Shown here one piece after another: positions 1 to 64,000 of a stretch of DNA of 64,000 bases. The notes under the pieces were generated by a model. The model made no database searches, was not told the DNA's origin, and saw nothing but the letters and a program-made list of their open reading frames with translations. Positions within the stretch are counted from its first letter, which is position 1, and every line of letters starts with the position of its first letter. Source of the DNA: Rhizophagus irregularis (taxonomy: Eukaryota; Glomeromycota; Glomeromycetes; Glomerales; Glomeraceae); NCBI RefSeq assembly GCF_026210795.1, contig NC_089439.1, positions 1,798,001 through 1,862,000 on the forward strand, given 5' to 3'. The position numbers were made by a program, and so were the translations under genes.

Positions 1-560
1 CCAATCAGCTACCTGATTGGTGACCGATTGGTGCCTGATTTTTCGCTTTTCGACCTGTAAAACCTTCAAAATTTTTTTGATTTTGTTTGTTTTTAACAAA
101 ATGTATCTAACGTTTCAATTTTTTATTTTTTTTAGAACTGCAGCTTTTTGGATGATTCACGGACGGGTAAAATTAATTTTTTTTTTAATTTATTTTAACG
201 AAACGTGACTAACGTTTCATTTTTCTTTCTTTTTTAAGTCTGCGGATTTCTTTTTCTAAACGAGATTTCAAAGAACTTTTAATATTATGGTAAGTTTTGC
301 AACGAACGTTGCGAAACTTCATTTATTTTTTAATTTTTTTTAGAAACGTTTACTAACGTTTCTTTAAATTCTTTTTGTAGGTCTTTTTTTTGGAAAACAG
401 GAAAAAGGGTAAATTTCAAAGCATAATTTTACGCTTCGAAACTTTTAAAAAAAATTTTTATTTTTATTTTTATAAGGAAACATTTCTAACGTTTCCTTTA
501 GAATTTTTTTGTGGTCTTTTGGGGGTAAGTTTCTTTTTTTAAAAAAAAAGGATTAATTTT
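1..560 (+). repeat. Intron-like tandem array, segment I-a
   Basis: Four to five intron-like units follow each other. Donors are seen at about 57 (GTAAAACC), 167 (GTAAAATT), 291 (GTAAGTTTTG), 409 (GTAAATTTC) and 526 (GTAAGTTTC); acceptors are T-runs ending in TAG or AAG at about 135, 238 and 380. Each intron-like stretch carries an inverted repeat around a CTAAC core, for example GAAACGTTTACTAACGTTTC near 341. The 'exons' between are about 30-55 nt and keep no common reading frame. The fourth acceptor has decayed to GTGG. The same units resume at 2290, 8867 and 11056, so this is one array opened by later insertions. It may be a noncoding spliced transcript or a repeat that only looks like introns. 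Confidence 0.7.
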
Positions 561-1800
561 ATATTCACCAGTAATATGATAATTTTAGTTTTATAAGTTT
601 TATATTAATTTTGTTTGTATTATGTTTTACAATTTCATACACGTAAATAAAAATTTTTTTATGAATTTTTTTAAACTGTAACTTTTTTTCCAATTAAACC
701 CATACAACTCAATTTCATAAATTAGAAATGAAATTTATAGAGAAATTTGTGTTTTTATAACACTACTAATTGTTTAACTCCTAAAGTTTTATATTTTTTA
801 TTTAATAACTTTAGAGTGTAATTTCACTACTTTAGTCAAATGAAATCAATTTCTTTTATTAATTAAAAGTTGTTCAATAGAGCCAAAACTACTTGTATAT
901 TATTTTTTATAAGTGTAGGTATAATACATATAAAAAAACCTATATTTTTCATAATGGTACTAACTTTCAAAATTGTTTTTTCATTTATTAACTTCAGAGC
1001 GTAATTTTACTACTTTAGTCAAATGAAATCGACTTTCTAAATTAATTGAATATTGTTCAGCAAGGTCAAAACTACATGTATATTAATTTTCATGAGTGTA
1101 GGTATAATATATATGGAGAAACCAACATTTTTCATAATGGTACTAACTTTCGAATTTTTTTTTTTCTGTTTACTAACTTTAGAGCGTAATTTCACCACTT
1201 TAGTCAAAATGAAATCGACTTTCTAAATTAATTGAAAATTGTTTAGCAAGGTCGAAACTACTTGTATATTAATTTTTGATTTTTTTTTTTGTTTATTAAA
1301 TTTGGCGCATAATTTCACCACTTTAGTCAAATGAAATCGACTTTCTAGATTAATTGATAATTGTTCAGCAAGGTCGAAACTACATGTATATTAATTTTCA
1401 TGGGTGTAGATACAATACATATGGAGAAATCTACATTTTTCATAACGGTACTAACTTTCAAATTTTTTTTTTTGTTTATTAACTTCAGCGCGTAATTTTA
1501 CCACTTTAGTCAAATGAAATCGACTTTTTAACTTAATTGAAAATTGTTCAGCAAGGGCAAAACTACTTGTATATTAATTTTCATGGGTGTAGGTATAATA
1601 CATATGGAGAAATCTACATTTTTCATAATGGTACTAACTTTTGAATTTTTCTTTTTTCCATTTACTAACTTTAGAGCGTAATTTCACCACTTTAGTCAAA
1701 TGAAATTTACTTTCTTTATTAATTGAAAGTTGTTTAGCAATATAAAATCTACTTAATATTGTAGGATTTATTCATTTTTTATAATAATACTAACTTATGA
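561..1800. repeat. Tandem repeat, about 185-bp unit, six copies
   Basis: The phrase ACTTTAGTCAAATGAAAT recurs near 829, 1010, 1196, 1319, 1501 and 1688. Spacing is 181-187 bp except one 123-bp step, which is a shortened copy. Each unit also carries a TAGGTATAATACATATGGAG-like block and a T-run. No open frame or splice pattern is visible. Confidence 0.8.
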
Positions 1801-1868
1801 ATTATTGTATAATATATTATTATATTTAAACTATATATTTTATATAAATATTTTTAGAAAAAATGTAT

Positions 1869-2172
1869 TTGTAACAGCCTGTTACATATCTTATTTGTAA
1901 CATCCTTTTTTTATTTTTTTTTAGTAATAAATTTAATATGTGTTTCACAAATAAAATTTTTATATGCAAAATTTAATTTGGAAAACTTTTACTTAATGTA
2001 TTTAAGACAGTTTCATAGATAAAATTTTAAGTTATAAGCAGTTTTTAAAAAATTCTTTTGTTTTAGTTACACAACTGATCTTTTGTTTTTATTTACATTA
2101 CGCCTGATCTTAAATTTTAATTGGATAAAATTGAGGGTTGTTACAAATAAGATGCGTAACAGGCTGTTACAA
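1869..2172. mobile_element. MITE with 36-bp inverted ends
   Basis: The left end begins TTGTAACAGCCTGTTAC and continues to about 1905; the reverse complement of 2137-2172 repeats it with few changes. The first 15 bases are themselves a palindrome (GTAACAG-C-CTGTTAC). The interior is AT-rich without coding potential. No clear target-site duplication was found, so the superfamily is open. Confidence 0.75.
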
Positions 2173-2289
2173 TTAGATTTATCCATATTTTTATTAATAA
2201 AATTATTATTTTTTTCAAAATAAAACAATTTAAATTTTAATAAATTATGTAATATAGGTGAACTTTACCTTGGGTGAATTTCACCACTG

Positions 2290-2375
2290 GTGAGCGTTAA
2301 AATCACCCCAAAAAAATTATTTTTTTATAAGAAAACGGTTTTAATGTTTCTTTTATATTGTTTTTTTGTAGGTAT
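2290..2375 (+). repeat. Intron-like array, segment I-b, split by hAT-1
   Basis: A hairpin-bearing stretch and T-tract end in TTTTTTTGTAG at about 2371. The 'exon' then stops at 2375 because the hAT element starts at 2376; it resumes at 8867 after the second target-site copy. This shows that the array is older than the hAT insertion. Confidence 0.7.
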
Positions 2376-2384
2376 TAGAGGTTA

Positions 2385-2640
2385 GAACCGGAATCAGTTA
2401 TCAGATTTATAACCGGGTTTAACCGATTCGAAATTTAAACGGTTTATGATTCGGTTAACCGGTTATATTCAAACCAGTTTAAACCGATTAACCAGTTATA
2501 TTTAACCAGTTTAAACTGATTAATCGGTTATATTCAAACTGGTTTAAACCGATTAACCGGTTATATTTAACCGGTTTAAACTGATTAACCGGTTATATTC
2601 AAACCGGTTTAAACCGATTAATCAAACTGATCAAAACTGA
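2385..2640. repeat. Left subterminal repeats of hAT-1
   Basis: Alternating AACCGGTT, AAACCGGTTTAAACC and GATTAACCGG motifs are packed in direct and inverted orientation with a rough 32-bp period. The same words occur at the other end (8718-8858). In hAT elements such subterminal repeats are usual transposase-binding sites; that role is inferred here. Confidence 0.8.
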
Positions 2641-4890
2641 TTTTTAATTTTTGTGAATGGTGACTAATGAGTAACGACTTAATGTTCAATATTTGTAATT
2701 AACTGACTACAATAACCCAATCTAATACATTTCTGGTTAATTGAAATTTTACTGGATTTTTTTTATTCTGATGGATTAATACTAACAAAAAAAAGTATAA
2801 TTTATCTTATTAATTGCACTTTATTTGTGGTCATTTCCGCTCTGTTAGTTACCACTTCTATAATAATAATTATTTTTATTTTTCAGTTTTTTAACGTAAA
2901 AGCTGAAACTACCTTTTTAGTCTTTTTTTTTTATTAATTTTTTTATCCCTTTTTTTATTATTATTGTTTCTTTAATCAATTTACCAAAATTTTTGGAATT
3001 TTTTTTTAACCCAAAAAATATTTATTCTTTTTTGGGTCAAGACTATAAGATTAGAACTATGTCTTACAGCTTTTTCGATATTTAATAAGATTTTTTTTAG
3101 TCAATGATATTGGTTTCTGATGTGAAATTTTTTTTTTAATTTTTTTTAGTGAGAATTTTTTTGATTTAGTGAGAACTTTTTTTGTTTATTGAGATTTTTT
3201 TTTCAATTTAGTGAGAAGTTTTTTGATTTATTGAGATTGTTTTTTTTCAATATTATTTCCGACTAATTAATTTGAGTGAAAATTTTTTTTCTTGATATTA
3301 ATGAATTTTTTTTTTAGTGAGATTGTTTTTAATTATATAGATATATAACCATATTAATAATTTGTAATTAAATCTATAATAAATTTTTTGATAAATCTAT
3401 ATAACTATAACGATAACTAAAAAAATTTGTCTGACATTTGGATTTATAATTAAAACCTGTGACATGATCTATTTATTCAATCTGACCGTGTACATTTCAA
3501 TCAACTAATACAATTTCAGTTAATGAAATTTTACCTTAATCAGAATTATAATTTTTCAAACCGAAAAACCCTTTCTTTTGGTTTAGTTTTTTTTAAACCG
3601 AAAAATTTTTCTCATTCTTTTCACGTTTAGGTTTAATTTTTTCACTCTTTTTGGACCAAATTATTGTCCTTTTTTTTCGGAATTTTTTCGGTACTTATTT
3701 TTTTTTCAGATTCCTTGTTTTTTCAGAAATTACCTTTTTTGAACTGATCTCTTTCTTTATCCATTTTCTTTCCCCAAACTTTTTTTAATTTTTTTTTTCT
3801 TTCAATTTTTTCTTAATTATATTAATAATTATATTGGATTCATGGGGTATATTTGCAGTCGGGTAGGTGTAATTTATTAACTTTTCCTTTACACCGTTCT
3901 CTTTGAGTATAATAATAAAAAAAATAATAATAATAAATAATTATATTTACAAAATTATTATTTTTTTTAGGAAAATTGACTGACGTTGATAGTAAGATTA
4001 AGATTTTTTTGATTAAATTGGACGCTGGATAAATAGTTTGATTTTCAAATTCATGAAAAACTTGTGACTTCAAATCTCATAGTATTCTTCGCTACGCTCA
4101 GAACAATGAGTTTAACTTTATATGGTATATGTTGTAACTCAGGGGTACAAAATCTGCATAATTCAGAATATTTCATAATCTGGTACAATGATATTTTCCA
4201 AACAAATACGTAATTCAGAATTCAAAATTTAAAACACTATTTCGGACACAACTATAATTCACTGCGCATATTACTTTTTTTATTTTCTAAGAATTTATTA
4301 TTATACTTTAAAAAAATAAATAAAAATAGAAAATGATTTCTTTTTTTACTTTAATTTTTTTGACGAAAAAATAAAGGCAAATCAAAAATGGAAAGTGATT
4401 TCCTTTTTAAAATCGAATCTTCTTTTTCTGAATTGCGTTATTCAGGTTTTTTTTAGTTTTTTAGCCATTTAAAGTCTGAAGAACGTTACGTTTCATTTTT
4501 CTGATCTGATAATATAACTGAAAAAATTAAGATATGCGGTCATTATCAGAAAATAAAAATGAATGCCGGAAGATCTTCACTTTATTTCTATAATCGATTT
4601 GATGATCTATTAAAAAAAGAATCTTGACGTGTAATATTTATTTTTAGCCACAAATGTAGTAATATAACTCTTTTTAGTATAATATACGTTCATTGTACAT
4701 AATAAATGACAACTTTGTTTACTGATCATATGTGTGAAAAAAAATCTCCTTTTGTTAAAAATATCATACAGATACATTCCTTTTTTTTTATTTGAAATTG
4801 ATTAAAATTGTATTCTACGGTAATATGATAATCTTGAATCAAATAATATTTATAATTTCGAGTTTGCAATTTACAAAGAAAAATTTAAAA
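2641..4890. other. Gene-free interior of hAT-1
   Basis: Long T-runs, a degenerate repeat of TTTAGTGAGAATTTTTTT (about 3140-3330) and AT-rich sequence. No hAT motif, splice chain or convincing frame was seen; the short minus-strand frame near 3840-4073 is low-complexity. Confidence 0.6.
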
Positions 4891-4904
4891 AAAAAATAAC
4901 TTCA

Positions 4905-7454
4905 GACGATGATACCAGAACTATACGGTCTACACCATCTACACCATCCACAAGCCGAAGACGGATTGATATTACCCGTAGTAACAAAAGCCATATCTCT
5001 TTTTTCTTTCGCACTGATGAATCAAATTTTGAAATTGCATAATGTAAAATTTGTGAGCGTGCCAATCAAAATCCATATCCATACAGTTATAAAGGTGGTA
5101 ATACGTCAAACTTGATCGCTCACCTGTGTGACAAGCATGGCATAATCAAGGAAAACTATACCGAATATTTGGATGTTAATAATGAGGTACAATATTGCTA
5201 AATTAATAAAATATCATTTATATGACATAATTAAATGACTCGAATTTTTTTATTAGCCAAAAGTTGTACAAACAAGCACAAGCAATCATCCAAGTACATG
5301 TTCTCCGGAAAGGCAAGAACTATTATCACGAATGTTGATGAAATTTATTATTCATTTTGTCCTGCCTTCATATGTTTTACAAAATGAGTCCTTCTGAAAG
5401 TTTGTTTATACTTGTGAACCAGGATTTAAGATCCCATGTGAAAAAACAGCAAAAGGGTTAATTCACGAAGCCTATAATTGGTGTCATAATCAGCTTCAAT
5501 CACTCCTTCTAAATAGTGTAACAGCAAAACCCTGAAAAATACATATGGAAGTCATAAATGATTGGCAAGATTTTGGCCTAAAATAAGCAACTTTTCAGGG
5601 CCGGAATTATGATAATGCTAGCCAGTATCAAAACGGACAATAAAATTTAGGCCAGCACTATCTAAAAAAGGCAAGATTTTTATGAAAATTTAGGTTCTTT
5701 TTAAGCAAACTCAAATGTGACCTTTTTATGTATTTTTCGGGATCCTGTAACAGCTATTCACTTAATAACTGACCTATGGACATCAAAATCTCGACATAGT
5801 TATCTTGGTGTTACGGCAACTTGGTTATCGTCAGATTTTAAATTTAGAGAAGTCTTACTCTCTTGTAATCATATTGAATATCCGCACACTGGTGAAGTCA
5901 TTAGTGAGGAATTATTTCAAATAATTCATAGATGGCGTCTTGATAATACAGTTTTTACCATAGTAACAGACAATGCTGCCAATATGCTGAAGGGGATAGA
6001 GCTATTGCACAATAATTATTTCAATGTAATAAGACGTCAGCCATGTGCGGCTCATACACTGCAATTATCAGTGCAAGAAAGACTAAAGCAGTGTAAGGAG
6101 ATTCATTGCCACATTAAAAATTTGCAAAATTTTTTTCGACTCCCTAAACAAGCTCAACGACTACGTGAGGCATAAAACGAAATGAATCAGGACAATCAAC
6201 ATTCAGTAGTAAGTCCTCTGGATGTTTTAACGGATACAAGAACTAGGTGGAACTCTACATATCTGCCATGGAAACGAGTTCTGGAACTACATAATGCAAT
6301 GAGGTTTGTCTCGGCAACTTTACTTTCAAAGCCGGATCGTACTTCACAAAGGAAGGGGAAAAGCTAGAGAAATTATGTTTATCAGTTGAAGAGAAAGAGT
6401 AATTAATATTAACTTATTGTTTTTATAATTATATTTATTAATTAAACTCTATCTTTAACGAAAATTTTTTTGGTTTACGTATAGGTTTTTACAAGAAATG
6501 ATGAAGTTACTGGAACCAATTGAAAGAGTAACCCGATGTTTATGTGGCGCTGAATATCCAACGCTTAGTTTTGTTTATCCGTATATGGAATTGCTCAAAA
6601 AGAAATTTGCCCCGAAAGATAATAAAAGTGTTCAAACTTACATAAATCTTATATATGGTGAAAGTTATGAAGACGATGATGATAGCGTTACAGATGATGA
6701 CATTCCTACTGCTGGTGCTCATCAGCATTGGCAATATGCACATAGGCAGTTTTGTCAAAAAATGAAAAATACTCATGTTCAAGGACAGAATATCAGAAAT
6801 CAAGTACGCTTTTCTAATACTGAATTGGACAACTTAGATCCAAATAGAGTAGAGTATTTGCCATCTATTTCTACTAACGGTTTGCTTCAGAAAGTTCGTG
6901 CTGCAATTTATTTGTCAATGGATGAATTATGGGCAGTTTTAACAGATATTGCTTTAGTTGCTACATTTCTTGACCCTAGATTTAAACATTTTCATTAGTC
7001 AACAGAAGAAAATCGAAATGAGGCGCAGTGTCTAGTACTAATCTTATATGAGGAATTAAAACAAAGTTTAAATGCTCTAGGCATTGAAGAACCTTCAATT
7101 ATGGATAAAAGCTATGAAGAAGATGATTTTTTTTTTGAATTAGAAAGCGGTTTACAAACAAATCCTGAAGATAGCGAGGTAGCTTGTTATACAAGGTTAG
7201 AGCCAATTGGAATTAAAAATGACCCATTGGAATAGTGGTCTAAAAACAAGGTCATCTTTCCTGTTCTATCCCAATTGGCACGAAAATATCTTTCTATTCC
7301 GTCCACATCAGTGCCGAGCGAACGTTTATTTTCAGATGCTAGAAATCATATTTCGGCAAGAAGAACCCACTTATCACCTGATTTGGTGGATAAAATGTTA
7401 TTTTTAAAGCGTAATAGTTTTTATTTTGAAATTTTCCCATCTAAAAAAGAGTAA
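4905..7454 (+). pseudogene. hAT transposase of hAT-1, decayed
   Basis: Parts in order: a BED zinc finger (CKIC near 5043, then SNLIAHL and KHGI to about 5150) after an acceptor at 4904; an intron about 5188-5257; an N-terminal segment (FKIPCEKT) to 5525; the catalytic core from 5747 (DLWTSKSRHSYLGVTATW, TDNAANM, CAAHTLQLSV, TRWNSTY); an intron about 6399-6484; LLEPIERVTRCL from about 6515; and the C-terminal dimerisation region ([16 protein letters not shown]) to the stop at 7452. Lesions: in-frame stops at 5040-5042 (TAA), 6996-6998 (TAG) and 7233-7235 (TAG before TGG), a frameshift near 6352, and a 221-bp MITE. Clearly hAT and clearly non-functional; the true start codon is uncertain. Confidence 0.9.
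5526..5746. mobile_element. 221-bp hAT-type MITE inside the hAT-1 transposase
   Basis: Perfect 8-bp duplication GTAACAGC at 5518-5525 and 5747-5754. The ends match imperfectly as inverted repeats around CCTGAAAAATACAT / ATGTATTTTTCGGG. With one copy of the duplication the frame runs on in the same phase into the DLWTSK motif, so the insertion itself broke the gene. Confidence 0.85.
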
Positions 7455-7794
7455 TTAAATATTTTTTCTTAGTTTATAAATATGAACAATTGAACAATAA
7501 ATAAATAATGAACAATTAATAATTAATTAATAAATAATGAACAATTAATAAGTTCAAATTATATCATGAAAATTTAAGCGTTTAATAATTAACTGTTAAT
7601 AAGCATAAAAAATTTAACAGCAGCATAATAATTAAGAAAAAAGCATGCGATACAGTATATAATGTGAATATTTCATGTAATATTTTATTATTAATATAAC
7701 CGTTTAATTGTTGCGATAACTTACAATAAAAATTGAGGTAATAAAAAAAAAGAAGCTGATGAATTGAAATCGGTTGCAACAAACTGGTTGCAAT

Positions 7795-8717
7795 TAGAGT
7801 TCCGAACAGGTCAGCCAAATTCAGGTAACCTGACCTGACCTGACCTGAAATTCAGGTCAGGTATGAGATTTTTAAAAAAAATTCAGGTCAGGTATGAAGA
7901 TTGACCTGACCTGATTGACCTGTTGACCTGAAATTATTGATTCTACTATATAATAAAAGTGAGTTGCAGTATTGCGATTCACTTTTTTATATTGATTTTA
8001 TATAATAAAAGTGAGTTGCAGTATTGCGATTCACTTTTTTATATAGATTCTATATAAAAAAAGTGAGTTGCGGTATTGCGATTCACTTTTTATATTGATT
8101 TTATATAATAAAAGTGAGTTGCGGTATTGCGATTCACTTTTTTATATAGATTCTATATAAAAAAAGTGAGTTGCGGTATTGCGATTCACTTTTTTATATA
8201 GATTCTATATAAAAAAAGTGAGTTGCGGTATTGCGATTCACTTTTTTATATTGATTTTATATAATAAAAGTGAGTTGCGATATTGCGATTCACTTTTTTA
8301 TATTAATTCTATATAAAAAAAGTGAATCGCAATACCGCAACTCACTTTTTTTATATAGAATCTATATAAAAAAGTGAATCGCAATACCGCAACTCACTTT
8401 TATTATATAAAATCAATATAAAAAAGTGAATCGCAATACCGCAACTCACTTTTTTTATATTAATTCTATATAAAAAAAGTGAATTGCAGTATTGCGATTC
8501 ACCTTTTTATATGATTTTAATATGAAAAAGTAAATCGCAATATTTTCAAAAAAAATGTTTTATACCATTTTATTGATATTTTAATAAAAATCCTGAAAAT
8601 TTTCAGGGTCAGGTCAAACAGATAACCTGATATAACCTGACCTGACCTGACCTGAAAAAAAATTTCAGGTCAGGTTTATCAATTAACCTGACCTGACCTG
8701 ACCCATTCGGAACTCTA
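7795..8717. mobile_element. 923-bp non-autonomous hAT nested in hAT-1
   Basis: Ends TAGAGTTCCGAA and TTCGGAACTCTA, flanked by the perfect 8-bp repeat GTTGCAAT at 7787-7794 and 8718-8725. Subterminal CCTGACCTGACCTG runs lie in opposite orientations at the two ends. There is no transposase; the middle is a palindromic array (7945-8540). Confidence 0.92.
7945..8540. repeat. Array of about 12 hairpin units with a strand switch
   Basis: A unit of about 52 bp, built on AAAGTGAGTTGC-GGTATT-GCGATTCACTTT, is repeated. The arms pair only if G-T wobbles are counted. Seven units face one way up to about 8300, then three face the other way, then one faces the first way again, with a decayed remnant after it. 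Spacers are TATATAGATTCTATATAA-like and are themselves palindromic. Confidence 0.85.
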
Positions 8718-8725
8718 GTTGCAAT

Positions 8726-8843
8726 CGGTTTAAACCGATTGTAACAAACCGGTTAACCAGTTTAAATCAGTTGTAGTAAAAACCGGTTAATCAAATTGCA
8801 AACTGATTATAATCGTTTTAAACCCGGTTAGTAAAATTCAAAT
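8726..8843. repeat. Right subterminal repeats of hAT-1
   Basis: AAACCGATT, AACCGGTTAACC and AATCGGTTCTAACC words mirror those at 2385-2640. Confidence 0.75.
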
Positions 8844-8866
8844 CGGTTCTAACCTCTAGTAGGTAT

Positions 8867-10160
8867 TTCTTTGGAAAACAGGAAATGCAAAGGGTAAGTT
8901 TTGAAGCACGCTTCAAAACTTATAAAAATATTTTTTTTTTATTTTTTTTATAAGGAAACGATTTTAACATTTCCTTTATAATTTTTGTAGGTCTTTCAGG
9001 GAAGTGCAAAAGTGCAAAGGGTAAGTTTCGAAGCGTTTCACTTCAAAACTTTTTAAGAAAAAATTTTATTATTTTTTTTATAAGGAAACATTCTAACATT
9101 TCCTTTATATTTTTTGTAGGTATTTTTTTGGGAAACGGGAAATGCAAATGGTAAGTTTCACTTCAAAACTTATAAAAATATTTTTTTCATTTTTTATAAG
9201 AAAACGTTTCTAACGTTTCCTTTATAATTTTTGTAGGTCTTTCGGGAAATGCAAAGGGTAAGTTTTGAAGCGTTTTTTCACTTTGAAACTTTTAAAATTT
9301 TTTTTTATTTTTTTTATAAGGAAACGATTCTAACGTTTCCTTTGTTTTTTTTTTGTAGGTCTTTTGGCTCGTTTTCGTTCCAGAATATTGAAAATGGTAA
9401 GTTTCAAAGTGAATGCTTCACTTTGAAACTTTTTAAAAAATTTCTTTTTTTAAAAACATTAGGAAACATTTCTAATGTTTCTATATGATATTTTTTTGTA
9501 GGAATTTTTGACTTCGAATCTTGGATATTATGGTAAGTTTCAAAGATTTGAATTATAAAATTAATTTTTTTTAATTTTTATTAGGAAATGTTTATTAACG
9601 TTCCTTTATTTTTTTTTTGTAGGTTCAGAAGTTGAGTTTGAGAGTTTAAAACAGTAAGTTTCATTAAAAATGAAACTTATATTTTTTTTAATTTTTTTAT
9701 TAAAAAACTTTCTAACTGAACGTTTTCTTTCTTTTTTGTAGTTTGGGAATATCTGGTATTAGATACACAGTAATTTTGCACGAAACTTTTTTTAAAAAAT
9801 TTTTTTATTAGGAAACGCTTACTAACATTTCCTTTATTCTTTATTTTTAGATTTCAGGATATCTGGATAAGGGCTAACATAAAGTTAAGTTTCATTTCGT
9901 CATGAAACAATATCTTCAAGAAACGTTCTAACTGAACGTTTTCTTTTTCTTTTGTAGGTTCAAAAGTATGGAATTGGATACGGGCCATGAAATGGTAAGT
10001 TTCGTACATTTCATTACGAAACTTCCATTTTTTTTTGTTTTTTTTCTTAATTAAGAAATGTTCTAACTGAACGTTTCTCTTTTTTTTGTAGGTTCTTTTC
10101 GGCTCTAAATTTTCTTTCGTAGGTCAGCTTGGTACTTGGATTTTTCTTTATAGGGAAATG
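8867..10160 (+). repeat. Intron-like tandem array, segment I-c
   Basis: About ten units. Donors of the form GGGTAAGTTT or ATGGTAAGTTTC stand near 8894, 9019, 9149, 9258, 9395, 9531, 9652, 9892 and 9993; acceptors are T-tracts ending TTTTGTAG near 8989, 9120, 9236, 9358, 9501, 9623, 9740, 9958 and 10092. Each holds a hairpin whose loop side contains TAAC or CTAAC (GGAAACGATTCTAACGTTTC near 9325, GAAATGTTCTAACTGAACGT near 10054). 'Exons' of about 25-45 nt often end in AAATG or AAAGG just before the donor. No frame is kept across units. Confidence 0.75.
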
Positions 10161-11055
10161 TAGAAGTGCGCTCCAGATGAATCTGGTCAATCCGTCATCC
10201 AGATGATCACGTGACAGATCAATCCGGATTAAAAAAATCGGATCATCGGATTATCCACGGATTGACCGGATTGATTATAATTCCGGCCAGAATTAAGTAA
10301 TCAGCATGGAATTATCCTTTTTAGGGTATGAGTAACATTACACAAATCCAAAAAAGGCAATTTTATTTCCCAGCAAAAATGAAATTTTGGGTTTTACAAG
10401 AATCCTAAAAAGGATATTTTTCACTGATTATTTAATTTCAGCCGGAATTTATGATTAGGTATTTAACTGTTGTCATGTGATGCAAGGGTATGTCGATCAT
10501 TTCCAATTTTGGAAATACCCATTCCACAAAAAACTAGTTTTTCTAAATTTAGTTTCCGGTCATGTAACATAAAACTTCCTAAAAAGGGGCACGGTTAAAG
10601 CGGGGCAGGGCTGCAGTGGCTCAAAAAATTTTGTACCGGATTCTCCCAACGGCACATAGCGGGAAAATATTTACCCACAGTGGCACAGCCATCACAACAG
10701 TGTCGCTGTGGCGTGGCAGGGCCGGTCCTTTGTGACGGTGTAGTTTGTACCAGCACTCGCCACACCCACGAAGGACCTCTCAAGCTCAGCCACGGCTCAA
10801 CGTTGTGCTGGCTGGGTGCCACAGGTAAATATTTTACTGCACATGCCATATCGGGAGAATCTGGAAAATTTTTTGAGCCACATTAGCCCCGCTTTAGCCA
10901 TGCCCTTAAAAAGGAAATTTTTTTGTTGATCCTGTATAGGATTGATGGTCATCCATCCAGTCTATTTGACGGATTTATCTGATCAATCTGAATCTGCCTA
11001 TTAGATGGATTGATTCTAGGATGACTGGATTGACCAGATTCGGAGCCTACCTCTA
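10161..11055. mobile_element. 895-bp non-autonomous hAT-like element
   Basis: Ends TAGAAGTGCGCTCC and the complement of TAGAGGTAGGCTCC, both running on into GAATCTGGTCAATCC. An 8-bp duplication GGGAAATG lies at 10153-10160 and 11056-11063. Subterminal ATCCGGATT and GATTGACC words are repeated. No coding region. A second element (10588-10906) lies within. Confidence 0.9.
10588..10906. mobile_element. 319-bp GC-rich inverted-repeat element
   Basis: Left arm GGCACGGTTAAAGCGGGGC and right arm GCCCCGCTTTAGCCATGCC are inverted copies; pairing extends over about 90 bp (GTGGCTCAAAAAATTTT on both arms). The 8-bp repeat TAAAAAGG flanks it at 10580-10587 and 10907-10914. It is far more GC-rich than its surroundings, so the two overlapping open frames here are shadows of a fold-back element, not genes. 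Confidence 0.85.
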
Positions 11056-11531
11056 GGGAAATGAGTAAGTTTCATAATATAACATGAAACTTTCTTTAAT
11101 TTTTTTTTTAGGAAACGTTAATTAATGTTTTCTTTTTCTTTTCTGTAGGTTTTGGATTTCAGTTTGGGTTAACGGTGAGTTTTGCAGATTTGTGAAACTC
11201 ATTATTATTTGTATTTTCTTTTATTGAAAACATATTGTTAATACCCATATTTCTTTTATTTGTAGACTTCAGAATTCTGGGCTAAAGATTGGTGAGTTTC
11301 ATAACATTTTGTTACGAAACTTTCCTAATTTTTAATTGATATTAGATCGATCGGATCGTAAGTTTTGTAATTACAAAACTTCTATTTTCATTTTTTTTTT
11401 AATATACTGTAAACCATTTTCTAATATTTCTTTTATTTTTGTAGGCTTCGGTTAGTTTTTGGAATATTGGATAAGATTGTGTAAGTTTTGTTAACAAACC
11501 TTTTAATTTTTGTTTTTTCTTATTTGAAACC
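11056..11531 (+). repeat. Intron-like tandem array, segment I-d
   Basis: About five further units with donors at about 11064 (GTAAGTTTC), 11173 (GTGAGTTTTG), 11293 (GTGAGTTTC), 11360 (GTAAGTTTTG) and 11480 (GTAAGTTTTG) and acceptors TCTGTAG near 11149, TTTGTAG near 11266 and TTTGTAG near 11445. Hairpins are weaker and the units more diverged than in segment I-c. Confidence 0.65.
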
Positions 11532-12044
11532 CACCTTGTTATTGTTGTGTCACCAGGGGCACTATGTCAACAGAAATTTAGTACGTTGATCGCTTAAAAA
11601 TCTGTGGCAATCCAATTTAACAAGAGGGATTAATTTTTATATATTTTACATTAGATAATGTATTTATTTGTATTATTAACTGTATTTATTTATAAATAAA
11701 TTAACAATATTTTAACAATAAATGAAATTGTAAATATATTAATAATATACAATAATATATGTTAATAAATTAGATTAATACTACAATGTACGATGACTAA
11801 AAAATACCATTGCTATATGCGTTTTAATATCAATATACGCATTTTTATACATTGTATATACATTTTTAAACTATCATTGTTTTACTGTATATTGTTTTAC
11901 ACTTAAATGAGTGTTGATTTACATGTTTTTCAACGTTTTTAGGTGGCGTTAATTGACAAAGGGTTCGTTTTCCTACGTTTTTTGGCATTGAGCAACACAT
12001 GGTGTTTTTTAACACTTTATATGACTGTTTAAAACTTGCTGATG
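11532..12044 (+). mobile_element. Terminal region of the first array-carrying element
   Basis: This stretch matches the reverse complement of 35351-35880 almost throughout, from CACCTTGTTAT and TGTGTCACCAGGGGC to the shared end AAACTTGCTGATG at 12044. In the other copy that same sequence is the exact outer end of the 35351-39006 element. The array therefore appears to be the body, and this the right end, of a related element. Its left end is not recognisable in the window. Confidence 0.7.
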
Positions 12045-12382
12045 CAGGTGAAATGAAGAAAATTATGACCGTGATGTTGATAGCATTGAAAATATGGGTA
12101 TATTTTTTACAAAGTTTCTTTCTAACTTTTTTTGTTATATGTATTTATATTAATCATTTATTAACAGATAAAAACAGGTCACAAAATGATGACATAAAAG
12201 CAGAAGTTGTTCAGAGCGCAGATAACAGAGATTCCAGTATCTTCATTTCAGATAAGAGAAGTGGTTCTCATATACATGAGATGATTGATGCAGGAATTAT
12301 TGTTCTGGAGGATGAGTTAAGAATTGACAGAAAATATCATGGTATACAAGTCAACATAAGGTGTAAAATTGCAAAAATAACT
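12045..12382 (+). pseudogene. Unknown gene fragment
   Basis: Two coding-like blocks separated by a possible intron (about 12098-12167, GTATATTTT to TTAACAG). The second reads DKNRSQNDDIKAEVVQSADN near its start, then SIFISDKRSG and IDRKYHGIQV. It is hydrophilic, with no domain I recognise. The open frame starts inside the adjacent mobile element and ends in a 523-bp hairpin element, so both ends of the gene are missing or displaced. Confidence 0.4.
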
Positions 12383-12905
12383 ACATCAGGAAATTTGTTT
12401 AGGCGTAATTTAGTGTAATATTTTGGAGGTGGTGTAAAATTTCGAAATATTACACTAAAAATGTAATATTACAAAAGTTTACACTTTTAAATTTGAATAA
12501 TTATAGTAATTTAAGAATATCTCGCTATCTACTGATCCAATCAAGACGATCTATAGATCATTGGAATCAGCTCATCAAGACGAATCGAATGGTAGTAAAC
12601 TCGCATTTCTATAGTTGATAGAACGCTCTATAGTATGCAATAAGTTTTAAATTAATAGAAAGTCATCTATCAAACGTAGAGATATGATTATACTACCATT
12701 CGATTCGTCTTGATGAGCTGATTCCAATGAGCTATAGATCGTCTTAATTGGATCAGTAGATAGCGAGATATTCTTAAATTACTATAATTATTCAAATTTA
12801 AAAGTGTAAACTTTTGTAATATTACGTTTTTAGTGTAATATTTCGAAATTTTACACCACCTCCGAAATATTACACTAAATTATGCCTAAACAAATTTCCT
12901 GATGT
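12383..12905. mobile_element. 523-bp fold-back element with about 250-bp arms
   Basis: ACATCAGGAAATTTGTTTAG at 12383 is the start of a near-perfect inverted repeat closing at 12905. The arms stay paired through GATCCAATCAAGACGATCTA and TACCATTCGATTCGTCTTG, leaving a loop of only a few tens of bases around 12640. A transcript would fold into one very long hairpin. No target duplication was clear. Confidence 0.85.
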
Positions 12906-12918
12906 GTACTCTGATCAA

Positions 12919-12949
12919 TGTAGTCTGGAGCAACGATCAACAGCTTGGA
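12919..12949 (+). promoter_or_regulatory. 31-bp upstream motif, copy 1
   Basis: Contains GGAGCAACGATCAACAGCT and matches 14103-14133 at all but two positions. It sits about 220 bp before the SAM-gene ATG; copy 2 sits about 230 bp before the Crinkler ATG. A shared regulatory site, or the remnant of a duplicated upstream region, is inferred. Confidence 0.45.
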
Positions 12950-13137
12950 TTTTTTGCTGAGCTCTCAGCTACAAAAAATTTTATCATGCCGGAAGGGATA
13001 TAATTCTTCCTGATCATTAGCCGTAGCAGTTGACGATGATTGTTTCCCTACTGGTCTTTTGTGTGTGGGAAAGGGTAAGAAAATTGAATTATAAATTCAT
13101 AGCTTTTATTATAATGGGTTTTAACAGGTATGAAAAG

Positions 13138-13962
13138 ATGGCTGACGAACTTCCTAAAGATGTCACAAAGTGGAGTATAGATGATGTTGAAACATATCTG
13201 ACATTTAAAATGGACAAATTTGATAAAAATGATATCAAAGTGATCAAAGATGAAGGAGTTGATGGAGAAGGTCTCCTTCAATTAGATAAAGGTATTTTTA
13301 CTTCGGAGTTCAAAATTAAATTTATATATGCAGTCGCAATCATGAAACTAGTTAAAGAGCTCAATAATAAACGAGGTAAGAATTAATGAAATTATTCTTT
13401 ATCATGGAAGAATGCAGGTTAATATGGCAATTTATTTGTTTGAAGATAAGAAAGTAGAAGAATGAATGGCATCCTTATCCCTTGATAAGACAAAAAAGAC
13501 TCCAGGTATTTTTTTTATTTTAAGTGCTCATTTGGGAGCAAACCAGTAACAGTTTTGTTTTTGAAAAATAGAAATTGATGCATCTCAAGTCGTTAATGCC
13601 TCCGCAAATGTAACTCTACAGTATATCAGTTATTCAAGGAAGAGTATATCAGACAAGGTGACATATTGCTTTATTGTAGAAATACGAATACTCATGGCAC
13701 CGTTAGTTCCGTACGCAAAATTGTGAATGTCAATGGAGACAGTCAAATTTCTACTTCACTTCCAGATAATTTTCAATCATTATTATCTAAACATTTAACT
13801 GATCTTGAAAAGAAAGTTGTCAAAGACATTAATAATGATCGTAAGTTAGATGGTGATAATAAAGTAACTCCTAACAAAAACCCTTTTCCATACTTTTATA
13901 TTGGGACTTCACTTTTTGAGCTGAGAAAGAAGTATGAAGAAAGAAATACAAAGAATAAATAG
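13138..13962 (+). pseudogene. SAM-domain protein gene with a frameshift
   Basis: The ATG at 13138 opens MADELPKDVTKWSIDDVETY, a sterile alpha motif start (W..DDV..YL), followed by helices to about residue 78 (VAIMKLVKELNNK). An upstream acceptor at 13127 suggests an untranslated or longer first exon. Introns are likely at 13376 (GTAAGAATT) and 13506-13571 (GTATTTT to AAATAG). The last exon reads GDILLYCRNTNTHG and ends in NPFPYFYIGTSLFELRKKYE with a stop at 13960. Between about 13615 and 13640 the frame changes without a plausible splice site, so the gene is frameshifted or the base call is wrong. I associate SAM plus this C-terminal block with repeated Rhizophagus proteins. Its function is unknown. 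Confidence 0.6.
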
Positions 13963-14102
13963 TATTTGTTATGCGAAACTGTATAGTAGTTGTCAGAAAC
14001 CTTATAAATAATAAATTTTCGATTAATTATTTCCTGATTTAAACACGGAATCACGCTATCACCGTAGGCCGGGGTAGTTCAGATGAATCTACATTGTGTT
14101 AC

Positions 14103-14133
14103 TGTAGTCCGGAGCAACGATCAACAGCTCGGA
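14103..14133 (+). promoter_or_regulatory. 31-bp upstream motif, copy 2
   Basis: TGTAGTCCGGAGCAACGATC and the bases after it repeat copy 1 (12919-12949). It is followed at 14331 by AAAATG after TATAAAAGC, the likely core promoter and start of the Crinkler gene. Confidence 0.45.
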
Positions 14134-14355
14134 GGATGTTCAATGATCCACATGCATGTACTCCTGTGCGACAAAATAAATGCGTCATACGACAGGGTCT
14201 GTAATGGCTGGATTTTTCACATATACCCTAACTCGGTATTTTTTCTCAAATAAATTTTTTTTTAACTCTTGTCCTCACGTACTTCAATTTCCACCAATAA
14301 AATTTCACAAAAGTTTCTATAAAAGCTGAAAATGTCTATCACGTTACTTTGCATT

Positions 14356-15645
14356 TTTTTTTTTTTTTTTTTTTTTAAATAGTAACGCGTTTATTAATTA
14401 TTTGAATTTATACAATAAATTACATAATTAAAAGTAAACACCTAGAGCTTGAAAAATTCAAACCCTATAACTAAGTATTTATCGAACTATACCTAAATCA
14501 CCTAAATCTATCGTAAAAATCATAATAAAAATTTCACGCTACATCTAAATATCGCTAAACTAAATCTAAACTAGAGCGTTCGTTAATTTAATTGTTGAAT
14601 TCCAAGATTTAGCTATATTAATACCTTCTGTGATTAATCCTTTCAATTTGTCTAACGTTACTAAGCTAATTTGTCTATTTATATTTGTATTTTTTTCTTT
14701 TTTAACTAAATTTTCTTTTGTTTTTTGTTTTTTCATTTTTCCTGGTAATATATCCTTGTCGATTTCATCTTCTACTATATCATCGTTTGCGGCTCTTCTC
14801 CTTCTAAGATCTATTTTTTTAATTTGTTCTCTTTCTTCTAATCTTTTAATTTCTTCGCATCGTGGTATCCATATTCGTTTCTTAATCTCGTCATACGTGA
14901 ACATCCAAAGCTTTTTGATTAGATCTTTAACTTTTTTCTCTTTAGATAAATCATTGAATTTATTATTATAAATCCCTCTTAATAATTCCCATTTTCTGCT
15001 TTTCCCCAACAAAATATTTGAAGGACTTTCTATTATATTAATAAATTCACAATTGTAGTTTCTTAAGATATCTAGTTCTTCGGTTTGGTTAGAGTTATCC
15101 AAAACTTTTTCGAAATTATATGGTGATTCTCGTATGATTTCATCAATTGATATATCGTTATCTTCACATATCCATATGTGTTCCCAATCTTCCGTGAAGA
15201 TTTTCCCACATCTTATACATTTATCTGTATCAATTTTGTTCGTGTTTCTTTTAAATAAAGTGTTATATGTGGGCAATTCTTTAAGTAAATTTTTGATTCT
15301 GTATGAGCGTTCAATTGTGTCTCTATCACCACATTGTCTTTGCGAAAATTTAACTCTATTACTAATAAATTCAAGACTTGCGATCCAGTCGAATTCGTTT
15401 CTATAATTGTACATAAATAGATCTTCTAACCTCTCGCTGTTTAAAATTTCATTTTTCCAAATTGCTAATGTCACTGCTTTCCTCCAAACTCGGAATCCTC
15501 CTGTTATTAATTTGTTATTCCAAATTAAATTATATTCATTCGTAATTAAACCTTCGTCTATTAATTCAAAATTATATTTTATCTTATCTACTATCTTATT
15601 GTTCTTTAACATTTCCTGCATCTCTTTTCTTTTTTCTTTTATGAT
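14356..15645 (-). mobile_element. 5'-truncated LINE (non-LTR retrotransposon)
   Basis: On the minus strand the copy ends in a poly(A) tail (the T-run at 14356-14376). It is flanked by an exact 15-bp target-site duplication, ACGTTACTTTGCATT, at 14341-14355 and 15646-15660. Poly(A), a long TSD and loss of the 5' part are the marks of target-primed reverse transcription. Only the C-terminal part of the polyprotein is present. Confidence 0.93.
14566..15621 (-). CDS. LINE ORF, C-terminal part
   Basis: 351 codons without a stop. It starts within the protein (FRVWRKAVTLAIWKNEIL) and contains a zinc-knuckle pattern, CIRCGKIFTEDWEHIWIC, of the kind found after the reverse transcriptase in non-LTR elements. 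A lysine/arginine-rich tail follows. The reverse transcriptase and endonuclease domains are absent because of truncation, so the piece is a dead-on-arrival copy, although still open, which suggests a recent insertion. Confidence 0.75.
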   Translation of the reverse strand: MQEMLKNNKIVDKIKYNFELIDEGLITNEYNLIWNNKLITGGFRVWRKAVTLAIWKNEILNSERLEDLFMYNYRNEFDWIASLEFISNRVKFSQRQCGDRDTIERSYRIKNLLKELPTYNTLFKRNTNKIDTDKCIRCGKIFTEDWEHIWICEDNDISIDEIIRESPYNFEKVLDNSNQTEELDILRNYNCEFINIIESPSNILLGKSRKWELLRGIYNNKFNDLSKEKKVKDLIKKLWMFTYDEIKKRIWIPRCEEIKRLEEREQIKKIDLRRRRAANDDIVEDEIDKDILPGKMKKQKTKENLVKKEKNTNINRQISLVTLDKLKGLITEGINIAKSWNSTIKLTNALV

Positions 15646-16035
15646 ACGTTACTTTGCATTGTCAAACTTTCTCTGTCAAAATAAGTAGGGACGAGCCTGT
15701 TAGTGAACTCAAGAAGGTTATTAAGGCGGAAAAACAGAATGACTTTGCTGGTGTGGACGCAGACAAGCTCAGGCTATGGAAGGTAGAAATTGGTGGCGAT
15801 CACCTTGACGATCCGTTGAAGAATCTCAAACTCAAGGACAGTGATGAGTTGACCGCAATAAACGAAATTGGGGAGTACTGGACCGAGAAGCCGACTAAGA
15901 AACATATTCACGTCCTAGTTGAACCTCCCCTATCAACTGCTTCTTCGGACGAGGTATTGGAATTAAGAGAGAAACTCGCTGCGTTGCAGGCATTACTCAA
16001 TAAGTCCGTGCATGGTACGTATTTTTCAGTGACGG

Positions 16036-16081
16036 AAATTTGCCAAGAAATTTGGGCGACCTGAGGTCGCTGAAATCTTCA
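16036..16081. repeat. Short palindromic repeat inside the CRN intron
   Basis: TTTGCCAAGAAATTTGGGCG continues into the palindrome GCGACCTGAGGTCGC. The same stretch of about 42 bp recurs at 17258-17301 in the same orientation, after the gene. Confidence 0.7.
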
Positions 16082-17257
16082 GGTTATGAGGTAATACCAC
16101 TGTTCGAAAATTTTGCTAACCCTGTTGTTGCATTACAGAGTTCGACGTCGTCGTTAGCCCGAAGCGGAAGTCAAATAAGTGGACTGCAAATATCGAGCAT
16201 GCGACTCTCGAAGGCCTCAAAGATTATATACGTGAATTGTACAAACTACCAGCGCTTGAAAATGATGGGGCAGTACTAAACTTTATGTGTGATGGGGATA
16301 GATACTTACCTAGGAACGACGTCACATTCCAGGAGATGTTGCAGTCGTTAGTATCAAAAACCAACCTTAAATTTACCGTATTCAATGAGACGCCATCGAA
16401 ACCCTTTTCAGATTGGTCATTCCCGAAAGTTTGTGAACTTTACGGTCTTAGCGATGACCCAAATCCTAGTATAGATGTATATCCCATTTTTTCTTGCGGT
16501 AGTGCTGACTTGAATAACGAAAAGTCTCAAGCCGTGGTTATACATCTATTGTCCGAACTGAAACTCCGTCAAAAGACTACTCCACTCGACATGACATATG
16601 AGGCAACGAAATCCATTTATTCTTACTGTTATCTGGCCAGCGGGGTATCGTCTACGAAAAAAATTTCAAAATCATACCGGGGGCAAGGAAATCTCGATTA
16701 TGCAATAGAATGTCGTTCGACTAATAGGATCGTTGGTTTAGTCGAAGTTAAAAAAGATGACTTTAAGCAGGGATTTGCACAGGCCACCGTGCAGATTTGA
16801 CATGTCGTAAACGCAAAGTGGACGAAATAGAAGATTCCTACGGTTTGGAGAAAGTATGGGGGATTGTGACGGATGCGGAAAAATGGTACTTTATGGAGTG
16901 TAAGCTAGATAATGAGGGAAAGCCATCATTTAAGTTGTCAGAACCAGTGATCGTCGTATACCAAGATGAGAATTTACAGGATAAGGTGGAAAAGGTCCTC
17001 GGACATATTGTATGGTTGCTGGAGGAGGCACAGAAGCCGGAGTATGATTCACAAAGTGAAGGGAAGGTAATATAATCTTGCAGAAAATTCACTTCGTGAG
17101 CACAGCTCAGATACTGTAGTATAGTCTTATTTCGTCATGTATTATGAGTAAAGGCACGAACCTTTGTATTTTTTTCACATGTATACTGAGCTTCGTCCCG
17201 AACTTTCGGCAGAGGCCAGTTCCACTGTATTTATCTTTGTATGTATTAATAAAAAAT

Positions 17258-17301
17258 TTTTGCCAAGAAATTTGGGCGACCTGAGGTCGCTGAAATCACG
17301 T
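17258..17301. repeat. Second copy of the palindromic repeat
   Basis: Matches 16039-16080 from TTGCCAAGAAATTTGG through AGGTCGCTGAAATC. Its downstream flank (ACGTGATTTCC) differs, so the matched block is the repeat itself. Confidence 0.65.
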
Positions 17302-17504
17302 GATTTCCAAATTCCGAACTTATTTATTTCACTTTCAACTCCTGAATTCATGAATTGGAGTATTGGCTTTGGTTTACACTGCAAATGGAAGAATACATCA
17401 ACAATTTATGCGATTAAAAATTTGTCGATAATAATAAAGAGGTATGTTACTCATTATACTTTTCGTTTATAAGAATAAATATTAAAGTACACTTTCTTTC
17501 TAGG

Positions 17505-18482
17505 TTTATTAAACGAATATTGTCATAATCATATAATTCCATTTATGGAGTTACGAGATCAGACGGTAAAATAACAATTATGTATTAATCTATGATTTTT
17601 ATTGTGAGTAATTGTTAATATGTTTTGATATTTAGATGAGAAAAAAACATTCGCTTGTTCTTGAGTATGCGGAGGTAGAACAGAGATTTTTTAAGGAACG
17701 ATACTATAACTTTTTAAATGGAACGAATTAAAATTTGCCAAGGAGATTGCAAGTTCGATTTTATGGTTACATGATGATACGGGAATCATACACGGTGATC
17801 TTGTAAATATATTAATATCGATTATTTTTCATTTAGTTGAACTAGTTCATTATAATATATGATTAACATCATCCAAATCATATCTTAATACATCAACATA
17901 TGATAAAAGTGGCGGATTCGGATGTAAGGATCGGATTATTATAATGCTGAAGTATGGGGTGTAATACCCTATGTTGAACCTAAAATGTTTAATCAAGAAA
18001 CTCTATATATGATAAACGAGAATTGCGATATTTATAGTTTAGGAGTATTATTCTGGGAATTAACAAGTCGTTCATCACCTTTTAATTATGAAAAAGAGGA
18101 TCGCATTTCTCTTATGTTTAGCATTCTTAACGGGTTAAGAGAAATACCTATACCAAACACGAATGTTAAATTTATTGAGCTTTATAGAAGTAAGTATGAA
18201 ATAATTCCTATGGAGTTGATATGGTTTTTATCGTAAACTAATTGTGATCCTTTTGAATAGAATGTTGGGAACACGAACCAGATAAACGGCTAGATATTCG
18301 CCAAGTAAATTCAGGTGCTGAACAAGACCAGAACTTAATTGATTCTGTAGATAATAATGTATCTTCCGTTTTTTATTCTAATGAAAGAGATATAAACGAA
18401 AAAATAGAAAGTGAAGATTCTGACTTGTCGAACTGCGAAAAAGGATGCGACATAAACAAGTATGAATTAACTAGAACGTAAC
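17505..18482 (+). pseudogene. TKL-like protein kinase relic
   Basis: Pieces of a kinase in order: HNHIIPFYGV-like block at 17520, intron (about 17567-17635), LVLEYAE at 17657, LKFAKEIASSILWLHDDTG, catalytic-loop IIHGDL at 17786-17802, ILIHQHMIKVAD at about 17885, then the C-lobe from 17940 (VIPYVEPKMFNQETL, DIYSLGVLFWELTSRSSPF), an intron 18190-18260 and CWEHEPDKRLDIRQV. The ADFG region has lost a base, the hinge is frameshifted near 17690, and the intron after HGDL lacks a proper acceptor. The N-lobe with its ATP-binding lysine is not recognisable. Large TKL families with this HGDL/HRDL C-lobe are typical of Rhizophagus. Confidence 0.8.
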
Positions 18483-19205
18483 TTTAGATTTATTCATATA
18501 TTACTTTTGTTTAGAGAGTTTTATTCAAATAGAGTATTGTTACTTTTTTTTATATCAAATTTTTACACAAACACTTATTTCATATGATCCCGCATTTTAT
18601 CTATCGGGACGGGTTAATCCACACAATGATACTGCCTCTTTAAACCGGAAAATAATTCACTTCTGTGAAACACAGTTGTTCCTTATTTAACTCAAACTGA
18701 TTACGTTTTGGTTTGAAAAACTATTAACATCAACGTTTTATACAAAAATAATTTTCATTGCAACGATAGTAAATGATAGAGCATACTTTACAAAAAGAAA
18801 ACAGAAGTGGGCGAAACTCTCATCAAGCTTATTTAACTGAGTTTTCGCATCATTTAAGTCGTTTATTATGTAACTTTTTTATCACCTGTCGAAACAATTA
18901 AAGTCCTTCATTTCACTTCGGACTAATTATCTTGGTAAAATCAATGCATGTAATAGTACCACACTAAAAATTTATAAGTTTTTTTGCCACAAATGATAGA
19001 ATTTTATTTTTACGAAATTGAAGAAATTATGTCAATTGCGCATTCTGACAAAACCTCTCATATTAAAAAATTATTGAAAAGGAGCCATATTTTTAAGCAA
19101 AATGTCCTTGCTTTATTTCTAGTAATTGTCTAACTCTAGTTTTAACTAAGTAGATACAAAAAAATTTATATATACAGTATATTTCAGATACAAAAAAAAA
19201 TATAC
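18483..19205. other. Intergenic, nothing recognised
   Basis: AT-rich spacer between the kinase relic and the convergent secreted-protein gene. No inverted repeat, frame or splice chain stood out. Confidence 0.5.
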
Positions 19206-19209
19206 ATAT

Positions 19210-19683
19210 TTATTTAGTTACACGTTTTAAGTGAATTTGTTCTAATTTCCAATGCGTGTCTTGATTATTAGCACTAGAAACAACCGAATTACCAAAAAAT
19301 CCTCCGACATTTGCATAATCATTTGGATTTGCAAAAGATTGAATGGCTACCAAATCGGAAGTATGTGTATTTACAAGTTTCCATTCCGATGCTTTACCTG
19401 TAGTACTTTCAAGAGCAAGAGGTTCTCCGTCCTTCTTGTATGTGACTAATAACTTAATATCGCTATTGGGACTAATGTAAGATTTGCCATCTGCAGCAGT
19501 AGTTATTTTCCACGTTTCAGCTTGACCTTTGTTTGTTACTAGACCAACTTGAGGAGTTTTAGAAGTTTTATTTATTGCCCAATATTTTTTGGTGGTAAAG
19601 TCTTGAATATTATAAACATTCTGCTGAGACGACCCGACAACGAGAAGGGTGGCTATAAGGAGCAAAAAAAGGTTGAATTTCAT
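19210..19683 (-). CDS. Small secreted protein, possible beta-trefoil
   Basis: 157 codons in one exon. Residues 1-19 (KFNLFLLLIATLLVVGSS after Met) are a clear signal peptide with likely cleavage before QQNV. The mature part shows a threefold pattern of aromatic repeats, AETWKI, SEWKL and THWKL, each closing a block of about 40-45 residues with short hydrophobic strands. That spacing suggests a beta-trefoil such as ricin-B-like lectins or fungal trefoil inhibitors, but the QxW signature is absent, so the fold is inferred. There are no cysteines in the mature part. The frame is intact and a TATA box lies 70 bp upstream, so it is the best-preserved host gene here. A secreted effector or lectin role is possible but unproven. 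Confidence 0.8.
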   Translation of the reverse strand: MKFNLFLLLIATLLVVGSSQQNVYNIQDFTTKKYWAINKTSKTPQVGLVTNKGQAETWKITTAADGKSYISPNSDIKLLVTYKKDGEPLALESTTGKASEWKLVNTHTSDLVAIQSFANPNDYANVGGFFGNSVVSSANNQDTHWKLEQIHLKRVTK

Positions 19684-19752
19684 TTTGTTTCTATTTTTAC
19701 TTTTTTTTGCAGAGTTGAAAATTTTTTCTATTTTTCAAATTGTGCAGAGTCA

Positions 19753-19762
19753 AGGTATTTAT
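19753..19762 (-). promoter_or_regulatory. TATA box of the secreted-protein gene
   Basis: Minus strand reads TTATGTATAAATACC, with TATAAATA about 70 bp before the ATG at 19683. Confidence 0.55.
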
Positions 19763-20407
19763 ACATAAAATCGGTATAGAGGCTTAATGCTTGGCGAGGA
19801 AGGCTGAGTGCTTAGAAAAACAATTCTCTCGTCTAAAAGGGATTATCGACGCTTAACTGAAGCTACGAAAATAATGACACGTCATTAATGGCTTAGTAGG
19901 CTTTGAAAAAATGAAGTTGTGCCACTATGACGATGAAAGATGTCGTGGTCATGTATCTATGACATGTGTTGCCGGAAGCCATGGGAATTGTTCTTTCAAT
20001 AACGCTTCTTTTTGGTATTTTCATACACTTTGCATTTGATCTAACTTGGAAATTATTCTAGAGGTTACACTGAAACTCCGAAGATTCCAATATGTCCTCT
20101 TACTGGTATTTTTTGATAAAAGTTCCACACACCTGCAACTAACCAATGAATTTCCGTTACTGATGTAAGAGATAGTATCACTCATAATTATTAAATCCGA
20201 AAATAGAGAAAAATAAATATTAACTTTGCATATTCGAACAAACATGTACATACTTATCGTTATCGAAAAAAATAAGTCCGTAGTATGGAACATAACTCGT
20301 GTCAAAAATCAATCTTTATTACAATGATAAATGTACATGCAGTTAATAAATGACTATATGAGAGAGCGTATCCCTTGTAGTTCCTCCAAAGAGCACCCAA
20401 ATGCCTA

Positions 20408-20640
20408 TTTCTTACTAAGAATATCGAGAACTTTCAATTCGTAATTTTTTTTTGCGGAACGTGTCACTTTCTTCATCTCAAGCAATAGACCAATCGTAAT
20501 ATCATATTTGTCACCTAATATATATTCTAGGCGAAGCAGTGGGCGAAGTAAAATTTACATACATGTTCGTTTCTTCAGATCCCAAGTATAATATTATAAC
20601 GTTGAATTTTTTAGTAAGTGATTCGTATGATATCGTAAAG
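20408..20640 (-). CDS. Possible terminal exons of an unknown gene
   Basis: On the minus strand, after a possible acceptor ATATATTAG near 20521, the frame reads YDITIGLLLEMKKVTRSAKK and ends LKVLDILSKK-stop at about 20408. A preceding block (ILYLGSEETN) ends at a GTATGT donor near 20563. The composition is protein-like but the rest of the gene is not found; this may be a relic or chance. Confidence 0.22.
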
Positions 20641-20746
20641 AGTCACAGGTGATCGGTTCCAATTCTAGATTTTATTTATCATCAGCGAGCATGCTCACGT
20701 AGTACAATATTGATCATGTAATATTATCCGCAGCACAAAATTTCTC

Positions 20747-20780
20747 AACAACGACTGTGACCTTCGGGTCACGGTTGCTC
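20747..20780. other. Stem-loop with TTCG tetraloop
   Basis: GTGACC-TTCG-GGTCAC at 20757-20772 is a perfect hairpin with a very stable loop, extended after a small bulge by CAAC/GTTG. No known RNA family was recognised. Confidence 0.35.
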
Positions 20781-22382
20781 ATGTTCTAAGGCCATCACAA
20801 ATAAGAAATAGTAGTGCAGATCATATAAGCCACAGGGCATGATGATATAATAGATTACTCAATTAGGATAGGCATCGTATATTGGAATTCCATTATTGAA
20901 TAAACTTCGCAATATTGTATATTTTTTTCGTTCCCATAGACAAAATATAACAAGACTAGTGAAATATTAAATGTTCGTGTGAAGTGCCAACGACAAAAAC
21001 CGAATACGGAAGACAAGGATAACAGTAGTTTTCACTATATGTGGTGCATAATAATCATGCTGCATAATATTGTAGTTGACAGGAGCCAATAACGGAAAAA
21101 TATACGGAGCGACGGAGCGGTCGGAGCGTACTATTGGGTAATCTTAAGGTATGGAGGGAAAAAAATATCGGACATAAATAATACGAATACGATATCTAAA
21201 ACAGAAAATATATACAATAATAGTTCTTTAAATTGTAATGTAAAATGAAGAGGATAGGAGTAAAAAAATATAGATGCCGGGATGACGTCTTCACCTTGTT
21301 CAGTATTCAGGTCTTGGATAAAAACAGCTGCACAAGTTAGTTTCTACGCTCTGCACGGGTAATTCTTCTAGCGTTGTTCATCGCCCTATCTGTAGAGATA
21401 CTCATGATCATTATTTTCGTTCTCATGGTCATTATTTTCAGAGTTAAATAATTCAGTGATACTGATTTTAATTTAGTGCGACAGAATTGCGGCAAATTGA
21501 GATTACTAAGACATTTAAAGAACGGGTAACATTATGGACAATGAATATAAAACAAATGTTAGTGGTTAAAAACAAAGAAAAAAATAAAAATTTATCATCC
21601 AGGGAATTTTCCAATGAAACAAGTTGTACTATTGTTGTAAGAACGTGATCAATATAATAAAACGATAGCTGTTTGATTGTCCAATAACAAATTACATTAA
21701 TCCGGTTATTGTTTCCTAAGCAACGCCACAACGGAAAAATTATCCGCAATTAGTTGTGATACGTGGCACCTTACAGACGATTTGTAGCAAACCAACCGAA
21801 AAAGCTGCGATTGGTTTTTATTATCACCCGTTTAGTAATGATATGCTACGCAAGTGACCACAAGATTATCACAAACGTGCAATGAAATAATTCGTGTAAC
21901 GTCAATTACAGCATATATAATATTTGCATTCCACAGAAAAAATGTCCTGATTACAAATTATTTCAAGCCGAAAAGCAATAAAATTTTTCATTATAACTGC
22001 TGTGCTACTACAATCTCATAGAGCGTTACATAAATTATTTTTGAAAGAGAATAGGTAAGGAGGGTTTAATTGACAACGAATTTTGGATACATGAACGGGT
22101 TTGACCGTTGGGATCTACATATTGTAAAGAACTCACTTGCTCTGTGGAAGAAATGTTATTTGTAGAATCATGAGAAGAATACCATTTCATCATTTTCCTA
22201 GGTTCTTTCATCAGGAGTTTAAATAGGGTGTAAATTTACGAAACTATACACATATAGAATCACACCTATGACGGGTATATACGAAGCTGCAAATTTGTGA
22301 ATATTATTTAATAATGAAAATTCTCGCATTTTTTTAATAACAAAAAATTTTTTAACAAAATTAATTTCAATTTATTTTACAT

Positions 22383-22452
22383 ACCTTAAGAACCGAACCG
22401 AAAACCTTATCACTAGTATATCATAGCTCACGACCTAACCACTATACTATTT
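22383..22452 (-). repeat. tRNA-like (SINE-like) sequence, copy 1
   Basis: The minus strand has an A-box-like TAGTATAGTGGTTAG and, about 45 nt on, a B-box-like GGTTCGGTTCT. It matches 38671-38745 over about 70 bp. Both copies lie upstream of an intron-like array and on the opposite strand from it. The cloverleaf is not convincing, so a tRNA-derived repeat is more likely than a tRNA gene. Confidence 0.55.
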
Positions 22453-22499
22453 AACTTTTTTTTTAACTTTACATATTATATTCTATATTTATTCATAAA

Positions 22500-23190
22500 A
22501 ATTAGGTTTAAATTACATAAAATTGTGTATTTACACAATTTTTTAAGGTGTAAATTGCCGAAATTTTCTATTTATATAAAATACATATAATTTTTTAAAG
22601 TACAAAATACTAAGGCCAAGTAAATAAATTTATTCGTTTCTCATGACCGGGCGGGTCATGTAAATGTTACGAAAAAATAAAAAAATTTATTTTATTTGGT
22701 CATGTGATTTTGGTTTTGACCAATCATAATCATAAAAAAATAATTTTTTTTCCACCCGGTGACCCGGGCAAAAAATTTATTAAATCAACCAATCATCATC
22801 TAGGAATCAGCTAAATTTTTTTTCCGGGCGGCCGGGTCAAATTTAGCAATTTTTTTTCATGAGAAACGAATAATTTTATTTCTTTGGCCTAAGAGTATTT
22901 TGACCAATATATTTATATGTAAATTACTTAAAATTGTGTATTTACACAATTTTTTAAAGTGTAAATTACTTAAAATACCCATTTATATGATTTCACGAAA
23001 ATTACTGAAACTATAATTTCATGTGTAAACTACATGAAATTGTGTATTCATGCTTTTTTTTAAAATTACAAAATACTGAAAATACCTATTTATGTGATTT
23101 TACATAAACTTTTAAGATGAAGATTACTGAAACTATGTTTTAAGGTGTAAATTACACATAATTGAGTATTTACACTCTTTTTTAAGTGTA
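22500..23190. repeat. Degenerate tandem repeat, about 110-bp unit
   Basis: GTGTAAATTACTTAAAATTG followed by GTATTTACACAATTTTTTAA recurs with decay near 22515, 22920, 23020 and 23145. A MITE (22614-22889) has entered the first interval. Confidence 0.65.
22614..22889. mobile_element. 276-bp Harbinger-type MITE (TAA TSD)
   Basis: Inverted ends of about 33 bp beginning GGCCAA and ending with GTTTCTCATGA, flanked by TAA at 22611-22613 and 22890-22892. The 3-bp TAA target and GGCC start fit PIF/Harbinger. The interior has inverted CCGGGCGG / CCGCCCGG-like blocks and no gene. Confidence 0.75.
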
Positions 23191-23569
23191 GATTTCCAGG
23201 TATTTCACATGCACTGGTCAAAATCAAAACTTTTGACCATTAAGAACTTTCGGCATGATTTTTGCCGATTGGTTATGTGATTCGTCACATTTTTTGACCA
23301 ATGGCAAAAATCAATAAAATCAATCACAAATCAACTGATACTGATTGTTAAACGAAAGCTTGTTCAGTCTTTTGGTGAAAAATCAACTTATACCGATTGT
23401 TATATGTAAAATTGTTCCTTTAAGATCATTCAGTAAAATTATGCCAGTTGGTCATATAAATCAGCACAATTTTGCCAAATTTGCCAAATGAATAACTAGT
23501 TGGTAATAATTCGGCAAATCAGACTGAAATCATCAGATGATCCAGATCGACATTTTACAGGTCTTTTTT

Positions 23570-23690
23570 AAACAAACTTTTTTAAACTTTTTTAAACTTT
23601 TCGCATCTTTTTCTCTCTCTCTTTCATCCTTTTACCTTCCCTTTCTTACACCTTAGTTCTTCATGTAAACATACACATTAAATTCGGTTA
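23570..23690 (+). promoter_or_regulatory. Pyrimidine-rich leader before array II
   Basis: A CT-rich tract (TCTTTTTCTCTCTCTCTTTC and on) ends about 70 bp before the first intron-like unit. The same arrangement, on the other strand, precedes array III (38340-38500). In fungi CT-rich tracts often mark RNA polymerase II start regions; the role here is inferred. Confidence 0.4.
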
Positions 23691-25270
23691 TTTTTATTAA
23701 ATCAAAAACTTTCTTTAAAAAAACATTTTTTAACGTTAAAAAATGTTTTTTTTTATATTTTTTGCAGGAAATTGGTTCCGGCATAGATACCGTTTTCCTA
23801 GGTAAAGTTTTGAAAGATTTTCAAAACAATCTTTAAAAAATACATTTTTTTAATAATAAAAAATGGTTTTTTTTATTATTTTTTATATAGGAAATCGGTT
23901 TCGGCGTGGATACCGAATCCCAAAGTTAAGTTACAAAAAATTTTGAAACTTTAATATAAAAAATGTTAAACACTAACGTTTTTTTTATTTTTTTGTAGGG
24001 ATATCGGTTCCAGCGTAGATACCGAATACCATAGGTTAGTTTCAAAAAAAAATTCGAAACTATTAAAAAAAACGTTATATTAACGTTTTTTTTATTTTCT
24101 TTTGTAGGGAATCGGTTCTGAAGTTGGATACTGTTTTCCAGGTAAAGTTTTGATAAATTTTCAAAACTTACTTTAAAAAAAACATTTTTAACTAAAAAAT
24201 GATTTTTTTTTATTTTTTTTCTATAGGAAATCAGTTCCGGCGTGGATACCAATATTCCAGGTAAAGTTTCAAAAAATTTTGAAACTTTAATAAAAAAAAC
24301 GTTAATTTATAACATTTTTTTTTATTGTTTTTGTAAGGAATCGATTCCGGCATGGATACCATTTCCCAGGTAAAATTCCGAATGATTTTCGAAACTTACT
24401 TTAAAAAAAAACGTTTTTAGCTAAAAAATGATTTTTTTTATTTTTTTTTATAGGAAATTGGTTCCATTGTGAATACCGTTTTCCAGGTAAAGTTTTGAAT
24501 GATTTTCGAAACATTCTTTGAAAACGTTTTTTAATAAAAAAAACGTTTTTTTTTTTATTTTTTATTTAGGAAATCAGTTCCAACGTGGATGCCGATATTC
24601 CAAAGTAAGTTTCGAAACAAATGTTTTGAAACTTTTTTAAAAATGTTTTTTAATAAAAAAAATGTTTTTTTTTATTTTTTATTTAGGAAATCGTCTTCAA
24701 CGTGAACACCGATATTCCAAGGTAAGTTTCAAAACAAATGTTTTGAAACTTCTTTTTTAATAAAAAAAACGTTTTTTTTATTTATATATAGGAAATCGGC
24801 TCCAACGTGGATACCGTTTCCCAGGTAAAGTTTTGAAAAAAAATTTTTAAAACTTACTTAAAAAACGTTTTTTAATATAAAAAACGTTTTTTTTATCTTT
24901 TTTGTAGGAATTCAGTTCTGGTATGGATACCGATATTCCAGGCAAAGTTTTGAAAAATTTTCGAAACTTCCTTTAAAAAAAAACGTTTTTATACTAAAAA
25001 ACGTTTTTTTATTAATTTTTTTTATAGGAAATCAGTTCTGGAGTGGATACCAATATTCCAGGTAAAGTTTCGAAAAATTTTCAAAACTTTCATTTTTTTA
25101 TTAAAGAATCGGTATACTAACCGTTTCTTTATTTTTTATTTTAGGTTTTCTTTGGATTTTCGTTGAATAGGTGATAAGTTTATTTTCGAAACTAATTTTT
25201 TTTTAAAGAATGGTTTACTAACCGTTTTTTATTTTTTTTGTTTTGTAGGTTTTCCGGATCTTTATGTTTA
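23691..25270 (+). repeat. Intron-like tandem array II
   Basis: About 13 units of 110-120 bp. The 'exons' are highly similar, around GAAATCGGTTCCGGCGTGGA followed by TACCGATATTCCAG, 33-36 nt long. The 'introns' start GTAAAGTTTTGAAA or GTAAGTTTCGAAAC and end in T-tracts with TAG (TTTTTGTAG, TTTTATAG, ATTTAG). A first hairpin (GTTTCGAAA / TTTTGAAAC) follows the donor and a second (AAAACGTT-TTTTAAT-AAAAAACGTTTT) precedes the T-tract. Exon length is not constant modulo three, so a spliced product would not keep frame. Donors stand near 23811, 24033, 24140, 24260, 24369, 24486, 24605, 24720, 24822, 24940 and 25060. Confidence 0.8.
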
Positions 25271-27380
25271 TTGGGTCAGTAAGATAGGATGGTGGTGGAT
25301 AGTGGTTAATGTGGTGGGTGCGTGTAGTGAATGGTGGACGATAGTAGATTAGATATTTAATATGTAATTTTAATATGTAAAGCAAATTAATAGAATTCAA
25401 TTGCTGATCTGCATGTGATCGATAGAATTTATATAATAAAATGCAGCGCAACATTTATATATAAGCCATGTCGATCATGTTTTTATATCAAATAAAATTC
25501 AACCATATTGTTATACAATTGCGTAATTTAACACCTGCAATATACGTTTAAGATCTTAGAAAAAAAAAATTTTTTATAAAAAGTTTTTTTTCTTTGCAGT
25601 TTATAAAGTTTTATATGTAGGAAATAGAGATTTCATAGTATTTACTACTATTTTACTTCTATGGTATAAACTCTTTAACTTTTCTTTGACGCTTATAAAA
25701 CTTTTTTTGATTATTATTTCTGTCAACTATTACATTTTTAATAACACTATGCACTTTTATATCTCTTTTTCTTTCACAAATATGTCCAGTTTGTAAAAAA
25801 TATGAATATAATGAAATATATGAATAATAAAAGGACTTTTATTAAGTTTTAGCATAATTTTAAAATAGGAATAGTTATCTTGAATTTTTTTCTTAAAAAA
25901 TAATAAACAAGTCATATAAATATGGACATAATAATAAAGTTCTGATATAATAGCGCCAGTTGCAACAAGTTTTTTGGGAGTTATGTATATATTTGATGTT
26001 GTTGTTTCTTGGGAAAACAGAGATTTCAAACGGCATTTTTTTTATTAATTAACATAACGCCACATTTTACTATATAAATTCTATTGATTACATGCGGATC
26101 GGCAATTAATTAATAAATTATTAAATTATTATTACAAATTAAAATTAACTAAATATACAAAATCACAAAATCGGTAATAATTAGGTTGATTTATATTACC
26201 AATCGTCAATTTGATTTTGCCAATTTGTTACCAATTTTACTGACCGATTTGTTGACAAGTGGCAGGCGTTACAGTGCAAATCACCTATAAAATTAGTTGC
26301 CGATTTTTTTGATACTGATCGGCTAAAATCAGACCAAATTTTGTCCAACATTCGGCAATTTAAAATTTTGCCGAAATGGACTATTTCGACCAGTGATGTT
26401 TGCAAATCTACGCATATAATTGCACTATTTATTCTCCTGATGTTATCCTTACAAAGAAATTACTTGTCAAACATCCCACTACGTTGCAAACTAATGGCTA
26501 TTGGATCTGAAATGATACATAGCTTAGCAATTTTATATTTGTGGATGTTTCAATGGAATAGATTGCGTTAATTTTATTTTTACTTTATAAGTTCAAAAGT
26601 TAGACCAACAGTTATAATTATTAATATTGTATAAAATAGTTAAATTATGGAGTATAAATACTTTCCATACCTTTACCATTATATTGTATGCAAAACTTTC
26701 TATGAACAATTATTAATATTATGAAATAGTCGTAAACCTACGAATATTAATGAAATTATGAAATATAAATAACTTCCATACTTCTACTATATTGAAAGTA
26801 CGCGTTCATTTTTCCAGCAACTGTTACAAAGCTTTTTCATGTATAATTTATTAATATTATAAAATATTCATAAAGCCTATAAATATATATAAATACTTTC
26901 CATACTTCTGCTAGTCTTCTGCTACGCAAATGTACAATGAGCGGTCCTTGCAAAATAGAGCGTATAGAGAATATTAAGTTTGTTTATTTAATTCGTGTTT
27001 AGCTATTTTTAGATGATTACATGAACATATGTATATGCCATAATAGGTTAATTTATCAAATTTACTAGATTTATAAAATTAATTCGTAATCTGTGAGTTG
27101 AATTATATGATTTTGGTAGAGTCCTAAAGAATTCTGACCTTGACTAAATCAAATTGAAATCAGATTTTGATCTATTAAAAAAAAATTCTTGCATGATAAA
27201 TATAAAATTAAGAGAAATATGCATGACGTGTTGATAATATATACTATATAAATAATATAACAAATAACTAGAGGTTAATTTGTAACACTTTTCACAAATT
27301 TATAATTTCTTATGATCAGCACTCGGAATCAGACTTGATAGAAATAAATTTAACTTTCCAAATATTGCGAAAGAGAAAAA
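25271..27380. other. Gene-free AT-rich region
   Basis: Only short frames without motifs. From about 26590 to 26930 a block of about 120 bp containing ATAAATACTTTCCATAC and TATTAATATTATAAAATA is repeated three times with decay. Around 26170-26410 there are CGGCAAAAT-type inverted words of an unidentified element. Confidence 0.5.
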
Positions 27381-27384
27381 AAAA

Positions 27385-27548
27385 ATGAATTTTAACAAAA
27401 TTGGCAAATTTTGTGCGATCAAATTCAAAATAATTTTGTGTTTCATGGATAAAAATTCTTTTATTTGTTTAACAGTTATCAGCCAAATGAGAAAAACTCA
27501 AATTAATAAATTTTATATACAAATTAATCGCAAAAACATAAAATTCAC
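27385..27548. repeat. Direct repeat, left copy
   Basis: About 160 bp from ATGAATTTTAACAAAATTG to CGCAAAAACATAAAATT, repeated with small indels at 30103-30257 in the same orientation. The pair encloses the decayed five-exon gene and its upstream tandem repeats. Confidence 0.75.
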
Positions 27549-27607
27549 CAGTCCTGCCACACCAATAAAAAAAAAAATATCTTATGCATACAATAAAATT
27601 CACCTTA

Positions 27608-28873
27608 TTATACATCATCATCTTCATCTTCAGTTTCATTTCCACTTTCTTCTTCCTCATAGCTATTATCTTCAAAATCGGAATAATTTATGCCCGTTTG
27701 ACTGTTGATTTTTTTCTTTAAAGAATAATATGATTAGCCATGAAATGATATTTTATTAAATGCTACTACAAAATTACAAACTTACTAAAAATTTTTTAAC
27801 TTTTTGTTTCATGATATTCTTTTTACACATTATTTCGGCATAATTTGGGTTTAAAATTGTTGAGCAGATCGCAAGAACATATGCAAGTTCTGCATTAGAA
27901 TGGTCATTTTGGAGGGCTCTGTCAATAACGCTTGCTAAAACAATCGAAGAATTTTTGTCCTTGGGATTCATTTTTTTGAACAGACCTTCAAAACAATCTT
28001 TAACTTCGGGTTTTCTCTTCCATTTTGCTACTTCAGACGGCCCGGCATTTGTGTTTATAGGTGGTAAACGGAATCCGAATATAGAAAAAATAGCCTCCAT
28101 TTATTTCGAGGACAATGTTTCTCTTATGGACCGTACTTGTTTTGTTAACTTTATGAAGAAAGTTAATACTTAATATTTCATTTTATTTTATTAAACATTT
28201 TGTTATCGAATAAGGACTTACTTGTTTATGTATATTCTCGTTATAATACGCGATCCAATCGTCTTCAGTAAAATTAGAGAAAAAACTCGCATAGTTCAGT
28301 ATTAAATATCCTTTAACCGCTCCATAACATTCATCTTTTGTTGGATAAATTGATACTTTTATTAATAATTTCAAAACATTTTTCACAACATTCTAAAATT
28401 AGTCGAAATTCAAAATAATTAGAATGTAAATAAATAATAAAACTAAATATTTCAAAGATATTCCTACCGCTATGAATGATTCTTTAACGCTTGATGACAA
28501 ATTTATTTTATCAGAAAGTAAATTTTTTAACTCGGATTTAAACTCGTATATTTCTTTACTTAAAGTATCGATTTTATTTTCAATCTTTGTTAATCAATCT
28601 ACCATAATTACAATAAATATTAATTACAAGATAATTTTATTAATTTCTTAAATATTTGCGAATACCTTCAATTTTTGAATTTGCAGGAAGCCATTTCTTA
28701 GTTTGAAGAACGTTAACTTCGTCATTGATGGTTTCGCTGGTGTTGATGTTGGTTTTACTGCTGTTGTTTCTGCTTCAGCTTTGGCTTCTATCACTGCGCT
28801 TATGATTCCCTTCGATTAGCAATTCCTCAATTTTCTTACGAGAGGATTCTCTCAATTTATTTCCTGATTCCAT
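27608..28873 (-). pseudogene. Five-exon gene family, decayed copy (paralog D1)
   Basis: Exon by exon this aligns with the intact paralog at 42558-43827: ATG at 28873 (MESGNKLRES), exon 1 to 28666, exon 2 from 28598, exon 3 around 28390-28230, exon 4 from about 28150 (ends VKKFLVS) and an acidic last exon to the stop at 27608. Three changes kill it: TGA at 28775-28777 and TGA at 28594-28596, both CGA in the paralog, and TAA at 28101-28103, TCA in the paralog. The middle domain (PSEVAKWKRKP ... DCFEGLFKKM) is otherwise well kept. Function unknown. Confidence 0.85.
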
Positions 28874-28949
28874 AATGATACTTTTGAAAAAGTGGGATTT
28901 CTTACAATTTAAGAAAAAAAAAATATTTCTGAAGAAAAAAAATTGACCA

Positions 28950-29900
28950 TTATTTATGAAAAAAAAAAAACTCTTTAAACCCAAATCAAGCAATTTTTTG
29001 TACCAGTCATTAATAGAAACTTTCGAATACTCAATAATTACATCATGCAAATTTTCGTACCAGTCATTAAGCAGAACCGCAAAAACTCTCTTAGTAATAA
29101 TTATGTCAGTTGAAGAAACAAAAACATATACACATGAACATAAGGATAAATTTGCGTAATTACTCATTATTCTAAACCAGGAAAAGAAACTTTCTTAGTA
29201 ATAATTATGTCAGTCGAGGAAATAAAAACAAATGCATATGAACATAAGGATAAATCGCATAATTACTCATTATTCTAAACCAGGAAATTTTTTCGTACAA
29301 TTCGCATAATTACTCATTATTCTAAACCAAGCAAAGAAACTTTCTTAGTAATAATTATGTCAGTTGAGGAAATAAAAACAAATGCACATGAATATAAGGA
29401 TAAATTCGCATAATTTCAATTACTTACTCATTATTCTAAACCAGATAATTTTTCGTACTATCATTAAAGCAGAACCGCAGAAACTTTCTTAGTAATAATT
29501 ACGTCAGTTGAGAAAATAAAAACACGCATGTAAATATAAGGATAATTTCGAATTTCGATTACTTACCAAACCAGGCAATTTTTTCGTACCAGTCATTAAA
29601 GCAGTAACCGCAGAAACTTTCGAATATTTATAATTATATCACTTTATATGGAAATAAAATAAATACGCGTAAACATGAGTTTTTTTCCTTGTTATTATTA
29701 TGGATAGAAACTGCATGATTTCGATATTTACTAATTATACTAAACCAAGCAATTTTTCGTACAAGTCATTAAAGTAGGATTCGCAGGAGCTGCCAAAACC
29801 TTCGCATACTTAGTAGTAATAATTATGTCAGTCGTATCCTACATGAAAACAATAAATATTAAAGTTTTTCTTTGTACGATGAAAAATTTATATAATTTCA
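28950..29900. repeat. Tandem repeats upstream of paralog D1
   Basis: Units of roughly 130-150 bp containing TTTTCGTACCAGTCATTAA, GAAACTTTCTTAGTAATAAT and CATAATTACTCATTATTCT recur five to six times. The same block lies upstream of D2 (45385-46560), so repeat and gene were duplicated together. Confidence 0.8.
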
Positions 29901-30102
29901 AAAACATAAGCATGCATACACATTATAAAAAATCTAATGATACACTCCTGAGTGAAATAAAATTCCAACTCATTATATATTAGTCAGAGTTGTTTGATCA
30001 GCATTTTTTGATCACGAATTTATTAGTTGGTGTGACTGATCAGACAATGAACTCCAGTCTAACCAATAAAAAATAGAACAATTTTACACATTCAATTGTA
30101 AC

Positions 30103-30257
30103 TATGAATTTTAACAAAATTGTGATCAAATTCAAAATAAATAATTTTTTGTGTTTCATGTATAAAAATTCTTTATTGTTTAACAGTTATCAGCCAAATG
30201 AGAAAAACTCAAATTAATAAAATTTTATATACAAATTAATCGCAAAAACATAAAATT
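30103..30257. repeat. Direct repeat, right copy
   Basis: Second copy of 27385-27548. It starts just where similarity between D1 and D2 surroundings ends (TTCAATTGTAACT), so it marks the boundary of the duplicated cassette. Confidence 0.75.
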
Positions 30258-30867
30258 TATTGATTTGTTTTTTTTGGAGAGATGCTCTTTTAAATGATTA
30301 TCAAATAAATTTAATTTATAAAATTTAGAAGAGTGGGGTATTTTTTTTTGAAATTGTACATATCAGTCATCGGAAATGTCACATGAGTTGACGATCATTA
30401 ATAAATAAAGTTTGTGTAACCTATCATGCCAATCAATCTTTAAGTAAATTAAGCTATATATATATAATAATAAAAAAAAAAATTTACCGTTTATTCTTTA
30501 TATGCTTTTCGACACGTTTTTATAATTTTTTTTGTTATTTTAATATATAAAATAAAAATATTATTATTTAAACTTTACACACTTTTTTACCTACATGTCG
30601 ATGATTGAATTTTTAAACGTACTTGAAAGCTCGTAAATACCACCCAGATATATGTATTTCGTAGCTATTTTTCGTTTTACGTAAAAAAAAGTTGATGTTT
30701 TGACTGCCGATTTTGTAAAAACTGCAAAATTTCGTTTTTGTATATATGATAACAAGGTAAAACATAAATTAAATCAAGAATAACTTGTTTATTTAACTTT
30801 GTAAATATTATAGAATAATAATACAAGAATTTATTTGATTTAATTATTATTTATTAATACGATAATT
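30258..30867. other. Intergenic, nothing recognised
   Basis: AT-rich spacer between the D1 cassette and the 3' end of the broken transposase-like gene. Confidence 0.5.
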
Positions 30868-31410
30868 CTACCAACCATATACCCTTTTCTTATCCCATTC
30901 AGCTCCAAGTAATTGTCTCATCATATATATGGCTTGGAATCTTTTCATAAGCCAACAGACGTTCCAGTATTTGCTCTTCATGCGCAAGTACTTTTCTTCG
31001 TCTTTTGGAAGTCTGGTTATTATTGTTATCAACATGTAGTTAAAGTGGCAGATGTGTAGAAGAATTAGGCATGATTTAAGTCCACACAAAATTTTGCGCA
31101 TACAGCATACCTCCGGTTGATCATTATTTAGAGGTATTTTATCACGCCTTCGTGTCTCCCTTTCAATTCTCTTTGCTTCCCTTTCATTTCTCTTTATTTC
31201 AGCATAGTCTTTGTACTTTGTTCGGCGAACTTCTAATGCGCGTCTTCCCTGTGCGTTTCGAGGTTCACTTTTTATCACATCTTGTTTGTAAATTATCTGC
31301 ATTCATTCCAAGCCATTTTCATAACATGCAAGTAATTTTTCATATCCTGTTTTGTGTATTTCAGGTGGCTTGAGATCTTTAAAAATCTGATGTGACAATG
31401 GATCTGTCAT
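30868..31410 (-). pseudogene. Transposase-like gene, C-terminal piece
   Basis: Starting from the hAT-2 target site, the minus strand reads MTDPLSHQIFKDLKPP, then LLACYENGLE, an in-frame TGA (31303-31305), then IYKQDVIKSEPRNAQGRRAL and a basic coiled stretch (EIKRNEREAKRIERETRRR) to the stop at 30868. It joins in frame with 35155-35350 if the hAT element and one target copy are removed. The last hydrophobic part looks unrelated to the basic region and may be read in a shifted frame. Confidence 0.7.
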
Positions 31411-34400
31411 TAGTGATACCGGGCGAAACTATTTTATTCAATCCGAAATATTTCGTCTTTTTTTTTTGAAGGATAAATTAATTCCGAAACCTAAACTTAT
31501 TCCGAAACTTAAATGTATATCCGAAATGACGAAATATATTTATAGTACAACATAGTATTTAAGGTTTAGTAAACTAGCCAATTATAATATAATTATTTTA
31601 TTTTACGTTTAGTATATGTATAATTTTAATAAATTTCAAAGAAAATGTAACACAATTTTCAACATATTATTATCAAAAAAGTTATAAGCATGTGAAAAAA
31701 ATACGATTTCTAATATAAAATTGATTATAAAGTGTCTCCTTCTAATTCATTATCAATTGAATATTGTTGAATTAATTCTTCAACATCATAATTACTTTCC
31801 ATTTCTACATTTTCATCACTATCGTCTAGTTCATCTTCACCATCAGTTTCATTAACATCATCATTAATATCACTGTCATCCGAATTTTCACCATCATTAT
31901 TCAAACATTTTACTGCATTTTTTAAATTAAACATTTCTTCAATAATCAAAACCCGTACTTCATGATTAGGAATTTCTGAAATAGGAATATTTCTTCTATT
32001 ATCAATTTCATCTTCCTCCTCTTCAAATTGTAAAAATGTTGAATCATTAATCATTTCATGCACTTCATCCTCTGTATATTGTTGACTAACATAAGCAAGC
32101 TCATTTTTAATATTAGATACATAAAACGACCGAATTTTTGCCATAGCCTCAACCTTTAAAAGTCCTAATCGTTGCCGTCGTGTACCATATAACCAGCCAA
32201 GAGTGGAAAAAATTCTTTCGCATCCTGCACTATGTGGAGTGATAGAAAACACCATTATAGCCAATGCAGGAAGATAATCATACTTGTCTTTGATTGTAAG
32301 CCACCAACTCATTGGTGTTTCAAGATGGCTATCAAACTCTTGATTATATGGACTCTTTCGCAATTCATAATTACGCATTTGTGCCAAAAGACGATTACAT
32401 GACCTCCTGTCACCACCATTATTTTGCCAAATCTGAGCCGCGGTAGTAGTGATAGTTTTCCAATATACTGCTTTTAACCCACGTGCTATTAAATATTTAT
32501 AAAAAAATCAATTTATTTTCTTTTAATAAATAATTTCATTAAAAAATTAGGATTTTACTAACCGCGATAGGCAGGATGTAAAAAATATGCCAAAATATAG
32601 ATTTTTGGATCAAACTTGTCCCAATATTTGTTAAATGATTCGATACAATGTTGATGAAATTCTACCATTCCTCGAGAAGGTAATTTTTTAATAGTATTTG
32701 CTATTAAAATCAATTGAAGAAAGCAATCAGCAAGGTTTGCATTAGCACTTTCAAGTAAGGTAATTGCAGTTTTAATCGGCTTTAGAACTTTGGTTAATTT
32801 ATCAACGTTTGAGAAAAATTCCGAGCTTCGAATATTTCGTCTAACACTTTTATTTGTGATTTCATTAGGATTATTCTTCAAAACCTATAAATATTTTACA
32901 AAATATTATTAATAATCAGTAATATTACAATAACAAAATAAGAATTTATAGATATTGAAATAAACTCACATGTTCTAGTGCCATTCGTAAACGAGATACG
33001 GAACTTACAGCTTCATACATGGAAGTCCATCTTGTTTCACAGTATGTTTTAAGCCCTCCTCCTACGATTTGTAATGTAGTAGTAGCATCGGTCAACAATT
33101 TTCCTACTATATGAGAACGTTTAAAGAATGATGTAATCTGATTACAGCCACTGATCGTTATTTTAGCCAAATCATGTTCTAAAATTAAAAAAAAAGGTTA
33201 AAAAGATGAATTTTTAACAATAATTCATAATTATTTTATAGAATTTGAAACATACCCATAATCTGTTTGGTTACTAAATTGACGAAATGAGCAATGCACC
33301 GAAGATCAATAATGTTTGGAAATTGGTTCGTAACAATTTCCCTTGCTTTAACGCAATTCGCGGCATTATCAGTAACTAATGCAGAAACTTTTTCAGGGCC
33401 AATTTTTTTGATAATATCCGTAATTTGGCCTGCAAGAAAATCTCCTGTATGATGATCGCCTGAGTAGTCATGAAGAGCATAAAGGTATTGTTCTCGATCA
33501 GGAGTTAGGATTACATAGTTATAAACAGAAACACCATTCGGATTTGTCCAGCCATCAAGTGCTTAAAGAGTTAAAGAGTTAAACAGTTAGAATTTAAAAT
33601 TTTAAAAATTTTTGTAAATTCATTTGATAACAAAACTTACCAAGTGTTAAATTCTCAGAATTTTTAATGATCTCCTTAATCTTGTCATTAATTCTTGCTG
33701 TTTCTTGATTTAAAAGCCTACCACTTAGCAATTCGCTTGTTGGAGGCTCATATCCTGGTCTCATTTCGTGAAGAAATTCAATAAAAAATGGATTCTCAAT
33801 AATTGAGAACGGAATACCACAACATATAAATGCGCGCACAAGAGCACGAGTAATAGAAGCCTTTTTTTGAGAATTTATGTTAGTTGACTCAAACCAATCA
33901 GTCAACTCCCGCTGGTCCACCTGAGTTTTTCTTTTTTTACTATTTTCTGGCGAAGAAAAGGTATCTTCCCTTCCAAAATCCCGCGCAGAAACTACACCTA
34001 AGTAGAACGAATGAACAAGTTCTGGAACTTCTCTACAGTTGTTTGCTAGGTGATCTTCTAGCTCATTTGGATGACCACGAGGCCAATATGTCCTACAATA
34101 ATTACATTTGGCCGAAAAATGACCAGCAGACTTGAGCGGTTTCTTCTCATAATGTCTCCATACTTCACTTTGAGGACGACCACCTTTCTTCTTTTGTTGT
34201 TCAGTTGGAGTGTCCATTTTTTATAGAATATTGAACGTTTATGAATATAGCAAAACAGCGAAAGTAATACATTGACGTGACTTTTGGCAATATATAAAGT
34301 CATTTGGTATCTCGTGCGGTCGTGCCTCGTGGGTTTTTTTCTATTTTAACAGTTATTGATTATCGTTGATTTGATCATAACGATAATTAAAGTTTCACAG

Positions 34401-35146
34401 TCCGTAATCAAAACTGTGCTACATGATAATCCAATATAATATTGATCAGATGATCAATTTTTTTCAACTCAAAATTCGTCTTCGTCTAATCTAACTTGGA
34501 AGTTAGAGTAATCTGACAATTTCGCAGATATAGTAGTAGTCGGTTACTAAACAACAGTTTAACTTTAGGACGTTCAAAGTATGCTGAAGGCAGAAATTGT
34601 GACTCGGGAAGGTTTTGTAGTTAGAGTAATTATAGATTTAGTTACGAGGACATTAAAGTACGCCGAGGGCCGAAATTGTGACTTGTAAAGATTATAGTTA
34701 GATTTGATGGATTAGTTGATTTATGAGGGATGGTAAGTTTGGTAAGTTAGATATAGAATGCATCGTGTTGGTATATAGAAATCTATAAAAGGATTGGTAC
34801 AATTTTATTCATATGGGATGAAAGATTATGGTATCGTCACTATCGTGAGAGGGATTATTTTATGGTGTATAATATAATAATATTGTTATAAAGCTGTGTT
34901 TATTTGTTAATATTTTAGCATATTGTATGTATAATATTTAATAAATTTTACTAAATTGTGTTTGAAAACGTGTCGATATATTTGTAAAATAAAAAAAAAA
35001 ACTAAAAATATATTTTTCAGTTTAGTCATAATTTCGGTTTAGTCATGTGACGAAATATTTCGGAATTTCGTAATTTGAAATGCATTGACGAAACAATTTC
35101 GGTTTCGTCACATGACTAAATATTTCGGTTTCGCCCGGGATCACTA
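31411..35146 (-). mobile_element. hAT-2: complete 3.74-kb hAT transposon
   Basis: Ends TAGTGATACCGGGCGAAAC (left) and the complement of TAGTGATCCCGGGCGAAAC (right), with a perfect 8-bp duplication TCTGTCAT at 31403-31410 and 35147-35154. Subterminal CCGAAATATTTCGTC words repeat at both ends (31440-31540, 34990-35130). The transposase gene inside is open in all five exons. It sits in the middle of the broken transposase-like gene. Clean ends, exact TSD and intact coding suggest a young, possibly active copy. Confidence 0.95.
31725..34217 (-). CDS. hAT transposase, intact, five exons, 724 aa
   Basis: Exons by position: 34217-33641, 33561-33256, 33178-32970, 32884-32563 and 32485-31725; introns have GTAAGT, GTATGT, GTGAGT and GTTAGT donors and AG acceptors. 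The exon lengths sum to 2175 nt, an exact multiple of three, with no internal stop. Domains: BED zinc finger at residues 38-61 (C38, C41, H56, C61); RNase-H-like core with ALDGWT (D195), LVTDNAANC (D257), RCIAHFVNL and TRWTSMYE; C-terminal dimerisation region with SAGCERIFSTLGW supplying the catalytic glutamate. An acidic tail follows (DDSDINDDVNETDGEDELDD). A TATATA-like box lies about 75 bp upstream. It should act in the nucleus on its own TAGTGAT...CGGGCGAAA ends. Confidence 0.92.
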
Positions 35147-35154
35147 TCTGTCAT

Positions 35155-35350
35155 GTCAAAAATCATAACTAAGTCTTCTACTAATTCCCATAAGGCCTTT
35201 CTTCTGGAATTGATGGCACGTTCACTCTGAGAAATTGAAGTGTCCTCAAGATATTCGCTTAGGAGTAGGTCAACTCTCTCTCTTTCTGATTGAGCTGCTT
35301 TAATATTTGCTTTTAATTTCATTTCATCAATAATATTTCCACTAATATTT
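35155..35350 (-). pseudogene. Transposase-like gene, middle C-terminal piece
   Basis: From the boundary at 35350 the minus strand reads NISGNIIDEMKLKANIKAAQ, then SERERVDLLLSEYLEDTSIS, ALWELVEDLV and IFDMTD at the hAT-2 target. Upstream it connects in phase with FGVHFIKQ at 39007 if the 35351-39006 element is removed; downstream with 31402. The length and the RERxDLLLSEYLDDTSIS style match C-termini I recall from repeated Rhizophagus proteins (memory, unchecked). Confidence 0.75.
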
Positions 35351-36061
35351 CATCAGCAAGTTTTAAACAGGCGTATAAAGTGTTGAAAAACACCATGTGT
35401 TGCTCAACGCCAAAAAACGTAGGGAAACGAACCCTTTGTCAATCAACACCACTTAAAAATGTTTAAAAATGTGTAAAACAACACCCATTTAAGTGTAAAG
35501 CTACACATAGTAAAACAACGATAGTTTAAAAACGCGTATACAATGTATAAAAATGCGTATATTGATATTAAAAACACGTATAGCAACGGTAGCAATGGTA
35601 TTTTTTAGTCATCGTACGATAGTTAACTTTAATTGTAGTATTAGTAATTTATTAACATATATATTATTGTATATTATTAACGTGTATATTTTAAAATTTT
35701 TAAATTGTAAAATATTGTAAATTTATTTATAGAATACAGTACAATACAAATACAATATCTAATCATGTAAAATTGTAAAAATTCATCCTCTTGTTATAAT
35801 TGGATTGCCGCGGATTTTTAAGTGATCAACGTACTAAAATTCCGTTGACATAGCGCCCCTGGTGACACAACCATAACAAGGTGGAAATATGAACTTTCCC
35901 TCGATAATTATATTAATATTATGCTCCTTCATGATAAAAATCAAAACCAAATCTCGTCGTATGTGTCTTAACAACATCAAGTGGTTTAATATTCACATTG
36001 AGGATTGAGGAATTATCTTCCATTATTCATTCGCTCAAGGGTTGAAATAACCATCAAGCTG

Positions 36062-37160
36062 ACCTACAAAAGAAAAATCCAGAGCGCCGAAAAGAAAATC
36101 TAGGCCTACAAAAAAGAGAAACGTTCAGTTAGAACGTTTCTTAAAGAATAAAATTAAAAAAAATAATTAAAAAAATGTAAGTTTCGAATATCGAAACTTA
36201 CCATATTGGCATATCCAAGTCCCAAAGCCGAAAGAATCGATACCTACAAAAAGAAAAGAGAAAATTAAAAAAAAATAAAAAAAATAAAAATAAAAAACGT
36301 GTTTTATTCAAAACTTACTGATTCTTTGGGTTTTCCGTTCTTCGGAAGCCCACCCGAACCTATAAAAAAAAATACAAGAACGGTTAGTTAACCGTTCTTA
36401 ATAATAAAAAAATAAAAAAAAGTTAAGATTCGTACCATACCTTACGAATCTTTGGGTTTTCCGTTCTTGGGAAGCCCACCCGAACCTATAAAAGAAAAAA
36501 GAAAGAACGGTTAGTAAACCGTTCATAATAATAAACAAAGAAAGAAAAAAATAAAGATTCTTACGAATCTTTGGGTTTTTCCGTTCTTGGGAAGCCCACC
36601 CGAACCTATAAAAGAAAAAAGAAAGGAACGGTTAGTAAACCGTTCCAAAATATTAAAAAAAAACAAAAACCAAAATTCGTACTCGTACTTACGAATCTTG
36701 GTTCTCCCGTTCGGGGGTCAAGTCCACCCGAACCTATAAAAAAGAAAGGAACGGTTATTAGTAACCGTTCATAATATTAAAAAAAAAAAAAAAAAACAAA
36801 ACCAAGATTCGTATATACTTACGAATCTTGGTTCTTTTCTGTTCTTCGGAACCAAGAAGCCGCCCGAAACCTAAAAAATAGAAGTAAAGAACGGTTATTA
36901 GTAACCGTTCATAATATTTTTTTAAAAAAAAACAAAAAAACAAAACCAAGATTCGTATATACTTACGAATCTTGGTTCTTTTCCGTTCTTCGGAACCAGG
37001 AAGCTGCCCGAAACCTAAAAAGAAAAGAACGGTTATTAGTAACCGTTCATTAATAATATTAAAAAAAAAGAAAAAAAATTAAACCAAGATTCGTACTTAT
37101 CTTACGAATCTTGGTTTTCCGTTCTTCGGAACTCGGAAGCCCACCCGCTGACCTAAAAGA
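36062..37160 (-). repeat. Intron-like tandem array III, splice-like part
   Basis: Minus-strand units of about 115 bp. 'Exons' of about 40 nt are nearly identical: GTTCGGGTGGGCTTCC, then AAGAACGG and AAACCCAAAGATTC. The donor GTAAG follows directly and lies in a hairpin (AAGATTCGTA / TACGAATCTT). A second hairpin, GAACGGTTTACTAACCGTTC, holds the branch-point-like TACTAAC in its loop, then a T-tract and TATAG. On the plus strand the repeats appear as CCTATAAAA ... CTTACGAATCTT near 36360, 36484, 36604, 36733, 36866 and 37012, with a related variant at 36065 and 36241. Confidence 0.85.
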
Positions 37161-38200
37161 AGAAAGGAAAAAAAAATGAAAAAAAATTACGAAACATTAA
37201 TAAGCGTTTCGTTAAAAAATGTAATAAAAAAAATCGGAACGTTAGCCAACGTTCCGATTAAAAAAAATCAAAAAAAAAAGTTTGAAACGTTAAAAACGTT
37301 TCGTTAAAAAATGAAATACAAAAAAATCGAACGTTAGCTAACGTTCCGATTAAGAAAAATAAAAAAAAAATGTATTTTCGAAACGTTAAAAAGCGTTTCG
37401 TTAAAAAAAATGAAAAATAAAAAAATCGGAACGTTAGACAACGCCTTCCGAAAAGAAGTTAAAAAAAGAATAAATGAAACGCTTTTTCAACGTTTCCGTT
37501 AAAAAAGTAAAATAAAAAAATAATCGGAACGCCTAACGCTTCCGATTAAAAAAATGTTAAAAAAAATTGTTTCGAACGCTAAAAACGCTCCGATTAAAAA
37601 AGAAAAAAATATTTTCAAACGCTAAAAAACGCTTCGCTAAAATGAAAAAATCGGAACGCAACCAACGCTCCGATTAAAAAAATAAAACAAATACTTCAAA
37701 CGCGTTAAAACGCTTTCAAAATAATTTTAATGAAAACTGAACGCTAGCCAACGCCTGATTAAAAAAATGAAAAAACAAATATTTCAGAACGCTTAGACAA
37801 CGCTCCGATTAAAAAATAAAACAAATATTTTGAAACGTTAAAAAATGTTTCAAAATATTTTTAACGAAAAAATCGGAACGTTAGCCAATGTTCCGATTAA
37901 AGAATTTTTTAAAAAACAATATTTCAGAACGCTTTTCAACGTTCCGATTAAAAATGAAGTAAAAAAATTAATCGGAACGTTAGCCAACGTTCCGATTAAA
38001 AGAATTTAAAAAAAAAATAATATTTCGGAACGTTTTTCAACGTTCCGATTAAAAATGAAATAAAAAAAATAATCGGAACATTAGCCAACATTCCGATTAA
38101 AAGAATTTTTAAAAAAAATATTTCGAAACGTTAAAAAACGTTTCGTTAAAAAATGAATAAATAGTTTCGCAACGTTTCGTTGCGAAACTCACCAAACTTT
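37161..38200 (-). repeat. Array III, hairpin-only part
   Basis: About 20 hairpins alternate between two stems: GAAACGTT-AAAAACGTTTC and ATCGGAACGTTAGCCAACGT closing with TCCGAT. Spacing is about 50-55 bp with A-runs between. Splice-like donors are absent except at the promoter-proximal end, where GCGAAACTCACC gives a donor-like GTGAGTTTCGC at 38190. This may be the oldest or most decayed part, or a distinct structural block. Confidence 0.75.
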
Positions 38201-38327
38201 TTTCCGTAAAAGGCTCATATCTCCAGAATTAATGACCTTATATTACGGAATTTATCCACTTATTACATTTTCTGTGAATGGATCCGTGAAGGCTCATTTT
38301 TACGGAGTTTTTATAGAAATAACGGAT

Positions 38328-38345
38328 AAAACTTTTATAAAGGAA
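38328..38345 (-). promoter_or_regulatory. TATA box ahead of array III
   Basis: Minus strand CCTTTATAAAAGTTTTATCC has TATAAA at 38339-38334, about 130 bp before the array, and lies just after a 150-bp pyrimidine-rich tract (38500-38340). It suggests polymerase II transcription through the array. Confidence 0.45.
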
Positions 38346-38670
38346 AGGGGAGAAAGGGGAGAACGAAAGGGAAAAGAACGAAACGAAAGGGAAGGGGAGA
38401 AATAAAGGGTAATGGGAAAATGAAAGGGAAGGGGAGAACGAAGGGGAGAACGAAGGGGTAATGGGAAAACGAAAGGGAAGGGGAGAACGAAGAAAAGCAA
38501 AAAAAAATTAAGCTTTGCTAAAAAAAGCTTAATTTCTTTTTTTGCTATACCGCAGTCCGCAGCGGTAATCCAGTATCACGTGATACATGTGATATAGAGT
38601 ACGGCCATTATAGTATTGCCGAAATGATTTTTTTTTTAAATACTAATTTTAATAAATGTATATTATACTT

Positions 38671-38745
38671 AAATTAAATAGTACAGTGGTTAGATCGTGA
38701 GATATGATATTGTAAGTTGAGGTAACCGGTTCGGTTCCTAAGGTG
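38671..38745 (+). repeat. tRNA-like (SINE-like) sequence, copy 2
   Basis: A-box-like TAGTACAGTGGTTAG at about 38679 and B-box-like GGTTCGGTTCC at 38728-38738, one base from the GGTTCGANNCC consensus. Similar over about 70 bp to the minus strand at 22383-22452. No convincing anticodon arm. Confidence 0.55.
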
Positions 38746-39006
38746 AGTAAAAATAAATAAATAAATATAATTTAATTAAAATATACACATGTAATCATAT
38801 ATATGCGTTAATATACAGTGCGTTGAACAACAATGCATAATGTGTTGCACTACAAATTAGAGTTGAACGACGCGTATATTAACATTATGCGCTGATATAC
38901 TCCAATATATGGGTGTTGATTAATATTGTTAATCATGTTGAACAACTAGCTGGTGTTGATCAACGCGTATACTGGTGTGAATCAACGCTTTTCAAACTTG
39001 CTGATG

Positions 39007-41773
39007 TTTGTTTTATAAAATGAACTCCAAAGGTCTCAAGCGTTTCATCAAAACCAAAACAAACAGGCTTTTGATTTTCACTTCCATCATCATCAATGTT
39101 CTTTGGTATCCTAAATGCTCCAACGTGTTGCAAAATTTCATTCAATTTTGGATACTTAGTTAGCGTAGAGAGATGTTGAGCGATAGCTACTGCGTAATTT
39201 GATTTACCCGCACTTGGAAAAAGAGGTGATGCTGCAGCAAGAGCATCTCGTTGCAAATTATGATTTCCAATTCTCATTCCTATTTGGTATGCTTTCCATA
39301 TTCCAGCCCACTGATAATAAAGATACCAAATTTTTAGAAAAATATTGGTGTCAGTATTTTCGTTCATTATTTCAGACAAATTAATATTTTTTCTCTTTGT
39401 AAATATATTAATTGAAACTCCAACTGCCACCCACAAAAAGTCTAAGACTCTAGATGTCATTCGATAATCAACGGCTGCCTCAAACTTGTCCAAAAATTGA
39501 ACACCTAATCTTCTTGCTAAATTTAGAAGTCCGTAACTAGAGAACAACACAATTAGAACTTAACAGAAGTCTTTGGAGGGGTGCCATTGTCCGAGCAATG
39601 GTCTCAATTGAGGCCATTGCTCTTGGCATCTAACTAACCGACGATAAATAGCTTCATCAGCAACTATATCAAGGTATGCAGTTTCTTGCAAATTAAAATC
39701 GGCTTTGTACATAGTGGCAGCTCCTAAAATTGCTTGGTCTGAATTTGGATTATCCCCTGGTTCAAGAATTACAACGTGGGGAGAAGGACCTTTACAGCCA
39801 TGTTCAAATTTCTCTAGTATAGCTTTTTTAATTATTTCCACATCAAAATTTTGATTGTATTCTAAATTGCCTTCATTTGTACTTCGAAAATCTAGCAAAT
39901 TTTCTAATATACTTTGAAATCCATCCAGAGCTTCTTGCATAGTAAAATTCATACCAAATATACGATTGTCTTCTTCCAAGGTAATTAATTCTTCTTGACA
40001 CGTTGCCAGATAATTGGGAATTACTGATTGGAATGCCATTCTCAAGGTTGCATGTGAGCTGTTTCTTGTAGTGTCATATATATTTCCAAAGGAGAATGTT
40101 TTTTGTTTGAAATCTATGTTATCTATGACTGCAAGATTCCATATATCTAATTTTTGGTATAATCTTTGTGTAGGAACAGCATTATTAATTCGCTCCTTTT
40201 CTAGATTTCTTTCATGATGTTCGCTATGTCCTACTATATTCCATAATGACAGGAGACGATGAAGTGATGATAATAATTTTGGTTTGCGTGCCAGACTGCT
40301 TAGCACATTAGTTAACCAAATATTACATGAAGGAAATGCTATACCAGTGAGAACAGAAACAAAAAATGTAACTATTTTCATAATTATATTGTCAGGCAAA
40401 GTTTTAATGGCTTGTCCTCATTGTTTTCTTTTTCTATTATTAACAGCTAGTTTTCGTTTATAGATCTCTATTAACATTCCCCCCAAAAACTCTGTGATGA
40501 AATTTGGAAATGCATGATAATATTCAAAAAGTGATCCTGGTGAGCTCAGTAATTCTTTTTTCTCATTCGTTGCTTCACGTGATTTCCAGAGCTTAATTCT
40601 GAATTTTCGTCCCAAACTTTCACAATTAATTGTTTCTATATCAACATCTTGTAATTTATTTTTTGAAAATGTATCAAGAAAAAGAATTTGTATGACGAAA
40701 AGGCTAAGAGTTTCGTCAGATTTTGTCAATGAAGATGTAGCTTTAGTTAAAGGTGTAGGGAGAAAAGGGAGAATAGCTTCTACAATAGAATTCAAAATTT
40801 CTTTTTTTTTTGAATCTTCATCTGTATGTGAAATCTTAATAAGCCAATTTGCAATAAAATTGATTCCTTTTGTGACATCTTGTTCATGTAATCTATCACA
40901 GTTTGATTTTTTACCTCAAACTGTACGTTTGTGAATATGCCCGCCCAATCGTTCATAACAACTGCAACAGATACATCTTGGTTTATTTATTTTTAAAGAT
41001 TGTTCTGACAGGAAAGTTTCCTTCAATGCATTACAATATACCAATCCATTGCAGGGTACTTGAACATTTCGTCCATTAACCAACCAGGAATGGTTACTGC
41101 ATCCTTCCCCTCGGCTATAGAAAGTTATATATTGTTTGCATCCTATACATCTTCGATGTTGAATTATAGCATCTGAAGTCGTAAATTCTTTTGATATTTT
41201 ATCTTTAGGATTGTGAATTTGATTTTGATCATATAAAAAATGTGAATCACAAACTCCTAAATAATTATTGTTGACTTGTTGAACTGCATCTCGATCTATT
41301 TGCCATGTTCCATATAAATTTTGTATCTTTCTAAGCTTGTAAGTTTCGCCACATCGTTTAATCGTACCTTGAATATTATCAATTATTACACAAGGTGTTA
41401 TTGACGAAACAGATTGTACATTGGATTGTTTGCAAGTGGGTCCTCCATCAATATCATTTGGAATTATTTCATTCCTTTCTCCTTCACATTCATTGTTGGT
41501 GTTTTGTTCATCATCACTATTATTGTTTTGTTCTAATAACTCTGCCTCAATTTCACTATCATATTTACCCGCATATGATTCTATTTCACTATCTTCTTCA
41601 TTTTCATGAGCTAACATTTCATTTAACGCATTGCTAAACCTAAAGGAAAGCTGGTCAAAACTATCCTCCTCAAAAAATTCTCCAAATATTTCGTTTTCAC
41701 CATCCCTTCCAACATTTTTCAATCCAAATTCTCGTGGTAACATAGAATTATTGTCAATTTCAAAGTTCAACAT
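39007..41773 (-). pseudogene. Cysteine-rich transposase-like gene, N-terminal three quarters
   Basis: One frame runs from the ATG at 41773 to 39007 without any frameshift but with three stops: 40916-40918 (TGA), 40418-40420 (TGA) and 39560-39562 (TAA). N-terminus: acidic, then a zinc-binding-like region (CIGCKQYITFYSRGEGCSNH, CNGLVYC, CICCSCYERLGGH). Middle: FPSCNIWLTNVLSS, helical. Late region: YLDIVADEAIYRRLVRCQEQ, then LRPLLGQWH, possibly an RNase-H-like acidic site, and a C-terminal SNYAVAIAQHLSTL. It continues at 35350 and 31402, so the original protein was near 1170 residues. I relate it to a repeated Rhizophagus family with transposase character; that is recollection, not a search result. 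Confidence 0.7.
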
Positions 41774-41824
41774 TGTAAAATATTATAAATTTATTAACTT
41801 CGCGTCAAAATGGCACCAAAGAGA

Positions 41825-42160
41825 TAAAACTTTAATTTATTTTTATTTATTTACTATACGAATAAACAAATAATGAAAAGAAGAAAAGATTGAACAGAAT
41901 AAAATTTAAAAATATAAAAAAGTTCTTACGAACTTGTAAATAACTGTTTACATTGTATAAACATGTCCTTTTTCGTAAAAATATAAAAGTTTTATTTATT
42001 TACTATATAAACAAACAAAAATGAGTAACTTTCTTTGGACAGATTGAACTGAATAAACTTAATTTTTGAATTTTTAAAATATATAAAAATATTTTTAAGA
42101 CCCTAACGAACATGCCAATAATTATTTATAATAGTGTTACATTGTATAAATGTGATGTTA
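41825..42160. repeat. Two-copy direct repeat before the transposase-like gene
   Basis: A block of about 165 bp (AAGTTTTATTTATTTACTAT, AGATTGAACTGAATAA, TTACATTGTATAAA) occurs twice, at about 41833-41975 and 41985-42155. It lies directly upstream of the ATG at 41773. Confidence 0.6.
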
Positions 42161-42557
42161 CCCAAACTTAAAATTTTCGATTTTAACTAAATTTAGACCG
42201 GCATTATAAATTTGCGAAACTTTTGGCCAGCGTTACAAAAATTCCGGCCAGCATTATGTTTTAAAGATCGTCAATTTTAACTAATTGAACTAATTCTAGC
42301 CAATAAAATTTTACATACGTAATATACACCTAAAGACAATATTACGCTAAAAATTTTTATTATGATATAATAGTACAAAAAAACTCCTTATCGATTGTGT
42401 GACATTTCCACTGACTGATATCAATTACTAATTCGTAATATTATATTATTAATATGAATTCACCAGTCCTGCCAAACCAATAAAAAAAAATAATAAATTT
42501 ATTAAAACAAATAAACATATATATAATTATCTTATGCATATAATAAAATTCACCTTA
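42161..42557. other. Spacer, nothing recognised
   Basis: AT-rich. GGCCAGCATTA words near 42190-42260 suggest a MITE remnant but no ends were found. The D2 cassette starts at about 42460 (GAATTCACCAGTCCTGCC). Confidence 0.4.
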
Positions 42558-43827
42558 TTATACATCATCTTCTTCATCATCTTCAGTTTCATTTCCACTT
42601 TCTTCTTCCTTATAGCTATTATCTTCAAAATCGGAATAATTTATGCCCGTTTGACTGTTGATTTTTTTCTTTAAAGATAATATGATTAGCTATGAAATGA
42701 TATTTTATTAAATACTACTATAAAATTACAAACTTACTAAAAATTTTTTAACTTTTTGTTTCATGATATTCTTTTTCAACATTATTTCGTCATGATTTGG
42801 GTTCAAAATTGTTGACCAGATCGCAAGAACATATGCAAGTTCTGCATTAGAATGGCCATTTTGGAGGACTTTGCCAATAACGCTTGCTAAAACAATCGAA
42901 GAATTTTTGTCCTTGAGATTCATTTTTTTGAACAAGCCTTCAAAACAATCTTTAACTTTGGGTTTTCTCTTCCATTTTGCTACTTCAGACGGCCCGGCAT
43001 TTGTGTTTATAGGTGGTAAACGGGATCCGAATATAGAAAAAATAGCCTCCCTTGATTTCGAGGACAATGTTCCTCTTACGGACCGTACTTGTTTTGTTAA
43101 CTACGAAAAAAGTTAATACTTAATATTTTATTTTATTTTATTAAACATTTTGTTATTGAATAAGGACTTACTTGTTTATATATATTCTCGTTGTAAAACG
43201 CGATCCAATCGTCTTCAGTAAAATTAGAGAAAAAACTCGCATGGTTCAGTGATAAATATCCTTCAACCGCTCCACAACATTCATCTTTTGTTGGGTAAAT
43301 CGATACTTTTATTAATAATTTCGAAACATTTTTCACAACATCCTAAAATTAGTCAAAATTCAAAATAATTAGAATGTAAATAAATAATAAAATTAAATAT
43401 TTCAAAGATATTTTTACCGCTATGAATGATTCTTTAACGCTTGATGACAAATTTATTTTATCAGAAAGTAAAGTTTTTAACTCGGATTTAAACTCTTGTA
43501 TTTCTTTACTTAAAGTATCGATTTTATTTTCAATCTTTGTTAATCGATCTACCATAATTACAATAAATATTAATTAATTACAAGATAATTTTATTAATTT
43601 CTTAAATATTTGCAAATACCTTCAATTTTTGAATTTGCAGGAAGCCATCTCTTAGTTTGAAGAACGTTAACTTCGTCATTGATGGTTTCGCTGGTGTTGA
43701 TATTAGTTTTACTGCTGTTGTTTCTGCTTCGGCTTTGGCTTCTATCACTGCGCTTATGATTTCCTTCAATTAGCAATTCCTCAATTTTCTTATAAGAGGA
43801 TTCTCTCAATTTATTTCCTGATTCCAT
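42558..43827 (-). CDS. Uncharacterised five-exon protein, intact, 327 aa (paralog D2)
   Basis: Exons: 43827-43620, 43548-43418, 43342-43172, 43100-42738 and 42668-42558; all introns are 68-77 bp with GT donors and AG acceptors. Total 984 nt, in frame, no stop. Exon 1 is basic and serine-rich (KKIEELLIEGNHKRSDRSQS). Exon 2 is a coiled coil (LTKIENKIDTLSKEIQEFKS). Exons 3-4 form the conserved core (SIYPTKDECCGAV, DDWIAFYNENI, GSRLPPINTNAGPSEVAKW, DCFEGLFKKMN, AELAYVLAI). Exon 5 is strongly acidic (ESGNETEDDEEDDV). No known domain. A coiled coil, a core and an acidic tail suggest a chromatin or RNA partner, but that is a guess. D1 and 52357-53730 are relatives. Confidence 0.82.
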
Positions 43828-43893
43828 AATGATACTTTTGAAAAAGTGGACTTTCTTACAATTTAAGAAAAAAAGAAATATTTCTGAAGAAAA

Positions 43894-45381
43894 AACATAT
43901 GGGCCGATCCTTGGAATCTAATTTTTTTACACAAAAATAATTTTATTAAAGCAAATATAAATTATCATTTATATAAGAATAATAAATTTATACTAGATAA
44001 TGCAAAAAAAACTAATTAATTATATAATTTTTAATTTTTTTTTAATATAAGATATCATTAAAATTTAAAAGATCAAATATAACTCTCATGACAAAATCAT
44101 TGATAATTCTTCGTAGAAATAAGCTATACAAATAAATTTACATTCATTTGAAAGAGAAAATCGAGATCTATCTAATGAATCTAAAATCAAGTGAATTGAA
44201 TCACTAGTTGTTCAGTAATCACGTTCAGTATATTTATTGAATTTTATCTAAATTTGATCATTAATTACTTCACATGTAGTGATTCAATTTGAATGATCTT
44301 TGCTCCCTAAGGTGATGCCAACTTTTATCTTTAAAATAAATTTAAAATAATTCGTTTAATATATGTAGATGTTTAGGAATCATCAATTATATTATTAATA
44401 TAAAATTTTATAAGTTTGATAAAATCTGATAAAAAAAATTTATTAAATACCTGTAGATGCAAGCTACATGAATGAAATTATATTCATTTGAAAGAGAAAA
44501 TTGAGGTCTATCTAATAAGCCTAAAATCGAATGAATTGAATCACTGGATTGTGAATAATTACGTCTAATATATTTATTTTTAATTTTTAAATTTGATTTG
44601 ACTTTGATCGTTAATTACGCCTCATCCAGTGATCCATTTTCTTGATCTTTGATTCTTACGATAGAGCAAATTCTCAGCTTTCAAATGAATGTAAAATGAA
44701 GACGTTAGCATATCTCCAGGAATAATAATGCACGATTTTGTCACCTGCATAAAGTCCGATCTGAAAATTTTATTTCTTACCAAAAAATGCTTTCATAAGA
44801 GAATCCCAAATTCTTTTACTTTATTTAAAAGATTTTATTTGCCATTTAAGGATTTTAGTAGAATAAATCTAATAAAATAATTTTAAAAGATAAAAAACAA
44901 ATATATAATTAGTTATTTTGAAAAAAAAGAATATCTTATTATTCATTTTACAACTATTTTACATCATAATTATTTTTTATTTGCATGTATTTTTTACAAA
45001 GAAAAAACAATAAATTAAAGCTAAAAATTATGAAAAAATATGTCTTATCTATGTATATAAAATATTAAGTTTTTTCTTTTACTTACCACTTAAAAATAAC
45101 TGCTATATTTGCTTATAAACTTTTTTGTCATATTTAATAAAAGTGAATAGAAAAATGATGGAAAAGTGATGGGCAGTGATGGGGAAAAAGAAGTGGTTAT
45201 TACCATTATTTTTGAATATTGATTAAAAAAATTTTTTTTATTTTTTATTAAATCTGAGTTACGTAAATATGTAACACATATTTAATTTAGATTTGTGTAA
45301 TGTTAATCTTACTAAAATATTAAATTTTTATAAAAATCTTAATTTAAACTAATTCCAAAAATCAGCACATATGAAATTGGC
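43894..45381. mobile_element. 1.5-kb insertion in the D2 upstream region
   Basis: D1 and D2 align on both sides, but D2 has this extra block starting GGGCCGATCCTTGG and ending (complement) GGGCCAATTTCATATG. Ends of the GGGCC type suggest a Harbinger-like element, though the 3-bp target is not clean. Inside, TCATTTGAAAGAGAAAATYG and TGAATTGAATCACTRG blocks occur twice directly (44150, 44487) and partly inverted. No coding sequence. Confidence 0.6.
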
Positions 45382-45384
45382 CCT

Positions 45385-46560
45385 TATTTATGAAAAAAAA
45401 AACTCTTTAACCCCAAATCAAGCAATTTTTCGTACCAGTCATTAACAGAAACTTTCGAATACTTCATAATTACATCATGCAAATTTTCGTACCAGTCATT
45501 AAGCAGAACCGCAGAAACTTTCTTAGTAATAATTATGTCAGTCGAGGAAATAAAAACATATGCACGTGAACATAAGGATAAATTCGTATAATTACTCATT
45601 ATTCTAAACCAGGAAAAGAAACTTTCTTAGTAATAATTATGTCAGTCGAGAAAATAAAAACACATGCACGTGAACATAAGGATAAATTCGCATAATTACT
45701 CATTATTCTAAACCAGGCAAAGAAACTTTCTTAGTAATAATTATGTCAGTTGAGGAAATAAAACCAAATGCACGTGAACATAAGGATAAATTCACATAAT
45801 TTCGATTACTTACTCATTATTCTAAACCAGGTAATTTTTTCGTACCAGTCATTAAAGTAGAACCGCAGAAACTTTCTTAGTAATAATTATGTCAGTTGAA
45901 GAAATAAAAACACGCACGTGAACATAAGGGTAATTTTGATTACTTACTCATTATTCTAAACTAGGCGTACCAGTCATCAAAGCAGAAACCTTCGAATATT
46001 CAATAATTATATCACTTTATATGGAAATAAATAATTACGCGTGAACATGAGTTTTTTCCTTGTTATTATTATGGATAGAACCGCATGATTTCGATACTTA
46101 CTCATTATACTAAACCAAGCAATTTTTCGACAAGTCATTAAAGTAGAATCCGCAGGAACCTTGAACCTTCAAATATTTAATAATTACCGTATTTTGTGGT
46201 ATATAAGCACCCCATTTTTGCACTTGATGCCGGCCAAGATCCTCATAATTTTGGCCAAAATCGCCATAATTCTGGCCAGGGGTGCTTACTTTTGGGGGTG
46301 CTTACTTACCGCAAAATACGGTATATCATTGTTATATCATATATGGAAATAAAACATAAACACGTGAACATGAGTTTTATTATTATGGATAGAAATTCGC
46401 ATGATTTTGATACTTACTCATTATACTAAACCAAGCAATTTTTCGTACAAGTCATTAAAGTAGAATTCGCAGAAACTGCAAAAACCTTCGCATACTTAGT
46501 AGTAATAATTATGTCAGTCATATCCTACATGGAAACAATAAACATTAAAGTTTTTCTTTG
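45385..46560. repeat. Tandem repeats upstream of paralog D2
   Basis: The same 130-150-bp units as at 28950-29900 (TTTTCGTACCAGTCATTAA, GAAACTTTCTTAGTAATAAT), about seven copies. Sequence similarity to D1 continues to about 46765. Confidence 0.8.
46187..46321. mobile_element. 135-bp Tc1/mariner-type MITE
   Basis: Inverted ends CCGTATTTTGTGGTA and (complement) CCGTATTTTGCGGTAAGTA, flanked by TA at 46185-46186 and 46322-46323. The element is absent from the matching place in D1, so it inserted after the duplication. A GGCCAGAATTATGGCGA-type inner stem makes it almost wholly palindromic. Confidence 0.8.
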
Positions 46561-46885
46561 TACGATAAAAAATTTGTATAATTTCGAAAACATAAGCATG
46601 CATACACAAAATAAAAAATCTAATGATACACTCCGAGTGAAATAAAATTCCAACTCATTATATATTAGTCATGTTTGTTTGATCAGCATTTTTTGATTAC
46701 GAATTTATTAGTTGGTGTAACCAATCAGACATGAACTGTCTAACCAATAAAAATAGAACAATTTACGCATTCAACCGTAACTTTACGGAAACTTACCTTA
46801 TAAAAGGAAAAGTAATAGTCATATTTTAGATCAGTAACGTTATACAAGATATTAGTATCGCTGTCGTTAAATATAATAAACTTTA

Positions 46886-49800
46886 TTAAAATATGTATTT
46901 ATTTACAAAATATTCATTTGTTTTATCAAACCGGGGTACTATATGTACGATATCTTGTATTGCTTCTATATTAATAAAGTTATAGATTTCTGTAATTTCT
47001 AGTAAAAGACACCCATAAAGATGTGGTTAATTTTGAAATTTGAAGTCATACCACTGAATTAATGCGAGATTTAATGGAATATTTTGATTCTTAAGTTCTA
47101 TTTTCGCTATTAATAAAACCTTAATTTAAAAAATCATTTTTAAATTAGCAATATTATATAAATATGTAGTATCAAATCAATTAAAAAATTACCTGCCCGT
47201 AACAAATGCCTTGATCAGAAGCGTAATCAAATAATTCATCAGAATTCATACGAACAGACACATTACTATACCAAGGTCTGCTATAATAACTGTTAGTAGC
47301 ATGTATTATTGCACCATTTTCTATTATAACTGATCTGTATATTGTCACTTGGCTTTCATTTGCAATACTTTCATAATCCATATACAGATTTAAACATTCC
47401 AAAAAATTGTCAAATCCAGATCTCATTTTGTGGTCTATATTAGTCTGTTCTACAAAAAAATCATGGGCATCTTTTAATAGAAATTCGAAAAGTATTGCTG
47501 TAAATTTAAATATACGAGGGATAGTAGCTGAATTTGGTAATCGATGGGTTATATTTGTTATTGATTGTTGCCGAATCTATAAAAATTATTTTTTTTTAGA
47601 AATTTAACATAGTATTGTGTATTTTATATAAATAATACTTGCTATTTTCATTATTTGAACTTCAATATTTTTTTTATTACTTAATTGGTAGGGATTCTTA
47701 ACGTATTCTTTGTGAAGGCTTTCGTAAGTCTTCGTAGTGTATCCATTAACTGCACCAAATGATCGAATCGAATCAATTATATGATATGCCCACGAATGCA
47801 GTTTTGGTAATTTTAACTCTGAGGGGGACATACATTGGAGAATTTTGATGAACATTTGAGACCAATTGTTTATAGATTCCTGAAATTATAATTTTAAGTA
47901 TTAGTGGACAGTGTTGTTTTATAATAATTATGTAGTACATACCCTAAATTTGACCAAATCACTTTCTTTGAAATTTTCATATCGACTAATTGCATACATT
48001 TCATTCCAAGCTTCGTAAAGTTTTGCCTTCATTCTTTACAAAATTTTCATCATCCTCATTATTTACAAACAAATTGTCCACTACAAAAACCATTACTTTC
48101 ATCAGATTGTGATACTCATTAGCTGTTAATCTGGCTATTGATTGTATGCCATTTGTAAAGATCTTCAAACTGGGAAATCTTGGTATTGCGGCTAATCAAT
48201 GATCTACTTCATCAACTAAAGTTTTGCCACATTGCGCCCCTAAAAGTTTTTTCGTATAATCGATTTAATAATGAAAGAGGCCTAAATCGAGATGATGCAT
48301 TCTATCAGGCACTGTGGCTTGATAGATATTTATATTACTTAATATAAATTAATAAAAATAAACTCATGTTAGAATGCTTACGTGCATTTAAACAATTTGC
48401 ATACACTTTATCACGTGTACATGTATAAATAAATGTTGATCCTATTCTATATGCGCTAACACGTGATAGTTTTACAATTGTGTTACATCAGAAAGTGTAC
48501 GCAAATTGTTTGAATGCTGCTTACGTGATTTGGCGAAATGGCTGGATGCCTAACAAATATTATGTAAACTTACGGCAATTTCCAAAAAAAATTAGATATA
48601 TTTTCAATGCAAATGGAATTTCCCGAGTTTTGATTAAAATACTGCTGCATATTAACATGAGTTCGTGGTGTTATATCATCAATTTGTAAATTAAGATCAG
48701 CAAGATTGTCTCTTGTGACTAGACAAAAATGACAAGGATGTTTCGACATTAGTGATTTGTATGTAAGACAGTACGTTGCACTTCTGGCTAGTCACATATT
48801 ATAGCTGAAACTCTAGGATAAAACCAAATCATTTCGTTATTTAAAAATAGATCAATGCCATTTTTATTTAATTTTAATAAAGGGTCTAGTAACAATTCCA
48901 AAGATTTATGGAAGCATTCGCAAACAGCAATCTTAAATGTTTCAGACTTCCTTTCAGTAATATTATTAGATTTTAAGATCGGCAGATACGCTAATAATTG
49001 CTTTGCATCTTTCTTATTACGCCTCCAATTTTTAATATTACCAATAGACAAGTAAATGGGATGGAGTTGACTTTTTCCTAGTGTGTCAACATTTGTAGCA
49101 TCAGAATATAATATTAAAGATAAAAGCTTGGCTCCAGGTGGCAGGGATTTTTCTGCATTTTCCCACCATATCCCAGTATTTTGTTCGCTAAACTCCCTTT
49201 CACTGTTATGCTTTAAGTTTATATGAAGATTAGTAAATATCCTATAATATTAAGTTGTATATTTCATACGAAAGTATAAAATAATTACCTCAACTTTCTC
49301 AAAAGTTAACGCAAAATTTTGTGATATGTCCGAAATTGACAAAATATTTTTTATACAGTTTATTAAAGACTGATGATAAAGAAAATACTCATTATTATTA
49401 TAATTCATTATACTAGTTTTAGTATAATTTAAATTTGGTAGTTTCATATTATCCATATATTTGCGGCCTTGTTTGATAGATCTTGGAAGAGGTGATTTAT
49501 CTAAATTTGCATGTTTATTAAAGAATTTAATTATAGCATTTCCTGTCACATTGTTAAGTTTATGTTTCGTAACTAATGCCATTAAATCACCATATACTTC
49601 ACTTGGATAATTAACATTAATTTCTGGTTTGGATTCTTCTTCATTTAATTCTGAATCAGAATCTTCCAAGATATTTTCAAAGACATTTTCATTTTCATCG
49701 TGGTCTATTTCTTCTATATTTTGATCAATTTCACCAACCTCTGAAATTGACATCATACTTTGAAAACTCTGATTATTTATTTCCGAGTCTGTACTTTTAT

Positions 49801-50053
49801 TATCAGAAAGATCTTTGCATGAATCTTCACGGACCATCTATAAAATTAATTATGTTAAAAAAGAAATTCAAAAAATTTTATAATTTCCTATTTTCTTTAC
49901 CTCGATATCATGATTATTAGTTTTATGTTCAAATTCTTCTAATTCTTCACTATCGCTACTATCGTTATTAGGTGGAGTACAAAAATTCTTATGTTAAGTG
50001 TATGCAGACCTTGTGCTGAAGTACCTTGGACAAAAAGGGCATTTATATGACAT
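46886..50053 (-). pseudogene. Plavaka-like (CACTA-related) transposase, decayed
   Basis: ATG at 50053 opens a C2H2 finger (YKCPFCPRYFSTRSAYT, stop, HKNFC). Then an acidic region, KFFNKHANLDKSPLPRS (about 49500), YFLYHQSLINCIKNILS, LPPGAKLLSLILYSDAT (about 49130), HPIYLSIGNIKNWRRNKKDA, IWFYPRVSAIICD, PDRMHHLDLGLFHY (about 48275), LPKLHSWAYHIIDSI (about 47800) and VPRFDKTNEYFVNKYIF to the stop at 46886. The order and the PDRMHHLDLGLF motif are those I know from Plavaka elements in fungi. Stops at several points (for example in the finger and after AIICD), frame changes and a 135-bp MITE (48385-48519) make it non-functional. Element ends were not found. Confidence 0.75.
48385..48519. mobile_element. 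135-bp hAT-type MITE in the Plavaka relic
   Basis: Perfect 8-bp duplication CTTACGTG at 48377-48384 and 48520-48527; inner inverted repeat AAACAATTTGCATACACTTT / AGTGTACGCAAATTGTTT. It seems to lie at the start of an intron of the old gene. Confidence 0.75.
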
Positions 50054-50054
50054 T

Positions 50055-50800
50055 TTTAAGAGTATTTTATTTATTTGAATTTAAACTTTACAAATTAATT
50101 AAAAAATTATTTGCTCATTTATGTCAATTTATAAACGTTTGCATAATGGTGTAGTTAGCCAAAAAATAATTAACCACAACATGATCCGGCTCAGGCGTAG
50201 ATCATTGTGAAAAGTTTACCTCTTTTTAAATTTTTCTACGAAAAGTGGCGTATTTCGATAATCATAAAGTAAGTTTCGGGTGAAGCTATATTTCAAATTT
50301 AAATCGTTTTGCTAAGCCTCGTCTAATATAAGCCAAAATCTCTAAAATCCTATTTTTGAAACTGTATAGATCAGATCATGTTAATGGAAACATAAGCCGG
50401 TTCAAAAATTGGTTTTCCCCTGATCGATTTTAATTTTATAATAAATATAATAAACATAAGCTATTATGGATATTATACTTTTCGTCAAAATGACAAAATA
50501 CTAATTAAATTTATTTTGACAGACGTAATGTATTTTGACAGACGTAATTAATTCATAGTAATTTTATAATAAATAGTGAATTGGTCCGTTCGCCGAAATA
50601 TGACGTAATTAATTAACGGAGAAGTATAATGGATATATAACCAACCCAATCAATCAAAAATTGTGCTTAATTGTAACTGTGATCTGGTTGGTTATACATT
50701 TTTTCAATCAATAGTTGTGTATCAAAAGACCACAAGCATTTTTCTATATATTTATCAATTAATAAGCTTAGAAAAATTTCGTTATAATCATGCACAGCTT
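50055..50800. other. Intergenic, nothing recognised
   Basis: AT-rich spacer upstream of the Plavaka relic; TATTTTGACAGACGTAAT occurs as a short direct repeat near 50512-50550. Confidence 0.45.
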
Positions 50801-50809
50801 ATTATTTTA

Positions 50810-51530
50810 TAAAATCTGAATATTTATTGCGAGATATTTCGGATCTAGAAATATAGTAGGGCTTTGCATGAAAGATTGTCATTTATCTATTAACTTTGTT
50901 TTAAATGTAAACAAAACCTTATAAAATTTGAATATTTATTGCAAAATATTTCGGATCTAGAAATATAGTAGGGCTTTGCATGAAAGATTATCATTTATCT
51001 ATTACTTTGTTGTAAATGTAAACGAAAACCTTATAAAATTTGAATATTTATTGCGAAATATTTCGGATCTAGAAATATTGTAGGGCTTTGCATGAAAGAT
51101 TGTCATTTATCTATTAACTTTGTTGTAAATGTAAACAAAAACCTTATAAAATTTGAATATTTATTGCGAAATATTTCGGATCTAGAAATATTGTAGGGCT
51201 TTGCATGAAAGATTGTCATTTATTTATTAACTTTAATGTAAACGAAAACCTTATAAAATTTGAATATTTATTGCGAAATATTTCGGATCTAGAAATATTG
51301 TAGGGCTTTGCATGAAAGATTGTCATTTATCTATTAACTTTGTTGTAAATATAAACGAAAATCTTATAAAATTTGAATATTTATTGCGAAATATTTTGGA
51401 TTTAGAAATATTGTAGGGCTTTGCATGAAAGATTGTCATTTATCTATTAACTTTGTTGTAAATGTAACGAAAACCTTATATTTATTGCGAAATATTTCGA
51501 TCTAGAAATATATAGGCTTTGCATGAATCA
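50810..51530. repeat. Satellite, about 112-bp unit, seven copies
   Basis: TTTCGGATCTAGAAATATTG followed by TAGGGCTTTGCATGAAAGAT starts near 50841, 50953, 51065, 51178, 51285, 51398 and 51500. Copies are over 90% alike; the last is shortened. Confidence 0.9.
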
Positions 51531-51632
51531 TTACGCATAATGATCAAATAATTTTTTTTAACAAACAACAGTATATAGAAAGATTTACAAACAATAAAAT
51601 ATATAAATATGCATTGTTTCTGTTCATCTTCT

Positions 51633-52295
51633 GTAGGCTTGGTCCTCATCTTTTTTGTCTGCAGATTTAGTCTCTCGAGCGTCTTGCTCATTTTTCATTC
51701 AATGCCTTTTTTCTTCTACTGGATTTGCAAATGTTCCCAGATATTTTTTTTATTTTTTTTAGAAATATATGCAAGTTCATGTCTTTTCTATTTTCTTTTT
51801 CACACCCCTTAACAAAATCCTTTTCAAAAAAAAAAAAAAAATTTTGCAACGCAATGCAAGTCCACTAACAGAAAAAAACTCATGCTATTGTGTCACAGGC
51901 ATCCTTCAAACTCTCCTTTATCCATTAACCAACCCCTTTCTTTTCTCTCTCACTCTATCCGTTTAGGCTTGGTCCTCATCTTTTTTGTCTGCAGATTTAG
52001 TCTCTCGAGTGTCTTGCTCATTTTTCATTTCATGCCTTTTTTCTTCTACTGGATTTGCAAATGTTCCCAGATTTTTTTTTTTTTTTTTTAGAAATATATG
52101 CAAGTTCATGTCTTTTCTATTTCTTTTTCACACCCCTTAACAAATCCTTTTCAAAAAAAAAAAAAAATTTTGCAACGCAATGCAAGTCCACTAACAGAAA
52201 AAAAACTCATGCTATTGTTTTACAGGCATCTTTCAAACTCTCCTTTATCCATTAACCAACCCCTTTCTTTTCTCTCTCACTCTATCTGTTAAACT
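51633..52295 (+). repeat. Two-copy 330-bp tandem duplication before the third paralog
   Basis: AGGCTTGGTCCTCATCTTTT begins both copies (51635 and 51965). Each runs through a TTTTGCAACGCAATGCAAGTC block to CTCTCTCACTCTATC. The CT-rich end stands about 70 bp before the ATG at 52357, so a promoter segment has been doubled. Confidence 0.85.
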
Positions 52296-52356
52296 CCTTT
52301 CTTCTCTTCTATCCGTTAAATTTCTCTTTTTTTTTCTCGGTAACTTCATTTTTTCA

Positions 52357-53730
52357 ATGGATAAAAATAATAATAATAAAAAAAAAAATACGGAAACAGT
52401 AGAGCATGTTGACAAACGCCGAAAAACCGATGAATCTGCCGATGAATTAATTAATGGTTGGTTAAATTATATATTTTGAAAAATAAAAATAATTATTACT
52501 AATATATTATTATTTATATTTACTGTTATAAAAGAAGCTTTAACGAAAATATTGCGCCAGAATATAAAAATTTTATCCAAACTGGATATAATTATTTCTA
52601 ACCAGAAGGCTTTAGAAAACAGAGTATCGAAAGTAGAAGAATCGGTCGATAAAAATAATGATAATAATCAAGGGAATGAAGAATATATAAAGGTAAGACC
52701 CAAAAATACAAATATTTACGTAAATCATGGTTGAACATTTAGTAGTAATTCCTCATTAAATTATTATATTCTTGATTATAGAAAATAATCAAAGAAGTTG
52801 CTAAAAAGTTACTTGAAGTTTCCATATATCCTACCCCGATGAAATTTGAGAGTTTACTAATAATTATATGAATGAAAATTACGATGATTTTATCAAACGG
52901 TTTAAAAGATATGATAAATGGATTATATTTTATGAAAAAAACATTGCTTCTCCCGTAAGTTTTGAGAAATTACGATTTTACATTAATTTATTGAAATTTA
53001 AATTTAAAATCTTTTCTTTAGCTTCTAGCTAAACATCATAGTGCCCGGGGTTCTTTAGCTTCTAAAGTGAAAGACATAATGTATGTCGTTTTTAAAGAAT
53101 TTAACCTTTCCACAATCCCTGCCGTAAACACAGCATTAAAAGAAAGCGAGATACACAAATGGAAAGGGAGTCCAACCGTAAAAATTTGTTACAGTAATTT
53201 ATTCAAAAAAATCAAGAATCTGGATCCGGAGACATATATGTCGAGAATCTTACAAATACTTAAAGGCAGAAATCAATTATCTAATATGCAAATTGCATAT
53301 GCAATAAGTATTTGTGAAATTATATTAAATCCGAAAAATTTACATATACAGGTGACAGAATCTGTCATAAAACCCGTTTTAACGAAGAATTTGGTAAGCA
53401 TTAGAAATTTGAATAAATAGTAATATTTAAAAACTAATTTTGTTTTACTTCTTAGAAAAAATTTCAAGTAAGGATAATTATTCATATTCCGATAATGATG
53501 AAATAGAAGCTTCCCAAGAAGCTGAAGAGACAAACAAAGTTGTTGATAAAGCAGAAGAAGTTGATGAAGTAAAAGAAGAAGCTGATGAAGCAGAAGAAGT
53601 ATTACAAGAAGAGAAAGAAAATGAAATAAGAGAAGAAGATGAGGAGGAAGGCGGAAGAATTTATATAAGTAGTACAAATGAAGAGACAAAAGAAAGAATG
53701 AGGCGATTAAAAAAACAATATAAAAAATAA
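52357..53730 (+). pseudogene. Third, divergent member of the five-exon family
   Basis: The intron plan matches D2: exon 1 52357-52456 (MDKNNNNKKKNTETVEHVDK), exon 2 52535-52692 with a coiled coil (NIKILSKLDIIISNQKALEN), exon 3 from 52782 (EVAKKLLEVSIYPT), exon 4 about 53024-53393 (VNTALKESEIHKWKGSPTVK, CYSNLFKKI, MQIAYAISICEIILNPK) and a long acidic exon 5 to 53730 (EAEEVDEV-like runs, ending RMRRLKKQYKK). Frame breaks near 52860 in exon 3 and at the exon 5 junction suggest decay or base errors. Identity with D2 is low outside the core, so this is an old paralog. Confidence 0.65.
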
Positions 53731-54340
53731 AATAATAATTAACTACGCATATATTTTTTATATTTTAATATCCCCCCATATATTTTAATATCCCATTTAT
53801 TTTAATAAGGAGATAATTTTCAAGTCAATAAATAAATACATGTTCGGGTAAAATATATTTGATCATTATGTAGTTGGCCACTTTATTTTGTATAAATGTG
53901 AAATATTACGATTGTAATAAATAAGAATGATTATTTTAGAAACTTGAATTACCAGATGTGATAAGTTACATAGCGTAATATAAGTTATTGAATTTATTAC
54001 AGAATATTTTGACTGTAATGCTTCAAAATAGCCTGTTCATTTCTGGTCGATCGCATTTTTTGGCGTACAACGCAACCATTTTCTGAACTTTTAGCCCGTT
54101 TTGAATACCAAAACAACCAACCAAAATAAGATAATTTCTGTTTACGTGATATTTAAGAAAAAGACATAAGTTATAATTTCCTTTTTAATCCTAACAAAAT
54201 CAGTTACAGGAAATACATATCAATATAAGGAGTTTGAACTAAATTTCAATCTAAAGCAGTTCAATTTGCGATCGAAAATAAAAAAATTTTATTGGATAAT
54301 TTTTGTACAACAAAATCCGACCAAAAAATGCACCCGACTG
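53731..54340. other. Spacer, nothing recognised
   Basis: AT-rich sequence between the third paralog and the 51-bp satellite; it may include the 3' end signals of the gene (AATAAA near 53826). Confidence 0.45.
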
Positions 54341-54349
54341 GAAATGAGC

Positions 54350-56485
54350 AGGGCTAATATTTACGATCACGTATTATTACGGAATATTTTGACCGTAATA
54401 CTTCGGAACATTTACGATCACGTATTATTTTGATCGTAATGCTTCAGAACAATTGCGATATCGTAATTCTACGAAATATTTTGACCATAATGCTTCAGAA
54501 CATTTTCGATCACGTATTATTACGGAATATTTCGATCGTAATGCTTCGGAATATTTATGATATCGTAATTCTATGGAATATTTTGATCGTAATGCTTTGG
54601 AACAATTACGATATTGTAATTCTATGGAATATTTCAATTGTAATACTTCAAAACATTTACGATATCGTAATTCTACGGAATATTTTGATCGTAATGAATC
54701 GGAACATTTACGATATCATATTATTACAGAATACTTTGATCGTAATGCTTCGGAACATTTACGATCACGAATTATTTCGGAATATTTTGATCGTAATACT
54801 TCGGAACATTTTCGATCACATATTATTTCGGAATATTTCGATCATAATAAATCAGAACATTTACGATCACGAATTATTTCAGAATATTTCAATCATAATG
54901 CTTCGGAATATTTACGATATCGTAATTCTATGGAATATTTCGATCGTAATGCTTCGGAACAATTGCGATATCGTAATTCTATGGAATATTTCGATCGTAA
55001 TACTTTGAAACATTTTTGATCACGTATTATTTCGGAATATTTAGATCGTAATTAATCGGAATATTTACGATATCGTATTATTACGGAATACTTTGATCGT
55101 AATGCTTCGGAACATTTACGATCATGAATTATTTTGGAATATTTCGATCGTAATGCTTTGGAACATTTTCGATCACGTATTATTTCGGAATATTTCGATC
55201 ATAATAAATCGGAACATTTACAATCACGAATTATTTCGGAATATTTCGATCGTAATGCTTTGGAATATTTACGATATCGTAATTCTATGGAATATTTCGA
55301 TCGTAATGCTTCAGAACAATTACGATATCATAATTCTATGGAATATTTTGATCATAATGCTTCGGAACAATTGCGATATCGTAATTCTATGGAATATTTC
55401 GATCGTAATGCTTTGAAACATTTTCCATCACGTAATTCTACAGAATATTTTGATCGTAATGCTTCAGAACATTTACGATCATGAATTATTTCAGAATATT
55501 TTGATCGTAATGCTTCAGAACATTTATGATTATGTAATTCTATGGAATATTTCGATCGTAATGCTTCGGAACATTTTTGATCACATATTATTACAGAATA
55601 TTTTGACCGTAATACTTCGAAACATTTTCGATCACGAATTATTTTGGAATATTTCGATCGTAATGCTTCGAAACAATTGCGATATCGTAATTCTACGGAA
55701 TATTTCGATCGTAATGCTTCAAAACATTTTCGATCACGTAATTCTACAGAATATTTTGATCGTAATACTTCAGAACATTTACGATATCGTAATTCTACGA
55801 AATATTTTGATCGTAATTAAGGTTGCTTGTCTAAACCTCTTCAAAATTCTACGATTAGTTTCGTCAAAATTTTACTATAGATTTATTATAGTTTCGGCAG
55901 AGTTTTGGCAGTTTCGGAATTTATAATAAGTTTTGGCAGTTTCACCTTTCTCCAAAGTTTCGCCAGTTTTTTAGTATAACTTTAATATAGTTTCGGCAGA
56001 ATTTCGCTTTTCGGTGAAACGCCATCTTGCCTAAACCTCTAGTTTCAGCAAGCAACCTTAATCGTAATGCTTCGAAACATTTTTGATCACATAATTCTAC
56101 GAAATATTTCAATCGTAATGCTTCGGAATATTTACGATCATGAATTATTTCAGAATATTTCGATCATAATGCTTCGGAACATTTACGATCACGTAATTCT
56201 ACAGAATATTTTGATCATAATACTTCAGAACATTTTTGATCACGTATTATTACGGAATATTTTGACCGTAATGCTTTGAAACATTTTCGATCACGAATTA
56301 TTTTGGAATATTTTGATCGTAATGCTTCAGAACATTTACGATATTATAATTCTACGGAATATTTCGATCGTAATGCTTCAGAACATTTTCGATCACGTAA
56401 TTCTACGGAATATTTCGATCATAATGCTTTGGAACATTTACGATCACGAATTATTTTGGAATATTTTGATCGTAAAATTACGTAG
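54350..56485. repeat. 51-bp satellite, about 36 copies
   Basis: Consensus GAATATTTCGATCGTAATGC, TTCGGAACATTTACGATCAC, GAATTATTTCG, 51 bp. Because 51 is divisible by three, two frames stay open for up to 190 codons as 17-residue repeats (MEYFDRNASEHLRSR-like and NISIVMLRNIYDHVIL-like). It is broken at 55818-56060 by a MITE. The open frames follow from unit length and are probably not genes. Confidence 0.92.
55818..56060. mobile_element. 243-bp hAT-type MITE, copy 1
   Basis: Ends TAAGGTTGCTTG and CAAGCAACCTTA, 8-bp duplication ATCGTAAT at 55810-55817 and 56061-56068. The interior has TTTCGGCAGAGTTTTGGCAG-like repeats. Copy 2 is at 57995-58238. Confidence 0.92.
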
Positions 56486-56970
56486 ATTTACGGAAATCCA
56501 TAAATCTACGAAACATTATGCCGTAAATGTACGTAATTTTATGAAAATCTGTAAACTTACGGAATATTATGCCGTGTTTAAATTCCTGATGTAGTTTCTG
56601 TATATCAAAATGGGAAACAAATTGTCAAATCTTTAGCAATAAGTATTGAACCTCCTGGACTTTCATCTGATCTTTTAAAGTTAGCTCTTTTTACTAATGA
56701 TATACCAAATGCGAATATATCAGTTGACTTTCAAAAAGATAATTCAAAAGATTGGCATATAATATTAAAAGGAATTCAAGAAAACTTAGAAATATTAATT
56801 TTTTTAAAGGCTACACATATTAGATTCATATGGAATGATGATTATAATGATATCAATAATTCTCAAGCAGAAATTCACAAAAATGCCTTTAATATTTTAA
56901 TGAGTAATGCTACAAATATTCATCTTCCTCTAGCATAAGGTTTAACTACCCGAAATAACCTTTTATATAA

Positions 56971-57166
56971 CCCTATAAAAATGAAATGTGTTGAATTTGT
57001 TTTATATTTGTGCTCATGTGTAATAAATGTCTAAAAAAGCACCATTTTATCCGATTTATGTCTTATTACAAGAAAACAAAAATTAAACAAAATGGTGCTT
57101 TTTTAGATATTTATTACACATGAGCACGAATTTAAAATAAATTTAACACATTTCATTTTTATAGGG
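56971..57166. mobile_element. 196-bp fold-back MITE with TAA target
   Basis: CCCTATAAAAATGAAATGTG starts a nearly perfect inverted repeat of about 78 bp per arm, closing at 57166. TAA flanks it at 56968-56970 and 57167-57169. Removing it with one TAA joins the reading frame of the surrounding gene (LLYNHVIDLL). Confidence 0.88.
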
Positions 57167-57994
57167 TAATCATGTTATTGATCTTTTAAGAATCCAAAAA
57201 CTTGAGTGGTTTGGGAACGCTCACACAACTTCTGGGGTACAGTTTGTATCCCGTTTGAGTAACCTTATCTGGTATATTGATCCACATCGCAGCAAGTTTA
57301 TTCAACGATCATATCATTTTCCAAAATTTATAGAAGAATTACCAGAATATAAAGCAAGTTCATCTTATAATCAATACTACAATAATTCACATCATAAAAA
57401 AATAGAAATTCAAGCAAAAACTTTGAAACGTCATGTAGAAGCTCTAGAAAATTCATTAATTCAACCGTGGGCAAGTGATAAAAAATGGGTACAATTTATC
57501 GATGAAGTTATTCAATTATGTGCGACATCAAAAAAGTATGTAGAATATTTAGATAATGTAAATAATAGGATGCACATTATTCATAGCAGTAGTATACCTA
57601 TACGAAATGGAATTGATCACATAAAAGTATTAGATATTAATAAAACTTCATCAATGAGTAATAAATATACCGATATTATTAATTTAATGCAAGATAAGGC
57701 TGAGTATGATCCTATCTGCATTGACAATCTTATTCCACATAATGTTTTTCAAGCTGCATATTTGGAAGGAATGGAACTTCCATTTAATATTACATTATAT
57801 CGTTACTATAGTGGGAATTATATTGGTACTTTAAATTGGATTTGGAAAAGACCAGATACCGTTGAGTTATTTGATAAAACTAAAGAGTCACAATCTTTAC
57901 TAAAAGCGCATGAGTCATTACCAAAATACAGTACACGGCAAATGAGAAAAATGTGATTAATAAAGTAAGTTAAACTTTTTAAATAAATCTTAAC

Positions 57995-58238
57995 TAAGGT
58001 TGCTTATCTAAACCTCTTCAAAATCCTACGATTAGTTTCGTCAAAATTTTACTATAGATTTATTATAGTTTTGGCAGAGTTTCAGCAGTTTTAGCATTTA
58101 TAATAAGTTTCGGCAGTTTCGCCTTTCTCCAAAGTTTCGCCAGTTTTTTAATATAACTTTAATATAGTTTCAGCAGAATTTCGCTTTTCGGCGAAATGCC
58201 ATATTGCCTAAACCCCTAGGTTTCGGCAAGCAACCTTA
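57995..58238. mobile_element. 244-bp hAT-type MITE, copy 2
   Basis: Same family as 55818-56060; ends TAAGGTTGCTTA and CAAGCAACCTTA, target ATCTTAAC / ATCTTTAC (7 of 8 bases). It lies inside an intron of the DDE-type gene (57966 to about 58281). Confidence 0.9.
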
Positions 58239-58463
58239 ATCTTTACAAAATGTAATGCTTAAAATTTTTTTATATTGTATAGTATTCACTTTATACATGA
58301 TTGTCACCTGCTATATTATGTACACTATATCAAGAACTTACTGGAAATGCGATAAGCAATTCAAATTTAATATCTCAAAAAGTACAAGAATGCATAAAAT
58401 TGATGTATGAAACTCAAGATCCAAATATTGTATTTGATTTACGAAAAAATGGAGGATTTAAAG

Positions 58464-58758
58464 AGGACCCCGGATATCTAATATAAAGGTCATAATGGAC
58501 TTTTGGCCAAAAACACCCCTTTTTGCTGAAACTCAAAAAATAGTTTTTTGTAAATATCTCAGCATCCAGTAATTCAATTTTAATGAACATTTTTTTATTT
58601 TGTAGCCCTCATTTAGCTCTACAATTTAAAAAAAGTTCATCAAAATTGGACCACTGGATGCCGAGATATTTACAAAAAACGATTTTTGAGCCCCTGAAAA
58701 ATGGGCCAATCTGCCGAAAGTGTGACTTATGACCTGTTTTGGAGATATCCGGGGTCCT
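58464..58758. mobile_element. 295-bp hAT-type MITE in an exon
   Basis: Ends AGGACCCCGGATATCT and AGATATCCGGGGTCCT are exact inverted repeats; the 8-bp target ATTTAAAG is duplicated at 58456-58463 and 58759-58766. The frame of the DDE-type gene continues in phase once it is removed. The interior has a second inverted pair (GTAAATATCTCAGCATCCAG / CTGGATGCCGAGATATTTAC). Confidence 0.93.
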
Positions 58759-60947
58759 ATTTAAAGGAACTAAATTTGATGAATTTTGGAATGAAATGGA
58801 TGCATATTTTAATGAAGTAAGTAATTTAATTAATAATCCAATTTAATATTAAAAGTATTAATATGAATATTTTGATTTTATTTAAAGATTGTTTTAGCAG
58901 TACATGATCGATGACATACCTCAAATTTGTATATGCCAGTTGCAATATCAATTCAAGAACTACGTGAAAGTATTATAGAACGCCTAAAAGTTAAGCATGA
59001 TGAAGAAAAATTTTCAACAATTTCAGTTCTAAGCAGTGAGTGGATTAGACTCCAATTTTGGCCGAAAAACATCTATACAAAAACTGCTATACAATATTCT
59101 GGTCGATTTAACATTTCTTATAAAGTGCAAAGTAGATTTCTCTGAAAATCTCATTCTGATGCACATTATTGTGCTGCATTTTTTCGTTATACAAGGCTTT
59201 TTGTTATCAAATTTCGAAATTTCACCTGCTTTATATCTGCAGATGACAAACATAAAGTTCCAATCGGAGAAATAGTTGAAACATCAACAGGAGTTCGCAA
59301 TAAAGCTACATTAGCATTTGCTGATATGGAGTTAACATCATGTGATCATGATTTTACAAAACTTTCAATAACATCATTGGTTTCATTATTATGTAACATT
59401 CCTAAAGATATCAGCGAAAGTTTCTATCAAGGGCAAGTATATGTATCCTATAAGGACTCTGTTTTTCAACCTAGCTCAGCACTTATGCATTCTGCTGAAT
59501 GGTTAAAGTGTTTACGTGAAAAATATACTATTTTGCTTGAAATGCTAATTATTTATACTGATGGTGGCGCTGACCATCGAACTACATTTGGTTCTGTTCA
59601 ACTTGCAATGATTTGTCTGTTTTTGGAAGGAGATTTTGATTTTTTAGCAGCAGTTCGAACAGCATCATATCATTCATGGTCAAATCCTGCAGAATGTATA
59701 ATGTCATTATAAATCTTGGATTACAAGGTGTAGCCTTAAAGAGAAGTGATATGAGTTCTGATTCTAAGAAAGTTTTTAAAAATTTGGGAACAATGGAAGA
59801 AATTCGAAATGCAGCATTATACAATCAAACTTTAAGCGAGGAAATGAAAATAGCTATCAAAGATACTCAAGAAATTTTACAAAATAGAACTACCTGATTG
59901 AAATTACATAATCAGAAATTTAAGTGTATTGACCCAGCTACTCACGAAGAAATTAATAATTTATTTGATGTAAGTATTTTGATTTGTATTTACATGGATA
60001 TATAAGCAATACGTGCTTAATTTGGCTATTTTATTGGGTAAAAATATAGATTTTAAAAAAGGTTGATCCTACCGTTACTCAAAATAATACTTCAAAAAAT
60101 AAACTTCGTACTTGTGTTGATTTACAAGAATTTATTAAATCTCATTATTTAGTTCGAGAATATTCATTCCAGGTATGATTTTACATTATAGATTATTTAT
60201 TTTCTTTGAAATTATTACTTTTACTTATATTGGCTATTTTAAGATCAAAAAGTGCAGAAAAAATGAATGTGTTATTTGTGGTCCTATTCGATTACCACAG
60301 GAGATTTTTAATCAATTACACTTTATACCAGACCCACAAATTTCAAGTGGTATGGTAATTTTATATTTTTTAACAATTTTGGTTTTTCTTATTTATTAAA
60401 ATTTAATTTAGATCCCGATCACTATCAAGATTTCAATTCACTATACGGATGTAATACTACTGAAATTGACCTTCCAAGTAAAAAAAATAACCCTGTATGT
60501 CAAGAGCTTGCACCAGATGGAATGTTAGTTGCTGCAAGGGTTTGTGATTTTGCTCTTTGTACATCTTGCACAAAATTACGCTGCATCTTCAGTAAATATG
60601 TATTAAGAGAATCTGATAGTGAAATATTGCAAACAGCTATGAAAATGTTTGCATATACATGTGGTTCGCCTATTGTTCCAGAAAATCATCCTTTATATAA
60701 TAAGGTGTTTGTTAGAATGAATTTGACTTGTGATTCACCAATTGAGTAGACTTATTATTCATATAGAATTGAACATTCACAAGTTTGTTACTATTGTGGC
60801 GAGGAGGATAAGCTTATCAACCCATCACCAGAAGTTTTATCCCGATTTAGAACAGTATATCCTTTATGCGAGGTTTGTCAAGAAAATGGTGTAACTTTTT
60901 TTACAAAAGGTAAACTTCAAATGAAAAAAAGCAACGTGTATAATTGA

Positions 60948-62760
60948 AAATAATACTAAAATATAAAATAAAGAATAGTTACTTTTTTACATTTAAAAAA
61001 AGAATATAAAATCCCCTCTTATTTTAAAAGTTTTTAATATTGTAAAAAAAATTAATATAATAAATACTTCCCCCCTCAATTTTTACGCTCAATAATACTG
61101 TAAAAAAAATCTGTAATTTTTTTTTTGACCCCACCCCCCCTCTTTTTTTAGAGAAGATTCTTGTTAAATATAATTGTTTATTGGAACGGCCTAAGCACAA
61201 AATAATAATTCTATTCGTATAATAGATAATTTTTACGCTTCACACAAATTTCAACTTGCATTTAATTGAAATTTCAAAATTTACTTGAAATTTATGCATT
61301 GTAAATTAATTACCATAATTTAATTAAATTTTATTATATGTGCAGTATACATAGATATTAAATTTAACAATAATTTATTCGGAATTTCCACTTTATAAAT
61401 TTGTAAATTAAATTTAAAATCATAAAATTTACAATAAATATTACCATTTCAATCTATAAATCAAATTTAGTGGAGATTTCTTAATTGCAATCGGGATAAC
61501 AAAATTTATCAGCTATTTCTGAGCCATAAACGTCATGCACATCATGCCACTTCGACCAGTGAGTTCAATATGTTTATTTGAAGTTTTTGAAAAAAAAATG
61601 AAAAAATGAAGTATTGAGAAATTTGAGGGAGTTTGGGGTATATTTATACTTTTTTAAAAAAACCTTTTACACAGTAGATGATTTTTACACAGTAGATGAT
61701 ATGGGAACTTCGATGTACAAAATTCACAAGATCAAGATTTGTTTATATATTTTACTATATTGACTCATAAAATCTTGAATCTTGATAAAAAAAAAAATCT
61801 CTTTTTTTTTAAATATTTATAGGAGTAAAAATGGAAAACTATAGGGGTGTGAGGTATATCGATCGTGATATATTACATCGATCCGATTCCTAAACTAGTA
61901 ATATGAATCTTTTAACTTACCAAACTACAAATTAAAAAAACTTTTTTATTTATAAATTGCGTAATATCACTACAGAATCTAAAATATCATCTCATTAATC
62001 AATTACAAGATTTGTTATTTTTTTTATAGTATTACAAGATCCTATTTCTGATAGAGATTTAGTAAATGTAAGATAAAATTTATAATTATGTAAAAAAAAA
62101 TCTCAATTATTTTTTAAAAAAAAAATAAAAAAAAAATAAAAAAAATGTAAATCCTCATGACTAAATTTAGGGGTATATCGATCATGAGTCACATTTATCA
62201 CATCGAATTTTCTAATGTATTAGATCTGGAAACTAATAATATAATATGAATCTTTTTATTAAACTACCAAACTACCATCAAATTAAAAAAAAAACTTTTT
62301 TATTATAAATTGCGTAATACCACTACAGAATCATTTCTCCTAAAATACCATTTCATTATTATCAGTTAAAAAATTTGTTTCATAAAGGAAATAAAATCTT
62401 GAATCTTGATAAAAAAAAAATCTGATCTTGATATTAATATTGAAAATCCTCATGAGTCATTACTAATATTTATAGGGGTATATCGATGGTGAGTCATATT
62501 TATCATATCATATCGATCGATTCCTAATTTTCTATGTATTAGATTTGGAAACTAGTAATATAAATCCTTTTAACATTATAACTTCATTACAGGATCTTAA
62601 AATATTATTTACAAGATTATCATATAAGAAAAAAGGAAATAATCACAAATAATAAAAATTCAACACTAATTCAACCGAAATACGCTTGATACTTTAAGAA
62701 TATTAAGTATGAACTCTAAATTCGGGTTTCTTTTTTATGACGTACCAGTACTCACCAAAC
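60948..62760. repeat. AT-rich region with a 300-bp tandem repeat
   Basis: No gene. From about 61730 a unit of 305-320 bp is repeated three times; TATAGGGGTATATCGATC-like blocks stand near 61850, 62168 and 62473, each followed by CTAGTAATATGAATCTTTT and a T/A-run. Confidence 0.7.
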
Positions 62761-63650
62761 CTCCTTGTTAAGTCCTTTGTTAGAAAAATCTATGACCTCG
62801 CATACTAAGAAAGCAACACCTGTAGTGTATACACTTTTGGCACTTCATGAAAGAATGATCATAATTAATGACAAAGAAGCATACAAAATCACTAGAAACC
62901 AGGTGACAACTTCAAAATCAATTTGTGCACATGTAAACAATGAATAACACTCAATAATAAAATATAATAAATATAATATATTGTTATAATAATATTATTA
63001 AAATTTTATTAATTACATTATTATAGAATTTTATATATCATATCCAGATATACTTTTAAAAGCTGGAAATTGATCATCTAGGGTTGAGTTCATGCAGTTA
63101 CAGGTCATCAAATTGTGTGACCCAACCCAACTAAATACGAGTCGGATTAATAATCCAGGTTTGACCCGACCCTTTCGGAACACTAAGTTAATTTCTAGTA
63201 AAAAAATCATTTATCACTCGAGGGTGATTTGTGGTTAGATCGTTCATTGTTTAGAGTGAATAAAAGCAATTAACATGATTAGAATATAAAATAATTATAA
63301 CGTATTTTATGTTCAACAACTTATGTAGGTTACTCCTATGACATTCGAAATAAAATAATTTTTAAATTTTATTTTTTATTTTTATTTTTAACATGACGAC
63401 AGAAACTAGAAATAGAAAAAGCCTATAAAGTTATATCCTAAACTAAAAAAAAACAAAATGTTTGAGGCCAACTTAAATAAATATATTATCGAAAGATGTT
63501 TTCGTTCTTCTATATGGTCAAAGTTGTCATCTCATGAGCGCCGCAATGTAGCCAAATAAAATATTACATAATTGATATTCAAACCCTTTATTTTCAGTAC
63601 ACAAGAAAATGACAATAGATTTGGTAAATTCTTGTATTAGCAATGATTCA
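62761..63650. other. Spacer with a possible hAT-MITE fragment
   Basis: The 60-codon frame at 62765-62947 has no motif. At about 63160-63187, GACCCGACCC-TTTCGGAACACTA resembles the right end of the 923-bp hAT element (ACCC-ATTCGGAACTCTA, 8701-8717), so a related element end may be present; no TSD was seen. Confidence 0.35.
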
Positions 63651-63654
63651 TGCA

Positions 63655-64000
63655 TCAGCAACTAGGAAAATGCTAGTACCCCGGTACTATTCAAGAAAGT
63701 CTGCTTAGATTGAATAGTACCCGGGGGGATACTATAGAAGGAGGGTAGTACCATTAAAAGGGGGTATATTGGAAGGGATACATTTGATTTTGTTACAATT
63801 AAATAAATTAGTGCATAAATTTGATTAATTTTAAGTCAGAATATGGTTAGTATCCGGGGTACTATTCAAAATCGAATTTTGATTAGTACCGGGGTATTTT
63901 TCAAAATACCCGAATATGAATTTGAATAATACCCCGGTACTATTTGAAGGGGTACTATTATAAGGGGTACTGTATGCAGCGCTATACGGTACACCCATCA
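63655..64000. repeat. GTACCGGGGTACTATT repeat cluster at the window edge
   Basis: AGTACCCCGGTACTATTCAA and its complement occur at least five times in both orientations (63671, 63711, 63850, 63880, 63925). This looks like the end of a palindromic element cut by the window border. Confidence 0.6.

Follow-up and report, generated by a model that had tools for sequence, protein, structure and literature searches.

Units that resemble introns, repeated in tandem and with their splice signals placed on hairpins, raise several questions at once: are the signals more than a product of chance? What carries such units through the genome? And is it their shape or their letters that is maintained? They occur in a stretch of 64,000 nucleotides of Rhizophagus irregularis (contig NC_089439.1, positions 1,798,001 to 1,862,000; the window hereafter), where an earlier note, made from the sequence alone, described an array on the minus strand at 36062-37160 (array 4) and three others (arrays 1 to 3).

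In array 4, the location and strand of the units were as described and the quoted hairpins were found there. From 38192 to 36106 on the minus strand, nine introns are predicted (Table 1), a giant one and eight mini introns of 75-96 nt; the exons between the mini introns measure 48, 48, 41, 41, 40, 41 and 42 nt, and each unit follows the order GTAAG, hairpin, CTAA-bearing hairpin, T-tract and TAG. The description fell short in its limits, since the first intron extends past them, and in its context, since the array is only the middle of a 3656-bp mobile element, a carrier that had been overlooked. Directly upstream of predicted exon 1, at 38354-38492, lie GAAGGGGAGAAC repeats, pyrimidine-rich on the array sense strand, which are possibly a promoter. 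Within the giant intron (37170-38160 and its copies), the copies differ heavily at CG, in the form of A to G before CG and of single-base gaps, which possibly reflects base-calling or polishing error at methylated CpG; judging that the changes resemble such trouble, we discarded the variation in this intron as a test of covariation.

Table 1. Features of the window (window coordinates; introns, exon and reading frame are predictions)
Feature	Position	Strand	Remarks
Array 1	1..560	+	unit types as in array 2 and L029/L031
Second element of the array 4 family: array 2 and 3' end	8867..12044	+	interrupted by insertion 10161-11055
Second carrier, holding array 3	23212..26395	+	ends CACTGGTC..GACCAGTG, ATG on both sides
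Non-autonomous PlavakaB-type transposon with array 4, 3656 bp	35351..39006	-	2-bp target duplication AA; sharp ends in dispersed copies
5' terminal inverted repeat CATCAGCAAGTTT	38994..39006	-	
3' terminal inverted repeat CATCAGCAAGTTT	35351..35363	+	
3' region	35351..35884	-	83% identity to 12044-11531; partly common to transposase-bearing relatives
End of predicted exon 1	38193..38218	-	starts at first ATG of spliced frame
Predicted spliced open frame, 141 codons		-	first ATG in 38193..38218; stop ends at 36054
Predicted giant first intron, 1040 nt	37153..38192	-	full of hairpin units of ~46-48 nt
Predicted mini intron 1, 91 nt	37015..37105	-	
Predicted mini intron 2, 96 nt	36871..36966	-	
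Predicted mini intron 3, 89 nt	36734..36822	-	
Predicted mini intron 4, 87 nt	36606..36692	-	
Predicted mini intron 5, 79 nt	36486..36564	-	
Predicted mini intron 6, 86 nt	36360..36445	-	
Predicted mini intron 7, 75 nt	36244..36318	-	
Predicted mini intron 8, 96 nt	36106..36201	-	

A parser that accepts only runs of three introns or more, each with a 5' site, a branch motif, a T-rich tract and YAG, recovered 99 introns: 8, 6 and 8 in arrays 2, 3 and 4 of the window, and 15, 11, 13, 15 and 11 + 12 (the last in opposed arrays) at five further loci, L029 to L033. No intron run came up in the controls, which comprised 30 shuffles of each locus in six-mer blocks, both strands of 34.8 kb of background from the window, and the antisense of the one-way arrays (arrays 1-4 and L029-L031; L032 and L033 have arrays on the other strand or on both strands and do not serve as antisense controls). 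Array 1 yielded no run by the parser, and its units were recognised by eye. The signature of U2-type introns (5' site, branch motif, T-rich tract and AG, ordered on one strand) is thus present in 99 introns and in none of the controls.

Hairpins accompany both the 5' site and the branch-point motif. The 5'-site hairpin scores 17.8 on average (1.4 when shuffled) and the branch-point hairpin 16.2 (0.5 when shuffled), and of the 99 introns 69 reach a 5' hairpin score of at least 12, 79 have a branch hairpin and 54 have both. Eight host introns from Cpn60/CCT genes, delimited by homology gaps and splice motifs (two of ten were excluded for a length above 130 nt), and one intron of a transposase-bearing relative scored 0 for both hairpins; the mean folding z computed alongside this comparison was -4.29 versus +0.60. 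Eight 5' sites that the parser had put at GCAAAG were re-set for hairpin scoring where GTAA(G/A) or GTGAG follows, one in array 3 staying in place. The 5' hairpins follow two plans: in array 4 the stem spans the exon-intron border, and in the type represented by array 2 it is intronic, from about +1/+3.

What, then, carries array 4? Its element has sharp ends at 35351 and 39006, shown by at least nine dispersed copies, and the 3' ends of at least 12 copies, counting the one in the window, match the query at 98-100% identity; these numbers are lower bounds, because the genome DNA searches scored the best 40 candidates, and the copy on C1 is partial. CATCAGCAAGTTT ends, with CATCA..TGATG termini, and 2-bp target duplications were found in 14 of the 14 elements checked (the window copy, whose duplication was judged by eye from its flanks, eight near-identical copies, the array elements L029, L030 and L031, and the 7.8-kb relatives L027 and L028), which agrees with the definition of PlavakaB given in a 2025 account as CATCA..TGATG ends with 2- or 3-bp duplications (PMC12730594). 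L027, with the same ends, contains a Plavaka transposase frame (PF18759, E 5.3e-34), and L028 has matching frames; the 5' end of the window element and the greater part of its 3' region recur in both relatives, neither of which matches the array. Since a same-ended relative bears a Plavaka transposase frame, the window element is regarded as non-autonomous and PlavakaB-type. The array elements themselves contain no interior open frame of 150 codons or more and no transposase, so they would be mobilised in trans by the Plavaka transposase. Contigs C1-C3 account for eight of the 3' ends listed. Upstream of seven of them, at a distance of no more than 1.4 kb, lies an intron-start hairpin (lists compared by eye), and the eighth (on C2) has its partner 5' end 8.6 kb off, a size akin to the transposase-bearing kind. 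The mobile unit is the whole element of 3.5-4.9 kb with its many introns, and the earlier suspicion that this is no passive satellite was right, because the arrays are transposon cargo. As a separate observation, L027 and L028 hold a second gene in the orientation of the array, with KAASGG repeats; in L027 it has no Pfam match above the curated cut-off.

The other arrays of the window extend this picture. Array 2 belongs to the same transposon family as array 4. It contains a foreign insertion (10161-11055) with the 8-bp GGGAAATG on either side, a duplication length that suggests a hAT-like element, and the order of the units indicates that arrays 1 and 2 are probably one element split by insertion, array 1 being its 5' part. 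Array 3 rides in a second carrier that appears EnSpm/CACTA-like by its ends, with CAC..GTG termini and a 3-bp target duplication seen in the window copy only. The similarity of late array 3 units to array 4 makes an exchange of the hairpin-intron module between carriers likelier than an independent origin. Nested in the array 3 carrier is a further element with inverted ends, roughly 711 bp long (25399-26109), which by our count recurs in at least 24 other places with 88-98% identity. L032 (C10) and L033 (C25) have arrays that face both ways and make up long inverted repeats (the arms of L033 are 89% identical). Elsewhere in the window, 54426-56475 is occupied by a long tandem repeat of 51 bp in which there are long open frames.

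The explanation that we consider probable, though well short of certain, is that a non-autonomous transposon of the PlavakaB type, related to CACTA, carries the array as its cargo. Transcription would start on the 5' side of the element, cross the array and continue into the shared 3' region, the host spliceosome would remove the introns unit by unit and leave an essentially non-coding RNA of micro-exons, tandem duplication would multiply the units and transposition would spread the element as a whole. A spliced micro-exon RNA had been among the readings first suggested for the arrays and is likely, many of the predicted junctions being used in annotators' models as well.

The annotators' models imply a different product, a protein encoded by a gene of tandem micro-exons. 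The spliced window array is open over 141 codons and matches 74 proteins (E up to 1, best 9.2e-28), all from R. irregularis and labelled hypothetical or unnamed; when the L029 frame, which represents the other array type, was searched, a single protein of R. irregularis was retrieved (E 1.5e-7). Peptides of seven residues across the predicted junctions are present in annotated proteins for 41 of the 99 introns (41/46 in array-4-type loci, 0/53 elsewhere), compared with 5/99 when the acceptor is shifted by 4 nt and 5/99 when the donor is. The control with retained introns, nonetheless, reached 33/99, perhaps because GT opens exon and intron alike and an inner donor is used in some models, and the proteins had been found by a spliced query, so these peptides test the annotators' models and not RNA; both points also weigh against the transposon-cargo explanation. 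Gene models of the DAOM197198 assembly are described as built with RNA reads (PMC10234402), read support for the array models being a separate matter. As for the frame itself, stop triplets in the exons are fewer than in shuffles (65 vs 104.6), but the antisense is equally depleted (55 vs 97.3), exon lengths modulo 3 are distributed as 34/33/20, near-identical copies differ in exon length in ways that change the frame (e.g., 41, 39 and 38 nt), and identical junctions occur in annotated proteins in three frames. On the grounds of exon lengths, both-strand stop depletion and frame changes between copies, a kept reading frame is unlikely, and we regard a protein-coding gene as quite improbable. 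Two families of repeat-bearing genes were also considered and rejected: the SP7-like effector genes, characterised in the source by one conserved intron before the repeats (PMC11333574), as every repeat is here followed by its own intron, and the AGL repeat-protein genes, whose structure, as presented in PMC8786786, is another.

Is pairing kept when the letters change? Pattern searches over the 146.7-Mb, 32-contig genome found 626 exact border hairpins (AAGATTCGTAAG..TACGAATCTT), 688 exact intron-start hairpins (GTAAGTTTCG..CGAAACTT, the middle of the pattern being free) and 291 exact branch hairpins, with 0 matches to the reversed pattern of each; the two 5'-hairpin patterns together make 1,314 exact matches, some palindromic sites being counted on both strands. 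Covariation in the intron-start hairpin was read from 100 listed matches of the 688, 68 of them distinct and 48, with at least nine free bases, used, in a sample that presupposes perfect outer arms and counts at least one site from both strands. Among these listed variants, the first free pair is Watson-Crick in 48/48 (A-T 21, C-G 17, T-A 10; shuffle mean 17.3, maximum 29), the second in 46/48 (33.9 and 40) and the third in 35/48 (20.4 and 31), while for the fourth, at 24/40, the shuffle maximum is not exceeded (mean 18.1, maximum 25). Pairing is kept in this class through two-sided change, with which RNA selection and DNA-level palindrome repair both fit. The commonest branch hairpin variants show no compensatory excess (two-sided 1 vs 2.3 expected, broken pairs 20 vs 18.5 expected), which counts against the transposon-cargo explanation, and the other three branch classes have 12 vs 7.1, 25 vs 11.1 and 1 vs 0.4 two-sided cells, in a pair count that took near-palindromes on both strands. 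Compensatory stem changes, which the earlier note had named as a check, are found in the intron-start class and show no excess in the commonest branch hairpin. Its claim that the architecture rather than the letters is conserved holds for the intron-start variants and for the same layout built with unrelated stems in two transposon types, but fails for that same branch hairpin.

The two-sided changes could likewise come from palindromes that are multiplied and mended at the DNA level, or bound by a transposase, the intron-like letters being incidental. The stems are palindromic DNA, and the giant intron is a tandem row of hairpins without 5' sites, both of which favour this reading. Incidental letters, however, would not line up 99 times on a single strand as 5' site followed by branch motif, T-tract and TAG, nor would they give junctions used by gene finders, so that the probability left to this reading is low.

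A host gene for small RNAs encoded in introns, with non-coding exons and processed intron hairpins, is less probable again. It draws on the ten copies of the window family, in which introns vary less than exons at CpG (8/52 vs 22/47, p 0.0009) and at other G/C (3/102 vs 17/106, p 0.0016), with A/T at 9/545 vs 7/146 (p 0.055), and on a layout similar to that reported for tandem-intron snoRNA host genes (PMC11608373). When three odd copies are removed, the CpG contrast persists (6/52 vs 19/47, p 0.0012) and the G/C contrast fades (2/102 vs 8/106, p 0.1), but the contrast is not repeated in other comparisons: arm against arm, L033 shows it reversed for G/C (introns 32/169, exons 10/129, p 0.007) and without significance for CpG (25/78, 12/62) or A/T (41/749, 19/227), and L029 against array 2 and L031 is mixed. 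We make no claim of selection from these data, whose inconsistency also counts against the transposon-cargo explanation. The stems, furthermore, are short, and an Rfam search of 35300-39100 (E up to 1) returned 11 weak matches, none reaching its gathering score. The last reading, a source of introner-like introns that jump singly into host genes, is hardly credible, in spite of known introners derived from DNA transposons (PMC9860276), as all four loci chosen for a lone perfect branch hairpin, a small sample, turned out to be pieces of arrays and the mobile unit observed is the whole multi-intron element.

For the transposon-cargo explanation, the role of the hairpins is a matter of guesswork. 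Tentatively, each T-rich intron may fold locally, present its own 5' site and branch point, and prevent mis-pairing among near-identical neighbours, giving a compact and fully spliced transcript; against the explanation as a whole, many of the units have their 5' site itself base-paired, and this might impede the binding of U1. More doubtful still is the thought that the spliceosome forms part of the transposon's survival kit, whereby rows of self-folding introns would keep the transcript spliced and let it hide from, or feed, RNA silencing, or soak up splicing factors, as a module passed between two transposon types and selected for its shape. In R. irregularis, Plavaka is one of the superfamilies reported to have a larger number of expressed families in colonised tissue, and the fungus is credited with 40 AGO-like genes (PMC11075540), so a link with silencing is worth considering.

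How do these elements relate to known systems? With the Plavaka (PlavakaB) transposons of fungi they have ends, 2-bp duplications and a transposase-bearing relative in common, but they are filled with intron-like units in place of long open frames, a cargo that we did not find in the passages on Plavaka of PMC12730594 and PMC11075540. Introners are likewise intron sequences multiplied by a mobile element, although an introner is one intron that inserts singly in a gene, whereas here a row of introns and micro-exons moves together. The internally symmetrical stwintrons of Hypoxylaceae, as portrayed in PMC8469720, are also proliferating fungal introns with inverted-repeat symmetry; they are nested introns of ordinary genes, their terminal repeats measure 45-55 nt and they lack a target duplication, unlike the present tandem rows on a DNA transposon with two small internal hairpins per intron. 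The mammalian SNHG14 / SNORD115-116 host gene has long rows of similar introns too, which according to PMC11608373 carry snoRNAs, while none rises above the Rfam threshold here. The portions of the open-licence literature consulted hold no description of such arrays.

The origin of introns, and whether transposons produce them in bulk, is a long-standing question, and a transposon family whose near-identical copies carry rows of intron-like units in a recurring architecture allows their mass multiplication and spread by transposons to be put to the test in an arbuscular mycorrhizal fungus. The authors of the DAOM197198 assembly report long-read RNA, small-RNA and methylome data for it (PMC10234402), which permit direct tests of splicing, silencing and structure. 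As regards annotation, dozens of R. irregularis proteins now labelled hypothetical or unnamed may turn out to be transposon arrays in spliced form.
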